Below are positions 1 through 64,000 of a stretch of 64,000 nt of DNA, piece by piece. The translations under genes were made by a program, and so were the position numbers. The stretch's first letter is position 1. Each line of letters opens with the position of its first letter. Origin of the DNA: Rahnella woolbedingensis (lineage in GTDB: Bacteria > Pseudomonadota > Gammaproteobacteria > Enterobacterales > Enterobacteriaceae); contig NZ_RAHH01000014.1 of assembly GCF_003602095.1 (NCBI RefSeq), forward strand, positions 62,001 through 126,000, given 5' to 3'. A model generated the notes under the pieces. It did not search any database, was not told the DNA's origin, and worked only from the letters and a program-made list of their open reading frames with translations.

Positions 1-330
1 CTGACTGCCGGTATCAACGCCGCCAGCCCGAACAAAGAACTGGCGAAAGAGTTCCTGGAAAACTATCTGATCACCGACGAAGGTCTGGCAGTGGTGAATA
101 AAGACAAACCTCTGGGTGCCGTGGCGCTGAAAACGTATCAGGAACAGCTGGAAAAAGACCCGCGCATCGCTGCCACCATGGCTAACTCCAAAAACGGCGA
201 AATCATGCCTAACATCCCGCAGATGAGCGCCTTCTGGTATGCAGAACGCAGCGCCATCATCAATGCGGTGAATGGCCGTCAGACTGTTGTGCAAGCACTG
301 AAAGACGTAGAAACACGCATTACCAAGTAA
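1..330 (+). CDS. malE: Maltose/maltodextrin-binding periplasmic protein, C-terminal part
   Basis: The window opens inside this gene; the frame is open from base 1 and ends at TAA 328-330, giving the last 109 residues. The text matches the C-terminus of E. coli MalE almost residue for residue ([40 protein letters not shown], ending TRITK). MalE binds maltose and maltodextrins in the periplasm and delivers them to MalFGK2. The signal peptide and N-terminal lobe lie upstream of the window. It is the first gene of malEFG; malF follows after 71 bp containing a hairpin. The family is certain; only the missing 5' end limits the entry. Confidence 0.97.
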
Positions 331-354
331 TGCCGAAGCATTAGCTCAATGAAC

Positions 355-380
355 GGTGCGGGACTCACGGGTTTCGCACC
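355..380 (+). other. malE-malF intercistronic hairpin
   Basis: GGTGCG (355-360) can pair with CGCACC (375-380) around a 14-nt loop, just after the malE stop and before the malF ribosome site. There is no T-run, so it is not a classical terminator. In E. coli the same gap holds REP sequences that stabilise malE mRNA and give high MalE relative to MalF; a similar role is inferred. Confidence 0.45.
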
Positions 381-401
381 GCCACCACAAGGATTGTCCT
401 T

Positions 402-1961
402 ATGCCAAGAGCCAAAAAACGGCCGTTTAGCAATGCGTTCAAATGGCTGATCATCGCCCTGCTCGCCTGCTTTACCGGTTATCTGATCGTGCTGATGTAT
501 GCGCAGGGCGAAACCCTTTTTGCCATTCTGACCCTGATCCTCTCCGGCGTCGGGTTATACATTTATGGCAACCGCCGTGCCTATTCATGGCGTTATGTCT
601 ATCCGGGCCTCGCCGGAATGTCGTTATTTGTGCTGTTCCCGCTGGTCTGCACCATCGCGATTGCCTTCACCAATTACAGCAGCACTAACCAGCTGACGTT
701 TAAACGCGCGCAGTCGGTGCTGATGGACCGTCAATTCCAGGGCGGAAAAGCGCTTAACTTCTCTCTCTTCCCTGCCGGTGAAGAGCAGGCCGGGGACAAA
801 TGGCAGCTGGCACTGACTTCTGCGGATAACAGCGAGACGCTGGTTTCTCCGCCTTTTGCTTTCAATGCCTCCGCACCACAAACGCTGGAGATGCTCCCGC
901 AGACCGCCCCTTCCGCTGAAAAAGCCGGATTACGCGTGGTGACACAAAACCGTGCAGCGCTGGGTCAGCTCTTCGCAAAATTACCCGACGGTGAAATACT
1001 GCGTATGAGTTCTCTGCGCCAGTTCTCCGGCACCCAGCCACTGTACAAACTGGGCGACGATAAAAAGCAGCTGACTAACGTTGAAACCGGCACAATCTAC
1101 CGCCCGAATACCCATACCGGCTTCTATCAGGCAGTGAATGCACAGGGTGAATGGCAGCCCGAACAACTCAGCCCCGGCTTTACGGTCGGTATCGGCTGGG
1201 GAAATTTCCTGCGCGTGCTGCATGACGAAGGGATCCAGAAACCCTTCCTGTCGATTTTCGTCTGGACCGTTGTTTTTGCCCTGCTGACCGTCATCCTGAC
1301 CGTTGCCGTGGGCATGGTGCTGGCCTGCGTGGTGCAGTGGGAAGAGCTGAAAGGCAAAGCCGCTTACCGCATCCTGCTGATCCTGCCTTATGCGGTACCG
1401 GCCTTTATTTCGATTCTGATTTTCAAAGGGTTATTCAACCAGAGCTTTGGTGAAATCAACCTGATGCTCAGCGCGTTGTTTGGCATCAAACCGGCGTGGT
1501 TCAGTGATCCGTGGACCGCCAAAAGCATGATCATTATCGTCAACACCTGGCTCGGTTATCCGTACATGATGATCTTGTGTATGGGTCTGCTGAAAGCCAT
1601 TCCGGATGACCTTTATGAGGCGTCGGCAATGGACGGTGCCACGCCGATGCAAAACTTCTTCCGCATCACGTTGCCGCTTTTGATTAAGCCGCTGACGCCG
1701 CTGATGATTGCCAGTTTTGCCTTCAACTTTAATAACTTCGTGCTGATCCAGCTGCTGACTAATGGCGGACCAGACATGATCGGCACCACCACGCCAGCGG
1801 GTCACACCGATTTACTGGTCAGCTACACCTACCGTATTGCCTTCGAAGGCGGCGGCGGACAGGACTTCGGGCTGGCGGCGGCAATTGCCACGCTGATCTT
1901 CCTGCTGGTCGGTGCGCTGGCTATCGTGAACCTGAAAGCCTCACGCATGAAATTCGACTAA
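402..1961 (+). CDS. malF: Maltose ABC transporter permease MalF
   Basis: 519 aa (E. coli 514). Integral inner-membrane subunit of MalFGK2. It has several N-terminal membrane segments, a large periplasmic P2 loop (roughly residues 90-275) that docks MalE, and a C-terminal core of membrane helices. The cytoplasmic EAA loop that couples to the MalK ATPase is visible as [17 protein letters not shown] near residue 405-420. ATG 402 follows AAGGATTGTCCTT, an adequate ribosome site. It lies between malE and malG in one transcription unit; malK is not in the window and probably lies upstream. Confidence 0.97.
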
Positions 1962-1974
1962 GGAGAAACAGACA

Positions 1975-2865
1975 ATGCCCATGGTTAAACCTAAGTCGCA
2001 GAAAGTCAGATTACTGGTAACGCACCTTTTACTGCTGTGTTTTCTGGCGCTGATCCTGTTCCCGTTGCTGATGGTGTTTGCCATCTCGCTGCGCCCGGGT
2101 AACTTCGCCACCGGCAGCCTGATCCCGGATCAGATCTCGTGGGATCACTGGAAACTGGCGCTCGGCATTGCCGTCACCAACAGCGACGGCAGCATCACGC
2201 CGCCGCCGTTCCCGGTGATGTTGTGGTTGTGGAACTCGATCAAGATCGCCGGGATCACCGCCGTCGGGATCGTCGCCCTTTCCACCACCTGCGCCTACGC
2301 CTTTGCCCGCATGAAATTCCGCGGTAAAAGCTCGTTGCTCAAAGGAATGCTGATTTTCCAGATGTTCCCGGCCGTCCTTTCGCTGGTAGCGCTTTACGCC
2401 CTGTTCGACCGCCTCGGCATGTATGTGCCGTTCCTCGGTCTGAACACTCACGGCGGCGTAATATTTGCGTATATGGGCGGCATTGCGCTGCACGTCTGGA
2501 CGATTAAAGGCTATTTCGAAACTATCGACGGTTCGCTGGAAGAAGCCGCCGCACTGGATGGCGCCACCCCGTGGCAGGCGTTCCGTCTGGTGCTGCTGCC
2601 GCTGTCGGTACCGATTCTGGCGGTGGTATTTATTCTGTCGTTCATCGCGGCCATCACCGAAGTACCGGTGGCATCATTACTGCTGCGTGACGTGAACAGC
2701 TACACCCTGGCTGTCGGGATGCAGCAATATCTGAACCCGCAAAACTACCTGTGGGGCGATTTCGCGGCGGCAGCCATATTGTCCGCCATCCCGATCACGG
2801 CAGTGTTCCTGATTGCTCAACGCTGGCTGGTCGGCGGCTTAACGGCAGGCGGTGTGAAAGGTTAA
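1975..2865 (+). CDS. malG: Maltose ABC transporter permease MalG
   Basis: 296 aa, the usual length. Second transmembrane subunit of the maltodextrin importer. It has six predicted membrane helices and an EAA loop ([17 protein letters not shown], about residues 187-203) that contacts MalK. The C-terminus [10 protein letters not shown] is the MalG tail that reaches into the MalE sugar pocket in the E. coli complex (family knowledge). ATG 1975 is preceded by AAGGAGAAACAGACA and lies 13 bp after malF, so the two are co-transcribed. The unit ends in an intrinsic terminator at 2915-2940. Confidence 0.97.
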
Positions 2866-2914
2866 ATGTAAGGCTAATGCGCTTTGTAGTACTTGATCAA
2901 TTCCCTGTGTCTTG

Positions 2915-2940
2915 GGCGGCTGAATAAGCCGCCTTTTTTT
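2915..2940 (+). terminator. Intrinsic terminator of malEFG
   Basis: GGCGGCT (2915-2921), loop GAATA, AGCCGCC (2927-2933), then seven T (2934-2940): a perfect 7-bp GC-rich stem with U-tract, 50 bp after the malG stop. Confidence 0.9.
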
Positions 2941-2943
2941 ATG

Positions 2944-4287
2944 TCAGTCGCAGATTCCCAACTCCTTCCCACCTATTTCACGGGCGTGCCGGAAAGCGCT
3001 TTTCAATGAATCCATATCTTTCCCACTGACCGCAAATTCTTCAAAGCAATTACGCCACTCGCGCACCGCCTTCCAGACGGAATCGATTTCACCCATTGCC
3101 CGTTTCCTGCTTAGACCAAAACGCTCTGACCACGAAATAGCGTTAGTCAGTGTAGCCTCACGGCCATATTCTCCAACCCCCAGATGGAGAAGTCGGGAAT
3201 ATGCTACTCCTGGGCGAGGAACAACGTCGTAGAGCGGACTAAGCCGCCAGGCCAGTGAAACCTCTTCTTCGGGCTCTTGAAAACCAAAAATCGGAACGAG
3301 ATCAGGGGATTCCTTAAGAAGAAATCCGTGATTACGCAGATGATCATCATCATGATTAATTAAAATATTAAATACCATACGCCGGTAGAGTTCAGTCAGA
3401 TCGTGTTGCAGAAACTGCGCATTCAGATGTCTTCTCATTGCATCTGCTATCTGCGCATAGCTGCTTTTAGGAGAATCCATTTCATGTAAATTCATGAATG
3501 TCAGGGCGGAATTAAAATGGCGTTTTCCGGTTAAAGCCCCACAGCCTATCCGATCAAAACGTTTTATCAGCATGGCAAAACGATTATCACCAATTTCTTT
3601 AATCTGCGTCGGCGGAACATGCAAACCGGTCAGACGGGCTAATTCAAGTGTTGCTCTTTCCACCTTAGGGATATCAAGCCCACGGTCATTGGGTGATGAA
3701 AATTTCGCTAACCAATGGCTTTCATCCGAATCCAATAACGTCGCCTTTGGGCGCATTCCCCCCATGCTGGAACCTGCATCCAAAAGGTTGTGTAAATTGG
3801 CCGGAACTGATAACCCCTGTTCAACCCGATCAAACGCTTCCTGAATGTATCCAAGAGACCGAATATCGCTTGCTTTTGAATGCTCACGGGCCAAATCACC
3901 GTCAGCCGTAATATCCAGCGCGCCCACCCTGTTGGCACCGGCTTCCTGCAGATAAACAGATTCGGAAAGAGAATTAACAGGTACACGAAATTTTGCTTCA
4001 ATCACCCGGCGCCCCCATGAATCTGGTGCAGCATCCCGGATACCGCCAAACAACGTGGTATTCGCGGGATAGAGTTCCATTCTTGCAACGTCACGACCAT
4101 CCAAAAAATTCAACGAGGTGGGATCAATTTCAATCGCGCCTTTTCGTTTTAGATATTTCAGGCCGTAGATAAAGCTGCAGGAAAGGACCTCTGCTCCCGC
4201 CTCCGTTATTTTTAATTTTCCGGCAGGAACGGCCCGTGTCGCTCCGGGTAAAAAAGCGTGAACTAATAAAGTGCTTTCAGAAGTCAT
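2944..4287 (-). CDS. hipA: HipA-family serine/threonine kinase toxin
   Basis: 447 aa, close to E. coli HipA (440). HipA proteins are PI3/4-kinase-like toxins; the E. coli one phosphorylates glutamyl-tRNA synthetase and induces persistence. Visible features: an N-terminal coupling domain, a Gly/Ser loop (GSSMGGMRPKATLL), a putative ATP-binding lysine in LAKF (K195), the catalytic-loop-like segment HDDDHLRNHG (residues 312-321), and a YDVVP metal-binding motif. All key motifs look intact. It overlaps hipB by 11 bp (ATG 4287, hipB stop 4277-4279), typical translational coupling. Base composition looks less GC-rich than the flanking mal genes, suggesting acquisition. The substrate of this copy is unknown. 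Confidence 0.9.
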   Translation of the reverse strand: MTSESTLLVHAFLPGATRAVPAGKLKITEAGAEVLSCSFIYGLKYLKRKGAIEIDPTSLNFLDGRDVARMELYPANTTLFGGIRDAAPDSWGRRVIEAKFRVPVNSLSESVYLQEAGANRVGALDITADGDLAREHSKASDIRSLGYIQEAFDRVEQGLSVPANLHNLLDAGSSMGGMRPKATLLDSDESHWLAKFSSPNDRGLDIPKVERATLELARLTGLHVPPTQIKEIGDNRFAMLIKRFDRIGCGALTGKRHFNSALTFMNLHEMDSPKSSYAQIADAMRRHLNAQFLQHDLTELYRRMVFNILINHDDDHLRNHGFLLKESPDLVPIFGFQEPEEEVSLAWRLSPLYDVVPRPGVAYSRLLHLGVGEYGREATLTNAISWSERFGLSRKRAMGEIDSVWKAVREWRNCFEEFAVSGKDMDSLKSAFRHAREIGGKELGICD

Positions 4288-4618
4288 AATCCTTTAGTTC
4301 CTTCTCAGATAATACCCTGGCACGTTTAGGCCTGAAATTCTCATTCATGGCATTGACAACGTTATCCTCAACATTTAGCAGCGAGGACAATGTTTGCCCC
4401 GGACGAATGGCATCGAGATAACGCAATATTTGACCTATTGCCACACCTGAATCGCCATTCTCAATTCTGCTGACGGTATTTCTACCGAGATTGGCACGTA
4501 CCGCAGCTTCAGATTGCGTCATTCGGCGCGCAATCCGTCCTTCGGCAAGTAACCGCCCCAGGCTGTGTAGTTGCTGTAAGATATCGTCAGAAATCAGCAA
4601 GGTTTGAGAACGCTTCAT
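4277..4618 (-). CDS. hipB: HipB-family antitoxin, Xre-type HTH
   Basis: 113 aa from ATG 4618. An in-frame TTG at 4669 would add 17 residues, but ATG 4618 has AAGG at a 6-nt spacing and removes an unlikely leader. A helix-turn-helix of the Xre/Cro type spans about residues 25-75 (MTQSEAAVRANLGRNTVSRIENG). HipB antitoxins bind HipA, neutralise it, and with it repress their own promoter. The gene precedes and overlaps hipA. A 12-bp perfect inverted repeat (4619-4630/4659-4670) overlaps its ribosome site and is the likely operator. Confidence 0.88.
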   Translation of the reverse strand: MKRSQTLLISDDILQQLHSLGRLLAEGRIARRMTQSEAAVRANLGRNTVSRIENGDSGVAIGQILRYLDAIRPGQTLSSLLNVEDNVVNAMNENFRPKRARVLSEKELKDYDF

Positions 4619-4670
4619 ATTGCACCTTAAAATAAACCCAATGTCATTAGTGATTACTTTAAGGTGCAAT
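4619..4670 (-). promoter_or_regulatory. Putative HipB operator (12-bp inverted repeat)
   Basis: ATTGCACCTTAA at 4619-4630 and its exact reverse complement TTAAGGTGCAAT at 4659-4670, 28 bp apart, directly upstream of hipB. A related AAGGTGTAAT lies at 4682-4691. The proximal arm also contains the hipB Shine-Dalgarno. Spacing and position fit an autoregulatory operator. The assignment to HipB is inference. Confidence 0.6.
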
Positions 4671-4758
4671 TAGAACTTAACAAGGTGTAATTTTCAGCTT
4701 AAGGAACAAACGCCTTTAACATGACGCACACCTCATTGATATTGTTTGTTTTTTTATC

Positions 4759-4794
4759 ATAAAAAAGGGCTTCTGATTTTATTCAGAAGCCCTT
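4759..4794 (-). terminator. Terminator of malPQ
   Basis: AAGGGCTTCTGA (4765-4776) pairs with TCAGAAGCCCTT (4783-4794). Read on the minus strand a U-tract follows (A-run 4761-4766 on plus). It lies 18 bp past the malQ stop. Confidence 0.85.
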
Positions 4795-4812
4795 AAGTCA
4801 TTTATAAATATT

Positions 4813-6900
4813 TTAGCTCACAGAAACTTTTCTCCGGCGTTTATCGAGGTCTTTAATCAGCTTGTTCACCTGCTCATCGGCAAACATCTCTTCGAGAGAT
4901 GTGGACAATTTACGGCGCCAGTTCGGGTATTCATCGCTGGTGCCGGGCACGTTGACCGGTGCGTCCATATCCAGCCAGTCTTCCGGTTGCAGACCGAGTA
5001 AGGCACAGGCGCTGTCCGCGACGTAGCGTTGCAGACCACGGTTGAGCACCGGCGTCATCTCCATCAGCGCCGCTTTACGTCCGGTTTTCTTTGGAATGCA
5101 GTCGTAATGATGCAGGCCGTCGAGCAGTCCCTGACGCGCACGGGCGCGGTCGGCGTACAGCTCCTGAAGCACGTCCTCATCACGATACAATCCCAGCGAT
5201 TTACCCAGCGCCAGATCGTCACTTTGCCAGTATCCGCGCAGCGTCGGCAGGTCATGCGTGGTGATCGTCGCCATCGCCTGAACCGGATACGACTGCGGCG
5301 CGCGGAAGTTGTTTTCCTCATCACGCTCGAAATACAGCACTTTGTAGGAATACACGCCGCCCTCACGCAGCTTACTGACGATCTCAACCGGCACAGTCCC
5401 CAGATCCTCACCAATCACCATGCAGCGGTGACGCTGACTTTCCAGCGCTAAAATGGCCAGAAGATCGTCCACCGGATATTGCACATACGCGCCTTTATCC
5501 GCCGTTTCACCCGCCGGGATCCACCATAAACGCAACAACGTCATGACGTGATCGATACGCAACGCGCCGCAGCTGGTCATGTTGGATCGCAGCAAATCGA
5601 TAAACGGCTGATAGCCCCGTTTTACCATCACATGCGGATCCATCGGGCGCAGATCCCAGTTCTGACCGAGCGGCCCGAGGATATCCGGTGGTGCGCCGAC
5701 CGAGGCTTTCAGGCAGTACAATTCGCCGTCACCCCAGGTTTCCGAGCCACCTTCCACCACGCCGACAGCCAGATCACGGTAAAGCCCCATCGGCATATCG
5801 TGTTGCTGGCTGGTGTGATAGCACTGCGTAAACTGTGTTTCGGCCAGCCATTGCAGCCACAGATAGAACTCCACATCCTCGGCATGTTGCTCGCAGAAAG
5901 CGCGCACTGCCGGGCCACGGGCATCATGATATTGCTCCGGCCAGCGGTTCCAGCCGAGGGCAACATCCGTTTCTTTCGCCAGATGTTCGTATAAAGCGTC
6001 AAACGCCGCCTGCAAATACAGGCTCTCGCCGCCCTGCTTCACGAAGGCTGCCAGCGATTTCACCTGCGGATCCTGAGCTTTACGCTTCAGGAACTGCGTA
6101 TAAGCCAGGCGTAAACCTTCGAGTTTTAGCGGCATCACTTCGCCGTAATCTACCCAGTCGCTGGCGCGCACGGCCTGTAACCGTTGCTGCGTCAGCGGCT
6201 GATGCCACCACTGTTGCGCCGCCTCGCTCAGCCTGAAGTCTTCAACAGCGCTGACGTCGATATAAATGACGTTCAGCCAGCGGCGGGATGACGGACTGTA
6301 AGGGCTGGCCGCTACCGGATTAGCCGGATACAGCGCGTGGATCGGGTTCAGCCCGACAAACGCACCGCCGCGTCCGGCGACATTTTTCAGCAGCAAACTG
6401 AGATCGCCGAAATCGCCGATACCCCAGTTACTTTCCGAGCGCAGCGTATAAAGTTGCACGCACGCGCCCCACAGCTTTTTACCGGCCAGCAGCGCATCAG
6501 GTTCATAACAGCGTTTCGGGGCGACAATCACCCGGCAATCCCACTGCCGCGCATCCTGCGTCAGCGTCAGCTGGTGGTAACCGGCAGGAATTTTGCCGGG
6601 CAGCGCCAGCGTCATTTTGCCACTGATGCGCCCGTGCTGCATCGCACCGCTTTCCAGTTTCAATGTCCAACCGTATTCACCCTCGCCACCGACCGGCAGT
6701 GCCAGACGGCTGCCGCAGATGAACACTTTTACCGCGGGCACCGGCGTGACAGCCGGGCGGCTTTGGGCCACCCAGCCCATTGCGGCTAACAGTTCACGCT
6801 TGGTTTGTGGCGCTATCGCCTGCTGCTTACCGTGCGCATTAATAAAACCAGAGGAAATACCCGCCTCCCTGGCGGCCTGCTCCAGTGCTTTGTTCTCCAT
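4813..6900 (-). CDS. malQ: 4-alpha-glucanotransferase (amylomaltase)
   Basis: 695 aa (E. coli 694). GH77 enzyme that transfers glucanosyl units between maltodextrins, releasing glucose and building chains long enough for MalP; cytoplasmic. The N-terminal extension typical of enterobacterial MalQ is present, then the barrel with LRIDHVMTLLRLWWIP (nucleophile Asp), a VIGEDLGTVP acid/base Glu, and TTHDLPTLRGYW with the third carboxylate. ATG 6900 is preceded by AAGGAG at 5 nt. It starts 9 bp after the malP stop, so malPQ is one operon, read from the MalT-activated malP promoter. Confidence 0.97.
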   Translation of the reverse strand: MENKALEQAAREAGISSGFINAHGKQQAIAPQTKRELLAAMGWVAQSRPAVTPVPAVKVFICGSRLALPVGGEGEYGWTLKLESGAMQHGRISGKMTLALPGKIPAGYHQLTLTQDARQWDCRVIVAPKRCYEPDALLAGKKLWGACVQLYTLRSESNWGIGDFGDLSLLLKNVAGRGGAFVGLNPIHALYPANPVAASPYSPSSRRWLNVIYIDVSAVEDFRLSEAAQQWWHQPLTQQRLQAVRASDWVDYGEVMPLKLEGLRLAYTQFLKRKAQDPQVKSLAAFVKQGGESLYLQAAFDALYEHLAKETDVALGWNRWPEQYHDARGPAVRAFCEQHAEDVEFYLWLQWLAETQFTQCYHTSQQHDMPMGLYRDLAVGVVEGGSETWGDGELYCLKASVGAPPDILGPLGQNWDLRPMDPHVMVKRGYQPFIDLLRSNMTSCGALRIDHVMTLLRLWWIPAGETADKGAYVQYPVDDLLAILALESQRHRCMVIGEDLGTVPVEIVSKLREGGVYSYKVLYFERDEENNFRAPQSYPVQAMATITTHDLPTLRGYWQSDDLALGKSLGLYRDEDVLQELYADRARARQGLLDGLHHYDCIPKKTGRKAALMEMTPVLNRGLQRYVADSACALLGLQPEDWLDMDAPVNVPGTSDEYPNWRRKLSTSLEEMFADEQVNKLIKDLDKRRRKVSVS

Positions 6901-6909
6901 GCGGGCTCC

Positions 6910-9312
6910 TTAACGTTTCGCCTGCCAGATCCGCTGCTGGTAATCGCGGATCGAGCGGTCGGAACTGAACATCCCAACACGCGCAGTGTTGAGAATGGTT
7001 TTGCGCGTCCAGTCGTCCTGGTCGCGGTAAAGAACATCAACTTTTTGCTGCGCTGCGCAATAATCAGCAAAGTCCGCCAGCACCAGATACGGGTCGCCGC
7101 CGCCCAGCAGGCTGTCGAGCATCAGGCTGAACGCCTGTTTGTCGCCATCGCTGAAGAAGCCGTTTTCCAGTTCTTTGAGGATCTTATCCAGATGTTTATC
7201 TTTCTTGCGGATCTTCAGCGGATCGTAGCCTTTTGCCTGCAACGCTTTGACCTGATCGACGGTATTGCCGAAGATGAAGATATTGTCTTCCCCGACTTCT
7301 TCAGCAATTTCGACATTCGCGCCGTCGAGCGTGCCGACGGTCAGCGCGCCATTCAGCGCCAGCTTCATGTTGCCGGTGCCGGACGCTTCTTTCCCGGCGG
7401 TGGAAATCTGCTCGGAAACGTCTGCGGCCGGGATCATCAGTTCGGCGACCGAAACGCGGTAATCCGGAATAAACACCACTTTGATGCGATCATGCACCAG
7501 CGGATCATTATTGACTTTCTCCGCCACTTTATTGATGGCGTAGATAATATTTTTCGCCAGGTAATAACCCGGTGCCGCTTTCGCGCCAAACAGGAATACA
7601 CGCGGCACCATGTCCATTTCCGGGTTATCACGCAGCTGGCGATACAACGACAGAATGTGCAGCAGGTTAAGATGCTGGCGTTTGTACTCATGCAGGCGTT
7701 TGATCTGCACGTCGAAGATCGCGTCAGGGTTAAGCGTCAGCCCCATCACCTGTTTCACGTAGTGCGCCAGTTTGATTTTGTTCTCGCGCTTAATCGCCTG
7801 ATAACGCTGACGGAATTTCTTATTGTCGGCGTAACTTTCCAGCCCTTTCAGGGCGTCGAGGTCATTCACCCACTCGGTTTTCAGCGTCTCATCAATCAGC
7901 GAAGACAGCGCCGGATTGCACTGCTTCAGCCAGCGGCGCGGCGTAATGCCGTTGGTGACGTTATGGAATTTGTTCGGCCAAAGCTGGTGATATTCCGGGA
8001 ACAGGTCTTTCACCACCAGTTCGGAGTGCAGCGCCGCCACGCCGTTCACCGCAAAACCGCTGACCACGCAAAGATTCGCCATGCGGACTTGTTTGTTCTG
8101 GTGAACAGACAGTTTTTCCCACACCGCTTTATCGCCCGGCCACTGTTTTTCGACCACTTTTTTGAAGCGGGCGTTAATGGCTTTGATCAGCGAGAAGTGG
8201 CGCGGTAACAGGCTGTGCACCAGTTTTTCGTCCCAGCATTCCAGCGCTTCCGGCATCAGCGTATGGTTGGTATACGCAAAGGTCTGGCTGGTGACCGCCC
8301 AGGCAGCGTCCCAGTCCAGCTGATGTTCATCGAGCAAAATACGCAGCAATTCCGGAATGGCAATGGTCGGATGGGTATCGTTAAGCTGAATGACTTCGAA
8401 TTTCGGCAAATCCTGAATTTTGCGACCCAGGAAATGATGACGGCGCAGGATATCGCCGACCGAACAGGCGCACTGGAAATACTGCTGCATCAGGCGCAGG
8501 CGTTTACCGGCGTCGTGGTTGTCATTCGGGTACAACACTTTGGTGAGCTTCGCGGCATCAATGCCTTTTTGCTCGGCCTTAAGGAATTCACCGTCGTTGA
8601 ACAGGGTCAGGTCAAACGGATGTACGTCGGTCGCCTGCCACAAACGCAGCGGCTGAGTGACGCCATTTTTATAGCCGACCACCGGCAGATCCCAGGCTTC
8701 CCCGCGCAGGGTGAACGCCGGATGCCACTGCTCTTCGCCCTTTTCGTTCTTGGTCAGTTTACCGCCAAAGGCGACGTCGACAGACAGCGAGCTGTTGTGG
8801 CTGAACCACGGATAGCTTTCGCGATGCCAGTTATCAGGCGCTTCCTGCTGTTTGCCTTCGCTGAAAGACTGGCGGAATAAACCGTACTGATAATTCAGGC
8901 CATAGCCGGTCGCCGGTTGTCCGACGGTCGCCATTGAATCGAGAAAACAGGCCGCCAGACGGCCTAATCCGCCATTTCCCAGCGCCGGATCGGTTTCCTG
9001 TTCCAGCACATCAGCCAGCTCGGCGCCCTGCTCTTTCAGCGCCTGACTGACCGTTTCATACCAGCCGAGATTGATCAGGTTATTCGCGGTCAGACGCCCG
9101 ATCAGGAATTCCATCGAAATATAGTTCACGTGCCGTTGCGGCTGTTTCGTCGCTTTTGGCGCGGGCTGCGCGCTCAGTTGTTCGGAAAGCGCGGCGCTGG
9201 TGGCCTGCCACCACTGATGCGGTGTCATATCCTGTGCCTGTTGCAAACCGAATCCCTGCCACTGGCGTTTTAGCGCGGCTAAAAACTGCGTCTTATCCAA
9301 AGTCACCTGCAT
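6910..9312 (-). CDS. malP: Maltodextrin phosphorylase
   Basis: 800 aa from ATG 9312. A GTG one codon upstream (9315) is also possible, but GAGG sits 6 nt before the ATG. GT35 phosphorylase that removes glucose-1-phosphate from maltodextrins, with pyridoxal phosphate as cofactor. The PLP-lysine segment [17 protein letters not shown] is near the C-terminus, and [14 protein letters not shown] and [19 protein letters not shown] are intact glucan-phosphorylase blocks. It lacks the regulatory phosphorylation segment of animal enzymes, as MalP does. First gene of malPQ, divergent from malT. Confidence 0.97.
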
Positions 9313-9414
9313 CACATGCCTCTTTATCCGGGAATTTGTAGGGAAGTCTGATGTTCATTATCACTATGCTGACGCTTGTGCCTGTGAGCAGCATCATCCT
9401 GCCAAAGATTAGGC

Positions 9415-9467
9415 AGGGAGGAGAAACGGGGCGTAGCCGGAGGAGGCGGGAGATCAGGGGGATGCTC
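9415..9467 (+). promoter_or_regulatory. Three MalT-box-like direct repeats
   Basis: AGGGAGGAGA (9415-9424), CCGGAGGAGG (9437-9446) and GGGGATGCTC (9458-9467) each match most positions of GGGGA(T/G)GAGG. They start 22 and 21 bp apart, two helical turns. MalT is an AAA/STAND-type activator binding such direct repeats at malP in E. coli. They sit about 100-150 bp upstream of the malP start. Confidence 0.5.
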
Positions 9468-9484
9468 TGAAAATTTGTATTTAG

Positions 9485-9506
9485 AAGTGTGATGTAGAGC
9501 AACTTA
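9485..9506 (+). promoter_or_regulatory. CRP-like site upstream of malT
   Basis: TGTGA-N6-GCAACTT: one perfect CRP half (TGTGA at 9488-9492) and a degenerate second half. The layout resembles the E. coli malT CRP site (TGTGA-N6-GCAAATT as I recall it). malT in E. coli is CRP-activated, so the same is inferred. Confidence 0.5.
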
Positions 9507-9632
9507 ACGGCATGTAAAAACGTAACATTCTTGCAATCAATGTTTCAAAGGAGGACTTTAGAAAAAGTGATTAATTACACGCTGCGAAATAATTATTACG
9601 CCCGCTGACTACCGTCAAAAGAATCGAAAAAA

Positions 9633-12359
9633 ATGCTGATCCCGTCGAAATTGAGCCGCCCGGTGCGGCAGCAAAATACAGTGGTTCGCGATCGTCTGCT
9701 GACGAAGCTCTCGACTGCGCCAAATTATCGCCTGACCCTGGTCGCCAGTCCGGCGGGCTATGGGAAAACGACGCTGGTCGCACATTGGGCGGCGGGCAAA
9801 AGCGATCTGGGCTGGTATTCACTGGATGAAAGTGACAACCAGCCGGAGCGTTTTGCCAGCTACCTGATTGCGGCTGTGCAACAGGCCTGCGGCGGTCATT
9901 GCGTCAAAAGCGAAGCGCTGAGTCAGAAACACCAGTACGCCAATTTATCGGCGCTGTTTGCTCAGCTGTTTGTGGAGCTTTCCGACTGGCACCGTCCGCT
10001 GCTGCTGGTTATCGACGATTATCACCTGATTTCAAACGACGCGATTCATGAAGGGATGCGTTTTTTCCTGCGTCATCAGCCGGAAAATATGTCGCTGGTG
10101 GTACTTTCCCGCACCCTGCCGCCGCTGGGTATCGCTAATATGCGCGTGCGCGATCAGCTGCTGGAACTTAACGCCAGGCATCTGGCATTTACCCATCCAG
10201 AAACACAGCAATTTTTCGACAACCGGCTGAAAGACCCGATCGATCAGGCCGACAGTGGCCGTTTGTGCGACGACGTTGCGGGCTGGGCGACGGCGCTCCA
10301 GCTGATCGCGTTATCTGCGCGTCAGTCCACCACCTCTTCACAGCAATCGACACAGCAGTCCGCCCGAAAACTCGCCGGGCTGAATGCCAGCCATCTTTCG
10401 GAATATCTGGTGGATGAAGTTCTGGATCGCGTAGATGCGCCGACGAGAGACTTTTTGCTGCGCTGCTCGCTGCTGCGTTCAATGAATGACGCACTGATTG
10501 TGCGCCTGACCGGCAGTGAAAACGGTCAGCAGCGTCTCGAGGAACTGGAACGTCAGGGGCTATTTATTCACCGCATGGATGACACCGGCGAATGGTTTAA
10601 CTTCCATCCGCTGTTTGCGACTTTCCTGCGCCAGCGCTGTCAGTGGGAACTGTCGACAGAACTCCCGGCTATTCACCGTGCCGCTGCCGAAGGCTGGCTG
10701 GCTCAGGGGTTCCCTGCCGAAGCGATACATCATGCGCTGGGCGCAGAAGACATCGATATGCTGCGCGATATTCTGCTGCAACACGCCTGGGCGCTGTTTA
10801 ACCAGAGTGAACTGGCGTTGCTGGAAGAGTGTCTGGCGGCACTGCCGTATGACCGGCTGATCCAGAACCCGAAACTGGTGTTATTGCAGGCCTGGCTGGC
10901 ACAGAGTCAGCACCGTTATGCCGAAGTGGAAACCCTGCTGGTACGCGCCGAAAGCGAAATGCAGCAGCGTAATATCGTCATGGAGCAGGAGCTGACCGCT
11001 GAATTTGATGCCCTTCGGGCACAGGTGGCGATTAACGATGGTCGTCAGGATGAAGCCGAAAAACTGGCCGCCGATGCCCTGAAATATCTGCCTTATGAAA
11101 GTTATTACAGCCGCATCGTGGCGACGTCCGTCACCGGTGAAATCCAGCACTGCAAAGGTGACCTGACGCGTGCCCTGCCGCTGATGCAGCAAACCGAACA
11201 GATTGCCCGCCGCTACGAAGCCTATCACTACGCGTTATGGGCGTTGCTGCAACAGAGTGAAATCCTGATTGCGCAGGGCTTTTTGCAGGCGGCTTTCGAG
11301 ATGCAGGATCGCGCCTTTGAACTGGTGCGCGAACAGCATCTTGAGCAACTGCCGATGCACGAGTTTTTACTGCGCCTGCGCTCGCAATTACTGTGGTCAT
11401 GGTCGCGCCTTGATGATGCCGAAGACGCCGCGCGTCAGGGGCTGGACGTGCTGACTAACTTCCAGCCGCAGCAGCAGCTGCAATGTCTGGCGATGCTGGC
11501 GAAATGCTCCCTCGCCCGTGGTCAGCTCGATAACGCGCATCACCACCTGCAACGCTGCGAAAGCCTGCTCAAAACCGGCCAGTATCACATCGACTGGCTG
11601 ACCAACACTGATAAGCCAAGGGTGATTTACTGGCAGATGATCGGCGATAAAGCCGCTGCCCGCCAGTGGCTGCAACAGGCGCGCAAACCCGACATGGCCG
11701 ATAACCATTTCCAGCAAGGCCAGTGGCGCAATATCGCCCGCGTGCAGATTTTGCTGGAACAGTTTGATGAAGCCGAAGTGGTGCTCGATGAGCTGAATCA
11801 GAATGCCCGTCAGTTGCGTCTGACCAGCGATCTGAACCGCAATCTGCTGCTCAGTAATCTGCTTTACTGGCAAACCGGCCGTAAAAATGATGCGCAGCGG
11901 GTATTGATTGAAGCGCTGGGGCTGGCGAACCGCACGGGCTTTGTCAGTCATTTCGTCATCGAAGGGGAAATGATGGCGCAGCAGTTGCGCCAGCTGCTGC
12001 AACTGAATTTACTGCCGGAGCTGGAACAACGCCGTGCCCAGCAGATCTTGCGTGAAATTAACCAGCACCATCGCCATAAATTCGCGCACTTCGACGAAGG
12101 GTTCGTCAATAAACTCCTGACTCACCCGCAGGTGCCGGAACTGATCCGCACCAGTCCGCTGACGCAGCGCGAATGGCAGGTTCTCGGACTGATTTACTCC
12201 GGCTACAGCAATGACCAGATCGCCGGTGAACTCGACGTCGCGTCCACCACCATCAAAACGCATATCCGCAATTTGTACCAGAAACTGGGCGTCGCGCACC
12301 GTCAGGAAGCCGTTCAGCAGGCACAGCATTTGTTGCAGGTCATGGGCTACGGCGCATAA
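9633..12359 (+). CDS. malT: Transcriptional activator of the maltose regulon
   Basis: 908 aa (E. coli 901). ATP- and maltotriose-dependent activator of mal promoters. Domains: N-terminal NTPase with Walker [11 protein letters not shown] (about residues 37-46) and Walker [10 protein letters not shown]; a helical winged region; a long repeat domain that binds maltotriose (about 440-800); and a C-terminal LuxR-type HTH ([25 protein letters not shown] through YQKLGV, about 840-895). The start [11 protein letters not shown] is identical to E. coli. Divergent from malPQ, its target operon. The poor ribosome site suggests low expression. Confidence 0.97.
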
Positions 12360-12405
12360 TTCATCCGTAATTCACCTCGCCCTTCCATTCAGACGCCTCT
12401 CTTTT

Positions 12406-12448
12406 CATAACACATCATCAAAATAAGTTGATGTGTTATGCCTATTTT
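12406..12448 (+). terminator. AT-rich hairpin after malT
   Basis: CATAACACATCA (12406-12417) and TGATGTGTTATG (12429-12440) form a perfect 12-bp stem with an 11-nt loop, followed by CCTATTTTT. Probably the malT terminator, though the stem is AT-rich and the T-run starts 4 nt late; an operator role cannot be excluded. Confidence 0.55.
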
Positions 12449-12619
12449 TCATTAGCGAACATATTTTGCTCAAAAATAAAATCCGGTGATATAATGTGAC
12501 CTTCATCACATAATTGTATTTTACCATTTCTTCAGTAAAGCCCGTTGCCAATCTGTTGTAGCAGCCTTCGGCTGATTTCAACTTCGTGCAAGTGGCTGTA
12601 GTGATTAAGGATTTTATCG

Positions 12620-12904
12620 ATGGGTACGTTAACTACCGGGATTGTCATGATGCGCTGGGAATTGCTGAGCGCCTTTTTGATGTTCTGCACCAGCCAGCTC
12701 AATATTGTCTGCCGCCAGTCCAGCCGCAATACCATGGCTTTCGTTTGCAGCGGCCTCGGTCTGACTGTGACTTGTTTCTTCGTGATGAGCCTGATGGGCA
12801 TGAATTACGATGCCGCCGCCGTCGCACACTTCTGGGCAAATACCAAAGAGGTGTTTTTTGATGTGATGAGCAAAACCCCTACCGATATGTCTTACTACTA
12901 TTAA
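12620..12904 (+). CDS. yjcB: YjcB-family small membrane protein
   Basis: 94 aa, resembling E. coli YjcB (93 aa) across its length: the N-terminus GTLTTGIVMMRWELLSAFLMFCTS corresponds to the YjcB start as I recall it. Two hydrophobic segments (about residues 9-27 and 37-60) suggest a two-pass inner-membrane protein. ATG 12620 has AAGGA 8 nt upstream, and a clear terminator (12942-12966) follows. Function unknown in any organism I know. It stands alone between malT and bglX; the AT-rich 12441-12619 stretch should hold its promoter. Confidence 0.75.
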   Translation: MGTLTTGIVMMRWELLSAFLMFCTSQLNIVCRQSSRNTMAFVCSGLGLTVTCFFVMSLMGMNYDAAAVAHFWANTKEVFFDVMSKTPTDMSYYY

Positions 12905-12935
12905 TCCGATTTCCTGACGGGTTATTCCAGATTTT

Positions 12936-12966
12936 AAAAAGGCAGAACATTGAGTTCTGCTTTTTT
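12936..12966 (+). terminator. Terminator after yjcB
   Basis: GCAGAAC (12942-12948), loop ATTGA, GTTCTGC (12954-12960), T6 (12961-12966), preceded by an A-run: a good intrinsic terminator. Confidence 0.85.
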
Positions 12967-13283
12967 ATTGCCTCAGTTATGCCCCTCAGGCCTGACTTGC
13001 TGATTATTTGCTCACCGGCATATCACTTAATCCTAAATTTAAAAAAATGCGTGGCGTATCTGAGGTCTTTTTGTACGTGAGTTTCTGATTACCTGTAAAT
13101 TGCAGTCTGTCCCGCAATGTAAAACGATATTGTGCGCAGGGCATAAACTATTCATTGCTAATAGTTGAAGGGTCGTATTAGATTCTCACACATACTTTTC
13201 TTAGAATGATCATTGCTTTTTTTGCTTCAGGCTGCTGAATTTTCACTGATTTGGCAACCCTGCTTATGGCTGAAGGAATTCCG
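12967..13283. other. Intergenic region upstream of bglX
   Basis: 317 bp, AT-rich, without a convincing ORF. It must hold the bglX promoter, but I do not see a clear operator or recognisable activator site. Confidence 0.5.
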
Positions 13284-15581
13284 ATGAATACGCATCACGT
13301 GCTTGGCGCGTTAGTGTTACTGGTAAGTTCTGCTTCTTCGCTCGCCGTCGAAACGACGGGCATCCCCCAGGATCAGGTAAAAGAGCGCAATGCGTTCATT
13401 GCTGACCTGATGAAAAAAATGACCATAGATGAAAAAATTGGTCAGCTGAATCTGGTCACTGTGGGGCCGGATTATCAGAAAGAAGCCATTATGGCTGACA
13501 TCCGCGCCGGCAAAGTCGGTGGCGTGTTTAATACCGTCACAAAGCCAGATATTCGCCGTATGCAGGATCAGGTGAAAGAAAGCCGCCTGAAAATACCTCC
13601 GTTTTATGCCTATGACGTGGTGCATGGTCAGCGCACTATTTTCCCTATCAGTCTTGGCCTTGCCGCCAGCTGGGATATGCAGGCCGTCGCCACCAGCGCA
13701 CGTATTTCAGCGCTGGAAACCGCAGCTGATGGTCTGAATATGACCTTCTCGCCGATGGTTGATATTACCCGTGATCCGCGCTGGGGCCGTGTCTCCGAAG
13801 GTTTTGGTGAAGACACCTACCTGACTTCCCGCCTCGCGCATGAAATGGTGACGGGTTATCAGGGGAAAGACCCTTCCGCACCTGATGCTGTCATGGCTAA
13901 CGTCAAACACTATGCGCTGTACGGCGCTGTTGAAGGCGGGCGCGAATACAACACCGTGGACATGAGTCCCACCCGCATGTTCAACGATTACATGCCGCCG
14001 TATAAAGCGGCCGTTGATGCCGGTGCCGGTGGCGTGATGATTGCGCTCAACAGCGTTAACGGTATTCCTGCGACCTCAAATACCTGGTTGCTGAAAGATA
14101 TTCTGCGTGATGACTGGCAGTTTAAAGGCCTGACGGTGAGTGACCACGGCGCCATCGGCGGCCTGGTTAAACACGGCGTGGCCGAAGATGATCGTCAGGC
14201 TGCTGCCATGGCGCTCAAGGCCGGTGTCGATATGGACATGGCCGACAACATGTACGGTAAGTACCTGAAAGGATTGCTCGCCGACGGTCTGGTCAGTCAG
14301 CAGGATATTGACCGCGCCGTCCGTGACGTTCTGGCCGCGAAATGGGACATGGGGTTATTTGTCGATGAATACCGTCATTTAGGCCCGCAGTCGAGCGACC
14401 CGGCGGACACCAATGCCGAAAGTCGTCTGCACCGCCCTGAAGCCCGCGAAGTCGCGCGCACTTCGCTCGTCCTGCTGAAAAATACCAACCAGACGTTGCC
14501 CTTACAGAAAAAAGGCACCATCGCCGTGATTGGCCCGCTGGCCGACAGTAAACGCGATGTGATGGGCAGTTGGTCCGCCGCCGGTAAAGCGGCTCAGGCC
14601 GTGACCGTGTTGCAGGGGATGAAAGACGTCCTCGGCGATAAAGGCACATTGTTATACGCCCGCGGTGCGAACATCACCAACGATCAGGGGATGGTCGACT
14701 TCCTCAATTCCTACGACAAGCAGGTCATTAACGACCCGCGTAAACCCCAGGACATGATCGACGAAGCGGTAAAAACAGCCGAGAAATCAGACGTCGTGGT
14801 GGCCGTAGTGGGCGAAGCACAAGGCATGGCGCACGAAGCGTCCAGCCGTTCTGACATCAGCATTCCGCAGAGCCAGCGCGACCTGCTCAAAGCCCTGAAA
14901 GCCACCGGTAAACCGCTGGTGATTGTGCTGATGAATGGCCGCCCTCTGACGCTGACGTGGGAAAACGACATCTCCGACGCCATGCTGGAAACCTGGTTCA
15001 GCGGCACCGAAGGCGGTCACGCCATTGCAGACGTTCTGTTTGGCGATTACAACCCGTCAGGCAAACTGCCGATGACCTTCCCGCGCTCGGTCGGACAAAT
15101 TCCGCTGTATAACAGCGTGCTCAATACCGGTCGTCCGTTTAATCCACAGCATCCGGATAAATACACCACCCGTTATTTCGATATCACCAACGGTCCGTTG
15201 TTCCCGTTTGGTTATGGCCTGAGCTACACAAGTTTCAGCGTGTCTGACGTGAGCCTTTCATCAACCACTATGGATGCGAAAAATCCCCTGACCGCCAGTG
15301 TGACGGTGAAAAATACCGGTAAAGTCAGTGGTGCTACCATCGTCCAGCTGTATCTGCAGGATGTCACGGCGTCCATCAGTCGTCCGGTGAAAGAGCTGAA
15401 GAACTTTGAGAAAATCAATCTGCAACCGGGTGAAGAGAAAGTCGTGACCTTTACTGTCAACGAAAGAGATTTGCGTTTCTACAATGACAAGCTGAAATGG
15501 GCCTCTGAACCTGGAAAATTCAACGTATTCGTGGGTTTAGATTCTCAGGATGTGAAGAAAACCAGCTTCCTGCTGAAATAA
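13284..15581 (+). CDS. bglX: Periplasmic beta-glucosidase BglX (GH3)
   Basis: 765 aa from ATG 13284, exactly the length of E. coli BglX. A TTG 33 bp upstream keeps the frame open, but AAGGA lies 8 nt before this ATG and a signal peptide starts here (MNTHHVLGALVLLVSSASSLAVE). Three GH3 parts: barrel domain with the nucleophile in TVSDHGAIGG (D287), alpha/beta sandwich with SDVVVAVVGEAQGMAHEASSR, and a C-terminal fibronectin-III-like domain. Hydrolyses beta-glucosides in the periplasm. Monocistronic, followed by two hairpins. Confidence 0.95.
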   Translation: MNTHHVLGALVLLVSSASSLAVETTGIPQDQVKERNAFIADLMKKMTIDEKIGQLNLVTVGPDYQKEAIMADIRAGKVGGVFNTVTKPDIRRMQDQVKESRLKIPPFYAYDVVHGQRTIFPISLGLAASWDMQAVATSARISALETAADGLNMTFSPMVDITRDPRWGRVSEGFGEDTYLTSRLAHEMVTGYQGKDPSAPDAVMANVKHYALYGAVEGGREYNTVDMSPTRMFNDYMPPYKAAVDAGAGGVMIALNSVNGIPATSNTWLLKDILRDDWQFKGLTVSDHGAIGGLVKHGVAEDDRQAAAMALKAGVDMDMADNMYGKYLKGLLADGLVSQQDIDRAVRDVLAAKWDMGLFVDEYRHLGPQSSDPADTNAESRLHRPEAREVARTSLVLLKNTNQTLPLQKKGTIAVIGPLADSKRDVMGSWSAAGKAAQAVTVLQGMKDVLGDKGTLLYARGANITNDQGMVDFLNSYDKQVINDPRKPQDMIDEAVKTAEKSDVVVAVVGEAQGMAHEASSRSDISIPQSQRDLLKALKATGKPLVIVLMNGRPLTLTWENDISDAMLETWFSGTEGGHAIADVLFGDYNPSGKLPMTFPRSVGQIPLYNSVLNTGRPFNPQHPDKYTTRYFDITNGPLFPFGYGLSYTSFSVSDVSLSSTTMDAKNPLTASVTVKNTGKVSGATIVQLYLQDVTASISRPVKELKNFEKINLQPGEEKVVTFTVNERDLRFYNDKLKWASEPGKFNVFVGLDSQDVKKTSFLLK

Positions 15582-15583
15582 CT

Positions 15584-15662
15584 TTCCGGGTCTGAAAGCA
15601 GACCCGGAATGCAGTCAGCAGTTTCTCTCACAGGCGGAATTCCGGCTAACGGAACCCGCCTG
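15584..15662 (+). repeat. Two tandem hairpins downstream of bglX
   Basis: First: TTCCGGGTCTG (15584-15594), loop AAAG, CAGACCCGGAA (15599-15609), perfect 11 bp. Second: CAGGCGG (15631-15637) with CCGCCTG (15656-15662), inside which TTCCG (15640-15644) pairs with CGGAA (15650-15654). Neither has a U-tract, so they may block exonucleases or serve Rho-dependent ends rather than act as intrinsic terminators. Confidence 0.6.
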
Positions 15663-15864
15663 TTCTGAGCAGTAATTTCTGTCCGGTGACTGGATATATA
15701 ACCGACAGTTGCTAACCTTAAATTCAATGTGTTACGCCTTCCTGTTCTGTATCCGCTCATTGCGGAGCGGTGCGGGTGTGCTGAGCAGAGTAAACTCCGT
15801 CTGTGCTGACTGTCGCCTTGTCGCCACACTGGCGGCGTATAGCGTTCTTTTCGGAGAAACATTC

Positions 15865-17883
15865 ATGGTCGATTCTCAAGATGCCTCCATCCTGTACCTG
15901 CATTTTGGTACGCCCCGCCCATATTGGCGAGTGGGTTCTGACAGCAATGCACTGGAGCTTTCTGCTGAAAAGGGCGTCGTAAATGTGGCTATATCCCTGA
16001 CCCAATGGCAGGCAGGAAAAATCAGGCAACTGACCGGGATCACCTCAAGTTTCACACTGGACATCACTCTGTTCGGTTCTCCGGTGCGCCTTTATCTTGT
16101 CGGCCGGAAAATTGACAGCAAGGCCTGGGCGGGCACCGCATCGGCGTATCAGGATACAGAATCTGTCGCGCACGACCTTGAAGTCGGTCTGACCTTCGCC
16201 GAACAGGTGGTTTCCGAAGCCAACTCCGTGATTGTGATTATCGATCAGGAGGGCAAGATCCATCGTTTTAACCGGCTGAGCGAAGAATATACCGGCCTGC
16301 GAGAAGAAGATGTCATTGGCCGCAGTGCTTATGATCTTTTCATGTCGATGGAAGAAGGTCTGGCATCACGCCAGAACATCAACGGTTTTTTTCAGCATCA
16401 GCAATCCTACGAAGTAGAACGCTGGATCAATACGGTTAAAGGCCAGCGGCTGTTTCTGTTTCGCAATAAATTCGTCCACAGCGGCAGCGGCAAACAACAA
16501 AAATTTCTGATCTGCTCCGGTTCCGACATCACTGACGAGCGCAAGGCGCAGGAACGTCTGCGCGTGCTGGCCAACACCGATTTGGTTACCGGTTTCGCTA
16601 ACCGTAACGCGTTGCAGGAATCCCTGGCAAGAGCCCTTCTTGAGCGCGGCGAAAATAAAGTCGGGCTGATTTATCTGGATCTGGATAACTTCAAAAAGGT
16701 GAACGACGCTTACGGTCATATGTTTGGCGATCACCTGCTGCGGGCGGTGTCTGATGCCATTCAGGATTGCCTGTCGCCTAACGATAAGCTCGCGCGCCTC
16801 GGCGGCGACGAATTCATTATTCTGAGTACTCAGGCAGAACTGTGTACGCTGGAAGCACTCAGCCAGCGCGTGCTGCGCCGCCTGAGTCTGCCATTTCGTA
16901 TTGGCCTCATTGAAGTCTATACCGGCTGTTCCGGCGGCATCGCGATTTGCCCGGAGCACGGTATTGACGGCGATACGCTGTTGCAAAACGCCGATACCGC
17001 CATGTATGTGGCGAAAGAAAAAGGCAGAAATGCGCACTGTATTTTCTCGCCGGATATGAATGAAAAAGCCTCAGAATACATGTGGCTGGATACGCATTTA
17101 CGTAAAGCACTGGCGGAAAAAGATCAGCTGGTTTTGCACTATCAGCCGAAAGTGTCACTTTATGGCACCGTGCAAAGCGTGGAAGCACTGCTGCGCTGGA
17201 ATTCGCCGGAACGCGGGCTGATCCAGCCACAAAGTTTTATCCCGTATGCCGAAGAATCTGGCCTGATTACGCCCATCGGCAAATGGGTCATTGAAACCGC
17301 CACCCGTCAGGCGACCGAGTGGCAGAAAAAAGGGCTGAATCTGCGCGTGGCCGTGAATCTTTCCGGACGTCAGCTGAATAACGGTTCGTTTATTACCACA
17401 CTGTCTGACGCCATGAAAAAAGCCGGTATGAAAGGCTGTCTGCTCGATTTTGAACTGACAGAAAGCTGTCTGGTGGAAGACGAAGGCGCAGCAGTCGCCA
17501 TGATAAACCAGCTGCATAAACTCGGCGCTCAGGTGCATCTGGATGATTTCGGTACCGGCTATTCTTCTCTGTCCCAGCTGGCGCGAATTCCGCTCGACTG
17601 CATCAAGCTGGATCAAAGTTTTGTCCGCGGGATCAATGACAATCCGGTTTCGCAGGCGCTGGTGCGGGCGATTGTGGCGGTGGCTAAAACCCTGCAACTG
17701 ACGGTGGTGGCGGAAGGTGTGGAAACGGCGGAAGAAGAGAAGTTAATTGACGAAATCGGTGTGGACAGCAAACAGGGCTTTCTTTACGCCAAACCAATGC
17801 CCGCAAAGGAACTCGAGCACTGGCTTGAGGAAAAAATGGTTGCTTCACCCAATGTCTTTAAACATAAAGCAAAACAGAAATAG
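15865..17883 (+). CDS. rpfR: DSF receptor and c-di-GMP enzyme RpfR (FI-PAS-GGDEF-EAL)
   Basis: 672 aa from ATG 15865 (GGAG 9 nt upstream); a TTG 156 bp earlier keeps the frame open but is a poor start. Order: N-terminal RpfF-interaction (FI) domain about 1-100; PAS about 115-225 (SVIVIIDQEGKIHRFNRLSEEYTGL), which in RpfR binds the fatty-acid signal; GGDEF with intact GGDEF at 313-317; EAL with EALLRW at 440-445 and DDFGTGYSSLSQL. RpfR of Burkholderia and Cronobacter lowers c-di-GMP when it binds BDSF. E. coli PdeR (Gmr) has the same layout and is the alternative name; the convergent rpfF 29 bp away favours RpfR. Confidence 0.88.
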   Translation: MVDSQDASILYLHFGTPRPYWRVGSDSNALELSAEKGVVNVAISLTQWQAGKIRQLTGITSSFTLDITLFGSPVRLYLVGRKIDSKAWAGTASAYQDTESVAHDLEVGLTFAEQVVSEANSVIVIIDQEGKIHRFNRLSEEYTGLREEDVIGRSAYDLFMSMEEGLASRQNINGFFQHQQSYEVERWINTVKGQRLFLFRNKFVHSGSGKQQKFLICSGSDITDERKAQERLRVLANTDLVTGFANRNALQESLARALLERGENKVGLIYLDLDNFKKVNDAYGHMFGDHLLRAVSDAIQDCLSPNDKLARLGGDEFIILSTQAELCTLEALSQRVLRRLSLPFRIGLIEVYTGCSGGIAICPEHGIDGDTLLQNADTAMYVAKEKGRNAHCIFSPDMNEKASEYMWLDTHLRKALAEKDQLVLHYQPKVSLYGTVQSVEALLRWNSPERGLIQPQSFIPYAEESGLITPIGKWVIETATRQATEWQKKGLNLRVAVNLSGRQLNNGSFITTLSDAMKKAGMKGCLLDFELTESCLVEDEGAAVAMINQLHKLGAQVHLDDFGTGYSSLSQLARIPLDCIKLDQSFVRGINDNPVSQALVRAIVAVAKTLQLTVVAEGVETAEEEKLIDEIGVDSKQGFLYAKPMPAKELEHWLEEKMVASPNVFKHKAKQK

Positions 17884-17912
17884 CGCCAGTGACGGGCCAT
17901 TTCTGTCCGCTG

Positions 17913-18779
17913 TTAGCCGGTTTTACGCAATGACGCCGTATGCCGGTTTTGCAGCATGACCAGACGCTCCATATAACTCAGGTCTTTCTCCTCCAGCGTA
18001 AATGCGGCATCCACCCAGTCCTCCGTAATATCCATCAGCTCGGAACGTGATAGTTGCAGCACGCGCTGGCGCGCGCGGATCATCGCGCGGATCCCGTTAA
18101 GCTTTGGTCGCAGCACATCCATAAAGGTACGCGTGGCATTGAATGCCTCACCCGGCTGGAACAGCACATCCACAAGCCCGCGGCTTTCAAACCATTCCGC
18201 AGTATGAGATTCACCGGTGGAAATCAGTTCCTCCGCCAGTTTCATACCCCCCTTGCGCGATACCAGCGAATAACCGCCCATTCCCGGAAAGAGGTTAAAC
18301 GCAATTTCAGGAAATCCCATCCGGGCCGTGTTTTGTGCCAGTACGTAATGATGCGCGAGCGCCGCTTCGAATCCGCCGCCCAGCGCCGTTCCTTCAATCA
18401 TCGACAAGCTTATCGCCCCCACATCAAATCCGCGCGCCGCGGCATGAACACAGTCCACACAGGCTCTGGCGTAGGACCGCAACGCTTCGCGCTTATTATT
18501 GACGATGGAGTCGACAAAGAAACTCAGATCACCTCCCACATTGTACATATTGGGCACCAAAGAACCCGTGACCCAAAAATCGAAACGCAGCCCCGATGCC
18601 TTAGCGGCATAGGTCAGCGTCATGATGTCCTCAATGAGGTCCTGATTAAAACATGGACGTGGATAAGACCTGAGCATCATCCACATGACATTACGGCCTT
18701 CTTCATAATAGGCTGCAATCTGGGACAAATGCCCGGCTTCGGTAAACGGGCGGCAGGCTGTATGGTCAATAAGATTCAT
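17913..18779 (-). CDS. rpfF: DSF-family signal synthase RpfF (crotonase fold)
   Basis: 288 aa (Xanthomonas RpfF 289). Crotonase-superfamily enzyme that acts on 3-hydroxyacyl-ACP as dehydratase and thioesterase, releasing a cis-2-unsaturated fatty acid (DSF/BDSF). Both catalytic glutamates of the RpfF subfamily are in place 20 residues apart: E138 in GGGFEAAL and E158 in MGFPEIAFNLFPGMGGYS, like E141 and E161 of Xanthomonas. Ordinary enoyl-CoA hydratases lack this FPGMG context. ATG 18779 has a weak ribosome site, but family length supports it. It converges with rpfR and diverges from fadH. The chain length of the product cannot be read from the sequence. Confidence 0.92.
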   Translation of the reverse strand: MNLIDHTACRPFTEAGHLSQIAAYYEEGRNVMWMMLRSYPRPCFNQDLIEDIMTLTYAAKASGLRFDFWVTGSLVPNMYNVGGDLSFFVDSIVNNKREALRSYARACVDCVHAAARGFDVGAISLSMIEGTALGGGFEAALAHHYVLAQNTARMGFPEIAFNLFPGMGGYSLVSRKGGMKLAEELISTGESHTAEWFESRGLVDVLFQPGEAFNATRTFMDVLRPKLNGIRAMIRARQRVLQLSRSELMDITEDWVDAAFTLEEKDLSYMERLVMLQNRHTASLRKTG

Positions 18780-21213
<2,434 letters not shown>

Positions 21214-21240
21214 ACATTGGATTAGAAAACTGCAGACGAA

Positions 21241-21266
21241 AAAAAAGCCGCGATTCGCGGCTTTTT
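21241..21266. terminator. Bidirectional terminator fadH/rlmG
   Basis: GCCGCG (21247-21252), loop ATT, CGCGGC (21256-21261), with six A before and five T after, between two convergent genes. Confidence 0.85.
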
Positions 21267-21295
21267 CATTTCAGTTCTTCACACTAATGCTGCAA

Positions 21296-22447
21296 TCAGT
21301 GGTGCGATGCCGTTTTCACTGCGCGCAAAATCACGAATTTCTGATTGGTGGCGATAGTCGTGCAGTTACCGAACAGGCGACGCAATTTCTGGTAGTAATC
21401 CAGATGACGGTTACCGACGATGCGCAGTTCGCCACCGGTTTGCAGGCAACGTTTGGCGTCGCAGAACATGCGCCAGGCAGTGTCATCACTGACCACGGTG
21501 CCCTGATGGAACGGCGGGTTACACAGCACGGCGTGCAGGGTTTCGCGTTCCACACCCGCCAGCATGTTGTTCACTTCGAAATGACAGCGGCTGACATCCT
21601 GCGGCAAATTGTTTTCGACGTTAATACGGCTCGATTCCACCGCCATATAGGATTCATCGACGAACAGCATTTCGGCATCCGGATTCAGCGCCAGCGCGGT
21701 CATACCGATCACGCCGTTACCACAGCCCAGATCTGCCATACGTCCTTCAATACCTTCCGGCAGATGTTGCATGAAGAAACGCGCGCCGATATCCAGACCG
21801 CCGCGTGAGAACACGTTCGCGTGGTTGGAAATACGGAATTCGCTGTCATCGAGCGCCCATTCGGAAATCACCGGCTCCGCTGTTTGCGCAGGCAACGTGG
21901 CTTCACAATGGATCAGACGGGCTTTTTTCCACGCCAGACTGGTTTTGGTCGGCCCGAGGATTTTCTCGAACAACTGCAACGTGGAGGTATGGATATCGCG
22001 GGCCTTTGCACCAGCGATAATCTGCGTGTCCGGCGTCACCACTTCACGCAGCGCCAGCAGTTGCTGTTCCAGCAGTGCCAGCGTTTTTGGCACTTTGATG
22101 ATGACCAGACCCGGATTGATCGGCAACGGCACCAGGCTGCTTTGCGCCGCCACACTGTCTTCGTCAAAACCGTTGAGGCGCAGGTTATGGCGCATCGCCA
22201 GCTGGCTCATGAAGGAATCATTAATGCTGGTCGGATTATGTGGCTGCAATGCGCAGGCCAGCGTGCCAAAAGCATCGTTGAAAATCAGCAGCGGTCGGCC
22301 GTTGAGCGCGTCGGTGTTCAGGTTTTGCAGCAAATATTCATCAGCCGCTTCCCATGCCTGCAACTGCGTTGCCGCTTCTTCCAGCGGATAACGCTCCAGA
22401 CGCAGTGGCAATAACTGACCACCTGTTTCGGTTTCGAATTGGCTCAT
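21296..22447 (-). CDS. rlmG: 23S rRNA m2G1835 methyltransferase RlmG
   Basis: 383 aa (E. coli 378). SAM-dependent methyltransferase that modifies G1835 of 23S rRNA. The C-terminal Rossmann domain shows motif [11 protein letters not shown] and the catalytic NPPF motif ([10 protein letters not shown]) of N-methyltransferases. The N-terminal domain is a degenerate methyltransferase fold ([11 protein letters not shown]). ATG 22447 has GAGGAGGG close upstream. Divergent from ygjP, the same arrangement as in E. coli. Confidence 0.96.
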
Positions 22448-22618
22448 TGGCCCTCCTCAATATTCAATTTGCGCTGTTTATCCCTTAATTTGGTCTATCA
22501 GTAAAACGTTTTTTCAGTTAAAAAGGGGTTTATCTGCCGGATCGGCGCGATCGTAACGAAAACCCCGCTTACCGGTATGGCATCTTTTTCCCGGCAATAA
22601 GAGACAAAGCAAACAGTT

Positions 22619-23125
22619 ATGCCTGAATTGACCTATCTGCAAGGCTATCCCGAGAATCTTCAGGCTCAGGTGCGCCAGTTAATCGAACAGGAACGTTTAG
22701 GTAAAGTGTTGCTGACGCGATATCCCGAGCCGCACGAGCTGACCACTGACAAATCGCTCTATCAGTATACGCTGGACCTGAAAAACCAGTTTTTGCGCAG
22801 TTCATCGCCTTTAAGCAAAGTCGCTTACGACAATAAAATCCACGTGATGAAGCATGCGCTGGGCCTGCATACGGCGATTTCCCGCATTCAGGGCGGCAAG
22901 CTGAAAGCCAAAGCGGAAATCCGCGTCGCGACGGTGTTCAAAAGCGCACCGGAAGCGTTTCTGAAAATGATCGTGGTGCATGAACTCGCGCACCTGAAAG
23001 AAAAAGAACACAACAAAGCATTCTACAGCCTTTGCTGTCATATGACGCCCGACTATCATCAGTTAGAATTCGATACGCGCATGTACCTGACGCATCTGGA
23101 AATATTCGGTAAGTTGTACCAATAA
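22619..23125 (+). CDS. ygjP: YgjP-family putative zinc metalloprotein (HELAH)
   Basis: 168 aa (E. coli YgjP 167), matching along its whole length. It has the metallopeptidase-like zinc motif VVHELAHLKEKEHNKAFYSLCCHMTPDY (HELAH about residues 121-125, further His downstream), as in the WLM/SprT-like YgjP-type domain. Substrate and physiological role are not known to me. ATG 22619 follows a purine-rich stretch. It lies 22 bp before ygjR and is probably co-transcribed. Confidence 0.9.
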   Translation: MPELTYLQGYPENLQAQVRQLIEQERLGKVLLTRYPEPHELTTDKSLYQYTLDLKNQFLRSSSPLSKVAYDNKIHVMKHALGLHTAISRIQGGKLKAKAEIRVATVFKSAPEAFLKMIVVHELAHLKEKEHNKAFYSLCCHMTPDYHQLEFDTRMYLTHLEIFGKLYQ

Positions 23126-23147
23126 TAATTAACTATAGGGATTTCTC

Positions 23148-24134
23148 ATGATTCGTTTTGGTGTTGTGGGTACTAACTGGATCACCCAGCGTTTTATTGA
23201 TGCCGCCCACGAAAGCGGAAAAATGAAACTGACCGCGATTTACTCCCGCACGCTGGAAGGCGCTAAAAAGCTGGGCGAGGATTATCCGGTTGAGCACTAT
23301 TTTGATTCACTGGAAAAAATGGCCGCATCTGATCTGATTGATGCCGTCTATATTGCCAGCCCGAATTCATTGCATTATCCGCAGTCCCTGCTGTTCCTCA
23401 GCCATAAAAAACACGTGATTTGCGAAAAGCCGCTGGCGTCCAATCTGAAAGAGGCCGAAAGCCTGATCGCCCGCGCGAAAGAGAATAATGTGGTGCTGTT
23501 CGAAGCGTTCAAAACCGCGTATCTGCCGAACTTCCTGCACATGAAAGGCGCGCTGAACCGCATTGGTAAACTGCGCAAAGCCATTCTGAATTACTGCCAG
23601 TATTCGTCACGTTATCCACGCTATCTGGCGGGAGAAAACCCGAATACCTTCAATCCGGCCTTCTCCAATGGCTCGATTATGGATATCGGTTATTACTGTC
23701 TGGCCAGCGCCATTTCGCTGTTTGGTGAACCGGCATCGGTAAAAGCCACCGCGACATTACTGGAAAGCGGTGTCGACGGTCAGGGCACTGTAGTATTGAC
23801 CTATGCGGATGATTTCGAAGTCGTTATCAACCATTCCAAAATCAGCGATTCCCATCTTCCGAGCGAAATTCAGGGCGAAGACGGTACCCTGCAGATGGAA
23901 AAACTGTCTGAATGCCAGACGCTCAGCCTGACGCCACGCGGCAGCCAGAAGCTGGATCTGACGCAGCCTCAGCACATCAATACCATGCTGTATGAAGCAG
24001 AAACTTTTGCGATTCTGGTCGATAGCCAGTTTGTCGCGCACCCGGGGCTGGAAGTCTCGCGCATCACCGCTAAAGTGCTGACGGAAATCCGTCGCCAGAC
24101 CGGCGTGGTGTTCCCGGCAGACAGCCAGTCCTGA
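23148..24134 (+). CDS. ygjR: Gfo/Idh/MocA-family oxidoreductase YgjR
   Basis: 328 aa, same length as E. coli YgjR. N-terminal NAD(P)-binding Rossmann fold (MIRFGVVGTNWITQRFIDAA) with the conserved EKPLA motif whose Lys is catalytic in the family (about residue 93), followed by the C-terminal alpha/beta dimerisation and substrate domain. Substrate unknown. Second gene after ygjP and 38 bp before a GATase gene. Confidence 0.92.
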   Translation: MIRFGVVGTNWITQRFIDAAHESGKMKLTAIYSRTLEGAKKLGEDYPVEHYFDSLEKMAASDLIDAVYIASPNSLHYPQSLLFLSHKKHVICEKPLASNLKEAESLIARAKENNVVLFEAFKTAYLPNFLHMKGALNRIGKLRKAILNYCQYSSRYPRYLAGENPNTFNPAFSNGSIMDIGYYCLASAISLFGEPASVKATATLLESGVDGQGTVVLTYADDFEVVINHSKISDSHLPSEIQGEDGTLQMEKLSECQTLSLTPRGSQKLDLTQPQHINTMLYEAETFAILVDSQFVAHPGLEVSRITAKVLTEIRRQTGVVFPADSQS

Positions 24135-24172
24135 TTATCCGTAAAAAATTATCCATCGTTCGGGAGTAACAG

Positions 24173-24919
24173 ATGATTGCACCCAGCCAGAAACCGCTGT
24201 TGATTTTACAAACCGGCCACGCGCCGGAGCCTATCCGCCGCGCGCACGATAACTTCCCGCAGATGTTTATCCGTCAGGGGGATATCGACGTGCAGCAGGT
24301 GGTCATTGTGGATTTGCAGGCGGGTGAACGTCCGCTGCCGCCGGAAAACTATTGCGGGGCGATCATTACCGGTTCGCGCAGCATGGTGACTGAACATCTG
24401 GCGTGGAGCGAAGAAGCGGCGGACTGGGTACGTCTGGGCATGTTGCAGGAATTGCCGATGTTCGGTGCCTGTTACGGTCATCAGTTGATGGCGTACGCAC
24501 TGGGCGGCGAAGTGGATTACCATCCGCAGGGCATTGAAGTCGGCACGCACGAAGTCACGCTGACGCCTGCCGGACATTTGGATCCGCTGGTGTCGCAACT
24601 TCCGGCGCAGTTCGCGGCGAATCTGATCCATCTGCAAACCGTCATTACGCCGCCCGCCACGGCGACGGTGCTGGCGAAAACACTGCATGACCCGCATCAG
24701 ATCCTGCGTTACGGCCCGAATGCAGTCAGCACCCAGTTCCACCCTGAATTTAGTCTGGCGGTGATGAAAACGTATTTGTCATGGCTGGCCTCTGTTGCCG
24801 AAGATGACCACGTGGACTTTGCTCATCAGGCTCAGCAACTTAGCGAAACCCCGCTCAGTCAGGGGCTGCTGCTCTCCTTCATCGGCGCACTCGGCAAGCG
24901 TCAGGCACTGGCAGGATAA
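24173..24919 (+). CDS. Class I glutamine amidotransferase-like protein
   Basis: 248 aa. A stand-alone GATase-1 domain: oxyanion strand GAIITGSRSMV, nucleophile elbow FGACYGHQLMAYALGG (Cys about residue 99), and the His-Glu pair in STQFHPEFS (about residues 185-188), so the triad appears complete. Similar free-standing proteins (YfeJ type) are found in enterobacteria; their acceptor is unknown. In E. coli no such gene lies between ygjR and alx, so this is an insertion relative to that order. It probably closes the ygjP-ygjR transcription unit. Confidence 0.8.
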   Translation: MIAPSQKPLLILQTGHAPEPIRRAHDNFPQMFIRQGDIDVQQVVIVDLQAGERPLPPENYCGAIITGSRSMVTEHLAWSEEAADWVRLGMLQELPMFGACYGHQLMAYALGGEVDYHPQGIEVGTHEVTLTPAGHLDPLVSQLPAQFAANLIHLQTVITPPATATVLAKTLHDPHQILRYGPNAVSTQFHPEFSLAVMKTYLSWLASVAEDDHVDFAHQAQQLSETPLSQGLLLSFIGALGKRQALAG

Positions 24920-24974
24920 TGACCCATAATGTTTCTGAATGTTTGACATCCGACACATTTTGCATTAATTTTCG

Positions 24975-25191
24975 AACTGCAAAGGGGAGTAACTTCTTCG
25001 TCGGATAATCGTCATTACGGTGTCTGGACCCGCGCTTAGCGCTGTCTCAGCCACCCGGTTACCGGGGCAAAGATAGAATTTCACAAGATGAATACCTATC
25101 TTTGTAAGTGAGACCTTGCCGGAAGGCGAGGTTTGCTCACAGCTCAAAAAAATGAGCGGCTAACGTCTTCCGACGCTGGCCGTTTTTTTTT
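24975..25191 (+). ncRNA. yybP-ykoY (Mn2+/pH-responsive) riboswitch leader of alx
   Basis: The alx leader carries the family's signature: AAAGGGGAGTAAC near 24981, the ACCCGGTTACCGGGGC helix (about 25056-25071), and GTGAGACCTTGCC...GCGAGGTTTGCTCAC (about 25107-25140). A terminator-like hairpin follows: CGGC (25157-25160) and CGTC pair with GACG and GCCG, then nine T (25183-25191), ending 24 bp before the alx start. In E. coli this element senses Mn2+ and alkaline pH. Confidence 0.9.
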
Positions 25192-25214
25192 GATGTTTTT
25201 TCGAGGATACCGCA

Positions 25215-26186
25215 ATGATGAACTCCGTTGGCAACCCGATGTTATGGGGCTCTTTTGCCGTGGTAGTGATAATTATGCTCGCTTTCGACCTGCTGTTGCA
25301 GGGCCGTAAAGGCGCGCAAACCATGAGCATGAAAAGTGCTGCGATGTGGTCGCTGGTGTGGATAGGCCTGTCGCTGCTGTTTAACTTCGGCTTCTGGTGG
25401 TATCTCAACGGTGAGTTTGGCCGTGAAGTCGCCGATGCCAAGGCAACGATGTTCCTGACCGGCTATCTGCTGGAAAAAGCGCTGGCCGTGGATAACGTCT
25501 TCGTCTGGCTGATCCTGTTCAGCTACTTCTCTATTCCGGCTAACCTGCAACGCCGCGTGCTGGTCTATGGCGTGCTCGGCGCCATCGTCCTGCGTACCGG
25601 TATGATTTTCGCCGGCAGCTGGCTGGTGGGGCAATTCAGCTGGATTTTGTACGTGTTCGGCGCGTTCCTGCTGTTCACCGGTATCAAGATGGCACTGGCG
25701 AAAGAAGACGACGGCGCAGTGGGCGAAAAACCGATGATCCGCTGGTTGCGCAGTAAAATGCGTATGACCGACGATTTGCAGGGCGAGAAATTCTTCGTGC
25801 GCCGTAACGGGATCCTGTTCGCAACTCCGCTGTTGCTGGTGCTTATCATGGTGGAACTGAGCGACGTGATTTTCGCGGTCGACAGTATTCCGGCAATCTT
25901 CGCCGTGACCACCGACCCGTTCATCGTACTGACTTCTAACCTGTTCGCAATTCTGGGTCTGCGTGCGATGTACTTCCTGCTGGCAGGCGTGGCAGAACGT
26001 TTCTCGATGCTGAAATACGGTCTGGCAGTGATCCTGATTTTCATCGGTATCAAAATGCTGCTGCTCGACGTGTTCCATATTCCGGTGGGGATTTCGCTGG
26101 GCGTGATCGCGTCGATTCTGATCATCACCCTGTTGATTAACACCTGGGTGAACCGCCGGGCTGACCTCGCAAAATCCAAAAAATAA
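25215..26186 (+). CDS. alx: TerC-family inner-membrane protein Alx (Mn2+ export)
   Basis: 323 aa (E. coli 321). Polytopic TerC-family protein, about nine membrane segments, with conserved acidic residues in membrane motifs ([29 protein letters not shown]) typical of metal handling. E. coli Alx is induced at high pH and by Mn2+ and exports Mn2+. Two adjacent ATG codons (25215, 25218) follow GAGGA. Controlled by the upstream riboswitch; a terminator follows at 26217-26247. Confidence 0.96.
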
Positions 26187-26216
26187 GCGTGCATCGATCT
26201 CAAATTAACTTTTTCA

Positions 26217-26247
26217 AACGGGTGCCATCAGGCGCCCGTTATTTTTT
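26217..26247 (+). terminator. Terminator of alx
   Basis: AACGGGTGCC (26217-26226), loop ATCA, GGCGCCCGTT (26231-26240; one G-U pair), then ATTTTTT. Confidence 0.88.
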
Positions 26248-26321
26248 GAGCTAAATTCTGCTAGTCTCCTGCGTTACCACTCAGGACAAGGGTGGCAATT
26301 ACATATCAAAAAGGAAAAATC

Positions 26322-27533
26322 ATGCAAACACAATCCTCCGCGTCATTTCTAAAACGCTTTCTCAACAGCAGTCTGGTGATGCAAATCCTGGTCGGTTTAC
26401 TCGCCGGTATTGCCCTTGCGGCACTGGCTCCAGAAGTCGCCAAAACTGCCGGTCTGCTGGGCAGCTTGTTTGTCGGCGCACTGAAAGCGGTTGCTCCGCT
26501 GCTGGTGCTGGTACTGGTTACCGCATCCATTGCCAATCATCCGAAAGGCCGTAAAACGTCGCTTGGCCCGATCCTGTTTCTGTATCTTTTCGGGACTTTT
26601 TCGGCAGCGCTGATTGCCGTCGTCGTCAGCTTTATTTTCCCTTCGACGCTGGTTCTGAAAATGGTTGACGTCGAAATCACGCCGCCGGGGGGTATCGCAG
26701 AGGTGCTGAAAGGACTGATTATGAGCATCGTGTCCAATCCTTTCCGGGCGCTGATTGATGCCAACTACATCGGTATTCTGGCGTGGGCGATTGGTCTGGG
26801 ACTGGCGCTGCGTCAGGCGGCAGAGACCACCAAAATGCTGGTTACGGATGTCTCTGTCGCCGTCACCAAAATTGTCCGTGTGGTTATCCGTTTCGCGCCG
26901 CTGGGGATTTTCGGTCTGGTGTCAGAAACGCTGGCGACCAGCGGTTTCAGCGCGCTCTACAATTATGCGCACCTGCTGGTGGTGCTGATTGGCTGTATGT
27001 TACTGGTCGCACTGGTGTTCAATCCGCTGATCGTGTTTTTCAAAACCCGCCGAAATCCTTATCCGCTGGTCTTCGCCTGCCTGCGTGAAAGCGGTGTCAC
27101 TGCCTTCTTCACCCGCAGTTCGGCAGCTAACATTCCGGTCAATATGAATCTGTGCCGCAAACTGGGGCTGGATGAAGATACGTATTCCGTCTCGATTCCG
27201 CTGGGTGCCACTATCAATATGGCCGGTGCGGCGATCACCATCACGGTGCTGACTCTGGCGGCGGTCAATACGCTTGGGATTGAAGTGGATATCCTGACGG
27301 CACTGCTGCTGAGTGTGATGGCGGCAATCTGTGCCTGTGGCGCTTCCGGCGTGGCGGGCGGTTCGCTGCTGCTGATCCCGATGGCGTGCGGCCTGTTTGG
27401 TATTCCCAATGACCTCGCCATGCAGGTGGTCGCGGTGGGCTTCATCATCGGTATTTTGCAGGATTCTGCCGAAACCGCGCTGAACTCATCCACTGACGTG
27501 CTGTTTACCGCTGCGGCCTGTCAGAAAGCCTGA
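26322..27533 (+). CDS. sstT: Serine/threonine:Na+ symporter SstT
   Basis: 403 aa from ATG 26322 (AAGGAAAAATC upstream); a GTG 30 bp earlier is in frame but has no better ribosome site. Dicarboxylate/amino acid:cation symporter (DAACS) fold. Family motifs: [13 protein letters not shown] (substrate-binding hairpin), [16 protein letters not shown], and the C-terminal [23 protein letters not shown]. Imports L-Ser and L-Thr with Na+. Follows alx as in E. coli. Ends at a bidirectional terminator. Confidence 0.95.
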
Positions 27534-27540
27534 TCCACGA

Positions 27541-27572
27541 AACACCGGGCGCAAGTTGCCGCCCGGTGTTTT
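27541..27572. terminator. Bidirectional terminator sstT/hexosaminidase
   Basis: AACACCGGGCG (27541-27551) with CGCCCGGTGTT (27560-27570), 11 bp, followed by TT, between convergent genes. The T-run is short. Confidence 0.7.
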
Positions 27573-27581
27573 CCCTCTGCA

Positions 27582-29984
27582 TTACTGCGTGGCTTTAAGA
27601 CCGGCCAGTAATTGTTCCAGCGGATACACCACCGCGATCACCAGTTCATCCTGCACTTTTGCCGCATCGTCGAGTTTAGCCTGCGCCAGCTGGCGTTCCT
27701 GCGCAGTCAGGGTTTCGCCTTTTTGCAGTTTCTCCAGCCACGCCAGCCCAAGTGACGACAAATCACCTAACTGCTCCGCCACCGGCTGCAACGGTTTCAG
27801 CACGTAATTGTGCGCCAGTACCGGTTTCACCTGCTCCGCACTGCGCTGCCAGCTTTCCAGATGCTCGCGCACGGATTGCGCCGCCTGCGCATTTTTCGGA
27901 TCCTGCACCAGCGTATTCATCTGCGCAGCAAACTTACGCACGGCATTGCTTTCTGCCGGTAGTGCGTCGGCCAGACGGTTCAGCGGCTCGGACTGTGTGT
28001 AATGCCCGGCCTGGAATTTAATGTGCTGGCGGGTGTAATACTGCGCCGGTTCGAGCGCCGTCGAGAAGCTGAGCAGCGACGCAATATCGGTGCTGTTGGC
28101 CAGTCGCGTCATCAGCCGCGCCGTTTCCACATGCTGTTGCAGCCCGACAGAGACCACCGACCAGGCATCGATTTTCGCCAGCCGCTGATACATATTGCCG
28201 GTGTCTTTCACGTCCTGCGCTGACCACAACCGCTCCGCCACCACAAAGCCGCGCGGCCACAGTTTCAGATCCAAAATCTGCGACGTAATATTTTCCTGCC
28301 ACAGCGCCGCTTCGCCACCGAGAATGTTTTTCATGCCTTCGGCATCCGGCACGACCGGCGGCAGACCGTCCGGTACCGCACTCAGCTTGCTGCCGGTGAC
28401 CGGATAGCGCGCATTGCCGATAATGAAATAGCCGTCAGTTTTACCGTCTTTCAGGCTCAGCACCGGTCGCGTATCGCCCATCCAGGTATCGACTGCAAAA
28501 CTCACACCCCCGTCGTTGTGCCAGACAATATCGCGCACCGCGCGGCGCGTTTTGCCGGTGAAATCGATAAATCCGCGCCAGCCGTCTTTGCCCTCAATCA
28601 GCGTAAAGCTGCCGTCGACGGGTTTGCCTTTCAGGCGCGGCATTTTGAATGACCAGCTCTGGGCTTTTTCGCCTTCGGCCACATTCTGATCTACACCCGG
28701 AGGCTGCGGCAGAATTTCGTTACGGTAGTGATAGGCCGCGCTGTGCGGCTGATCGAGATAGAAACCGGTGGAAAGAATGCCCTGATAGCCCTTCTGCGCG
28801 CTGGCACCGAGAGAATCCGGCCCCTGCCACGACTGGATCACAATGTCATGCGGCAGATCCGGGTGGAATATCTCGTCCCAGCCGACCATTTTGCGCTGAT
28901 GCTTGTGCAGGATAGTTTGCAAACGGGTGTTGAAATACGCCTGCAAGGCATGGATATCCGCGATGCCCTTCTCTTTCATAAATGCCTGGATCGGTGGCGA
29001 GGTTTTCCACTGCGTAGCGTCCACTTCGTCACCGCCGATATGCAGATACGCATCGGGGAAGATCTGCGTCAGTTCGCCGACGATAGCATCAGCAAAGGCA
29101 TACACTTTTTCATTGGTCGGATCGAGCGTCGGTTCGTGCACGCCCCAGGATCGTTCCATTTTGTACGGGCCCGGCGCGCTGAGCAGTTCGGGATACGCGA
29201 CCGCGATTGCCGAAGCATGACCCGGCATATCGATTTCCGGCACCACGCGGATCCCGCGCTCCGTGGCATACGCCACCACCTCTTTCATTTGCGCGACGGT
29301 ATAAAACTGCCCGTCGCTGGCCAGTTCCTGCAATTTTGGATATTTTTGCGATTCGAAGCGCCAGCCCTGATCGTCGCTCAGATGCCAGTGAAGCACGTTG
29401 AGTTTCGCCGCTGCCATGCCATCGAGCTGGCGTTTGATATCGGTCACCGGCAGGAAATGACGGGCGGAGTCGAGCAGCACGCCGCGCCAGGCAAAGCGTG
29501 GCTGATCGTGAATGCTGACCAGCGGAATAAAGGTATTTTCGCCGTCGTTCTGCACCAGCTGCAACAGCGTTTCCATCCCGCGCATCGCGCCGAAACGGGT
29601 ATTGGCGGTCAGTGTAGCGCCGTACGCCGTAACGTCCAGCTGGTAACTTTCGTCGCTGTCCGGCATCGGCTGCGCATTAACTTTCTTCTGGATATTAAGG
29701 GTGATGGTGGCCTTACCGCTGACCGTTTCGCTGTTTTGCGGCAACAGATACCAGCCGGTTTGCTGTGCCAGACGTTCGCGCCAGCGGTTAACTTCAGGTA
29801 TCAGCGCATCGCCTTTGACCTGAATCTGCAACGCATCATTGAGAACAAGTTTACCGGCGGGCGACGTGACATCCACCTGCTGCGGCCACGGCATCAGCGG
29901 CAAATTACCGGCCGGAGCAGCATAAGCGGAAAGACAAAGCAGCAGGGATGAAGCCAGGAGGGTACGGCACAAAGGCAATAACAT
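27582..29984 (-). CDS. Family GH20 beta-N-acetylhexosaminidase, exported
   Basis: 800 aa. N-terminal signal peptide MLLPLCRTLLASSLLLCLSAYAAPA; then a GH20b domain (about 30-155) and the GH20 barrel with the catalytic Asp-Glu pair in LHIGGDEVDATQW (about residue 325) and substrate residues in HLSDDQGWR. It probably removes terminal GlcNAc or GalNAc from chitin oligosaccharides or glycans in the periplasm. A long C-terminal helical region follows the barrel. ATG 29984 has GAGGAA upstream. No chitin genes are adjacent; E. coli lacks an orthologue here. Confidence 0.9.
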   Translation of the reverse strand: MLLPLCRTLLASSLLLCLSAYAAPAGNLPLMPWPQQVDVTSPAGKLVLNDALQIQVKGDALIPEVNRWRERLAQQTGWYLLPQNSETVSGKATITLNIQKKVNAQPMPDSDESYQLDVTAYGATLTANTRFGAMRGMETLLQLVQNDGENTFIPLVSIHDQPRFAWRGVLLDSARHFLPVTDIKRQLDGMAAAKLNVLHWHLSDDQGWRFESQKYPKLQELASDGQFYTVAQMKEVVAYATERGIRVVPEIDMPGHASAIAVAYPELLSAPGPYKMERSWGVHEPTLDPTNEKVYAFADAIVGELTQIFPDAYLHIGGDEVDATQWKTSPPIQAFMKEKGIADIHALQAYFNTRLQTILHKHQRKMVGWDEIFHPDLPHDIVIQSWQGPDSLGASAQKGYQGILSTGFYLDQPHSAAYHYRNEILPQPPGVDQNVAEGEKAQSWSFKMPRLKGKPVDGSFTLIEGKDGWRGFIDFTGKTRRAVRDIVWHNDGGVSFAVDTWMGDTRPVLSLKDGKTDGYFIIGNARYPVTGSKLSAVPDGLPPVVPDAEGMKNILGGEAALWQENITSQILDLKLWPRGFVVAERLWSAQDVKDTGNMYQRLAKIDAWSVVSVGLQQHVETARLMTRLANSTDIASLLSFSTALEPAQYYTRQHIKFQAGHYTQSEPLNRLADALPAESNAVRKFAAQMNTLVQDPKNAQAAQSVREHLESWQRSAEQVKPVLAHNYVLKPLQPVAEQLGDLSSLGLAWLEKLQKGETLTAQERQLAQAKLDDAAKVQDELVIAVVYPLEQLLAGLKATQ

Positions 29985-30076
29985 CGGTGAAATTCCTCAG
30001 AGTTAAAATGAGAGTAAAAAAAGCGCGCCATCTTAGCCCGCTGAATCTAAAGGAATAACTATAGCTGCTGGATATC

Positions 30077-30112
30077 AAAAAGGCGGTGACTGAGTTAACA
30101 ATCACCGCCTTT
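30077..30112 (-). terminator. Terminator of mgtA
   Basis: AAAGGCGGTGA and TCACCGCCTTT (30102-30112) form an 11-bp stem. On the minus strand U residues follow (A-run near 30077-30081 on plus). It lies 18 bp past the mgtA stop. Confidence 0.8.
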
Positions 30113-30130
30113 ATGATTAATGCGCCCCGG

Positions 30131-32833
30131 TTACTGCCAGCCGTAACGACGAACGAACCAGCCTTTCACGCACTGAGTCAGCACCATATAGCCCGCCAGA
30201 ATCGCGATCAGCCACGGGAAATAGCTCAGCGGCAGCGCCTGCAATTGCAGGAATCCGGCAACCGGCGAATAAATCAGGGCGATACCGGTGACCACCACCA
30301 TCAGCGTCATGATGCACAGCGGCCAGGAGGCGCGGCTCTGAATAAACGGCACTTTACGGGTGCGGATCATATGCACAATCAGCGTCTGCGACAGCAGCCC
30401 TTCGATGAACCAGCCGGATTGGAACAGCGTCTGTGCTTCAACGGTATTGGCTTTAAACACCCACCACATCAGGCTGAAGGTCAGAATGTCAAACACAGAA
30501 CTGATCGGCCCGAAGAACACCATAAAGCGGCCGATATCACCGGCGTTCCAGCGCTGTGGTTTTGCCAGCTGTTCTTCATCGACGTTATCAAACGGGATCG
30601 CCACCTGAGACACATCGTAAATCAGATTCTGGATCAGCAGATGCAGCGGCAACATCGGCAGGAACGGCAGGAAGGCGCTGGCCACCAGCACGCTGAACAC
30701 GTTACCGAAGTTGGAGCTGGCGGTCATTTTGATGTATTTCAGCATGTTGGCGAAAGTTCTGCGCCCTTCCGTCACGCCCTGCTCCAGCACCATCAGGCTT
30801 TTTTCCAGCAGAATAATGTCAGCCGCTTCTTTGGCGATATCCACCGCGGAATCCACAGAAATGCCGATATCTGCCGCACGCAGCGCCGGTGCATCATTAA
30901 TGCCGTCACCCATGAAACCGACCACATGCCCTTCGCCTCGCAACACGCGCACGATGCGTTCTTTATGCATCGGCGTCAGTTTGGCAAACACCGTGGTTTC
31001 GCGGGCGACATGCAGCAGCTGTAAATCGTCCAGTACATCGATATCGCTGCCGATCAGCACCGTTTCTGCGCGTAATCCGACATCTTTGCAGACTTTACGC
31101 GCCACCAGCGGATTATCACCGGTGAGGATTTTCACGGTGACGCCTTTACGTTGCAGTGCTTCCAGCGCCGGTGCGGTGCTCTCTTTTGGCGGATCGAGGA
31201 ACGCGATATATCCGGCCAGGATCAGGCTGGATTCATCGGTCACGCCGTAACCCTGGGTACGCGACGGCATCACTTTATGCGCCACGGCCACCACGCGCAG
31301 CCCTTGCTGGTTCAGGTCGTCGGTAATGCGGCGGATGCGCCCGAGCAGCACATCGGTCAGCGGTACAATCTCACCGTTGAGCTGTACCAGCGTACAAATC
31401 GACAGCATTTCTTCCAGCGCGCCTTTGCAAATCAGACGGTGGTTCTGGTCGTTTTCTGCCACAACCACGGACATACGGCGGCGGTCGAAATCAAACGGAA
31501 TTTCATCCACTTTCAGCGAGTTATGCGCCCCACTGGCATCGCCCGCTTCCAGCACGGCAACATCCAGCAGGTTTTTCAGGCCGGTCTGATAGTGGCTGTT
31601 CAGCCACGCCAGATGCAGCACGTCATCACTGGTCACACCCAGTACGTCGGTGTGGCGCTCGAGCACGATTTTATCCTGCGTCAGCGTGCCGGTTTTATCG
31701 GTGCAGAGAATGTCCATCGCGCCGAAGTTCTGGATAGCGTCCAGACGTTTGACGATCACTTTCTGGCGGGAAAGTTTGACTGCGCCTTTCGCCAGCGTCG
31801 AGGTGACAATCATCGGCAGCATTTCAGGCGTCAGGCCCACGGCCACGGAGAGCGCAAACAGCGCCGCTTCCCACCAGTCGCCTTTGGTATAGCCGTTGAT
31901 CACCAGCACCACCGGCGTCATCACCATCATAAAACGGATCAGCAGCCAGCTGACTTTGCTGATCCCGGCCTGGAACGCATTCGGTTGGGTATCTTCCTGC
32001 ACCACGCGTTCAGCCAACTGACCGAACCAGGTTTTGCTGCCGGTGGCGATCACCATCGCGATGGCGGTGCCGCTGACCACGTTGGTGCCCATAAAGCACA
32101 GGGTGTTCAGTTCGAGCGGATCAGCCGCAATCGGTTTTTTCTCCCAGGCATGCTTTTCTACCGGCAGGGATTCACCGGTCAGCGCCGCCTGGCTGATAAA
32201 CAAATCCTTGGCGGAGAGAATACGCAAATCTGCCGGGATCATATCCCCCGCCGAAAGCTTGATCAGATCACCCGGCACCAGTTGGCTGATCGCTACCTCC
32301 GCCGTTTCGCTGCGCCCGTTTTGCGCGTCACTGCGCAGCACGGTGGCGGTGTTGCTGACCATCGCTTTCAGCGCATCGGCGGCTTTGTTGGAGCGCGCTT
32401 CCTGAATGAAGTGCATGAAAGTGGAAATAAACACCATCGCGCCGATGACCAGCGCCGCCGTGAGGTCATCGGTCGCGTAAGACACCAGACCGAGCACGGT
32501 CAGCAGCAGGTTGAACGGATTACGGTAACAGTGCCACAGATGCAGCCACCACGGCGCAGGTTGCTGGTCGCCGGTCTGATTGAGGCCGGAAACCTCGCGG
32601 ATAGCGTCGGCTTCCTGCGCCGTCAGCCCTTCAGGATGGCTGGCAAATTGCAGGTACAGCTGGTCTTCTGTCGCACGGGCACACGCCTGACAATGCGCGG
32701 CCATCGCCGCAGGAACAGCCTGCGCGGCGCGGCCTGGCACATTTTCGAGCATCGGATCGCGACGAACTAAACGGCGCGGTAAGTTGCGGCTGAGCGCAGT
32801 GAGCAGCCGGGAAGTGAAATTTTTGAACATCAT
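30131..32833 (-). CDS. mgtA: Magnesium-importing P-type ATPase MgtA
   Basis: 900 aa from ATG 32833; the next codon is also ATG (32830, the E. coli-like start MFKN) and a GTG lies at 32839. AAGG is 5-8 nt upstream. P3B-type ATPase importing Mg2+. Phosphorylation motif DILCTDKTGTLTQDKI, TGES actuator loop (AALTGESLPVEK), hinge GDGINDAPALRAADIGIS, and ten membrane helices. The C-terminus LPLSYFPWLIAILAGYM...RYGWQ is near-identical to E. coli. Expression is evidently controlled by a PhoP box and a structured leader encoding MgtL. Confidence 0.97.
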   Translation of the reverse strand: MMFKNFTSRLLTALSRNLPRRLVRRDPMLENVPGRAAQAVPAAMAAHCQACARATEDQLYLQFASHPEGLTAQEADAIREVSGLNQTGDQQPAPWWLHLWHCYRNPFNLLLTVLGLVSYATDDLTAALVIGAMVFISTFMHFIQEARSNKAADALKAMVSNTATVLRSDAQNGRSETAEVAISQLVPGDLIKLSAGDMIPADLRILSAKDLFISQAALTGESLPVEKHAWEKKPIAADPLELNTLCFMGTNVVSGTAIAMVIATGSKTWFGQLAERVVQEDTQPNAFQAGISKVSWLLIRFMMVMTPVVLVINGYTKGDWWEAALFALSVAVGLTPEMLPMIVTSTLAKGAVKLSRQKVIVKRLDAIQNFGAMDILCTDKTGTLTQDKIVLERHTDVLGVTSDDVLHLAWLNSHYQTGLKNLLDVAVLEAGDASGAHNSLKVDEIPFDFDRRRMSVVVAENDQNHRLICKGALEEMLSICTLVQLNGEIVPLTDVLLGRIRRITDDLNQQGLRVVAVAHKVMPSRTQGYGVTDESSLILAGYIAFLDPPKESTAPALEALQRKGVTVKILTGDNPLVARKVCKDVGLRAETVLIGSDIDVLDDLQLLHVARETTVFAKLTPMHKERIVRVLRGEGHVVGFMGDGINDAPALRAADIGISVDSAVDIAKEAADIILLEKSLMVLEQGVTEGRRTFANMLKYIKMTASSNFGNVFSVLVASAFLPFLPMLPLHLLIQNLIYDVSQVAIPFDNVDEEQLAKPQRWNAGDIGRFMVFFGPISSVFDILTFSLMWWVFKANTVEAQTLFQSGWFIEGLLSQTLIVHMIRTRKVPFIQSRASWPLCIMTLMVVVTGIALIYSPVAGFLQLQALPLSYFPWLIAILAGYMVLTQCVKGWFVRRYGWQ

Positions 32834-32932
32834 TCGCACCTTATTGCGCCCACGGCAAAACGGCCGCAGACGGGCAAAAGGGTTGTAACAAAACAGGGGC
32901 GAACGAAGAAACGCGCACCACCGCTTACCTGA

Positions 32933-33038
32933 TAACTTTTAACGTCACGGTAAGCAGCAGCAAAAAGCGGATGCTTACCGGATCACAACGGACCTACAGA
33001 ATTGGGGTCAGGTTCCATGGGTTTTCACCTCCGGTAAG
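32933..33038 (-). ncRNA. mgtA leader with four alternately complementary segments
   Basis: In RNA order: A = CTTACCGG (33038-33031), overlapping the first bases of the mgtL Shine-Dalgarno; B = CCGGTAAGCA (32981-32972), one base after the mgtL stop; C = TGCTTACC (32956-32949); D = GGTAAGC (32939-32933). A:B, B:C and C:D are all perfect complements (8, 8 and 7 bp), so the hairpins exclude one another. This is the logic of the known Mg2+/translation-responsive mgtA leader. Confidence 0.75.
32983..33018 (-). CDS. mgtL: mgtA leader peptide MgtL
   Basis: 11 codons, MEPDPNSVGPL, with GGAGGTGA (33032-33025) 6-7 nt upstream of ATG 33018. The first five residues MEPDP are identical to E. coli MgtL ([17 protein letters not shown] as I recall it); the rest differs and is shorter. 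Prolines are at positions 3, 5 and 10. In E. coli and Salmonella, translation through this ORF at low Mg2+ or low proline changes leader pairing so that mgtA is transcribed. The EPDP start is known to destabilise ribosomes when Mg2+ is low. Start, SD, N-terminus and position all agree. Confidence 0.85.
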   Translation of the reverse strand: MEPDPNSVGPL

Positions 33039-33123
33039 GAACGGTCTGGAAATTCATACGCATCGGGTATAAAAATCCGTTAGGGTAGAGCTGTTAAGTA
33101 CGCCTCGGGCGTATTTTTCGCGA

Positions 33124-33158
33124 ATTATAGACCTGTTTACTGCAACCGAACTTAAACC
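33124..33158 (-). promoter_or_regulatory. mgtA promoter with PhoP box
   Basis: On the minus strand GGTTTA-AGTTC-GGTTGC (33158-33142) has the PhoP layout (T/G)GTTTA-N5-(T/G)GTTTA; the second half matches 4 of 6. After 12 nt comes a perfect -10 hexamer TATAAT (33129-33124). PhoP boxes at this distance from the -10 are typical of directly activated promoters. It lies about 290-310 nt before mgtA, and about 30 bp from the treR start. Confidence 0.75.
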
Positions 33159-33186
33159 TGATCAAACTTAACCATACAAAATAACT

Positions 33187-34137
33187 ATGCAAAATCGCCT
33201 GACCATAAATGACATTGCGCGCCTGAGCGGCGTCGGAAAATCCACGGTTTCCCGCGTTTTAAATAACGAAGGCAATGTCAGCCCGCAAACCCGCGAACGC
33301 GTGTTGCAGGTGATTGAGCAGCAACATTTCAGCCCGTCGAAATCAGCGCGGGCGATGCGCGGATTCAGCGATAAAATCGTGGCGATCATCGTTTCGCGTC
33401 TCGACTCTCCGTCGGAGAATCAGGCTGTCCGCGCCATGCTGCCGCTGTTTTATCAGCAGGGTTATGACCCGATTGTGCTGGAAAGCCAGTTCAGCGCCGA
33501 GCGTGTCAAAGAGCATTTGCAGGTGCTGAAACAGCGCAATATCGACGGCGTGGTGTTGTTTGGTTTTACCGGTTTGTCGGCGCAGATGCTGACGCCGTGG
33601 CAGGACAAACTGGTGATGCTGGCGCGCGATATACCGGGGCTGTCGTCGGTATGTTATGACGATGCAGGCGCAGTACAGCTGCTGATGCAAAAGGTGCTTG
33701 CGCAGAACCTGCGTGAAATCGGCTTTATCGGCGTCTCTGCGCAGGACACCACCACCGGTCAGCGGCGCAGCGAAGCCTATCAGACATTCTGTCAGGAACA
33801 TGGCCTGACGCCGCACATGGCGCTGGGCGAACTCACTTATCAGAGCGGTTTCGAGCTGATCCCGCAATTGCTGAAAAGCAACGTACAGGCGGTGATTTGC
33901 GCCTCCGATACGATTGCTATTGGTGCACAAAAACACCTGCAACAGCAGCAAATTACCGGTGTACAGGTCTGCGGTATCGGTAACAACCCGCTGTTACGCT
34001 TCCTTTTCCCGGAGTCTCTGTCGGTTGAACTCGGCTACGGCGAAGGCGGTGAGGCCGCGGCTAAGCAGTTGCTGGCACAGCTCAACGATTCGGCGCCCCT
34101 GCAACAACGCATTATTCCGGGAAAACTCTCCGCCTGA
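33187..34137 (+). CDS. treR: Trehalose operon repressor TreR (LacI family)
   Basis: 316 aa (E. coli 315). N-terminal LacI-type HTH (LTINDIARLSGVGKSTVSRVLNNEG, residues 5-29), hinge helix with SPSKSARAMRG, then a periplasmic-binding-protein-like effector domain that binds trehalose-6-phosphate. Represses treBC. ATG 33187 has no clear SD. Divergent from mgtA, the same order as in E. coli; its promoter must overlap the mgtA PhoP box region. Confidence 0.94.
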   Translation: MQNRLTINDIARLSGVGKSTVSRVLNNEGNVSPQTRERVLQVIEQQHFSPSKSARAMRGFSDKIVAIIVSRLDSPSENQAVRAMLPLFYQQGYDPIVLESQFSAERVKEHLQVLKQRNIDGVVLFGFTGLSAQMLTPWQDKLVMLARDIPGLSSVCYDDAGAVQLLMQKVLAQNLREIGFIGVSAQDTTTGQRRSEAYQTFCQEHGLTPHMALGELTYQSGFELIPQLLKSNVQAVICASDTIAIGAQKHLQQQQITGVQVCGIGNNPLLRFLFPESLSVELGYGEGGEAAAKQLLAQLNDSAPLQQRIIPGKLSA

Positions 34138-34157
34138 TCTCCCCTGCTTTCTGCCCT

Positions 34158-34176
34158 CTGCTTTTGCGAAAAGCAG
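34158..34176 (+). terminator. Weak hairpin after treR
   Basis: CTGCTTTT (34158-34165), loop GCG, AAAAGCAG (34169-34176), 21 bp after the treR stop; no U-tract. May attenuate rather than fully stop readthrough into treB. Confidence 0.4.
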
Positions 34177-34201
34177 AAACTTTGTGATCGTCCCGGCAAA
34201 A

Positions 34202-34244
34202 CCGGGAACGTTCCCGGACAAGTTCCCACCGCCTTCGCTATGCT
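34202..34244 (+). promoter_or_regulatory. treBC promoter and TreR operator
   Basis: CCGGGAACGTTCCCGG (34202-34217) is a perfect 16-bp palindrome with the central CG typical of LacI-family operators. A plausible promoter overlaps it: -35 CGGACA (34215-34220) and -10 TATGCT (34239-34244), 18 bp apart. Repressor binding would block the -35. TreR as ligand is inferred from position. Confidence 0.7.
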
Positions 34245-34290
34245 TGAACCGTACCCTACACACTTACGCAAAAATCACAGGCCATTCCCT

Positions 34291-35709
34291 ATGAGCAAAG
34301 TTAAGCAACAGGATGTTGATCAGCTGATCGCCCTCGTCGGCGGCAGCGACAATATCGCGATGGTGACTCACTGCATTACGCGTCTTCGTTTTGTCCTCAA
34401 TGACCCGTCCAAAGCCGATCCGAAAGGGCTCGAAGCCCTGCCGATGGTCAAAGGCTGTTTCACCAACGCCGGACAGTTTCAGGTGGTTATCGGCCCGGAA
34501 GTGGATGATTACTACAAAGTCCTGATCGCCAGCACCGGTAAAAGCGCTGCCGGGAAAGAGCAGGCCAAAGTCGCCGCCCGCCAGAACATGAGCTGGTTTG
34601 AGCGCAGTATTTCCCACTTCGCGGAAATCTTCTTCCCGCTGTTACCGGCGCTGATTAGCGGCGGTTTGATCCTCGGTTTCCGTAACGTCATCGGGGAGAT
34701 CCCGATGAGTGACGGCCAGACGCTGGCGCAAATGCATCCGCTGTGGCAATCCATTTACGACTTCCTGTGGCTGCTCGGCGAAGCGGTGTTTATGTTCCTG
34801 CCGGTGGCGGTGTGCTGGTCAACGGTCAAAAAAATGGGCGGCACCGAAATCCTCGGGATCGTGCTCGGTATCACCCTGGTTTCTCCGCAGCTGATGAACT
34901 CCTACAACCTCGGGCAGCAAATCCCTGAGGTGTGGAATTTTGGCTGGTTCACTATCGAAAAAGTCGGTTATCAGGCGCAGGTTATTCCTTCCGTTCTCGC
35001 CGGTATGGCGCTGGCGATGATAGAAAATGGCCTGAAACGCATCATCCCTAATTACCTGTATCTGGTGATTGTCCCCGTTACGTCACTGATTATTGCGGTG
35101 TTCCTGGCGCACACGCTGATCGGGCCGTTTGGCCGCATGATTGGCGACGGCGTGGCCTTCGCGGTGAAATTCGTGATGACCGGCAGCCTCGCGCCGATCG
35201 GTGCCGCGCTGTTTGGTTTCCTCTACGCACCGCTGGTCATCACCGGCGTGCATCAGACGACGCTCGCCATCGATATGCAGATGGTACAAAGCACCGGCGG
35301 AACCCCGGTCTGGCCGCTGATTGCCCTGTCTAACATTGCTCAGGCCGCCGCAGTCGTCGGCGTGATTATCGTCAGCCGTAAACACAACGAGCGTGAGATT
35401 TCCGTGCCTGCGGCGATTTCCGCCTTCCTCGGCGTGACCGAACCGGCGATGTACGGGATCAACCTGAAATACCGCTTCCCGATGCTGTGCGCGATGATCG
35501 GCTCGGCGTTTGCCGGTCTGATTTGCGGCCTGTTCCACGTCACGGCGAATGGCATCGGCGTCGGCGGATTGCCGGGTATTTTGTCCATCAAACCGCAGTT
35601 CTGGAGCATCTACGCGCTGGCGATGCTGGTGGCGATTGTGGTGCCGATTACTCTGACCGTGCTGGTTTACCAGCGCAAAGCCCGCCGTGGTGAACTGGCT
35701 GTGGTGTAA
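34291..35709 (+). CDS. treB: Trehalose-specific PTS enzyme IIBC
   Basis: 472 aa from ATG 34291 (E. coli 473). The frame stays open to an ATG 51 bp upstream, but MSKVKQQDVDQLI is the family start. EIIB domain at the N-terminus with the phospho-cysteine in VTHCITRLRFVL (about residue 28), then a membrane EIIC domain with about ten helices. Imports trehalose as trehalose-6-phosphate. EIIA is supplied in trans by Crr, as in E. coli; no IIA is fused here. First gene of treBC. Confidence 0.95.
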   Translation: MSKVKQQDVDQLIALVGGSDNIAMVTHCITRLRFVLNDPSKADPKGLEALPMVKGCFTNAGQFQVVIGPEVDDYYKVLIASTGKSAAGKEQAKVAARQNMSWFERSISHFAEIFFPLLPALISGGLILGFRNVIGEIPMSDGQTLAQMHPLWQSIYDFLWLLGEAVFMFLPVAVCWSTVKKMGGTEILGIVLGITLVSPQLMNSYNLGQQIPEVWNFGWFTIEKVGYQAQVIPSVLAGMALAMIENGLKRIIPNYLYLVIVPVTSLIIAVFLAHTLIGPFGRMIGDGVAFAVKFVMTGSLAPIGAALFGFLYAPLVITGVHQTTLAIDMQMVQSTGGTPVWPLIALSNIAQAAAVVGVIIVSRKHNEREISVPAAISAFLGVTEPAMYGINLKYRFPMLCAMIGSAFAGLICGLFHVTANGIGVGGLPGILSIKPQFWSIYALAMLVAIVVPITLTVLVYQRKARRGELAVV

Positions 35710-35731
35710 GACATTCAAGAAGGAAAATGGA

Positions 35732-37375
35732 ATGAACAGCGAATTGCCGTGGTGGAAAAACGGCGTGATTTACCAGATTTATCCAAAGAGTTTTCAGGAC
35801 ACTACGGGCAGCGGCACCGGTGATATCAACGGGATTACGCAGCGTCTGGATTACCTGAAAACGCTGGGCGTCGATGCCCTGTGGCTGACGCCGATGTACC
35901 TGTCGCCGCAGATTGATAACGGCTACGACGTGGCGGATTACTGCGCGATTGATCCGGCTTACGGCACGCTCGAAGACTTCGAGCGGCTGACCGCCGAGGC
36001 CCATCAGCGCGGGATCCGCATCGTGATGGATATGGTGTTTAACCACACCTCGACGCACCATGAATGGTTCCGCCAGTCGCAGGATCCGGGCAGTCCGTTC
36101 CGCCCGTTTTATATCTGGCGCGACAGCGCAACGGAAGGCGGCCCGCCGAATAACTGGCGTTCTAAATTCGGTGGGGGCGCCTGGCAATGGCATGAAACCA
36201 GCGGCCAGTACTATCTGCATCTGTTCGCGACCGAACAGGCCGATCTCAACTGGGAATACCCGCCGGTGCGGGAAGCGCTGAAAAAAGTCTGTCAGTTCTG
36301 GGCAGATAAAGGCGTCGACGGACTGCGGCTGGACGTGATCAATCTGGTATCAAAACAGCAGGATTTCCCTTTCGACAACGCCGGTGATGGCCGCCGTTTT
36401 TACACTGACGGCCCGCGCATTCACGAGTTTTTACAGGAATTCAGCCGCGATGTGTTTAAACCGCTCGGGCTGATGACGGTCGGCGAAATGTCTTCAACTA
36501 AACTGGAACATTGCCGCCGCTACGCCGCCAATGATGGCAGCGAACTGTCGATGACGTTTAACTTCCATCACCTGAAAGTCGATTATCCGAACGGCGAAAA
36601 ATGGACAGACGCGCCGCCGGATTTCGTGCAACTCAAGCAGATTTTCCGCGACTGGCAGCAGGGAATGCACGGCCATGCCTGGAACGCGCTGTTCTGGTGT
36701 AATCACGATCAGCCGCGCATTGTGTCGCGCTTTGGCGATGAAGGCGCACTGCGCACAACGTCAGCTAAAATGCTGGCGATGGTGCTGCACGGTTTACAGG
36801 GCACGCCGTATATCTATCAGGGCGAGGAAATCGGCATGACCAATCCGGGCTTTAAACACCTCGAGCAATACCGCGATGTGGAAAGCCTGAATATGTTTGC
36901 CGAACTGAAATCTGACGGGCGCAGCAACGAAGAACTGCTGCGCATTCTGGCGAAGAAATCACGCGATAACAGCCGCACGCCGATGCAGTGGAACGCCGGG
37001 AAACAGGCCGGATTTACCACCGGCACGCCATGGATTTCCGTCAGCCACAACGCGCAGGAAATTAATACGGAACAGGCGCTGGCGGATAAAAACTCGGTGT
37101 TTTATCTCTATCAGCAACTGATCCGTCTGCGCAAAACGCTGCCGGTGCTGACTGACGGTGATTATCAGGACCTGCTGCCAGAGCACCCGCAACTGTGGTG
37201 CTATACACGCACGGCAGGCGGCAAAACCCTGCGTGTGGTGGCGAACCTGAGCGCACAGGAACAGGCGCTCGCTTTGACGGAGTGCTCCGGCAAGACGCTG
37301 CTGAGCAATTACGGCACACCCGTCACTTCCGGCATCCTTCGTCCGTACGAGTGCCGCTGGCAACTCACCGAATAA
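35732..37375 (+). CDS. treC: Trehalose-6-phosphate hydrolase
   Basis: 547 aa from ATG 35732 (E. coli 551); AAGGAAAATGGA lies upstream. GH13 alpha-glucosidase that splits trehalose-6-phosphate to glucose and glucose-6-phosphate. Barrel motifs: VMDMVFNHTS, GLRLDVINLVS (nucleophile Asp about residue 198), VGEMSS (acid/base Glu about residue 250), FWCNHDQPR (third Asp). Lies 22 bp after treB, one operon under TreR. A terminator follows. Confidence 0.95.
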   Translation: MNSELPWWKNGVIYQIYPKSFQDTTGSGTGDINGITQRLDYLKTLGVDALWLTPMYLSPQIDNGYDVADYCAIDPAYGTLEDFERLTAEAHQRGIRIVMDMVFNHTSTHHEWFRQSQDPGSPFRPFYIWRDSATEGGPPNNWRSKFGGGAWQWHETSGQYYLHLFATEQADLNWEYPPVREALKKVCQFWADKGVDGLRLDVINLVSKQQDFPFDNAGDGRRFYTDGPRIHEFLQEFSRDVFKPLGLMTVGEMSSTKLEHCRRYAANDGSELSMTFNFHHLKVDYPNGEKWTDAPPDFVQLKQIFRDWQQGMHGHAWNALFWCNHDQPRIVSRFGDEGALRTTSAKMLAMVLHGLQGTPYIYQGEEIGMTNPGFKHLEQYRDVESLNMFAELKSDGRSNEELLRILAKKSRDNSRTPMQWNAGKQAGFTTGTPWISVSHNAQEINTEQALADKNSVFYLYQQLIRLRKTLPVLTDGDYQDLLPEHPQLWCYTRTAGGKTLRVVANLSAQEQALALTECSGKTLLSNYGTPVTSGILRPYECRWQLTE

Positions 37376-37393
37376 TCTGAAATTTCGGTTCTG

Positions 37394-37432
37394 ACGGGTC
37401 AGTCACATTCGTGTCTGGCCCGTTTATTTTTT
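37394..37432 (+). terminator. Terminator of treBC
   Basis: ACGGGTCAG (37394-37402) pairs with CTGGCCCGT (37415-37423; one T-G pair), then TTATTTTTT. Confidence 0.8.
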
Positions 37433-37513
37433 ATGCATCTCCTTATAAAACAACACGCAAAATTCAGGCCAGAATTTACATTTGGTCATCTATTCTTCCG
37501 CTGAAAAAAATCT

Positions 37514-37601
37514 TTGTTTCAGGTCAATAAAGTGAGAATTAACGCTCGCACCAATCCTACATCTAGTGTGTATAGTACACACCCAACCCAATATATAGCG
37601 G
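37514..37601 (+). promoter_or_regulatory. nrdDG promoter: NrdR boxes and FNR-like site
   Basis: Two NrdR-like 16-mers, 32 bp apart: 37554-37569 (ATCCTACATCTAGTGT) and 37586-37601 (ACCCAATATATAGCGG), 12 and 13 of 16 matches to acaCwAtATaTwGtgt. A -10-like TATAGT lies between them (37571-37576). Upstream TTGTT-TCAG-GTCAA (37514-37527) resembles the FNR site TTGAT-N4-ATCAA in 8 of 10 positions, centred near -62 if that -10 is used. NrdR represses nrd operons; FNR would give anaerobic induction. Confidence 0.65.
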
Positions 37602-37673
37602 TTTAACGCAAATCCCACACAACCGGCCTGCAAGCCTTGTGGGGCGCGGGATCCGCCCAAAAGGAGTTTCATT

Positions 37674-39857
37674 GTGAAGGCAGACAGACTGGAAACCATA
37701 TCCGCAAAATCCACAAAAATGCAGCCCGTCGTAATCAAGCGGGATGGTTGTCAGGTCCCTTTCGATGAAGTTCTGATTAAACAAGCCGTACAACGCGCAG
37801 CCGCTGCCGCCGGGATCGACAGCGTGGATTATTGCGCGCAGGTTGCGCGCGTGGTGGCTGAAAGTCTGCAAGATCAGGCTCGTGTTGATATCCATGATAT
37901 TCAGGATGCGGTCGAAAATCAGCTGATGGCGGGCCCGCATAAAAAGCTGGCACGTGCCTATATCGAATACCGCCACGACCGCGATGTGAAACGCGAAATG
38001 CGCGGTCGCCTGAATCAGGAAATCCGTGGTCTGGTTGAACAAAGCAATATGGCGCTGCTCAACGAGAATGCCAACAAAGACAGTAAAGTGATCCCGACGC
38101 AGCGTGATTTGCTGGCGGGTATTGTCGCCAAGCATTACGCCAAACAGCATATTTTACCGCGTGACGTGGTACTGGCGCATGAGCGTGGCGAAATTCATTA
38201 TCACGACCTCGATTACTCTCCGTTTTTCCCGATGTTCAACTGTATGCTGATCGACCTTAAAGGCATGCTCAATCACGGTTTCAAAATGGGCAATGCGGAA
38301 ATTGACACACCAAAGTCTATTTCCACTGCAACAGCCGTGACCGCACAGATTATCGCGCAGGTCGCCAGCCATATTTACGGCGGCACCACCATTAACCGTA
38401 TTGATGAAGTGCTGGCACCGTTCGTCACCGCCAGCTTCAACAAACATCGCCAGACCGCCGAAGAATGGCAGATTGCTGATGCCGAAGCCTTCGCCCACAA
38501 CCGTACCGAGAAAGAGTGTTATGACGCCTTCCAGTCGCTGGAATATGAAGTCAACACGCTGCATACCGCCAACGGCCAGACGCCATTCGTCACCTTCGGT
38601 TTTGGCCTCGGCACATCCTGGGAATCGCGCCTGATCCAGCAATCCATTCTGCGTAACCGCATTGCCGGTCTGGGTAAAAACCGCAAAACTGCCGTGTTCC
38701 CGAAACTGGTGTTTGCTATCCGCGACGGGCTGAATCACAAGGCCGGCGATGCCAACTACGACATCAAGCAACTGGCTCTGGAATGCGCCAGCAAGCGCAT
38801 GTACCCGGATATTCTTAATTACGATCAGGTGGTGAAAGTCACAGGGTCGTTCAAAACGCCAATGGGCTGTCGCAGCTTCCTGGGCGTGTACGAAGAAAAC
38901 GGCGAGATGATCCACGAAGGCCGCAATAATATCGGCGTGATCAGCCTGAACCTGCCGCGTATCGCGCTGGAAGCAAACCGCGACGAAGACGCATTCTGGA
39001 AGCTGCTCGACGAACGCCTGCTGCTGGCGAAGAAAGCGCTGATGACCCGCATCGCGCGTCTGGAAGGCATCAAAGCCCGTGTGGCGCCAATCTTGTATAT
39101 GGAAGGGGCGTGCGGTGTGCGCCTGAAAGCCGACGACGACATTTCAGGCATCTTCAAAAATGGCCGTGCATCGATTTCACTCGGTTACATCGGCGTGCAT
39201 GAAACCATTAACGCGCTGTTCGGCGACCAGACTCACGTGTTCGACGCCAGCCAGTTACGCGAAAAAGCCGAGGCGATTGTTGCCCGTCTGAAAGCGGCAA
39301 CCGAAAGCTGGAAAGACGAAACTGGCTACGGATTCAGTCTGTACAGCACGCCGAGCGAAAACCTGTGCGACCGCTTCTGCCGTCTGGATAAAGCCGAATT
39401 CGGTCTGGTGACGGGTGTCACCGATAAAGGTTATTACACCAACAGCTTCCATCTCGACGTCGAGAAGAAAGTGAATCCTTACGAAAAAGTCGACTTCGAA
39501 GCGCCGTATCCGCCACTAAGCAACGGCGGTTTCATCTGTTACGGCGAATACCCGAACCTGCAGCACAACCTGAAAGCGCTGGAAGATGTGTGGGATTACA
39601 GCTACACCCGCGTGCCGTATTACGGCACCAATACGCCAATCGACGAGTGCTATGACTGCGGCTATACCGGTGAATTCGAGTGTACCAGTAAAGGTTTCAC
39701 CTGCCCGAAATGCGGCAATCACGAACCTTCCCGCGTGTCAGTCACCCGCCGCGTGTGCGGTTATCTTGGAAGCCCCGATGCCCGTCCGTTTAACGCCGGT
39801 AAGCAGGAAGAAGTGAAACGCCGGATCAAACATCTGGGTAACGGTCAGCTGGGATAA
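37674..39857 (+). CDS. nrdD: Anaerobic ribonucleoside-triphosphate reductase, large subunit
   Basis: 727 aa (E. coli 712), reading from GTG 37674, which has AAGGAG 7 nt upstream; an internal ATG at residue 16 has no such signal, so the extra N-terminal residues are probably real. Class III reductase converting NTPs to dNTPs without oxygen. N-terminal ATP-cone (VIKRDGCQVPFDEVLIKQAV...), core with NGQTPFVTFGFG, zinc site CYDCGYTGEFECTSKGFTCPKC, and the glycyl-radical motif RVCGYLGSPDARPFN near the C-terminus. Co-transcribed with activase nrdG. Confidence 0.97.
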   Translation: MKADRLETISAKSTKMQPVVIKRDGCQVPFDEVLIKQAVQRAAAAAGIDSVDYCAQVARVVAESLQDQARVDIHDIQDAVENQLMAGPHKKLARAYIEYRHDRDVKREMRGRLNQEIRGLVEQSNMALLNENANKDSKVIPTQRDLLAGIVAKHYAKQHILPRDVVLAHERGEIHYHDLDYSPFFPMFNCMLIDLKGMLNHGFKMGNAEIDTPKSISTATAVTAQIIAQVASHIYGGTTINRIDEVLAPFVTASFNKHRQTAEEWQIADAEAFAHNRTEKECYDAFQSLEYEVNTLHTANGQTPFVTFGFGLGTSWESRLIQQSILRNRIAGLGKNRKTAVFPKLVFAIRDGLNHKAGDANYDIKQLALECASKRMYPDILNYDQVVKVTGSFKTPMGCRSFLGVYEENGEMIHEGRNNIGVISLNLPRIALEANRDEDAFWKLLDERLLLAKKALMTRIARLEGIKARVAPILYMEGACGVRLKADDDISGIFKNGRASISLGYIGVHETINALFGDQTHVFDASQLREKAEAIVARLKAATESWKDETGYGFSLYSTPSENLCDRFCRLDKAEFGLVTGVTDKGYYTNSFHLDVEKKVNPYEKVDFEAPYPPLSNGGFICYGEYPNLQHNLKALEDVWDYSYTRVPYYGTNTPIDECYDCGYTGEFECTSKGFTCPKCGNHEPSRVSVTRRVCGYLGSPDARPFNAGKQEEVKRRIKHLGNGQLG

Positions 39858-39861
39858 TGCT

Positions 39862-40326
39862 GTGAATTTCCATCAGTATTACCCGATAGATGTGGTCAAC
39901 GGGCCGGGAACACGGTGTGTGCTGTTCGTTTCCGGCTGCGTCCATGAATGCCGCGGGTGCTATAACAAAAGCACCTGGCGGCTGGATTCCGGCAAACCGT
40001 TTACGCAGGAAGACGAAGACCACATTATCGCCGATCTGCAAAACACGGTGATCCCGCGTCAGGGCTTAACGCTTTCCGGCGGCGACCCGCTGCATCCGCA
40101 GAATCTTTCCGCCGTGCGTCAGCTGTTGCTGCGCGTGCAGGCGGAATGTCCGGGCAAAGACGTTTGGATGTGGACCGGTTACACGCTCGGTGAACTGAGC
40201 GCGGAACAGCAGGAAGTGGCTGCATTGATCAACGTGCTGGTCGACGGAAAATTCGTGCAGGAGCTGAAAGACCCGTCGCTTATCTGGCGCGGCAGCGGTA
40301 ATCAGGTTATCCATTATTTGCGCTAA
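39862..40326 (+). CDS. nrdG: Anaerobic RNR-activating protein (radical SAM)
   Basis: 154 aa, same length as E. coli NrdG. Radical SAM enzyme that makes the glycyl radical on NrdD; the 4Fe-4S motif CVHECRGC (Cys at about 26, 30, 33) is intact, followed by the SAM-contacting SGGDPL. It begins at GTG 39862, 4 bp after the nrdD stop, suggesting coupled translation. The stop codon lies inside the 14-bp palindrome GCTAAGCGCTTAGC (40322-40335). Confidence 0.95.
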   Translation: MNFHQYYPIDVVNGPGTRCVLFVSGCVHECRGCYNKSTWRLDSGKPFTQEDEDHIIADLQNTVIPRQGLTLSGGDPLHPQNLSAVRQLLLRVQAECPGKDVWMWTGYTLGELSAEQQEVAALINVLVDGKFVQELKDPSLIWRGSGNQVIHYLR

Positions 40327-40347
40327 GCGCTTAGCCGCGACTCTTCA

Positions 40348-40376
40348 GAGGGGAACTCGCTCCCCTCACTTCTTTC
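40348..40376 (+). terminator. Putative terminator of nrdDG
   Basis: GAGGGGA (40348-40354), loop ACTCGC, TCCCCTC (40361-40367), followed by ACTTCTTT, a weak U-tract. Lies just before the end of the convergent ccdB. Confidence 0.5.
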
Positions 40377-40689
40377 AGATTCCATTCAGTAAAAAATCAA
40401 ACGCATTTTTCACTTCATAGATTTCACCATCGAGCTGCCTGACCTGATCGCCAATCTCTCGTGACTTAACGCCACCTAGCATATGAGTCATCACCACATA
40501 CTGCTGATGCTCAATCTTTAGCAAAGGGCAAAGCTTTTTGGGCGGAGAGTCCATTAGTCTGGCCAATGGCACCAACGGAACCATCACCGTATTACCGAAC
40601 CCACTGGCAGACGAATGATGAATATTCAGCAAAAATGGATAAGCAGCCTTCCCGCCACCTTTGTTTTCATAAACAGCATATTGATCCAT
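40375..40689 (-). CDS. ccdB: CcdB-family gyrase-poison toxin
   Basis: 104 aa (F-plasmid CcdB 101). The pattern YAVYENKG...YPFLLNIHH...VMVPLVPLARL...KLCPLLKIEHQQYVVMTHMLGGV...EVKNAFDFLLNGI follows CcdB along its whole length. CcdB traps DNA gyrase on DNA. The C-terminal WGI important in F CcdB is NGI here; chromosomal Vibrio-type CcdB also lacks that Trp as I recall, so activity may be kept. ATG 40689 overlaps the ccdA stop (TGATG). Not part of the E. coli nrd-phn region, so an acquired module. Confidence 0.85.
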   Translation of the reverse strand: MDQYAVYENKGGGKAAYPFLLNIHHSSASGFGNTVMVPLVPLARLMDSPPKKLCPLLKIEHQQYVVMTHMLGGVKSREIGDQVRQLDGEIYEVKNAFDFLLNGI

Positions 40690-40850
40690 CAAAATGCACG
40701 CTGATAATCTGAAAACGAGCCGTGTTCTTCGGCGTATTTATTTATCGCCTCAATTCCTTTTTGGTTTTCCCGCTTCCATTTTTCCGCTGGGGTTTCAGGC
40801 AATACTGTAACAGGTAACTCATTGAATTCACGATCAAGTGCTTCTGACAT
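40689..40850 (-). CDS. ccdA: Short CcdA-like antitoxin lacking the DNA-binding half
   Basis: 53 aa from ATG 40850, with AAGGA 6 nt upstream. The C-terminal half AEKWKRENQKGIEAINKYAEEHGSFSD matches the toxin-binding tail of F CcdA (AERWKAENQEGM...NGSFAD). The roughly 35-residue N-terminal ribbon-helix-helix of normal CcdA (72 aa) is missing; instead about 20 unrelated residues (MSEALDREFNELPV) precede it. I found no RHH in other frames upstream. It could still neutralise CcdB, but should not repress the promoter in the usual way. Either a degraded remnant or a naturally compact antitoxin. Confidence 0.75.
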   Translation of the reverse strand: MSEALDREFNELPVTVLPETPAEKWKRENQKGIEAINKYAEEHGSFSDYQRAF

Positions 40851-40983
40851 ACACAGTCCTTATGTAAATAATGTTTAAAAACCGATCCGACAACCAGAGT
40901 GTAATTTGTACTGTTCGTCCCGTAAATCACCCTCTTTCATTCCTGCGAGACGTCTTCCAACTCTTCATTTTCCTGCAACCAGA

Positions 40984-41001
40984 CCTTCACCCAATTGTCA
41001 C
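40984..41001 (+). promoter_or_regulatory. Pho box upstream of phnF
   Basis: CCTTCAC-CCAA-TTGTCAC: two heptamers 11 bp apart matching the Pho box repeat CTGTCAT/C in 5 and 6 of 7 positions. PhoB controls the phn operon in E. coli. Lies 117-134 bp before phnF. Confidence 0.6.
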
Positions 41002-41015
41002 TTAGCACGCCCAAG

Positions 41016-41048
41016 ATGATGCCAACGCCACACTGAGGTTTGCATCAT
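41016..41048 (+). other. Hairpin covering the phnF-leader ORF start
   Basis: ATGATGC (41016-41022) and GCATCAT (41042-41048) can pair. The stem-loop encloses the GAGG (41035-41038) and takes in part of the start codon of the 23-codon ORF at 41047. Could limit its translation. Structure inferred by eye. Confidence 0.4.
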
Positions 41049-41118
41049 GACCCTTTCAGACCGCTTTAAAATTTCTCCTGCCACTGCCCGTTTATCCCGT
41101 GCGAGGTATTCATTGTGA
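41047..41118 (+). CDS. Possible 23-codon leader ORF coupled to phnF
   Basis: ATG 41047 with GAGG 8 nt upstream; the product begins MTLSDRFKISPATARL and is Arg/Ser-rich. Its TGA (41116-41118) overlaps the phnF start region (TTGTGATG), the same stop-start overlap used throughout this operon. I recognise no homologue. It could be a leader peptide coupling translation to phnF, a remnant of a lost upstream phn gene, or a chance ORF. Confidence 0.4.
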   Translation: MTLSDRFKISPATARLSRARYSL

Positions 41119-41843
41119 TGAACTTATCTAGACATCCGACCAGTCACACCACGGTGTATCAGCAAATCGCAGCTGAACTGGAACAGGAACTGCGTAGCGG
41201 TTATCGCTGCGGCGACTATCTGCCACCAGAACAACAACTTGCTGAACGTTTTCAGGTGAACCGCCATACGCTGCGTCGTGCGGTGGATGAGCTGGTGGAT
41301 CGCGGCTGGCTTCAGCGTCGTCAGGGGGTTGGCACGCTGGTGCTGATGCGTCCTTACGATTACCCGCTGCATTCACAGGCACGCTTCAGCCAGAACCTGC
41401 TGGATCAGGGCAGTCACCCGACCAGCGAACGTTTGCTGGCAGTGCTGCGTCCGGCGACCGATCACGTTGCGGCGGCGCTGTCACGTCAGGAAGGCGACAC
41501 AGTGATCCATCTGCGCACGTTGCGCCGCGTAAACGGCGTGCCGGTCTGCGTGATTGATCACTATTTACCTGATCTCGACTGGTGGCCTGCATTGCAAAAC
41601 TTCCATAACGGCTCGCTGCACGATTTTATCCGCCAAGAAATTAAGCAAAAACTCAGCCGCCGCACGACCCGTATCAATGCCCGCCGCGCGCTGGCAAAAG
41701 AGAGCAAATTACTCGAAATCGTCCCGCAGGCACCGTTGCTGTGTGTCCGCACCCTGAACATTTGTGAAGGCAGCGATTCGGTGGCGGAATATTCCGTCAG
41801 CCTGACGCGCGCCGACATGATCGAACTGACCATGGAGCACTGA
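41118..41843 (+). CDS. phnF: Phosphonate operon GntR-family regulator PhnF
   Basis: 241 aa from ATG 41118, equal to E. coli PhnF; GTG 41115, one codon earlier, is possible and better spaced from GAGG. N-terminal winged HTH (about 15-80: YRCGDYLPPEQQLAERFQVNRHTLRRAVDELVDRGWLQRRQGVGT) and a UTRA effector domain. Probably a repressor of the operon. It is the first phn gene here: no phnCDE transporter genes precede it. Its stop abuts the phnG start. Confidence 0.94.
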   Translation: MNLSRHPTSHTTVYQQIAAELEQELRSGYRCGDYLPPEQQLAERFQVNRHTLRRAVDELVDRGWLQRRQGVGTLVLMRPYDYPLHSQARFSQNLLDQGSHPTSERLLAVLRPATDHVAAALSRQEGDTVIHLRTLRRVNGVPVCVIDHYLPDLDWWPALQNFHNGSLHDFIRQEIKQKLSRRTTRINARRALAKESKLLEIVPQAPLLCVRTLNICEGSDSVAEYSVSLTRADMIELTMEH

Positions 41844-42287
41844 ATGGATCACCTGCAAACCCGCCAGCGCTGGATGTCGGTGCTGGCGCACAGCCGTCCC
41901 GATGAACTGCTCGCCCACTGGCAACCGCTGAATTTATCTCCGCAGTTTGAGCGCATCCGCGCTGCCGAAACCGGTCTGACCCAGCTTCAGGGACGGATGG
42001 GCGGCACCGGAAAACGCTTTGTGATGGGCGATATGACCGTCACCCGCGCCGTCATTCAGTTAGATGGCGGCGTTTACGGCTACAGCTACGTCAGCGGACG
42101 CAATAAACCCCACGCCGAACTTTGCGCAGTCATCGACGCCTTGCTGCAAATGCAGGGCATGAATGAGCTGCTGCATAAACGCGTGATCGCGCCGCTGGCC
42201 GCATTGCAACAGGAACGCCGTCAGCAACGCGCCCGTGAAGTGGCTTCCAGCCGCGTCGATTTCTTTACCCTGGTTCGCGGAGAATAA
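41844..42287 (+). CDS. phnG: C-P lyase core complex subunit PhnG
   Basis: 147 aa (E. coli 150). Subunit of the PhnGHIJ core complex which, with PhnI, displaces adenine from ATP with the phosphonate to give ribose triphosphate-alpha-phosphonate. Conserved text includes TRQRWMSVLAHS, RMGGTGKRFVMGD and the C-terminal SRVDFFTLVRGE. Starts directly after the phnF stop and 3 bp before phnH. Confidence 0.94.
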   Translation: MDHLQTRQRWMSVLAHSRPDELLAHWQPLNLSPQFERIRAAETGLTQLQGRMGGTGKRFVMGDMTVTRAVIQLDGGVYGYSYVSGRNKPHAELCAVIDALLQMQGMNELLHKRVIAPLAALQQERRQQRAREVASSRVDFFTLVRGE

Positions 42288-42290
42288 TTC

Positions 42291-42872
42291 ATGTCACTTG
42301 TTGCCAGTTTTCAAAATCCGGTTGCTGATGCGCAGTACAGTTTCCGACGTATTCTCAAAGCATTAAGCGAACCCGGCGTCAGTGTGCAGTTGCCTGCCAT
42401 GCCCGGCTTCGGTGCTTTAGGCTCCGCCAGTGCCTGCGTGCTGCTGACCCTTATCGATCAGGACACGCCGCTGTGGCTGAGCGCCTCGCTCAACGATGAA
42501 ATCCTGCGCAAGAATCTGCGCTTTCATACCGGCGCGGTGCTGACCGATGACCCATCCGCCGTAAGCTTTGCACTGGCCGATCCGGCACTCGACAGCGCGA
42601 CTTTGCTGGCGTTTGCGTGCGGTGATGAGATGTCGCCGGAGCTGGCCACCAGTGTGATTGTTCAGCTGGAAAGCCTGACCGGCGGTACGCCGCTGCGTCT
42701 GCGCGGGCCGGGCATTGAGAGCAGCCGCATGATTTCCCCGCAGCTGCCTGATTCTGTCCGTGATTATCTGCTTAACCGCCCTCACCGTTTCCCGCTGGGT
42801 CTGGACTTTATGTTCACCTGCGGCGAAGAACTGATTGCCGTACCGCGCACCACGCGCGTGGAGGTGTGCTGA
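42291..42872 (+). CDS. phnH: C-P lyase core complex subunit PhnH
   Basis: 193 aa (E. coli 194). Structural subunit with a PLP-transferase-like fold that has lost the cofactor site (family knowledge), bound to PhnGIJ. N-terminal ASFQNPVADAQYSFRRILKALSEPG and C-terminal HRFPLGLDFMFTCGEELIAVPRTTRVEV are typical. Its TGA overlaps the phnI ATG (TGATG). Confidence 0.94.
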   Translation: MSLVASFQNPVADAQYSFRRILKALSEPGVSVQLPAMPGFGALGSASACVLLTLIDQDTPLWLSASLNDEILRKNLRFHTGAVLTDDPSAVSFALADPALDSATLLAFACGDEMSPELATSVIVQLESLTGGTPLRLRGPGIESSRMISPQLPDSVRDYLLNRPHRFPLGLDFMFTCGEELIAVPRTTRVEVC

Positions 42873-43951
42873 TGTACGTCGCCGTTAAAGGGGGTGAGAA
42901 GGCGATTGCCGCCGCCCATCAGCTGCTGGCGCATGAACGCCGCGGCAATACCGATGTGAATGAACTGGGTTGCGAACAGATTGAACAACAGCTGGGTCTG
43001 GCCGTTGACCGTGTGATGAGTGAAGGTGGAATTTACGACCGCGAGCTGGCCGCGCTGGCGATTAAGCAGTCCGGCGGTGACCTGGTGGAGGCCATTTTCC
43101 TGCTGCGCGCATACCGCACCACGTTACCGCGTCTGGCGACCAGCGAGCCGCTGAACACCCAGGCAATGCGCCTCGAACGCCGTATCTCCGCCATTTATAA
43201 AGATTTACCCGGCGGACAGGTACTCGGCCCGACTTACGATTACACCCATCGTCTGCTGGATTTCGCCCTGCTGGCTGAAGGCGAAGCGCCCTTTACCCCT
43301 GTTGCCGATGAACCGCAGCCGGAAGATTGCGGTCATGTGTTTGATTTGCTGACCCATCAGCAGCTGGCCGTTCGTGAAGAAGATGACGGCACCGAGCCGG
43401 AAGATATCACCCGTACGCCACCGGTGTTCCCGGCTTCCCGTGCGGCGCGCCTGCAACAACTGGTGCGCGGTGACGAAGGTTTTCTGCTGTCATTGAGTTA
43501 TTCCACCCAGCGCGGTTACGGGCGTAACCACCCGTTCGCCGGTGAAATTCGTACCGGCTGGCTGACTGTTGAAATCGTGCCGGAAGAACTGGGTTTTGCG
43601 ATTGATATCGGCGAAATCCTGCTGACCGAATGCGAAATGGTGAACGGTTTTGTCGACCCGCAAGATAAGCCGCCGCACTTTACCCGGGGCTACGGGCTGG
43701 TGTTTGGCCGTGCCGAACGCAAGGCGATGTCGATGTCACTTGTCGACCGCGCGCTGCAAACCCGCGAATACAACGAGCAGATCAGCAGTCCGGCGCAGGA
43801 TGAGGAATTCGTCCTGTCGCATGCCGATAACGTGGAAGCCGCCGGTTTTGTCTCGCATCTCAAACTGCCGCACTACGTCGATTTCCAGGCTGAACTGGAG
43901 TTGCTCAAACGCCTGCGCTCCGCGAAAGAACAGGATCTTACCCATGAATAA
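42872..43951 (+). CDS. phnI: C-P lyase nucleosidase subunit PhnI
   Basis: 359 aa (E. coli 354) from ATG 42872, MYVAVKGGEKAI. Catalytic subunit for coupling phosphonate to ATP-derived ribose with loss of adenine. The conserved RGYGRNHPFAGEIRTGWLTVEI and ECEMVNGFVDPQDKPPHFTRGYGLVFGRAERKAMSMSLVDRAL blocks are present. Overlaps phnJ by 8 bp. Confidence 0.95.
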   Translation: MYVAVKGGEKAIAAAHQLLAHERRGNTDVNELGCEQIEQQLGLAVDRVMSEGGIYDRELAALAIKQSGGDLVEAIFLLRAYRTTLPRLATSEPLNTQAMRLERRISAIYKDLPGGQVLGPTYDYTHRLLDFALLAEGEAPFTPVADEPQPEDCGHVFDLLTHQQLAVREEDDGTEPEDITRTPPVFPASRAARLQQLVRGDEGFLLSLSYSTQRGYGRNHPFAGEIRTGWLTVEIVPEELGFAIDIGEILLTECEMVNGFVDPQDKPPHFTRGYGLVFGRAERKAMSMSLVDRALQTREYNEQISSPAQDEEFVLSHADNVEAAGFVSHLKLPHYVDFQAELELLKRLRSAKEQDLTHE

Positions 43952-44819
43952 TAATGCTGCCCAAACCCTGTCGGGTTACAACCACGGTTATCTCGACGAG
44001 CAGACCAAACGCATGATCCGCCGCGGGATCCTCAAAGCCGTGGCGATCCCCGGTTATCAGGTTCCTTTCGCCGGCCGTGAAATGCCGATGCCATACGGCT
44101 GGGGCACCGGCGGCATTCAGCTGACCGCCAGCGTGATCGGTGAAAAAGACGTGCTGAAAGTGATCGACCAGGGCGCGGATGACACCACCAATGCCGTGTC
44201 GATCCGCAAATTCTTCCAGAGCGTAGCGGGTGTGAAAACCACCGAGAAAACCGTGGAAGCCAGCCTGATCCAGACCCGTCACCGCATTCCGGAAACACCG
44301 TTGCAGGAAGATCAGATCCTTATTTTTCAGGTGCCGATCCCGGAGCCGCTGCGCTTTATCGAACCGCGTGAAACCGAGACCCGCAAAATGCACGCGCTGG
44401 AAGAATACGGCGTGATGCAGGTGAAACTTTACGAGGACATCGCCCGCTTCGGCCATATCGCCACCACCTACGCCTATCCGGTAAAAGTGAATGACCGCTA
44501 CGTGATGGATCCGTCGCCGATCCCGAAATTTGATAACCCGAAAATGAACATGATGCCTGCATTGCAGCTGTTCGGTGCCGGACGTGAAAAACGTATTTAC
44601 GCCCTGCCGCCGTTCACCAAAATCGAAAGTCTGGATTTCGACGATCACCCGTTCACCGTCCAGCAATGGGATGAACCCTGCGCGATCTGCGGCTCGCACC
44701 ACAGCTATCTCGACGAAGTGGTGCTCGACGATCAGGGCAACCGCATGTTCGTGTGCTCCGACACCGATTTTTGTGCTCAGCAGGTTGAGCAACAGGCTTC
44801 CAATGAGGTTAACCGCTGA
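43944..44819 (+). CDS. phnJ: Carbon-phosphorus lyase PhnJ (radical SAM-type)
   Basis: 291 aa (E. coli 281) from ATG 43944; the frame is open further upstream, but that stretch overlaps phnI coding and is not used. Cleaves the C-P bond of ribosyl methylphosphonate, giving methane and a cyclic phosphate. The unusual cluster and thiyl cysteines lie near the C-terminus: CAICGSHHSYLDEVVLDDQGNRMFVCSDTDFC (C-X2-C-X21-C-X5-C). GWGTGGIQLTASVIG is another family block. The stop overlaps phnK (TGATG). Confidence 0.96.
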   Translation: MNNNAAQTLSGYNHGYLDEQTKRMIRRGILKAVAIPGYQVPFAGREMPMPYGWGTGGIQLTASVIGEKDVLKVIDQGADDTTNAVSIRKFFQSVAGVKTTEKTVEASLIQTRHRIPETPLQEDQILIFQVPIPEPLRFIEPRETETRKMHALEEYGVMQVKLYEDIARFGHIATTYAYPVKVNDRYVMDPSPIPKFDNPKMNMMPALQLFGAGREKRIYALPPFTKIESLDFDDHPFTVQQWDEPCAICGSHHSYLDEVVLDDQGNRMFVCSDTDFCAQQVEQQASNEVNR

Positions 44820-45610
44820 TGACCACTCCCTTAAATCTCGCCGCCGAACCGCTGCTGTCGGTGAATAATCTGACCCATCTGTACGCGCCGGGCAAAGGCT
44901 TTAGCGATGTGTCGTTCAACCTGTATCCGGGCGAAGTGCTGGGTATCGTCGGGGAATCCGGCTCGGGTAAAACTACGCTGTTACAGTCGATCTCAGCCCG
45001 TCTCGCTCCGCAGGAAGGTCAGGTCATCTACAACAATGGCCAGTCACCGGCGCAGTCGCTGTATGACATGGCAGAAAGTGACCGTCGTCGTCTGCTGCGT
45101 ACCGACTGGGGCGTGGTGCACCAGCATCCGATGGACGGTCTGCGCCGCCAGGTTTCAGCGGGTGGCAATATCGGCGAACGCCTGATGGCGGTCGGTGAGC
45201 GGCATTACGGCGATATCCGTCAGAAAGCCAGTCAGTGGCTGGAAGATGTTGAAATCCCGGTTTCGCGCATTGATGACCTGCCGACGACGTTTTCAGGTGG
45301 TATGCAGCAGCGTCTGCAAATCGCCCGCAATCTGGTGACACATCCGCGTCTGGTGTTTATGGATGAACCGACCGGCGGTCTCGACGTTTCGGTTCAGGCA
45401 CGTCTGCTGGATTTGCTGCGCACGCTGGTGGTGGAAATGCAGCTGGCGGTGGTGATTGTCACCCATGATCTGGGTGTCGCCCGCCTGCTCGCGCACCGTC
45501 TGCTGGTGATGAAGCAGGGTCATGTCGTGGAGAGTGGTTTAACCGACCGCGTGCTCGACGATCCGCATCATCCTTATACACAGCTGCTCGTTTCTTCCGT
45601 GCTGTCCTAA
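44819..45610 (+). CDS. phnK: C-P lyase ATP-binding protein PhnK
   Basis: 263 aa (E. coli 252). ABC-type ATPase that binds the C-P lyase core, not a membrane permease. Walker A GESGSGKTTL, signature TFSGGMQQRLQIARNL, Walker B LVFMDEPTGGLD, H-loop VTHD. About ten residues longer at the N-terminus than E. coli PhnK (MTTPLNLAAEPLLSVNNLTHLYAPGKG). Stop-start overlap with phnJ; 27 bp before phnL. Confidence 0.95.
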   Translation: MTTPLNLAAEPLLSVNNLTHLYAPGKGFSDVSFNLYPGEVLGIVGESGSGKTTLLQSISARLAPQEGQVIYNNGQSPAQSLYDMAESDRRRLLRTDWGVVHQHPMDGLRRQVSAGGNIGERLMAVGERHYGDIRQKASQWLEDVEIPVSRIDDLPTTFSGGMQQRLQIARNLVTHPRLVFMDEPTGGLDVSVQARLLDLLRTLVVEMQLAVVIVTHDLGVARLLAHRLLVMKQGHVVESGLTDRVLDDPHHPYTQLLVSSVLS

Positions 45611-45637
45611 CCTAATTTCAGAGAAAGAGTGACCAAA

Positions 45638-46345
45638 ATGACGACGAAGCTCAGGGTCGAAAATCTCAGTAAAACTTTTGTTCTGCATAACCAGAACAGC
45701 GCCAGATTACCGGTTTTCAGTCATGCCAGCCTGACGGTGGATGCCGGGGAATGCGTGGTGCTGCACGGCCATTCCGGTAGCGGGAAATCCACCCTGCTGC
45801 GCTCTTTGTACGGCAACTATCTGCCGGACAGCGGCAAAATTTGGGTCGAACATCAGGGCCAGCATATTGATATGGTCAGCGCCGAAGCGCGTGACCTTCT
45901 GGCCGTTCGCCGCCATACGGTCGGCTGGGTCAGCCAGTTTCTGCGCGTTATTCCGCGCATCAGTGCGCTGAATCTGGTGATGCAACCGCTGCTGGAACTG
46001 GGTGTTGATAAAGTCCAAAGCGAAGCCCGCGCCAGCGCTTTGCTGCGCCATCTGAATGTGCCGGAACGCCTGTGGCATCTTGCGCCGTCGACGTTTTCCG
46101 GCGGCGAGCAGCAGCGCGTGAATATCGCGCGCGGTTTCGTGGTCGATTATCCGGTGTTGTTGCTCGACGAACCGACCGCCTCGCTGGACGCCACCAACCG
46201 TGCCGCCGTCGTCACGCTGATTGAGCAGGCCAAGGCCCGCGGTGCGGCGGTGGTCGGAATTTTCCATGATGAAGATGTGCGCGAACGCGTTGCTGACAGG
46301 TTGTATGAAATGAGCCCGGAAACGGCTCCGGAGATGTCCGTATGA
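45638..46345 (+). CDS. phnL: C-P lyase ATP-binding protein PhnL
   Basis: 235 aa from ATG 45638 (AGAAAGAG 8 nt upstream); an in-frame GTG 9 bp earlier is less likely. ABC ATPase needed for phosphonate use: Walker [21 protein letters not shown], signature [16 protein letters not shown], Walker [14 protein letters not shown]-loop IFHDE. Its stop overlaps phnM by four bases (ATGA). Confidence 0.95.
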
Positions 46346-47478
46346 TCATAAATAACGTCAGACTGGTGCTCGACGATCAGGTGGTTGAAGGGTCGCTTGA
46401 GATGCAAAACGGCGTGATCAGCGCCTTTGCTGACAGCCGTAGTCAGTTGCCTCAGGCGCTGGATGCTCAGGGCGGCTGGCTGCTGCCGGGATTCATCGAA
46501 CTGCATACGGATAATCTGGATAAGTTTTTCACCCCGCGGCCAAAAGTCGACTGGCCTGCGCACTCCGCGATGAGCAGCCACGATGCGCTGATGGTCGCCA
46601 GCGGGATCACTACCGTGCTGGATGCTGTCGCCGTCGGTGACGTACGCGACGGCGGGCATCGTCTGGATAATCTGCAAAAGATGATCGACGCGATTGTGCA
46701 CAGTCAGAACGCAGGGCTGAACCGTGCCGAACACCGTCTGCACCTGCGCTGCGAACTGCCGCACGAGACCACACTGCCTCTGTTTGAGAAGCTGATGGAT
46801 ACATCAGTATTGTCACTGGTTTCGCTGATGGACCATTCGCCGGGTCAGCGCCAGTTCGCCACGCCGCAGAAGTACCGTGAGTATTATCAGGGCAAATACC
46901 ACATGAACGATGAGCAGATGGACGATTTTCAGGAAGAACAAATCGCCCTCTCCCGTCGCTGGGCACAGCCAAACCGTGAAGCGATTGCCGCACACTGCCG
47001 CGAGCGCAATATTTCGTTGGCCAGCCATGACGATGCTACGGCAGCACACGTCGAAGAATCACTGGCACTCGGCAGCGTGATCGCCGAATTCCCGACAACA
47101 GAAGAAGCCGCCCGCGCCTCGCACACCCGCGGTTTGCAGGTGCTGATGGGCGCGCCGAATATCGTGCGCGGCGGTTCGCATTCCGGCAACGTGGCGGCGC
47201 ACCATCTGGCCTCGCTCGGTCTGTTGGATATTTTGTCCTCTGACTATTATCCGGCCAGCCTGCTCGATGCGGTTTTCCGTATTGCCAACGATGAAAGTAA
47301 TGCCTTCAGCCTGCCGCAGGCGGTGAAGCTGGTGACGCGGAATCCGGCTAACGCACTGGGCCTGAAAGATCGCGGTGAAATTGCCGAAGGTAAACGCGCG
47401 GATCTGGTTCTGGCACGCGCACATGGCGATCACTACTTTGTGCAAAACGTCTGGCGCCAGGGCATTCAGGTGTTCTGA
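46342..47478 (+). CDS. phnM: Ribose triphosphate-alpha-phosphonate diphosphatase PhnM
   Basis: 378 aa, same length as E. coli PhnM. Amidohydrolase-superfamily enzyme that releases diphosphate to give 5-phosphoribosyl 1-phosphonate, the PhnJ substrate. Metal ligands in [30 protein letters not shown] and the C-terminal [11 protein letters not shown]. Followed after 11 bp by phnN with a strong GGGGAGAAAGG ribosome site. Confidence 0.95.
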
Positions 47479-47489
47479 GGGGAGAAAGG

Positions 47490-48065
47490 ATGAGTCGTTT
47501 ACTCTATCTGATGGGCGCTTCGGGTTCAGGCAAAGACAGTCTTCTGGACGCATTGCGCCAGCATTTACCTGCCGATGTCGCCGTGGCGCACCGTTATATT
47601 ACACGCCCTGCGGATGCCGGTTCCGAAAATCATATCGCGCTGAGTGAAGCCGAATTTATTCAGCGCCGCCAGCACGGTTTATTCGCCATGGACTGGCACG
47701 CGCACCAGTGCCGGTACGCCGTAGGTATTGAGATAGACACCTGGATGCAGTTCGGTTGTCACGTGGTGGTGAACGGCTCGCGCGCGCATCTGGAAAAAGC
47801 CCGGCAGCGTTATGGTCAGCGGCTGGTACCGGTCTGTTTACAGGTTTCAGAAACGGTGCTGACTGAGCGACTGACGCGGCGCGGACGTGAAGATGCAGCG
47901 CAAATCGCCTGCCGTCTTCAGCGCGCCAGAGAGTATGAAGGTGCGTTACCCGCAGCCTGTCACCGGCTGAATAATGACGGTGCGTTGCACGAGACTTTAC
48001 AGCATCTGCTGGCCATTCTTGCATTGCCTGTCAGTGCGTTTATTTATCCCGTCACTTCATCATGA
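47490..48065 (+). CDS. phnN: Ribose 1,5-bisphosphate phosphokinase PhnN
   Basis: 191 aa (E. coli 185). P-loop kinase (guanylate-kinase-like) that turns ribose 1,5-bisphosphate into PRPP, joining phosphonate breakdown to nucleotide synthesis. P-loop GASGSGKDSLLDAL (residues 8-21), and RYITRPADAGSENHIALSEAEF. Overlaps the next gene by four bases (ATGA). Confidence 0.93.
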   Translation: MSRLLYLMGASGSGKDSLLDALRQHLPADVAVAHRYITRPADAGSENHIALSEAEFIQRRQHGLFAMDWHAHQCRYAVGIEIDTWMQFGCHVVVNGSRAHLEKARQRYGQRLVPVCLQVSETVLTERLTRRGREDAAQIACRLQRAREYEGALPAACHRLNNDGALHETLQHLLAILALPVSAFIYPVTSS

Positions 48066-48712
48066 GCGATTTTATGACAGACATCATTCACCCGTTTTCG
48101 CTGGCTGACGAACAGGATTATTCACGGCCAAAAATCGGTCAGCAGGTCGAGCTGAACCGGTCAACGCTGGGTCAGTACGTACATATTGCTGACAACGCGA
48201 TCATCGAAGAATCGCAGATCGGCGATTACTCTTACACCGCCGGAAATAATCAGATCTTCTACGCTACCATCGGGAAATTTGTTTCGATCGCGACTTATGT
48301 GCGGATCAATCCCGGCAACCATCCGACTTATCAGCGCGTGGCCCAGCACCATTTCACCTACCGCAGTTCTGTCTATGGTTTAGGGGAAGACGATCAGGAA
48401 TTTTTCGACTGGCGGCGCGAGCATCATGTCACCGTCGGCAACGATGTCTGGATCGGCCATAACGCGGTGCTGATGCCGGGCGTGAAAGTCGGTAATGGCG
48501 CGGTGATCGGCACGGCTGCCGTGGTCACCAAAGATGTAGAGCCTTATTCGATCGTCGCGGGCGTGGCCGCAAAAAAGATCCGTATGCGCTTTGATGACAA
48601 TATGATCGGGCGGATCGAGAAAAGTCAGTGGTGGAACTGGGATCATGAAACGCTGAAGGAAAGGATGCCGGACTTCAGAGATATCTCCGTTTTTGCAGAA
48701 AAGTATCTGTAA
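48062..48712 (+). CDS. Hexapeptide-repeat acyltransferase of the phn operon
   Basis: 216 aa. Left-handed beta-helix transferase of the chloramphenicol/streptogramin acetyltransferase (CatB-like) type: hexapeptide repeats IGDYSYTAGNNQIFYATIGKFVSIA and VTVGNDVWIGHNAVLMPGVKVGNGAVIGTAAVVTKDV, with a likely catalytic His in NPGNHPTYQRVAQHHFTY. Family members occur in phn operons of several proteobacteria (a TIGR family for phosphonate metabolism, as I recall). May acetylate aminoalkylphosphonates in place of PhnO; inferred. Last gene of the operon: phnO and phnP are absent. Confidence 0.85.
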   Translation: MSDFMTDIIHPFSLADEQDYSRPKIGQQVELNRSTLGQYVHIADNAIIEESQIGDYSYTAGNNQIFYATIGKFVSIATYVRINPGNHPTYQRVAQHHFTYRSSVYGLGEDDQEFFDWRREHHVTVGNDVWIGHNAVLMPGVKVGNGAVIGTAAVVTKDVEPYSIVAGVAAKKIRMRFDDNMIGRIEKSQWWNWDHETLKERMPDFRDISVFAEKYL

Positions 48713-48812
48713 GGATCGGGTCTGCGTAGGGAGGGATGAGCTGAAAGGACGAAAATTCGCGTTTTTTGCCTGATACCTTATCACAAGGATCCGGTTCAGC
48801 GGATCACGCGAA

Positions 48813-49454
48813 TTAAAGATCTTCGATACTGGCGGCAATCTCATTGGATTCCAGCACCGTGATGCCGCCTAATCCGGCATTAAATGCCTGCTCCTGCAAC
48901 GCTTTCGCCACCACATCCGAATCAATCGCTTTCCATTTCCCCGGCAGCATTTTAAACAGCGGCGCACTGAGTTGTTCCAGCAGGCGCGGCGGATGACGCT
49001 TCCCGACCAGCAATGAAGGACGGACTAATGTCAGCAACGGCCATCCCTGTTGCATCAGCGCCAGTTCCATTTCGCCCTTGGTCCGGTTATAGAGAAAACG
49101 CGAGCGCGCATCGGCGCCGTTAGCACTGACGGCCAGACAATGACGTGCGCCGAGTTCGCGTGCCGCCTTGGCACAATCCACCACCAGGTCGTAATCCACC
49201 GCCCGGAAGACCTGCGCGCTACCCGCCTGTTTTCGCGTAGTGCCCAGGCAGCAGAACAGTAAATCTATTGGCTCATCGAGTGCGACCACCAGTGACGTGA
49301 GATTGTCGCCAAGCGGATTAAACAGTTTATTCCCGGGCAGCAATGGTCGACGGCTGGGCGCCACGATACGGCTGACACGCGGATCAAGTTGCAGCAGGCG
49401 TAAGAGCTCGCGCCCGATCAGGCCACTTCCGCCCAGAAGAAGAACTTTTGCCAT
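48813..49454 (-). CDS. yraR: NAD(P)-binding YraR-like protein
   Basis: 213 aa from ATG 49454 (E. coli YraR 211), with AAGGAAGTGAT just before. A longer ORF to 49532 is not supported. N-terminal Rossmann motif VLLLGGSGLIGRELLRLL (about 4-21), IDLLFCCLGTTRKQAGS, and YNRTKGEME with an SDR-like Tyr/Lys pair; atypical short-chain dehydrogenase fold. Function unknown. Converges with the phn operon with no strong terminator between them. Confidence 0.9.
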   Translation of the reverse strand: MAKVLLLGGSGLIGRELLRLLQLDPRVSRIVAPSRRPLLPGNKLFNPLGDNLTSLVVALDEPIDLLFCCLGTTRKQAGSAQVFRAVDYDLVVDCAKAARELGARHCLAVSANGADARSRFLYNRTKGEMELALMQQGWPLLTLVRPSLLVGKRHPPRLLEQLSAPLFKMLPGKWKAIDSDVVAKALQEQAFNAGLGGITVLESNEIAASIEDL

Positions 49455-49490
49455 ATCACTTCCTTTTAAAAAACGGCTTTCGCACAGCGG

Positions 49491-49545
49491 TTCTGAAACA
49501 TGGGTTTTAAAAACATGGATTTCTGAAAACATGGCTTTCTGAAAC
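49491..49545. repeat. Short imperfect tandem repeat (AAACATGG x3)
   Basis: AAACATGG occurs at 49496-49503, 49511-49518 and 49527-49534 (15-16 bp period), with flanking TTCTGAA in two of the three units. Lies upstream of yraR, in its leader or promoter region. Confidence 0.6.
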
Positions 49546-49629
49546 CAGAGTCATGAACAGATATTTGAAGTGTTACCTGAATGTAAATATCACGCTATAA
49601 GACAGTTCCTGTTACTGGCGATTGTCGGA

Positions 49630-50064
49630 TTATCTTCTTTCCCATAACAGTTTTTTCCCGAAACCGAGAGTGTTATCAGTCATTTTGATGTCAGTGAGTT
49701 TCAGCGCCCAGACCGGCGCTTTCATGGCGATGGCGACCGGGAAATGTTTGCAGTACAGATGCCGCGCCTGCGCCTCTTCTTCACCGCTAAGCACGGTGGC
49801 TTCGCCGCGATACTGAATGCCTTTGATCAGCGCGATGGTTTTCGGATGAGGAGCAATCGTGCCGACAATGTGGGGGGATTTCGCCATCAGCGTACCGTGC
49901 AGCGTTTTCATTTCGGTCATGAAATACAGCGTCATGCTTTGTGCATCCGTGACGTAAAAACAGTTAGCGCTCCACATCTCGCCGTCAGCAACGGCACACA
50001 GCGCCAGCACATGGTGTTTATTGAGAAACTTCAGAATATGTTTCAGGTCATCAGGGTTATTCAT
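49630..50064 (-). CDS. yhbP: UPF0306 family protein YhbP (FMN-binding split-barrel type)
   Basis: 144 aa (E. coli YhbP 147) from ATG 50064; GTG 50067 is in frame, but AAGG is 8 nt from the ATG. A pyridoxamine-phosphate-oxidase-like split barrel: HVLALCAVADGEMWSANCFYV, GTIAPHPKTIALIKGIQYRGEA, C-terminal TDNTLGFGKKLLW. Role unknown. Divergent from yhbQ. Confidence 0.9.
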   Translation of the reverse strand: MNNPDDLKHILKFLNKHHVLALCAVADGEMWSANCFYVTDAQSMTLYFMTEMKTLHGTLMAKSPHIVGTIAPHPKTIALIKGIQYRGEATVLSGEEEAQARHLYCKHFPVAIAMKAPVWALKLTDIKMTDNTLGFGKKLLWERR

Positions 50065-50130
50065 CACAGGTGCCTTATTTTCGTTTGTGCCAGTTTACCG
50101 CTCCATGTCAACGTTTTGCCTCACTCTGTT

Positions 50131-50190
50131 ATGCCTTTTAGGTAAACATTGTGCCTTTTAGGTAAACAATGTGCCTTTCGGGTAAACTGA
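50131..50190. repeat. Three tandem 20-bp repeats in the yhbP/yhbQ intergenic region
   Basis: Units at 50131-50150 (ATGCCTTTTAGGTAAACATT), 50151-50170 (GTGCCTTTTAGGTAAACAAT) and 50171-50190 (GTGCCTTTCGGGTAAACTGA). The core TGCCTTTTAGGTAAAC is repeated exactly every 20 bp, about two helical turns. Ends 28 bp before yhbQ and starts 66 bp before yhbP. Confidence 0.9.
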
Positions 50191-50218
50191 CACAAAATTT
50201 TCCTGATACCCAGAGCTT

Positions 50219-50521
50219 ATGTCCGCCACATCCAACTGGTTTTTATACATGCTGAGAACCCCGACCGGGATGCTTTACACCGGCATCACCACCGATGTGG
50301 GGCGACGTCTCGGGCAGCATCAGACCGGGAAAGGGGCTAAATCGCTGCGGGGGAAAGGCGAGCTGACGCTGGCATTTCACTGCCCGGCGGGCGACCGTTC
50401 TCTGGCGTCAAAGCTGGAAATTAAGGTCAAAAAACTGAGCAAAGCGCAGAAAGAGTTGCTGGTGAAACAAGCACCTGAATGCCTGGAAAGTTATCTGGAT
50501 TTACCCGAAAGCGGAAAGTAA
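50219..50521 (+). CDS. yhbQ: GIY-YIG domain protein YhbQ
   Basis: 100 aa, same length as E. coli YhbQ. Single GIY-YIG nuclease-fold domain: [45 protein letters not shown], with catalytic Tyr/Arg positions kept (Tyr of LYTGIT, Arg of RRLGQH). Homologues have nuclease activity in vitro; cellular role uncertain. Preceded by the 20-bp triple repeat and followed by a terminator. Confidence 0.9.
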
Positions 50522-50543
50522 AAAGGCCGGGAAACCGGCCTTT
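50522..50543. terminator. Terminator between yhbQ and yhbS
   Basis: AAAGGCCGG (50522-50530), loop GAAA, CCGGCCTTT (50535-50543); symmetric, so usable by both convergent genes. Short T-runs. Confidence 0.75.
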
Positions 50544-50580
50544 GTTGTATCTGAATAAGAGTCGTTGTTTCTGAGTAAAA

Positions 50581-51084
50581 TCAGAAACGATTAAACGCTG
50601 CCGGGAAAACCACTTCTCCGCTGGCATTTTTCAGTGCGTCATCGGACAAGGTGAACAGCTGGAAGGCAGCTTCCGTTCCCGGCCAGCGGCAATGCAGGTC
50701 ATGAGCAGCGGCGGGTTTGAAGCCGAAACGGCTGTAGTAGGCCGGGTCGCCTAATACCACAACGGCGGCATAGCTGAATTCATTCAGGGAATCTAACCCT
50801 TCATACACCAGTTTTTGGCCTATCCCCTGGCAGCGCAGTGATTCTTCCACTGCCAGCGGTACCAGCCCGACCCAGTTGCGGTCTTCGCCCTGAATATCAA
50901 CCGGACAGAAGGCGACGTAACCCACCACACCACCTTCATCGTCAGTGGCGACAACGCCCAGTGTCAGCAGGCCGTCTTCGCGCAGTTCCTGCACCAGATC
51001 GGCTTCTGCACCTGTCGGGAATGAGGCGCGTAACAAACGGTCAATGCCCGCGGCATCTACCGGGATTTCAGTACGAATTAACAT
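50581..51084 (-). CDS. yhbS: GNAT-family N-acetyltransferase YhbS
   Basis: 167 aa, as in E. coli. Acetyl-CoA-binding GNAT fold with PLAVEESLRCQGIGQKLVYEGL (motif A, about residues 78-99) and YYSRFGFKPA. Acceptor not known from sequence. It overlaps ubiT by 7 bp and is probably co-transcribed with it. Confidence 0.92.
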   Translation of the reverse strand: MLIRTEIPVDAAGIDRLLRASFPTGAEADLVQELREDGLLTLGVVATDDEGGVVGYVAFCPVDIQGEDRNWVGLVPLAVEESLRCQGIGQKLVYEGLDSLNEFSYAAVVVLGDPAYYSRFGFKPAAAHDLHCRWPGTEAAFQLFTLSDDALKNASGEVVFPAAFNRF

Positions 51085-51599
51085 GGTTCAGCTACCGGAG
51101 CTTGTGGCTCACGGTCCTCTTGCAGACCCGCTTCGACAAAATCGGCCAGGCGCAACAGGCCATTTTTTAGCAGCAGCGGCATAGTATCGAGATCGATAGA
51201 ATCCATCAGATTCTTCACATACAAGCCCAGTTCAGTATCACCTTCAATACGCAGACGGCGCTGGAAGAATAACGTGTCGGGATCTTCTTTGCGGGCCGCG
51301 ATCAAAATCAGATCGTTTGCATTCCCGCTGAAGCTGACATCCGCTTCGCCACGATCGGCGATCACCAGTTTGCCCTCTTCCACCGACATCAGCCAGGTCA
51401 GGTTGAGATCGCTGACGTCAATTTTCAACCAGCGGCCTTCGAGGAAATCCAGCTCTCCGTCGGCCAGCGCCTGACGAAGCTGCCAGCTCAGCACCTGTTG
51501 CAAAACCTGCCGTTGCAACGCAAAAGGCGTGAATTTCAAAGGCACACTTAACAGGGATGGCCCCTGACGGACCATACGTGCACGTAGTTTTTGCAACAC
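51078..51599 (-). CDS. ubiT: O2-independent ubiquinone synthesis factor UbiT (SCP2 domain)
   Basis: 173 aa from GTG 51599 (E. coli YhbT/UbiT 174). The frame is open to another GTG at 51650, but AAAGGAG lies 8 nt before 51599 and the protein then aligns from residue 1 (VLQKLRAR against MLDKLRSR). SCP2 lipid-binding fold: PSLLSVPLKFTPFALQRQVL, ADVSFSGNANDLILIAARKEDPDTLFFQRRLRIEGDTELGLYVKNLMD. UbiT carries isoprenoid intermediates during anaerobic ubiquinone synthesis with UbiU and UbiV. Divergent from ubiUV. Confidence 0.92.
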   Translation of the reverse strand: MLQKLRARMVRQGPSLLSVPLKFTPFALQRQVLQQVLSWQLRQALADGELDFLEGRWLKIDVSDLNLTWLMSVEEGKLVIADRGEADVSFSGNANDLILIAARKEDPDTLFFQRRLRIEGDTELGLYVKNLMDSIDLDTMPLLLKNGLLRLADFVEAGLQEDREPQAPVAEPC

Positions 51600-51913
51600 T
51601 GGCACTACTCCTTTCGGTAACTTGTCGGCAAGTTTTAAGGCTGTTATCACGCCTATTTTGACACATTGCCGGGAATGTTCAGCGGTCTACATCAATAAAT
51701 ACTGCAACAGAAAAACATCACGTACAACCTCCCTGGGCGTTGTACGCCTTCCAACACCTAAGAAACTGCCTCAAATCAAAATATTGCATCCATAGCTTCT
51801 CTAAAATAGTTCGCCAATCAAAGCCCTGACTGATGAATGAATGACGTCGGCAACTGGCTTTTCATCACCCACCAACCTCAGCTCTGGCTGGCCGGTTGCA
51901 GTAAGGAACGAGA
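51600..51913. promoter_or_regulatory. ubiT/ubiU divergent promoter region
   Basis: 314 bp. CGTACAAC (51721-51728) and GTTGTACG (51739-51746) form an 8-bp perfect inverted repeat. Several single FNR-like half-sites ATCAA occur (for example 51691, 51776, 51819), but I see no complete TTGAT-N4-ATCAA. In E. coli ubiUV is FNR-activated. No ORF. Confidence 0.5.
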
Positions 51914-52909
51914 ATGGAGCTACTTTGCCCGGCAGGAAATTTACCTGCGTTGAAAGCGGCGATCGATAATGGCGCCGACGCGGTGTATATCGGCCTGAAA
52001 GATGACACCAATGCGCGCCATTTCGCCGGTCTGAATTTCACGGAAAAAAAATTGCAGGAGGCGGCGGATTACGTCCATCGTCATCGCCGTAAACTGCATA
52101 TCGCCATCAATACGTTTGCGCATCCTGACGGCTATCAGCGCTGGGAGCGCGCGGTAGATATGGCCGCTCAGCTTGGCGCGGATGCGCTGATCCTGGCCGA
52201 TATCGCGATGCTCGATTACGCCGCGAACAAATATCCTCACGTTGAGCGCCATGTGTCGGTGCAGGCATCGGCCACCAACGACGAAGCAATCCGTTTCTAT
52301 AAACGTAACTTTGATGTTGCCCGCGTTGTTTTGCCGCGCGTGCTTTCGATGCATCAGGTGCGCCAGCTTTCCCGCACAACGGTCGTACCTCTGGAAGTGT
52401 TTGCCTTTGGCAGTCTGTGCATCATGGCCGAAGGCCGCTGTTATCTTTCTTCCTATCTGACCGGTGAATCGCCAAATACCGTCGGTGCCTGCTCACCGGC
52501 GCGGTTCGTGCGCTGGCAGCAGACGGCTCAGGGCATGGAATCACGTCTCAACGATGTGCTGATTGACCGTTATGACGAAGGTGAAAACGCCGGTTATCCG
52601 ACGTTGTGCAAAGGGCGTTATCTGGTGGATGGCGCGAAATATCATGCGCTGGAAGAACCGACCAGTCTGAATACGCTGGAGTTATTGCCGGAGTTATTCG
52701 CCGCCAATATTGCCTCGGTAAAAATCGAAGGACGTCAGCGCAGCCCGGCCTATGTCAGTCAGGTCGCCCGCGTATGGCGTGCGGCAATCGACCGCTGTAT
52801 AGCGGATCCGCAAAACTTCAAAACCGACGACGCCTGGATGAAAACGCTGGGTTCCATGTCTGAAGGTACCCAAACCACGCTCGGTGCCTATCACCGCAAG
52901 TGGCAGTAA
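51914..52909 (+). CDS. ubiU: O2-independent ubiquinone hydroxylation subunit UbiU (U32 family)
   Basis: 331 aa, same length as E. coli YhbU/UbiU. Peptidase-U32-family barrel with a 4Fe-4S cluster; cysteine-bearing segments FGSLCIMAEGRCYLSSYLTGESPNTVGACSPARF and PTLCKGRYLVD hold the four ligands. With UbiV it hydroxylates the ubiquinone ring from prephenate without oxygen. MELLCPAGNLPALKAAIDNGADAVYIG is the family start. Lies 14 bp before ubiV. Confidence 0.95.
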   Translation: MELLCPAGNLPALKAAIDNGADAVYIGLKDDTNARHFAGLNFTEKKLQEAADYVHRHRRKLHIAINTFAHPDGYQRWERAVDMAAQLGADALILADIAMLDYAANKYPHVERHVSVQASATNDEAIRFYKRNFDVARVVLPRVLSMHQVRQLSRTTVVPLEVFAFGSLCIMAEGRCYLSSYLTGESPNTVGACSPARFVRWQQTAQGMESRLNDVLIDRYDEGENAGYPTLCKGRYLVDGAKYHALEEPTSLNTLELLPELFAANIASVKIEGRQRSPAYVSQVARVWRAAIDRCIADPQNFKTDDAWMKTLGSMSEGTQTTLGAYHRKWQ

Positions 52910-52923
52910 TCGAAGAGACGATG

Positions 52924-53802
52924 ATGAAATATTCTTTAGGGGCCATTCTTTATTACTGGCCGAAAGCGCAGGTTGAAGATTTTTATCAGACCGCTGCGAC
53001 CAGCAGTGCGGATATCATTTATCTCGGTGAAAATGTCTGTACCAAGCGCCGTGAGATGAAAGTGAATGACTGGATGGAGGTCGCACGCCAGCTGGCCGCA
53101 TCCGGTAAGCAGGTGGTGATTTCCACGCTGGCTTTGTTGCAGGCACCCTCTGAACTCAACGAACTCAAACGCTATGTGGACAACGGCGAGTTTCTGCTGG
53201 AAGCCAACGATTTTGGCGCCGTGAACATGGCGGCAGAACGCCATCTGCCGTTTGTGGTCGGCCATGCGCTGAACTGCTACAACGCCGTGACGCTGAAACT
53301 GTTGCAAAAACAAGGCATGGTGCGCTGGTGTATGCCGGTCGAGCTTTCCCGTGACTGGCTGGTGAATCTGCTGAACCAGTGCGATGAGCTGGGCATCCGC
53401 GATAAATTTGAAGTGGAAGTGCTGTCTTACGGCCACTTACCGCTGGCCTATTCGGCGCGCTGTTTCACAGCACGCTCTGAAAATCGCGCGAAAGACGAAT
53501 GCGAAACCTGCTGCATCAGTTATCCGCAGGGCCGAAAAATGTTATCGCAGGAAAATCAGCAGGTGTTTGTGCTCAACGGCATTCAGACGCAGAGCGGCTA
53601 CTGCTATAACCTCGGCAATGAACTGGTATCGATGCAGGGATTAGTGGATATCGTGCGCCTGTCGCCGGAAACGCAGGATACTCTCACCACGCTGGAAGCG
53701 TTTCGCAACAATGAACGCGGTTTGCTGCCACTGACACTCACCGATAAAGCTGACTGTAACGGCTACTGGCAGCGCGTCGCCGGGCTGGAACTGCGGCCCT
53801 GA
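52924..53802 (+). CDS. ubiV: O2-independent ubiquinone hydroxylation subunit UbiV (U32 family)
   Basis: 292 aa from ATG 52924 (E. coli 292); the preceding codon is also ATG. Partner of UbiU. Cluster cysteines in GENVCTKRREMK and in ARCFTARSENRAKDECETCC (C-X12-C-X3-C type). MKYSLGAILYYWPK is the family start. Ends at a terminator shared with the convergent ABC-2 genes. Confidence 0.95.
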   Translation: MKYSLGAILYYWPKAQVEDFYQTAATSSADIIYLGENVCTKRREMKVNDWMEVARQLAASGKQVVISTLALLQAPSELNELKRYVDNGEFLLEANDFGAVNMAAERHLPFVVGHALNCYNAVTLKLLQKQGMVRWCMPVELSRDWLVNLLNQCDELGIRDKFEVEVLSYGHLPLAYSARCFTARSENRAKDECETCCISYPQGRKMLSQENQQVFVLNGIQTQSGYCYNLGNELVSMQGLVDIVRLSPETQDTLTTLEAFRNNERGLLPLTLTDKADCNGYWQRVAGLELRP

Positions 53803-53816
53803 GAGAATGTCGCAGT

Positions 53817-53853
53817 AAAAAGGGAGATGACGTTGCGGTCATCTCCTTTTTTT
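53817..53853. terminator. Bidirectional terminator ubiV/ABC-2 permease
   Basis: GGAGATGAC (53823-53831), loop GTTGCG, GTCATCTCC (53838-53846), T-run to 53853, and an A-run before the stem for the opposite strand. Confidence 0.88.
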
Positions 53854-53854
53854 A

Positions 53855-55018
53855 TCAGGAATTTCGCGGTTTCGGCCTGAACATCGCACGAAGCCGGACG
53901 CCATCGCGCAACATGCCCACGACAATGCCGATGAAGGTGTAAAACACGCACAGAATAAGCAGCATCAGAATATCGCCGCCCACGTCTTTAAACGGCAGCC
54001 CCATCTGATTGACCCCGGCAATGGCTTTCGTCGCCCAGGTTGAGGGCAGCATAGACGAAACGCCCCTGACCCAGGCGGGCATCGCCTGCAGCGGCCAGAT
54101 AGTACCGGAAATATAGAAGACCGGCGTGGTGATAAAGGCCAGCGTAAGGTAAATCAGCTCGACGCTGCGCAGACATTCCGTCACCAGTTTCCCCAGCCCC
54201 AGCACCGCCAGCAGGAACGGGAATGTCAGCAACAGGATTTCAGGAATGCTGGCCGTTTGCCGGTAACCCAGTATCCACGGCCACAGCACAAACAAGACGA
54301 TCGACAGAAACAGCCAGACCGGGATCAGCGCCGAAATTCCGCCCAGAAACGCCGGGATCGCCGGTTTTCCTGAAGGCCCGCTGTTGAGCACAATGCTGAC
54401 CCGCACGCTGGCGATCAGTAATGAGTGCTGTAATAACATCACCAGCAAACCGGGGAAAATAATCGCCGCAAAGCTGATGCCGGGGTTAAAGACATCCAGC
54501 GACTGCCCGATGATGGGCGAGAGCACGACGCTGGCCTGCCGTTGGCTGAAGCCGCTGCTGAGCAGTAAATCCGTGTTGTACTGCGTGAGGATCGCCTGAT
54601 ATGCCGCGAGCACATCCTGCTGGATCTGCCCGTTCGCCAGCCGGTTAGTGGCATCGCCATAAACCGGGATCACGATGTTTTGCCCGGCGAGGATCTTCTT
54701 CTCAAGATCGACCGGCATGATGATCACCGCGAATAACTTACGCAGCGCCAGATCGTGTTCCGCCTGCGCAAGGCTTTCGTAGGCCACCGTCGCCACTTTG
54801 GAGGTGGCATCCAGCTGGCGGGTCAGCATCCGGCTGGCAGAGCTGTGATCCTGATCGACCACCGCCACCGGCAAATCCCATACCGTGCGGTTTGCATAGA
54901 CCATGCTCATCACGCACAGCGAAAGTAGCAACATCATCCACATCGGCTTATCGAGTAAACCGGTCAGCACTTTGCGAAATGTTCCCCACCAGGTTTTAAA
55001 CCATTCACGACGGGTCAT
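53855..55018 (-). CDS. ABC-2 type permease subunit, distal
   Basis: 387 aa from ATG 55018, which overlaps the upstream gene's stop (ATGA). ABC-2 exporter topology: one N-terminal helix (about 27-45, PMWMMLLLSLCVMSMVYA), a long periplasmic domain beginning LPVAVVDQDHSSASRMLTRQLDA, then five C-terminal helices with TPVFYISGTIWPLQAMP. Resembles YhhJ/YbhR-type permeases. Probably pairs with the upstream permease and the HlyD protein to export an unknown substrate. No ATPase gene lies beside them. Confidence 0.85.
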   Translation of the reverse strand: MTRREWFKTWWGTFRKVLTGLLDKPMWMMLLLSLCVMSMVYANRTVWDLPVAVVDQDHSSASRMLTRQLDATSKVATVAYESLAQAEHDLALRKLFAVIIMPVDLEKKILAGQNIVIPVYGDATNRLANGQIQQDVLAAYQAILTQYNTDLLLSSGFSQRQASVVLSPIIGQSLDVFNPGISFAAIIFPGLLVMLLQHSLLIASVRVSIVLNSGPSGKPAIPAFLGGISALIPVWLFLSIVLFVLWPWILGYRQTASIPEILLLTFPFLLAVLGLGKLVTECLRSVELIYLTLAFITTPVFYISGTIWPLQAMPAWVRGVSSMLPSTWATKAIAGVNQMGLPFKDVGGDILMLLILCVFYTFIGIVVGMLRDGVRLRAMFRPKPRNS

Positions 55019-56205
55019 TGGCCTGACTCCTGTCGTTTCAACCGCATATACAGACGCTTGCGCACCAGCAAACCGGTCAGCAACGGATAAATAAGCAGGA
55101 TGCAGCACACCATCAGAATGCCGCGCACCGAGACTTCACGCAGGAAGACGTCAAACATTGCGGCCAGTGCATAACTGAGTGGCTCGATGCCGGAAATAAT
55201 GCGCGCAGGCAGGGGCATCGACAGCACCGGCACCGCCATTCCGGAGAAAGTCAGCGCGATACTGACAAAAATCCCCATCATGGTGTAAGCGGTAATAGTG
55301 GTTTTTGTGAAGGTGAAAAGTAGCAGCCCGAGGCTTTGCGCGGCGATCACATAGAAGAAACCAATCACCATCATATACAAAGGATTACCGCTGACGCGGG
55401 CGTCGAAAAATCCAACCAGCATCGCGATTTCCACCATCAGCAACGTGGTGAAACACAACGTGTACGGGGCTAATTTACCGAGCAATGCCAGGGTAAATGA
55501 CGGCGCACTGAGCAACGCCTGGCTGCGCGCCATCACGTAGATCATGCAGGTCACGGTGAACAGTTGCAGCAGATGAATGGTCGCCGCAAATTGCTGGTAA
55601 TAAATGTAACTGCCGCTGGCGTTAAACAGGCTGCCATACGATAAATCCACACTGGCCAGCGACGGCAGAGTTTTGCCAATTTCGGTCGCAATTATCGAGC
55701 GGTAACGGGTATTGAGTTCGGTGATCAGCCCGCTGAAATCCTGCGTCGAATACAGACCGGCACCGTAGAATAACGCGTTGTAATACAGCACCACACTGGG
55801 CTGCTTTCCAGCGAGAACATCGGCTTCGAAATCATTGGGGATATACAATAGCGCATAATCCTGCGCGGTACGCAGGCGATATTCCGCTTCGGGTAAACCG
55901 CCGTCGAAAGCCTGCACATGAGCATGTGAACCGGCGTCCAGTTTGCGGGTCAACGTTTTGGATAATGAGCTGTGATCGTTATCGACCACTGACACCGGTA
56001 AATCCAGCAATGTGCCTTCGGAAAAGTTGCTGCTGATCAGGCCAAACAACAACAAAGGAAAAATCCAGCACAGCCAGTGAATCACCGGTTTACGAAAGGC
56101 GTGATTCACTTCACGGGTAAAAGCACGGCTGAAACACCGCCATGCGGCTTTTGCCCTTTCACTGTGTGGCGCTTTGACCGGTTTCAATTCGCTTTCCATT
56201 GCCAT
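55015..56205 (-). CDS. ABC-2 type permease subunit, proximal
   Basis: 396 aa from ATG 56205; a second ATG two codons in (56199) is also possible, and both overlap the end of the HlyD gene. Same architecture as its neighbour: N-terminal helix (IHWLCWIFPLLLFGLISS), a periplasmic domain with LPVSVVDNDHSSLSKTLTRKLDAG, and a C-terminal membrane core including VLSMPLPARIISGIEPLSYALAAMFDVFL. The two permeases share the LPVxVVDxDHSS motif, so they likely arose by duplication and act as a heterodimer. Confidence 0.85.
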   Translation of the reverse strand: MAMESELKPVKAPHSERAKAAWRCFSRAFTREVNHAFRKPVIHWLCWIFPLLLFGLISSNFSEGTLLDLPVSVVDNDHSSLSKTLTRKLDAGSHAHVQAFDGGLPEAEYRLRTAQDYALLYIPNDFEADVLAGKQPSVVLYYNALFYGAGLYSTQDFSGLITELNTRYRSIIATEIGKTLPSLASVDLSYGSLFNASGSYIYYQQFAATIHLLQLFTVTCMIYVMARSQALLSAPSFTLALLGKLAPYTLCFTTLLMVEIAMLVGFFDARVSGNPLYMMVIGFFYVIAAQSLGLLLFTFTKTTITAYTMMGIFVSIALTFSGMAVPVLSMPLPARIISGIEPLSYALAAMFDVFLREVSVRGILMVCCILLIYPLLTGLLVRKRLYMRLKRQESGQ

Positions 56206-57158
56206 AATGCACTCATACCCTGACGCAATCCGGGCACCGGTTTCGCAGGGTAAAGGCGCACTTCAAAAGTTTTTAAATCGAAATCACCGGTCGCACGCGT
56301 GGCGCGTTTGGTCGCATAGTCACCGAGCGGCGCGATGTAGCGCACTTCGGCTTCGATCATCTGGTTGTTCAGCGCAGGAACGCGCATCTGCACTTTGTCG
56401 CCTTTGCGAACACCGGCCAGAATATCTTCCCGCAGGTTAAAGACGAAATAAGCATCAGGCAGGCGGACCAACGTCAGCAGCGGACTTGACGCACTTTCCA
56501 GCTCACCGACTTCCACCGGGATCGGCCCCACTTCACCATCGACCGGCGCTTTGACCTGTAAGTCATCGGTCTGTGCTTTGATTTCCAGTAGGTCTTCTTC
56601 TGTCTGACGAAGCTGCGCGGCGTAGCTTTCGCGCTGTTCGACGCGATCGCCGTTCATGCCTTCATCAAGATTGGCTTTGGCGACGAGAACTTGTGCATAT
56701 GCGCTGTCGCGGGCACGGCGGGAATCCTCTAAATCAGACGCTGAAATAAACCCTTTCGCCGCCACTTTGGCGTTGCGGTTGTAGAGGTCGCGGGCGTTGA
56801 CATATTCCGCCTGAGATTGCGCCAGGGTGGCTTTGAGGTTGCGAATACTTTCTTCGCGGGTACCGTTAACAGAGAGATCAAGCTGGGCTTTTGCCTGATC
56901 GCGGGCGGCTTCGGCGGCACGCAACTGTGCCATCATTTCCGGGCTGTCGAGGGTTATCAGCAGTTGCCCGGCTTTCACATCGTCGCCGCGTTCAACGTGA
57001 CGTTCAATCACGCGGCCTTTGGATTTCGATGCCACAATCACTTCCGGCGCATCGACTTCACCCTGTAACAGCAAATCCTGATTGTGCGCACGAAACAGCA
57101 CCGCCAGAGAAACTGCCACTGCAACCAGCAGCAGGGTCAATAATATTCGTTTACTCAT
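56184..57158 (-). CDS. HlyD-family membrane fusion protein
   Basis: 324 aa. N-terminal membrane anchor (MSKRILLTLLLVAVAVSLAVLF), then lipoyl/barrel-sandwich halves (ASKSKGRVIERHVERGDDVKAGQLLITLDSP and APVDGEVGPIPVEVGELESASSPLLTL) around a coiled-coil hairpin (about 80-190), and a beta-barrel end. Periplasmic adaptor linking the inner-membrane permeases to an outer-membrane channel such as TolC. First gene of the three; AAGGA precedes ATG 57158. Confidence 0.9.
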   Translation of the reverse strand: MSKRILLTLLLVAVAVSLAVLFRAHNQDLLLQGEVDAPEVIVASKSKGRVIERHVERGDDVKAGQLLITLDSPEMMAQLRAAEAARDQAKAQLDLSVNGTREESIRNLKATLAQSQAEYVNARDLYNRNAKVAAKGFISASDLEDSRRARDSAYAQVLVAKANLDEGMNGDRVEQRESYAAQLRQTEEDLLEIKAQTDDLQVKAPVDGEVGPIPVEVGELESASSPLLTLVRLPDAYFVFNLREDILAGVRKGDKVQMRVPALNNQMIEAEVRYIAPLGDYATKRATRATGDFDLKTFEVRLYPAKPVPGLRQGMSALWQWKAN

Positions 57159-57485
57159 CGGTGCTTCATCCTTTTTGTTTGCCTGTATTTATCATCGGCT
57201 TTGGTTCTCCTTTCCATAATTGTCCATTCCCGCCAACGCCCGTTCTGAACGGCGTGAGTGCGCTTCAGTCAAATCATAGCGGGATGAACAAAGACTGTTT
57301 AACACAAAGCAACATATTCACTGAAACTATAATTTAAGTTATTTGAATTGATTTTAAGGATGATTTAACGGCAATTAAGGGCACAAATGCCGTATTCAAT
57401 CAGTACTTATTGGGTAATACTCGTTCTAATTATGAGCGGAGTGAATGCGTTCTCCCCTCTTTCCTTTGATGAGTGAGCCGTGATT
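57159..57485. promoter_or_regulatory. Intergenic region between HlyD gene and yhbW
   Basis: 327 bp, AT-rich from 57300 to 57420, no convincing ORF. It should carry divergent promoters for the export cassette and yhbW; I cannot assign specific sites. Confidence 0.45.
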
Positions 57486-58511
57486 ATGTCTGAGAAAAAC
57501 ACCGTTCCCCTTTCCGTGCTCGATCTGGCGCCGGTGCCACAGGGTGCCGATCCGGCCCGGGCATTCCAGTGTTCCCTTGAACTGGCACAACACGCCGAGA
57601 AGTGGGGCTATCAGCGTTACTGGATGGCAGAGCATCACAATATGACCGGTATCGCCAGCGCAGCGACTTCTGTGCTGCTGGGTTATATCGCCGGCGGGAC
57701 GAAAACCATCCGCGTGGGCTCCGGCGGCGTCATGCTGCCAAACCATTCGCCGCTGGTGATTGCCGAACAGTTCGGCACGCTCGCTACGCTGTATCCAGAC
57801 CGCGTAGATTTGGGTCTGGGACGCGCGCCGGGTACGGATCAGCGCACCATGATCGCGCTGCGCCGCCATCTTTCCGGTGAAGTCGATAATTTCCCGCAGG
57901 ACGTGCAGGAATTGCAGATGTATTTCGGTGACGTTCAGCCGCAGCAGGCGGTTCAGGCCGTACCGGGACAAGGTTTGCATGTGCCAATCTGGTTACTGGG
58001 CTCAAGCCTGTACAGCGCTCAGCTGGCGGCGGCTCTGGGTCTGCCATTTGCCTTTGCCTCGCATTTTGCGCCGGACATGTTGTATCAGGCACTGGCGATT
58101 TACCGCAGCAAATTCCAGCCTTCTGCACAGCTCGAAAAACCGCACGCGATGGTCTGCATTAACGCGATTGCCGCTGATACCGATGAAGAAGCGCGCCGGA
58201 TGTTTACCTCCAATCAGCAACAGTTCATTAATCTGCGCCGCGGAATGCCGGGTAAACTCCCTGCGCCGGTCGATAACATCGAAAGCCTGTGGTCAGCTCA
58301 GGAACGCTTTGGCGTGGATAATGCGCTGCGCATGTCGGTGGTCGGCAATAAAGAAACGGTGCGTCAGGGTCTGCAAAATATTCTGCGTGAGACCGAAGCT
58401 GATGAACTGATGATCAACGGGCAGATTTTTGATCACCAGGCTCGCCTGCATTCATTCGAAATTGTCTCTCAGCTGCAGGATGAACTGGTTAAAGAGCCGC
58501 GCATCAGCTGA
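57486..58511 (+). CDS. yhbW: Luciferase-like monooxygenase YhbW
   Basis: 341 aa from ATG 57486 (E. coli 335); GTG 57480 is an alternative and neither start has a strong SD. Bacterial-luciferase-like flavin-dependent TIM barrel: [62 protein letters not shown]. Substrate unknown. Next to deaD as in E. coli (without mtr). Shares a terminator with deaD. Confidence 0.93.
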
Positions 58512-58534
58512 ACCAGCTCACCAAATGACAGACG

Positions 58535-58566
58535 AAAAAAAACCAGCCGGTGAAGGCTGGTTTTTT
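58535..58566. terminator. Bidirectional terminator yhbW/deaD
   Basis: AACCAGCC (58541-58548), loop GGTGAA, GGCTGGTT (58555-58562), A-run before and T-run after, between convergent genes. Confidence 0.9.
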
Positions 58567-58601
58567 ATTATCTAAACTTCAGTAAACCGAAGCGCGATAA
58601 A

Positions 58602-60536
58602 TTATGCGTCAGTAGTACGACGTGGTGCGCGGCTTGGCGGACGACGGTCGCCAGCTGCTGAAGAACCTTCACGGCGATCACCGCTGAAAGAACGTGGAGC
58701 ACCGTTACCACGACGTTCACCACCAGCGCCCGCAGGACGGTCACCGTTGAAAGAACGCGGAGCACCATTACCACGACGCTCACCGCCAGCACCAGCCGGA
58801 CGATCACGACGTGGAGCCTGTGGCACCGCATCACCGATCAGCTGCATGTTCATCGGTTTATTCAGGATACGCGTACGGGTGAAGTGAGACAGGATCTCGC
58901 CCGGCATACCTTTTGGCAGTTCGATAGTAGAGTGCGTACCGAACAGCTTGATGTTACCGATGTAACGGCTGCTGATGTCGCCTTCGTTAGCGATAGCGCC
59001 AACGATGTGACGAACTTCAACACCATCATCACGACCCACTTCGATGCGATACAGTTCCATTTCGCCAGCGTCACGACGCTCACGACGTGGGCTGTCGCCA
59101 TCACGTGCAGGACGATCATTGCTGCGAGCCGGACGGTCACGACGATCACCACGATCACCGCGATCGCCACGTTCTTCGAATTCACGACGTGGTGGACGGC
59201 TTTTGAAGACCGGATCCGCTGCAACGATCAGAGGACGTTCGCCCTGTGCCATTTTCAGCAGCGCCGCAGCCAGTGTTTCGATGTCCAGCTCTTCTGCAGG
59301 TTGCAGTTTAGCCAGCAGGCTACGGTACTGATCCAGATCGCTGCTTTCCAGTTGCTGCTGAACTTTCGCTGCGAATTTAGCCAGACGACGCTCGCCAAGA
59401 ACTTCTGCAGTTGGGATTTCAACTTCTGGAATGGTCAGCTTCATGGTGCGTTCAATGTTACGCAGCAGACGACGCTCACGGTTCTCAACGAACAGTAATG
59501 CGCGACCTGCACGGCCAGCACGACCGGTACGGCCGATACGGTGAACGTAAGATTCTGAGTCCATCGGGATGTCATAGTTAACAACCAGGCTGATACGTTC
59601 TACGTCGAGACCACGTGCTGCCACGTCGGTTGCAATCAGAATGTCCAGACGGCCATCTTTCAGACGTTCCAGAGTCTGCTCACGCAGCGCCTGGTTCATG
59701 TCACCGTTCAGTGCAGCGCTGCTGTAGCCGCTACGTTCCAGAGCTTCAGCCACTTCCAGCGTCGCGTTTTTGGTACGAACGAAGATGATCGCCGCATCAA
59801 AATCTTCTGCTTCAAGGAAACGCACCAGCGCTTCGTTTTTACGCAGACCGTACACAGACCAGTAGCTCTGGCTGATGTCAGGACGGGTCGTGATGCTTGA
59901 CTGAATACGAACTTCCTGCGGATCTTTCATGAAGCGACGGGTAATGCGACGGATAGCTTCTGGCATGGTTGCAGAGAACAGCGCGGTCTGATGTTCAGCC
60001 GGGATCTGCGCCATGATAGTTTCGACGTCTTCGATGAAGCCCATACGCAGCATTTCATCAGCTTCGTCCAGCACCAGGCCGCTCAGGTTAGAGAGGTTCA
60101 GGGTGCCGCGTTTCAGGTGGTCCAGCAGACGGCCTGGGGTACCCACAACAACTTGTGGTCCCTGACGCAGTGCGCGCAGCTGAACGTCATAGCGCTGGCC
60201 GCCGTAAAGGGCAACCACATTCACGCCATGCATGTGTTTAGAGAAATCAGTCATTGCTTCAGCAACCTGAACCGCCAGTTCGCGGGTAGGTGCCAGAACA
60301 AGAATTTGTGGTGCTTTCAGTGAAGCATCAATGTTGTGCAGCAGAGGTAAAGAGAATGCTGCTGTTTTACCGGAACCTGTCTGAGCCATACCCAGAACGT
60401 CGCGGCCATTTAACAGGTGAGGAATACACTCAGCCTGGATTGGTGAAGGTTTTTCGTAGCCCAAATCAGTCAGGGCAGAAATGATCGGAGCAGACAGCCC
60501 CAGGTCAGCAAAAGAGGTTTCAAGCTCAGTAGTCAT
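58602..60536 (-). CDS. deaD: Cold-shock DEAD-box RNA helicase DeaD (CsdA)
   Basis: 644 aa from ATG 60536 (GAGG 9 nt upstream, inside yrbN); E. coli 629. ATP-dependent RNA helicase for ribosome assembly and mRNA turnover in the cold. Motifs: [11 protein letters not shown] (Walker A), [42 protein letters not shown]-type block and [14 protein letters not shown]-binding DbpA/CsdA domain about residues 485-560. The Arg/Gly-rich tail holds two tandem 21-residue copies (58680-58805). Confidence 0.96.
58680..58805 (-). repeat. Two 63-bp tandem repeats in the deaD 3' end
   Basis: Copies at 58743-58805 and 58680-58742 encode [16 protein letters not shown] followed by RSFNG and RSFSG respectively. In-frame 21-codon duplication, with silent differences between copies. 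Adds an Arg/Gly-rich unit to the RNA-binding tail. Confidence 0.92.
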
Positions 60537-60606
60537 GTACACGTGCCTCATTAATAATGGCAGCCAGTCTACATAACTCGTCGAGAAAATTTTCAGTCAT
60601 TTTCAT
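60526..60606 (-). CDS. yrbN: Small protein YrbN overlapping the deaD start
   Basis: 26 codons, beginning [16 protein letters not shown] and ending NEARVHDY. It matches in length, sequence style and position the E. coli small protein YrbN between nlpI and deaD. Its last 11 bases overlap deaD, and the deaD ribosome site lies inside it, so it may couple deaD translation. No strong SD precedes ATG 60606; the second Met (60600) is an alternative. Confidence 0.8.
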
Positions 60607-60674
60607 TGAAAAGTGTGAACCGGCTCAAATTAGATTATAAAACGAACAAAGCAACCCTCGCCCGTTAAGGCGCT

Positions 60675-60693
60675 TAAAAATGGTAAATACCAT
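60675..60693 (-). terminator. Weak terminator-like palindrome after nlpI
   Basis: ATGGTAAATACCAT (60680-60693), preceded on plus by A5 (60676-60680), so followed by U residues on the minus strand. A 5-6 bp AT-rich stem, therefore weak; readthrough into yrbN-deaD is likely. Confidence 0.35.
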
Positions 60694-60721
60694 GATTAAA
60701 AAGGCTGATTGGTGTCGTCAG

Positions 60722-61606
60722 CTATTGCTGGTCCGATTCTGATAGGTCGTCTTGCTCATGGCCCAAAAGCGCCAATTCCAACAATGCATAGCGGTGCTCA
60801 ACAAAGTTATGAACGTTGTTAGCTACCGTCAGTTTGAACAGTGCCGCGGCGCTGTTCTTGTCCCCCAGACTTAGGTAATGCTTACCTAAATAGAAGTCAG
60901 TTTCACTGAGATGCTCAGCGAGCGAAGTGTTATCCGTTGCTTCTGCCTTGAGGCGTTCCATCAGCGTAGATTCGCTGATTTTGCCCAAGTAGAATTCGAC
61001 GATATTCCATCCCCATTGCCCTCTGTCCGCTTTGTCATAACGCTCCTGGAGCGCTACTTCGGCATTCTTAGGATTGATTTCTCGCTCCGCAAGATAAAGC
61101 CATAACGAACGGAAGGGATCATTTGGATCGTCTCGATAAAACGCCTGCAGATCATCCTGCGCTAACGAGAATCGGCCACCGTAATACAGGGCGATACCTC
61201 GGTTCAAACGCGCGTAGTTGTAAGTTGGATCAAGCTCTAGTACAGAATCAAACGCTTCATAGGCAGCATCGAAATTGCCTGCCTGCGTTAGGTAAATCCC
61301 CAGGTAGTTAAAAACTTCTGGCATATCAGGACGAATAGACAGCGCTTGTGAAAAATCATTTCGCGCCAGTGCTCTTAGCCCGAGACTATCATACAGCACA
61401 CCGCGCTCATATAATAGCTGTGCTCTCTCATCATCGGTTAATGACCGGCTGGCAAGTATTTGTTCCATGCGTGCCAGGATGACTTCCTGCTGCAACGTCG
61501 GCTGCAACGGAATCGCCAGAACTTCATTTTTACGCCAATCATGGTTGCTGCATCCTGCCAACATAAGTGCTGTCGCAACATAACACCAGCGCAAGAAAGG
61601 CTTCAT
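60722..61606 (-). CDS. nlpI: Outer-membrane lipoprotein NlpI (TPR)
   Basis: 294 aa from ATG 61606, identical in length to E. coli; GGGAGTAGAA precedes it. The ORF is open 75 bp further upstream but without a ribosome site. Lipobox LMLAGC with lipidated Cys19. Tetratricopeptide repeats about residues 60-200 ([47 protein letters not shown]). Adaptor that recruits protease Prc to MepS and scaffolds peptidoglycan enzymes. Lies between pnp and deaD as in E. coli. Confidence 0.96.
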
Positions 61607-61688
61607 TTCTACTCCCGGAGACAAACATTGGATGAACATCCTGTTATCCGCTTGCTTAACACAAACGCATCCTGCGTTCATGAGACGA

Positions 61689-61718
61689 ACAGCTCCTCCC
61701 CAGGTGGAAAGGAGCTGT
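61689..61718 (-). terminator. Hairpin after pnp
   Basis: ACAGCTCCT (61689-61697) pairs with AGGAGCTGT (61710-61718), 9 bp, 18 bp past the pnp stop. No U-tract on the minus strand; may stabilise the 3' end or give partial termination. Confidence 0.45.
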
Positions 61719-61735
61719 AAAACTTCTGTTACAGA

Positions 61736-63859
61736 TTATTCTGCTGCAGGTTGCTCAGTTGTTTCGTCTTGAGAAGGTGCGGTAGCTTCTTTGATGCTCA
61801 GACGCACACGACCCTGACGGTCAACTTCGAGAACCTTAACCGGCACTTCCTGACCCATCTGCAGGTAATCAGTCACTTTCTCTACACGCTTGTCAGCGAT
61901 TTGAGAAATGTGAACCAGACCTTCTTTACCGCCGCCGATGGCAACAAACGCACCAAAGTCTACGATACGGGTCACTTTACCCTGATAGATACGGCCAACT
62001 TCGATTTCAGCGGTGATCTCTTCGATACGGCGGATAGCGTATTTCGCTTTCTCGCCGTCGGTTGCTGCGATTTTCACAGTACCGTCATCTTCGATTTCGA
62101 TAGTGGTGCCAGTTTCTTCAGTCAGCGCACGGATTACAGAACCACCTTTACCGATCACGTCCTTGATTTTGTCCGGGCTGATCTTGATGGTGTGAATACG
62201 TGGAGCAAACTGAGAGATATCGCCACGTGGAGTGCTGATAGCCTGTTCCATCACGCCCAGAATGTGCAGACGCGCACCCTTAGCCTGGTTCAGAGCCACC
62301 TGCATGATTTCGCGGGTGATACCTTCGATTTTGATGTCCATCTGCAGCGCGGTGATACCGTCGCGGCTACCGGCAACTTTAAAGTCCATGTCGCCCAAGT
62401 GATCTTCGTCACCCAGAATGTCGGACAGAACGATAAAGCTTTCGCCTTCTTTAACCAGGCCCATTGCGATACCCGCAACAGCTGCTTTAATTGGCACGCC
62501 TGCATCCATCAGGGCCAGAGATGCGCCACAAACAGAAGCCATTGAAGATGAACCGTTAGATTCAGTGATTTCAGAAACCACACGTACGGTATACGGGAAG
62601 TCTTCTGGTTTTGGCATCATTGCCAGCACGCCACGTTTAGCAAGACGGCCATGGCCAATCTCACGACGTTTTGGCGAACCTACCATACCGGTCTCACCAA
62701 CAGAGTACGGAGGGAAGTTGTAGTGGAACAGGAAGCTATCAGTCTTCTCGCCCATCAGCTCATCCAGGTTCTGTGCATCACGGGCAGTACCCAGAGTTGC
62801 AGTAACCAGTGCCTGAGTTTCACCACGGGTGAACAGCGCTGAACCGTGAGTACGTGGCAGAACGCCAGTACGCACATCCAGACCACGGATCATGTCTTTT
62901 TCGCGACCATCGATACGTGGCTCGCCACGCAGAACACGGCTACGAACCACATTCTTCTCGATGCTGCCCAGAATGTCAGAGATTTCGCCAGCGTCCAGAG
63001 AGTCGTCTTCAGCTTGCAGAGCCTGAACAACGTCAGATTTGATGACGTTAATCTGGTTGTAACGCTCTTGTTTCTCAGTGATCAGGTACGCATCACCCAG
63101 ACGGGATTCAGACAGTGCAGCCACGCGAGCGTGCAACTCAGCGTTAACCACTTCTGGCTGCCAGTCCCATTTTGGTTTGCCGGCTTCAGCAACCAATGAG
63201 TTGATGTTATCAATAACGATTTGTTGTTGTTCGTGGCCGAATACGACCGCGCCCAGCATTTGATCTTCGCTCAGAACTTCTGCTTCAGATTCAACCATCA
63301 GAACAGCGCCCTGAGTACCCGCAACAACCAGGTCCAGACGGCTTGTTTTCAGCTCATCTGCGGTTGGGTTCAGAACGTACTGGTCGTTGATGTAACCCAC
63401 GCGTGCAGCACCGATTGGGCCGTTGAATGGAATACCAGACAGGCTCAGGGCAGCAGACGCACCGATCATCGCAACGATGTCAGGGTTAACTTGTGGGTTC
63501 AGGGAAACCACAGTCGCGATAACCTGAACTTCATTCAGGAAGGAGTCCGGGAACAGAGGACGGATCGGGCGGTCAATCAGACGTGAAGTCAGAGTTTCGC
63601 CTTCGCTTGGACGGCCTTCACGACGGAAGAAGCTACCCGGGATACGACCAGCAGCGTAAGTACGCTCCTGATAGTTAACAGTCAGCGGGAAGAAGCTCTG
63701 ACCTGGTTTCGCTTTTTTCTGGCCAACAACGGTAACGAATACCGCGGTGTCGTCCATGCTAACCATAACAGCTGCAGTTGCCTGACGAGCCATCATGCCG
63801 GTTTCCAGCGTAACGGTGTGCTGGCCGTATTGGAATTTACGAATAGTCGGATTAAGCAA
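61736..63859 (-). CDS. pnp: Polynucleotide phosphorylase
   Basis: 707 aa (E. coli 711). 3'-5' phosphorolytic exoribonuclease and degradosome component. It begins at TTG 63859, with AAGGA 8 nt upstream; E. coli pnp also uses TTG. Two RNase PH domains (first about 5-230; second with [15 protein letters not shown] and [23 protein letters not shown]), a KH domain ([21 protein letters not shown]) and an S1 domain ([35 protein letters not shown]). The tail is shorter and more acidic/Gln-rich than in E. coli. Confidence 0.97.
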
Positions 63860-63885
63860 TGTAATGTCCTTTTGTATGACGCGCA

Positions 63886-64000
63886 GCTGTTATGACAGCA
63901 GTTCACGCCGATCAATATCCGAGCTTCTCACTACATTCTCGCGACTAATGACAATCCTTATATACCTGGCAATGTGGCAATAAAGTCTCTCATTAGCCGC
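63886..64000 (-). promoter_or_regulatory. pnp leader with RNase III-type stem-loop
   Basis: On the minus strand GCGGCTAATGA (64000-63990) pairs with TCATTAGTCGC (63951-63941), 11 bp with one G-U. CTTTAT and ATATAAG can extend the helix inside. A smaller stem GCTGT/ACAGC lies at 63886-63899. E. coli pnp mRNA has such a leader, cut by RNase III and then used for PNPase autocontrol. rpsO, expected further upstream, is outside the window. Confidence 0.7.

Follow-up and report, generated by a model that had tools for sequence, protein, structure and literature searches.

A predicted BDSF-type RpfF/RpfR pair in Rahnella woolbedingensis, and Escherichia coli PdeR as a putative RpfR without its synthase

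The genome of Rahnella woolbedingensis (5.46 Mb in 113 contigs) encodes an intact, convergent rpfR/rpfF gene pair that most probably belongs to the BDSF type of fatty acid signaling systems, a reading to which we give a probability of roughly 0.88. This assignment is based on full-length homology to solved proteins, on the catalytic and ligand-contact residues, and on domain order, convergent linkage and phylogeny. The pair itself is an ordinary member of a known system, found in one more genome, and a Rahnella RpfF homolog is already listed in a 2026 review. The more interesting result comes from the comparison with receptors that lack a synthase: by tree and position, E. coli PdeR appears to be an orthologous RpfR without RpfF, and this comparison suggests an original role for the PAS and N-terminal domains of PdeR. 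The DNA analyzed here, called the window, is a stretch of 64,000 nucleotides. Its first-pass annotation had described the two genes as convergent and 29 bp apart, and coordinates, strands and gap all hold. The features are as follows, position 1 being the first letter of the window:

13251 to 15581, plus strand: bglX, the left neighbor conserved across the Rahnella clade, outside the system
15865 to 17883, plus strand: rpfR, a c-di-GMP enzyme and predicted BDSF receptor of 672 aa with FI (about 1-95), PAS (114-224), GGDEF and EAL domains
15865 to 16149, plus strand: FI (RpfF-interaction) domain of RpfR, residues 1-95; PDB 6dga/6dgn, E 2.3e-22
16204 to 16536, plus strand: PAS domain of RpfR, residues 114-224, predicted to bind BDSF; PDB 6dgg/6dgj, E 8.9e-49
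16801 to 16815, plus strand: GGDEF motif of RpfR, residues 313-317, by residue check
17182 to 17199, plus strand: EALLRW motif of RpfR, residues 440-445, by residue check
17884 to 17912, no strand: convergent spacer between rpfR and rpfF, 29 bp from stop to stop
17913 to 18779, minus strand: rpfF, predicted DSF-family synthase, ATG ORF of 288 aa; PDB 5fus/6dgn, E about 1e-135; NCBIfam PRK08788
18819 to 18837, minus strand: conserved promoter-like element upstream of rpfF, matrix consensus CTGGATTAGGCTG-N7-TGC
19177 to 21213, plus strand: divergent right neighbor, a 2,4-dienoyl-CoA reductase of the fadH type; Pfam Oxidored_FMN and Pyr_redox_2

The gene at 19177 to 21213 is presumably fadH and is called so below. 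The ORF listing opens rpfR upstream, at a TTG (15709); we take the ATG at 15865 as its start because it aligns with residue 1 of the solved RpfR (PDB 6dga). At gathering thresholds, the only Rfam match in the whole window is SraG at its end, and a scan of 15560-19200 for sigma-70 and terminator consensus sequences found sites no commoner than in shuffles.

RpfF aligns over residues 1-285, that is end to end, with the solved RpfF 6dgn (455 bits) and 5fus (452 bits), both from Burkholderia cenocepacia according to PMC6361424. The next solved matches are 7zq7 (149 bits), deposited only as “crotonase/enoyl-CoA hydratase family protein,” and then 3m6m, an “RpfF protein” (146 bits); below these two, the best crotonase among the matches listed reaches 53 bits. 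We take 3m6m to be a Xanthomonas protein. As the first-pass annotation had noted, both catalytic glutamates (E138, E158) are kept in an FPGMG context (FPGMGG, residues 164-169); the tunnel residues F44 and F88 are also present, and E138, E158, F44 and F88 are invariant in all 98 distinct RpfF. The protein scores over the cut-off of NCBIfam PRK08788 (403.5 vs 177 bits) and below that of the equivalog NF053515, “diffusible signal factor synthase RpfF” (180 vs 550 bits). Since three other rpfR-linked RpfF, from Burkholderia (185 bits), Yersinia (191) and an Enterobacter-labeled record (177), fail NF053515 too, this model fits another branch. The Xanthomonas RpfF/RpfC/RpfG system shares with Rahnella a DSF synthase of the same wider family, but differs from it in the score of the Rahnella protein far under the NCBIfam RpfF cut-off, and in its receptor, reported to be a hybrid kinase with an HD-GYP regulator (PMC4698668). 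Among the matches listed, the nearest RpfF-bearing contigs are those of Rahnella species (98-99% RpfF identity), and relatives outside the clade are about 68-79% identical.

RpfR had been described as a PAS-GGDEF-EAL protein with an extra N-terminal domain, the architecture of the BDSF receptor, and the comparison with solved structures bears this out: the N-terminal domain matches the FI domain of 6dga and the PAS domain matches 6dgg, with the E-values listed above, while GGDEF and EAL exceed their Pfam cut-offs and have both motifs intact. Its NCBIfam match is PRK10060, “cyclic di-GMP phosphodiesterase” (1079.6 bits). The five residues reported to contact BDSF/C12 in Cronobacter RpfR (S169, N172, Y183, R187 and N202; PMC6361424) are all kept in the window, as S168, N171, Y182, R186 and N201. 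No second gene of the RpfR/PdeR type was found in the genome, in which the next best relative is 35% identical. The Rahnella pair resembles that of B. cenocepacia (RpfR, Bcam0580; RpfF, presumably Bcam0581) in convergent genes, RpfF fold and residues, FI-PAS-GGDEF-EAL receptor and BDSF contacts, but differs from it in neighborhood; Cronobacter turicensis has the same pair, and its FI and PAS domains have been solved. The reaction, the binding events and the sign of the c-di-GMP response are all taken over from the characterized relatives. By analogy with these, RpfF, with its crotonase fold, would convert 3-hydroxyacyl-ACP to cis-2-acyl-ACP and release from the latter, by hydrolysis, a cis-2-unsaturated fatty acid in free form, which is most likely cis-2-dodecenoic acid. 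The FI domain would bind RpfF and restrain the synthase, and accumulated acid would bind the PAS domain, increasing the EAL phosphodiesterase activity and lowering c-di-GMP.

In the 80 named loci (the best 80 of 354 relatives), which were fetched by RpfF alone, rpfR always lies convergent beside rpfF (80/80), and the pairing is therefore not due to chance. Adding 29 loci from family genomes picked for having both genes, five of which are the same records as named loci, gives 109 of 109 with these duplicates included. Spacer length varies between an overlap of 89 bp and a gap of 1,689 bp, and the rpfR frame is short or broken in three named loci (L068, L072, L076). Of 295 genomes drawn from the order, 13 carry RpfF at E up to 1e-60 and 15 carry RpfR at E up to 1e-120; among 149 family genomes the counts are 30 and 44, with RpfR alone in 14. 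RpfF without RpfR was never seen, the receptor being present in 13/13 order and 30/30 family genomes with RpfF. At the DNA level, rpfR has a match in 5,372 out of 5,426 genomes of E. coli, and the five matches listed are annotated pdeR.

The pair sits in at least three kinds of neighborhood. In the Rahnella clade (Rahnella, Ewingella, Rouxiella, Chimaeribacter, Edaphovirga, “Hafnia psychrotolerans” and two records named Enterobacterales only) it adjoins bglX, as in 18 of the 80 named loci, with fadH at the other side in the 16 of these where the contig reaches; no fadH was found in fetched flanks outside this clade. Four of the 29 paired family loci are of the bglX/fadH type, 21 occupy the E. 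coli pdeR site, as called by rnb, yciZ, osmB, yciH or pyrF in the fetched stretch, and the four with neither marker are of the Serratia/Yersinia type. No Cronobacter-named locus is in the set, in which the 21 loci at the rnb-yciZ site contrast with the bglX-fadH site of Rahnella.

The orphan receptors share one of these sites. Of 14 orphans, 12 were fetched, leaving out G316 (completeness 49) and G344 (match at a contig end), and all 12 as well as K-12 pdeR are located at the rnb-yciZ site, rnb being off the contig in one. Directly behind the orphan receptor lies yciZ; in paired genomes with yciZ at this position, rpfF intervenes. A search of the 12 orphan loci (K-12 was outside it) for an rpfF relic gave no match at E 1e-6. 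A receptor tree was built from the GGDEF-EAL columns only, with five Burkholderia-type rows as its root. All 13 orphans, K-12 PdeR among them, nest within its clade of rnb-site receptors (34 rows, support 100/100), and one starred group (99/93) of 27 rows unites 14 paired and 13 orphan receptors. The best tree requires 7 changes of the orphan state and the starred branches a minimum of 3, where the tree counts changes and not their direction; because of the nesting and the shared site, we favor loss of the synthase over its gain. The first-pass annotation had set orthology to PdeR alone against an RpfR identity. This opposition dissolves, as E. coli pdeR occupies the rpfR-rpfF site and nests among paired receptors. 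PdeR (YciR, Gmr) has the same four domains as the Rahnella receptor but lacks RpfF, and its FI domain is 37% identical to that of Rahnella. E. coli is reported to have a conserved rpfR homolog (gmr) without a DSF synthase (PMC6361424), and the identity of this homolog is given as 54% (PMC9684580); no earlier description of either the positional orthology or the decay was found in a limited literature search, which subscription journals were mostly outside.

The FI and PAS domains evolve faster where RpfF is absent, and this is well supported. With the topology fixed, the terminal branches of FI, summed and set relative to those of GGDEF+EAL, amount to 2.40 in the 13 orphans, 1.11 in the 21 paired rnb-site receptors and 0.74 in nine other-site receptors, the corresponding values for PAS being 0.66, 0.25 and 0.27. 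Label permutation over the 34 rnb-clade tips, which assumes exchangeable tips and ignores inner branches, yields p 1e-4 for FI and 5e-4 for PAS. Among the ligand contacts, S168 and N171 are unchanged in 105/105 distinct paired receptors, R186 and N201 in 104/104, one truncated row (L068) stopping before 186/201, and Y182 is replaced by H in one paired receptor (L051). The 13 orphans have changes at S168 (four), N171 (three) and R186 (two, with a leucine in K-12 PdeR), and all keep Y182 and N201. A change at one of the four key contacts is thus seen in 9/13 orphans vs 0/105 distinct paired receptors, and four orphans have none. A conservative test on independent pairs, asking whether ligand residues change where RpfF is missing, had three pairs on supported branches, with a mean of 2.9 in the right direction (p 0.25, not significant), and a tie between the two is suggestive. 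The unclear ligand of PdeR might be explained by the loss of the synthase together with the K-12 leucine in place of the carboxylate-contacting arginine.

Two readings are given little weight. RpfF might be a CoA-linked enoyl-CoA hydratase of beta-oxidation, which would fit the divergent fadH of the Rahnella clade, the crotonase fold, the match to Pfam ECH_1 and the 149 bits to 7zq7; given that solved RpfF score 455, 452 and 146 bits and the best crotonase below these and 7zq7 only 53, and that fadH is missing from the fetched flanks outside the clade, we consider this extremely improbable. Hardly more credible is the idea that the two proteins have no functional link, RpfR being an ordinary phosphodiesterase of the PdeR type and RpfF a bystander: the name of PRK10060 and the 14 of 44 RpfR genomes without RpfF agree with such a view, but the strict convergent linkage, the lack of any lone RpfF and the faster FI and PAS evolution in its absence all argue against it.

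Other readings accept the pair but modify its signal. A serious, though doubtful, contender is a mainly intracellular system with little export and little population signaling. Here FI would hold a promiscuous acyl-ACP thioesterase in check, and the fatty acids sensed by RpfR would be those of the cell itself. FI is reported to inhibit the thioesterase activity of RpfF, which cleaves many acyl-ACPs (PMC6361424), and under the conditions used, wild-type C. turicensis left the biosensor uninduced (PMC4698668), so that release at signaling levels is doubtful; on the other hand, PMC6361424 also reports that B. cenocepacia exports BDSF and that FI deletion raises extracellular BDSF, and paired receptors show no variation at the residues that, when mutated there, weakened the response to BDSF. 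A different DSF-family acid as the signal, such as cis-2-decenoic or a branched acid, is unlikely, the rest being as proposed. Chain length is not readable from sequence, and the divergence of RpfF from relatives outside its clade leaves room for a different product, but the close match to the BDSF-bound PAS domain and to B. cenocepacia RpfF, as well as the two retained tunnel phenylalanines, favor BDSF.

For the BDSF-type pair we tentatively place the predicted output at DgcM/MlrA/CsgD and cellulose, because RpfR is the apparent PdeR ortholog and the genome contains DgcM, an MlrA-like protein, CsgD and cellulose synthases. E. coli YciR (PdeR) is reported to degrade c-di-GMP and to inhibit DgcM (YdaM) in the CsgD pathway (PMC9684580). 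The Rahnella DgcM ortholog is 54% identical over residues 3-407 of 410, and CsgD (60% identical) is over its cut-off; beside csgD lie csgE, over its cut-off, and a CsgB-like gene below it. Two cellulose synthases are over the cut-off, and the MlrA-like protein (45% identical) reaches 231.7 bits, below the MlrA cut-off of 417. This differs from B. cenocepacia H111, for which PMC9684580 reports that no homologs of the interaction partners of YciR were found. At E up to 1e-70, 15 of the 149 family genomes have DgcM, and all of these have RpfR (seven paired, eight orphan; hypergeometric p 1.6e-9, ignoring kinship); at this threshold DgcM is absent from 23 of the 30 paired genomes and therefore is not the general output. 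Co-occurrence with MlrA (42/44 RpfR genomes) was rejected as evidence, as the search admits several MerR-type paralogs per genome. In Cronobacter, c-di-GMP is reported to rise 3.9-fold in an rpfR and 3.4-fold in an rpfF mutant, and csgA and bcsA expression to increase in both, complementation restoring it only partly (PMC4698668). By this analogy, repression of curli/cellulose at high signal is weakly indicated as the leading predicted target in Rahnella, an environmental genus with signal synthesis, receptor and DgcM-CsgD output in one cell. Tentatively, and at somewhat less than even odds, PdeR and its kin would be RpfR receptors left over from several losses of the synthase, all at one fixed site (pdeR-yciZ), after which FI and the BDSF contacts decayed faster than the catalytic domains. 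Rahnella would represent the undecayed state together with DgcM, the fatty acid feeding directly into the DgcM-MlrA-CsgD curli switch, a combination lost by E. coli and absent in B. cenocepacia.

In eight Rahnella-clade loci, conservation immediately before rpfF far exceeds that in most of the rpfF-fadH interval. A motif search with one site per row in 19 chosen representatives, two of them Burkholderia-type, placed a site 49-58 bp before rpfF in 19/19 rows, with the core TA(G/C)(G/T)CT, CTGGAT before it and TGC after. Its mean score is 22.3 vs a maximum of 11.2 in 60 shuffles, figures in which a site is forced in each row, shuffles had 25 starts vs 150, and the score is inflated by kinship among the rows. 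Scored with this first matrix, six Serratia/Yersinia-type rows gave no match. Of 110 upstream regions, among them five duplicates and the 19 that served for training, 82 have the element at -65 to -40 by the refined matrix, and the 28 without it comprise 25 of the Serratia/Yersinia type and L010, L113 and L132. In a search for an element relic, the best score in the 12 orphan loci and K-12 was 10.1 vs 25.1 in the window, which helped build the matrix and where the next site scores 13.4. A FadR-like site was absent from 18780-19176, and the 19 matches to its pattern in the window equal chance. Core promoter and operator are both possible roles for the element; in B. cenocepacia, binding of RqpR to the rpfF promoter has been reported (PMC12838280).

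Serratia/Yersinia-type RpfF clusters with Burkholderia-type RpfF (97/88) in the midpoint-rooted RpfF tree, and this grouping may reflect transfer between both groups. Comparison of the regions upstream of rpfF revealed a conserved element around TAGGCT:

18819-18837, minus strand: TAGGCT-centred conserved element preceding rpfF

The TAGGCT-centred element is common to the Burkholderia-type loci and most Enterobacterales loci outside the Serratia/Yersinia type, and was found in 82 of the 110 upstream regions compared (five duplicated, 19 used in training).

Three of the compared loci, L072 (Pantoea dispersa), L076 (Pantoea conspicua), and L068 (Yersinia pekkanenii), carry a shortened or frame-broken rpfR, next to which the rpfF match is full-length. 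The L072 rpfR runs into a reading frame that looks membrane-protein-like by eye, a junction that may be an assembly fault. In two family genomes, rpfR and rpfF lie 1.3-1.7 kb apart (L113:5000-6690, L117:4984-6485). The gap in L113 holds a 275-aa ORF, kinase-like by visual inspection, as well as a small membrane-like ORF.

Two further features were recorded, one between rpfF and the divergent fadH and one at the window edge:

about 19083-19097: CRP-like palindrome tgatacgtatcaca, before fadH
63924-64000: SraG sRNA match, running off the window end

The CRP-like palindrome is partially conserved within the Rahnella clade.
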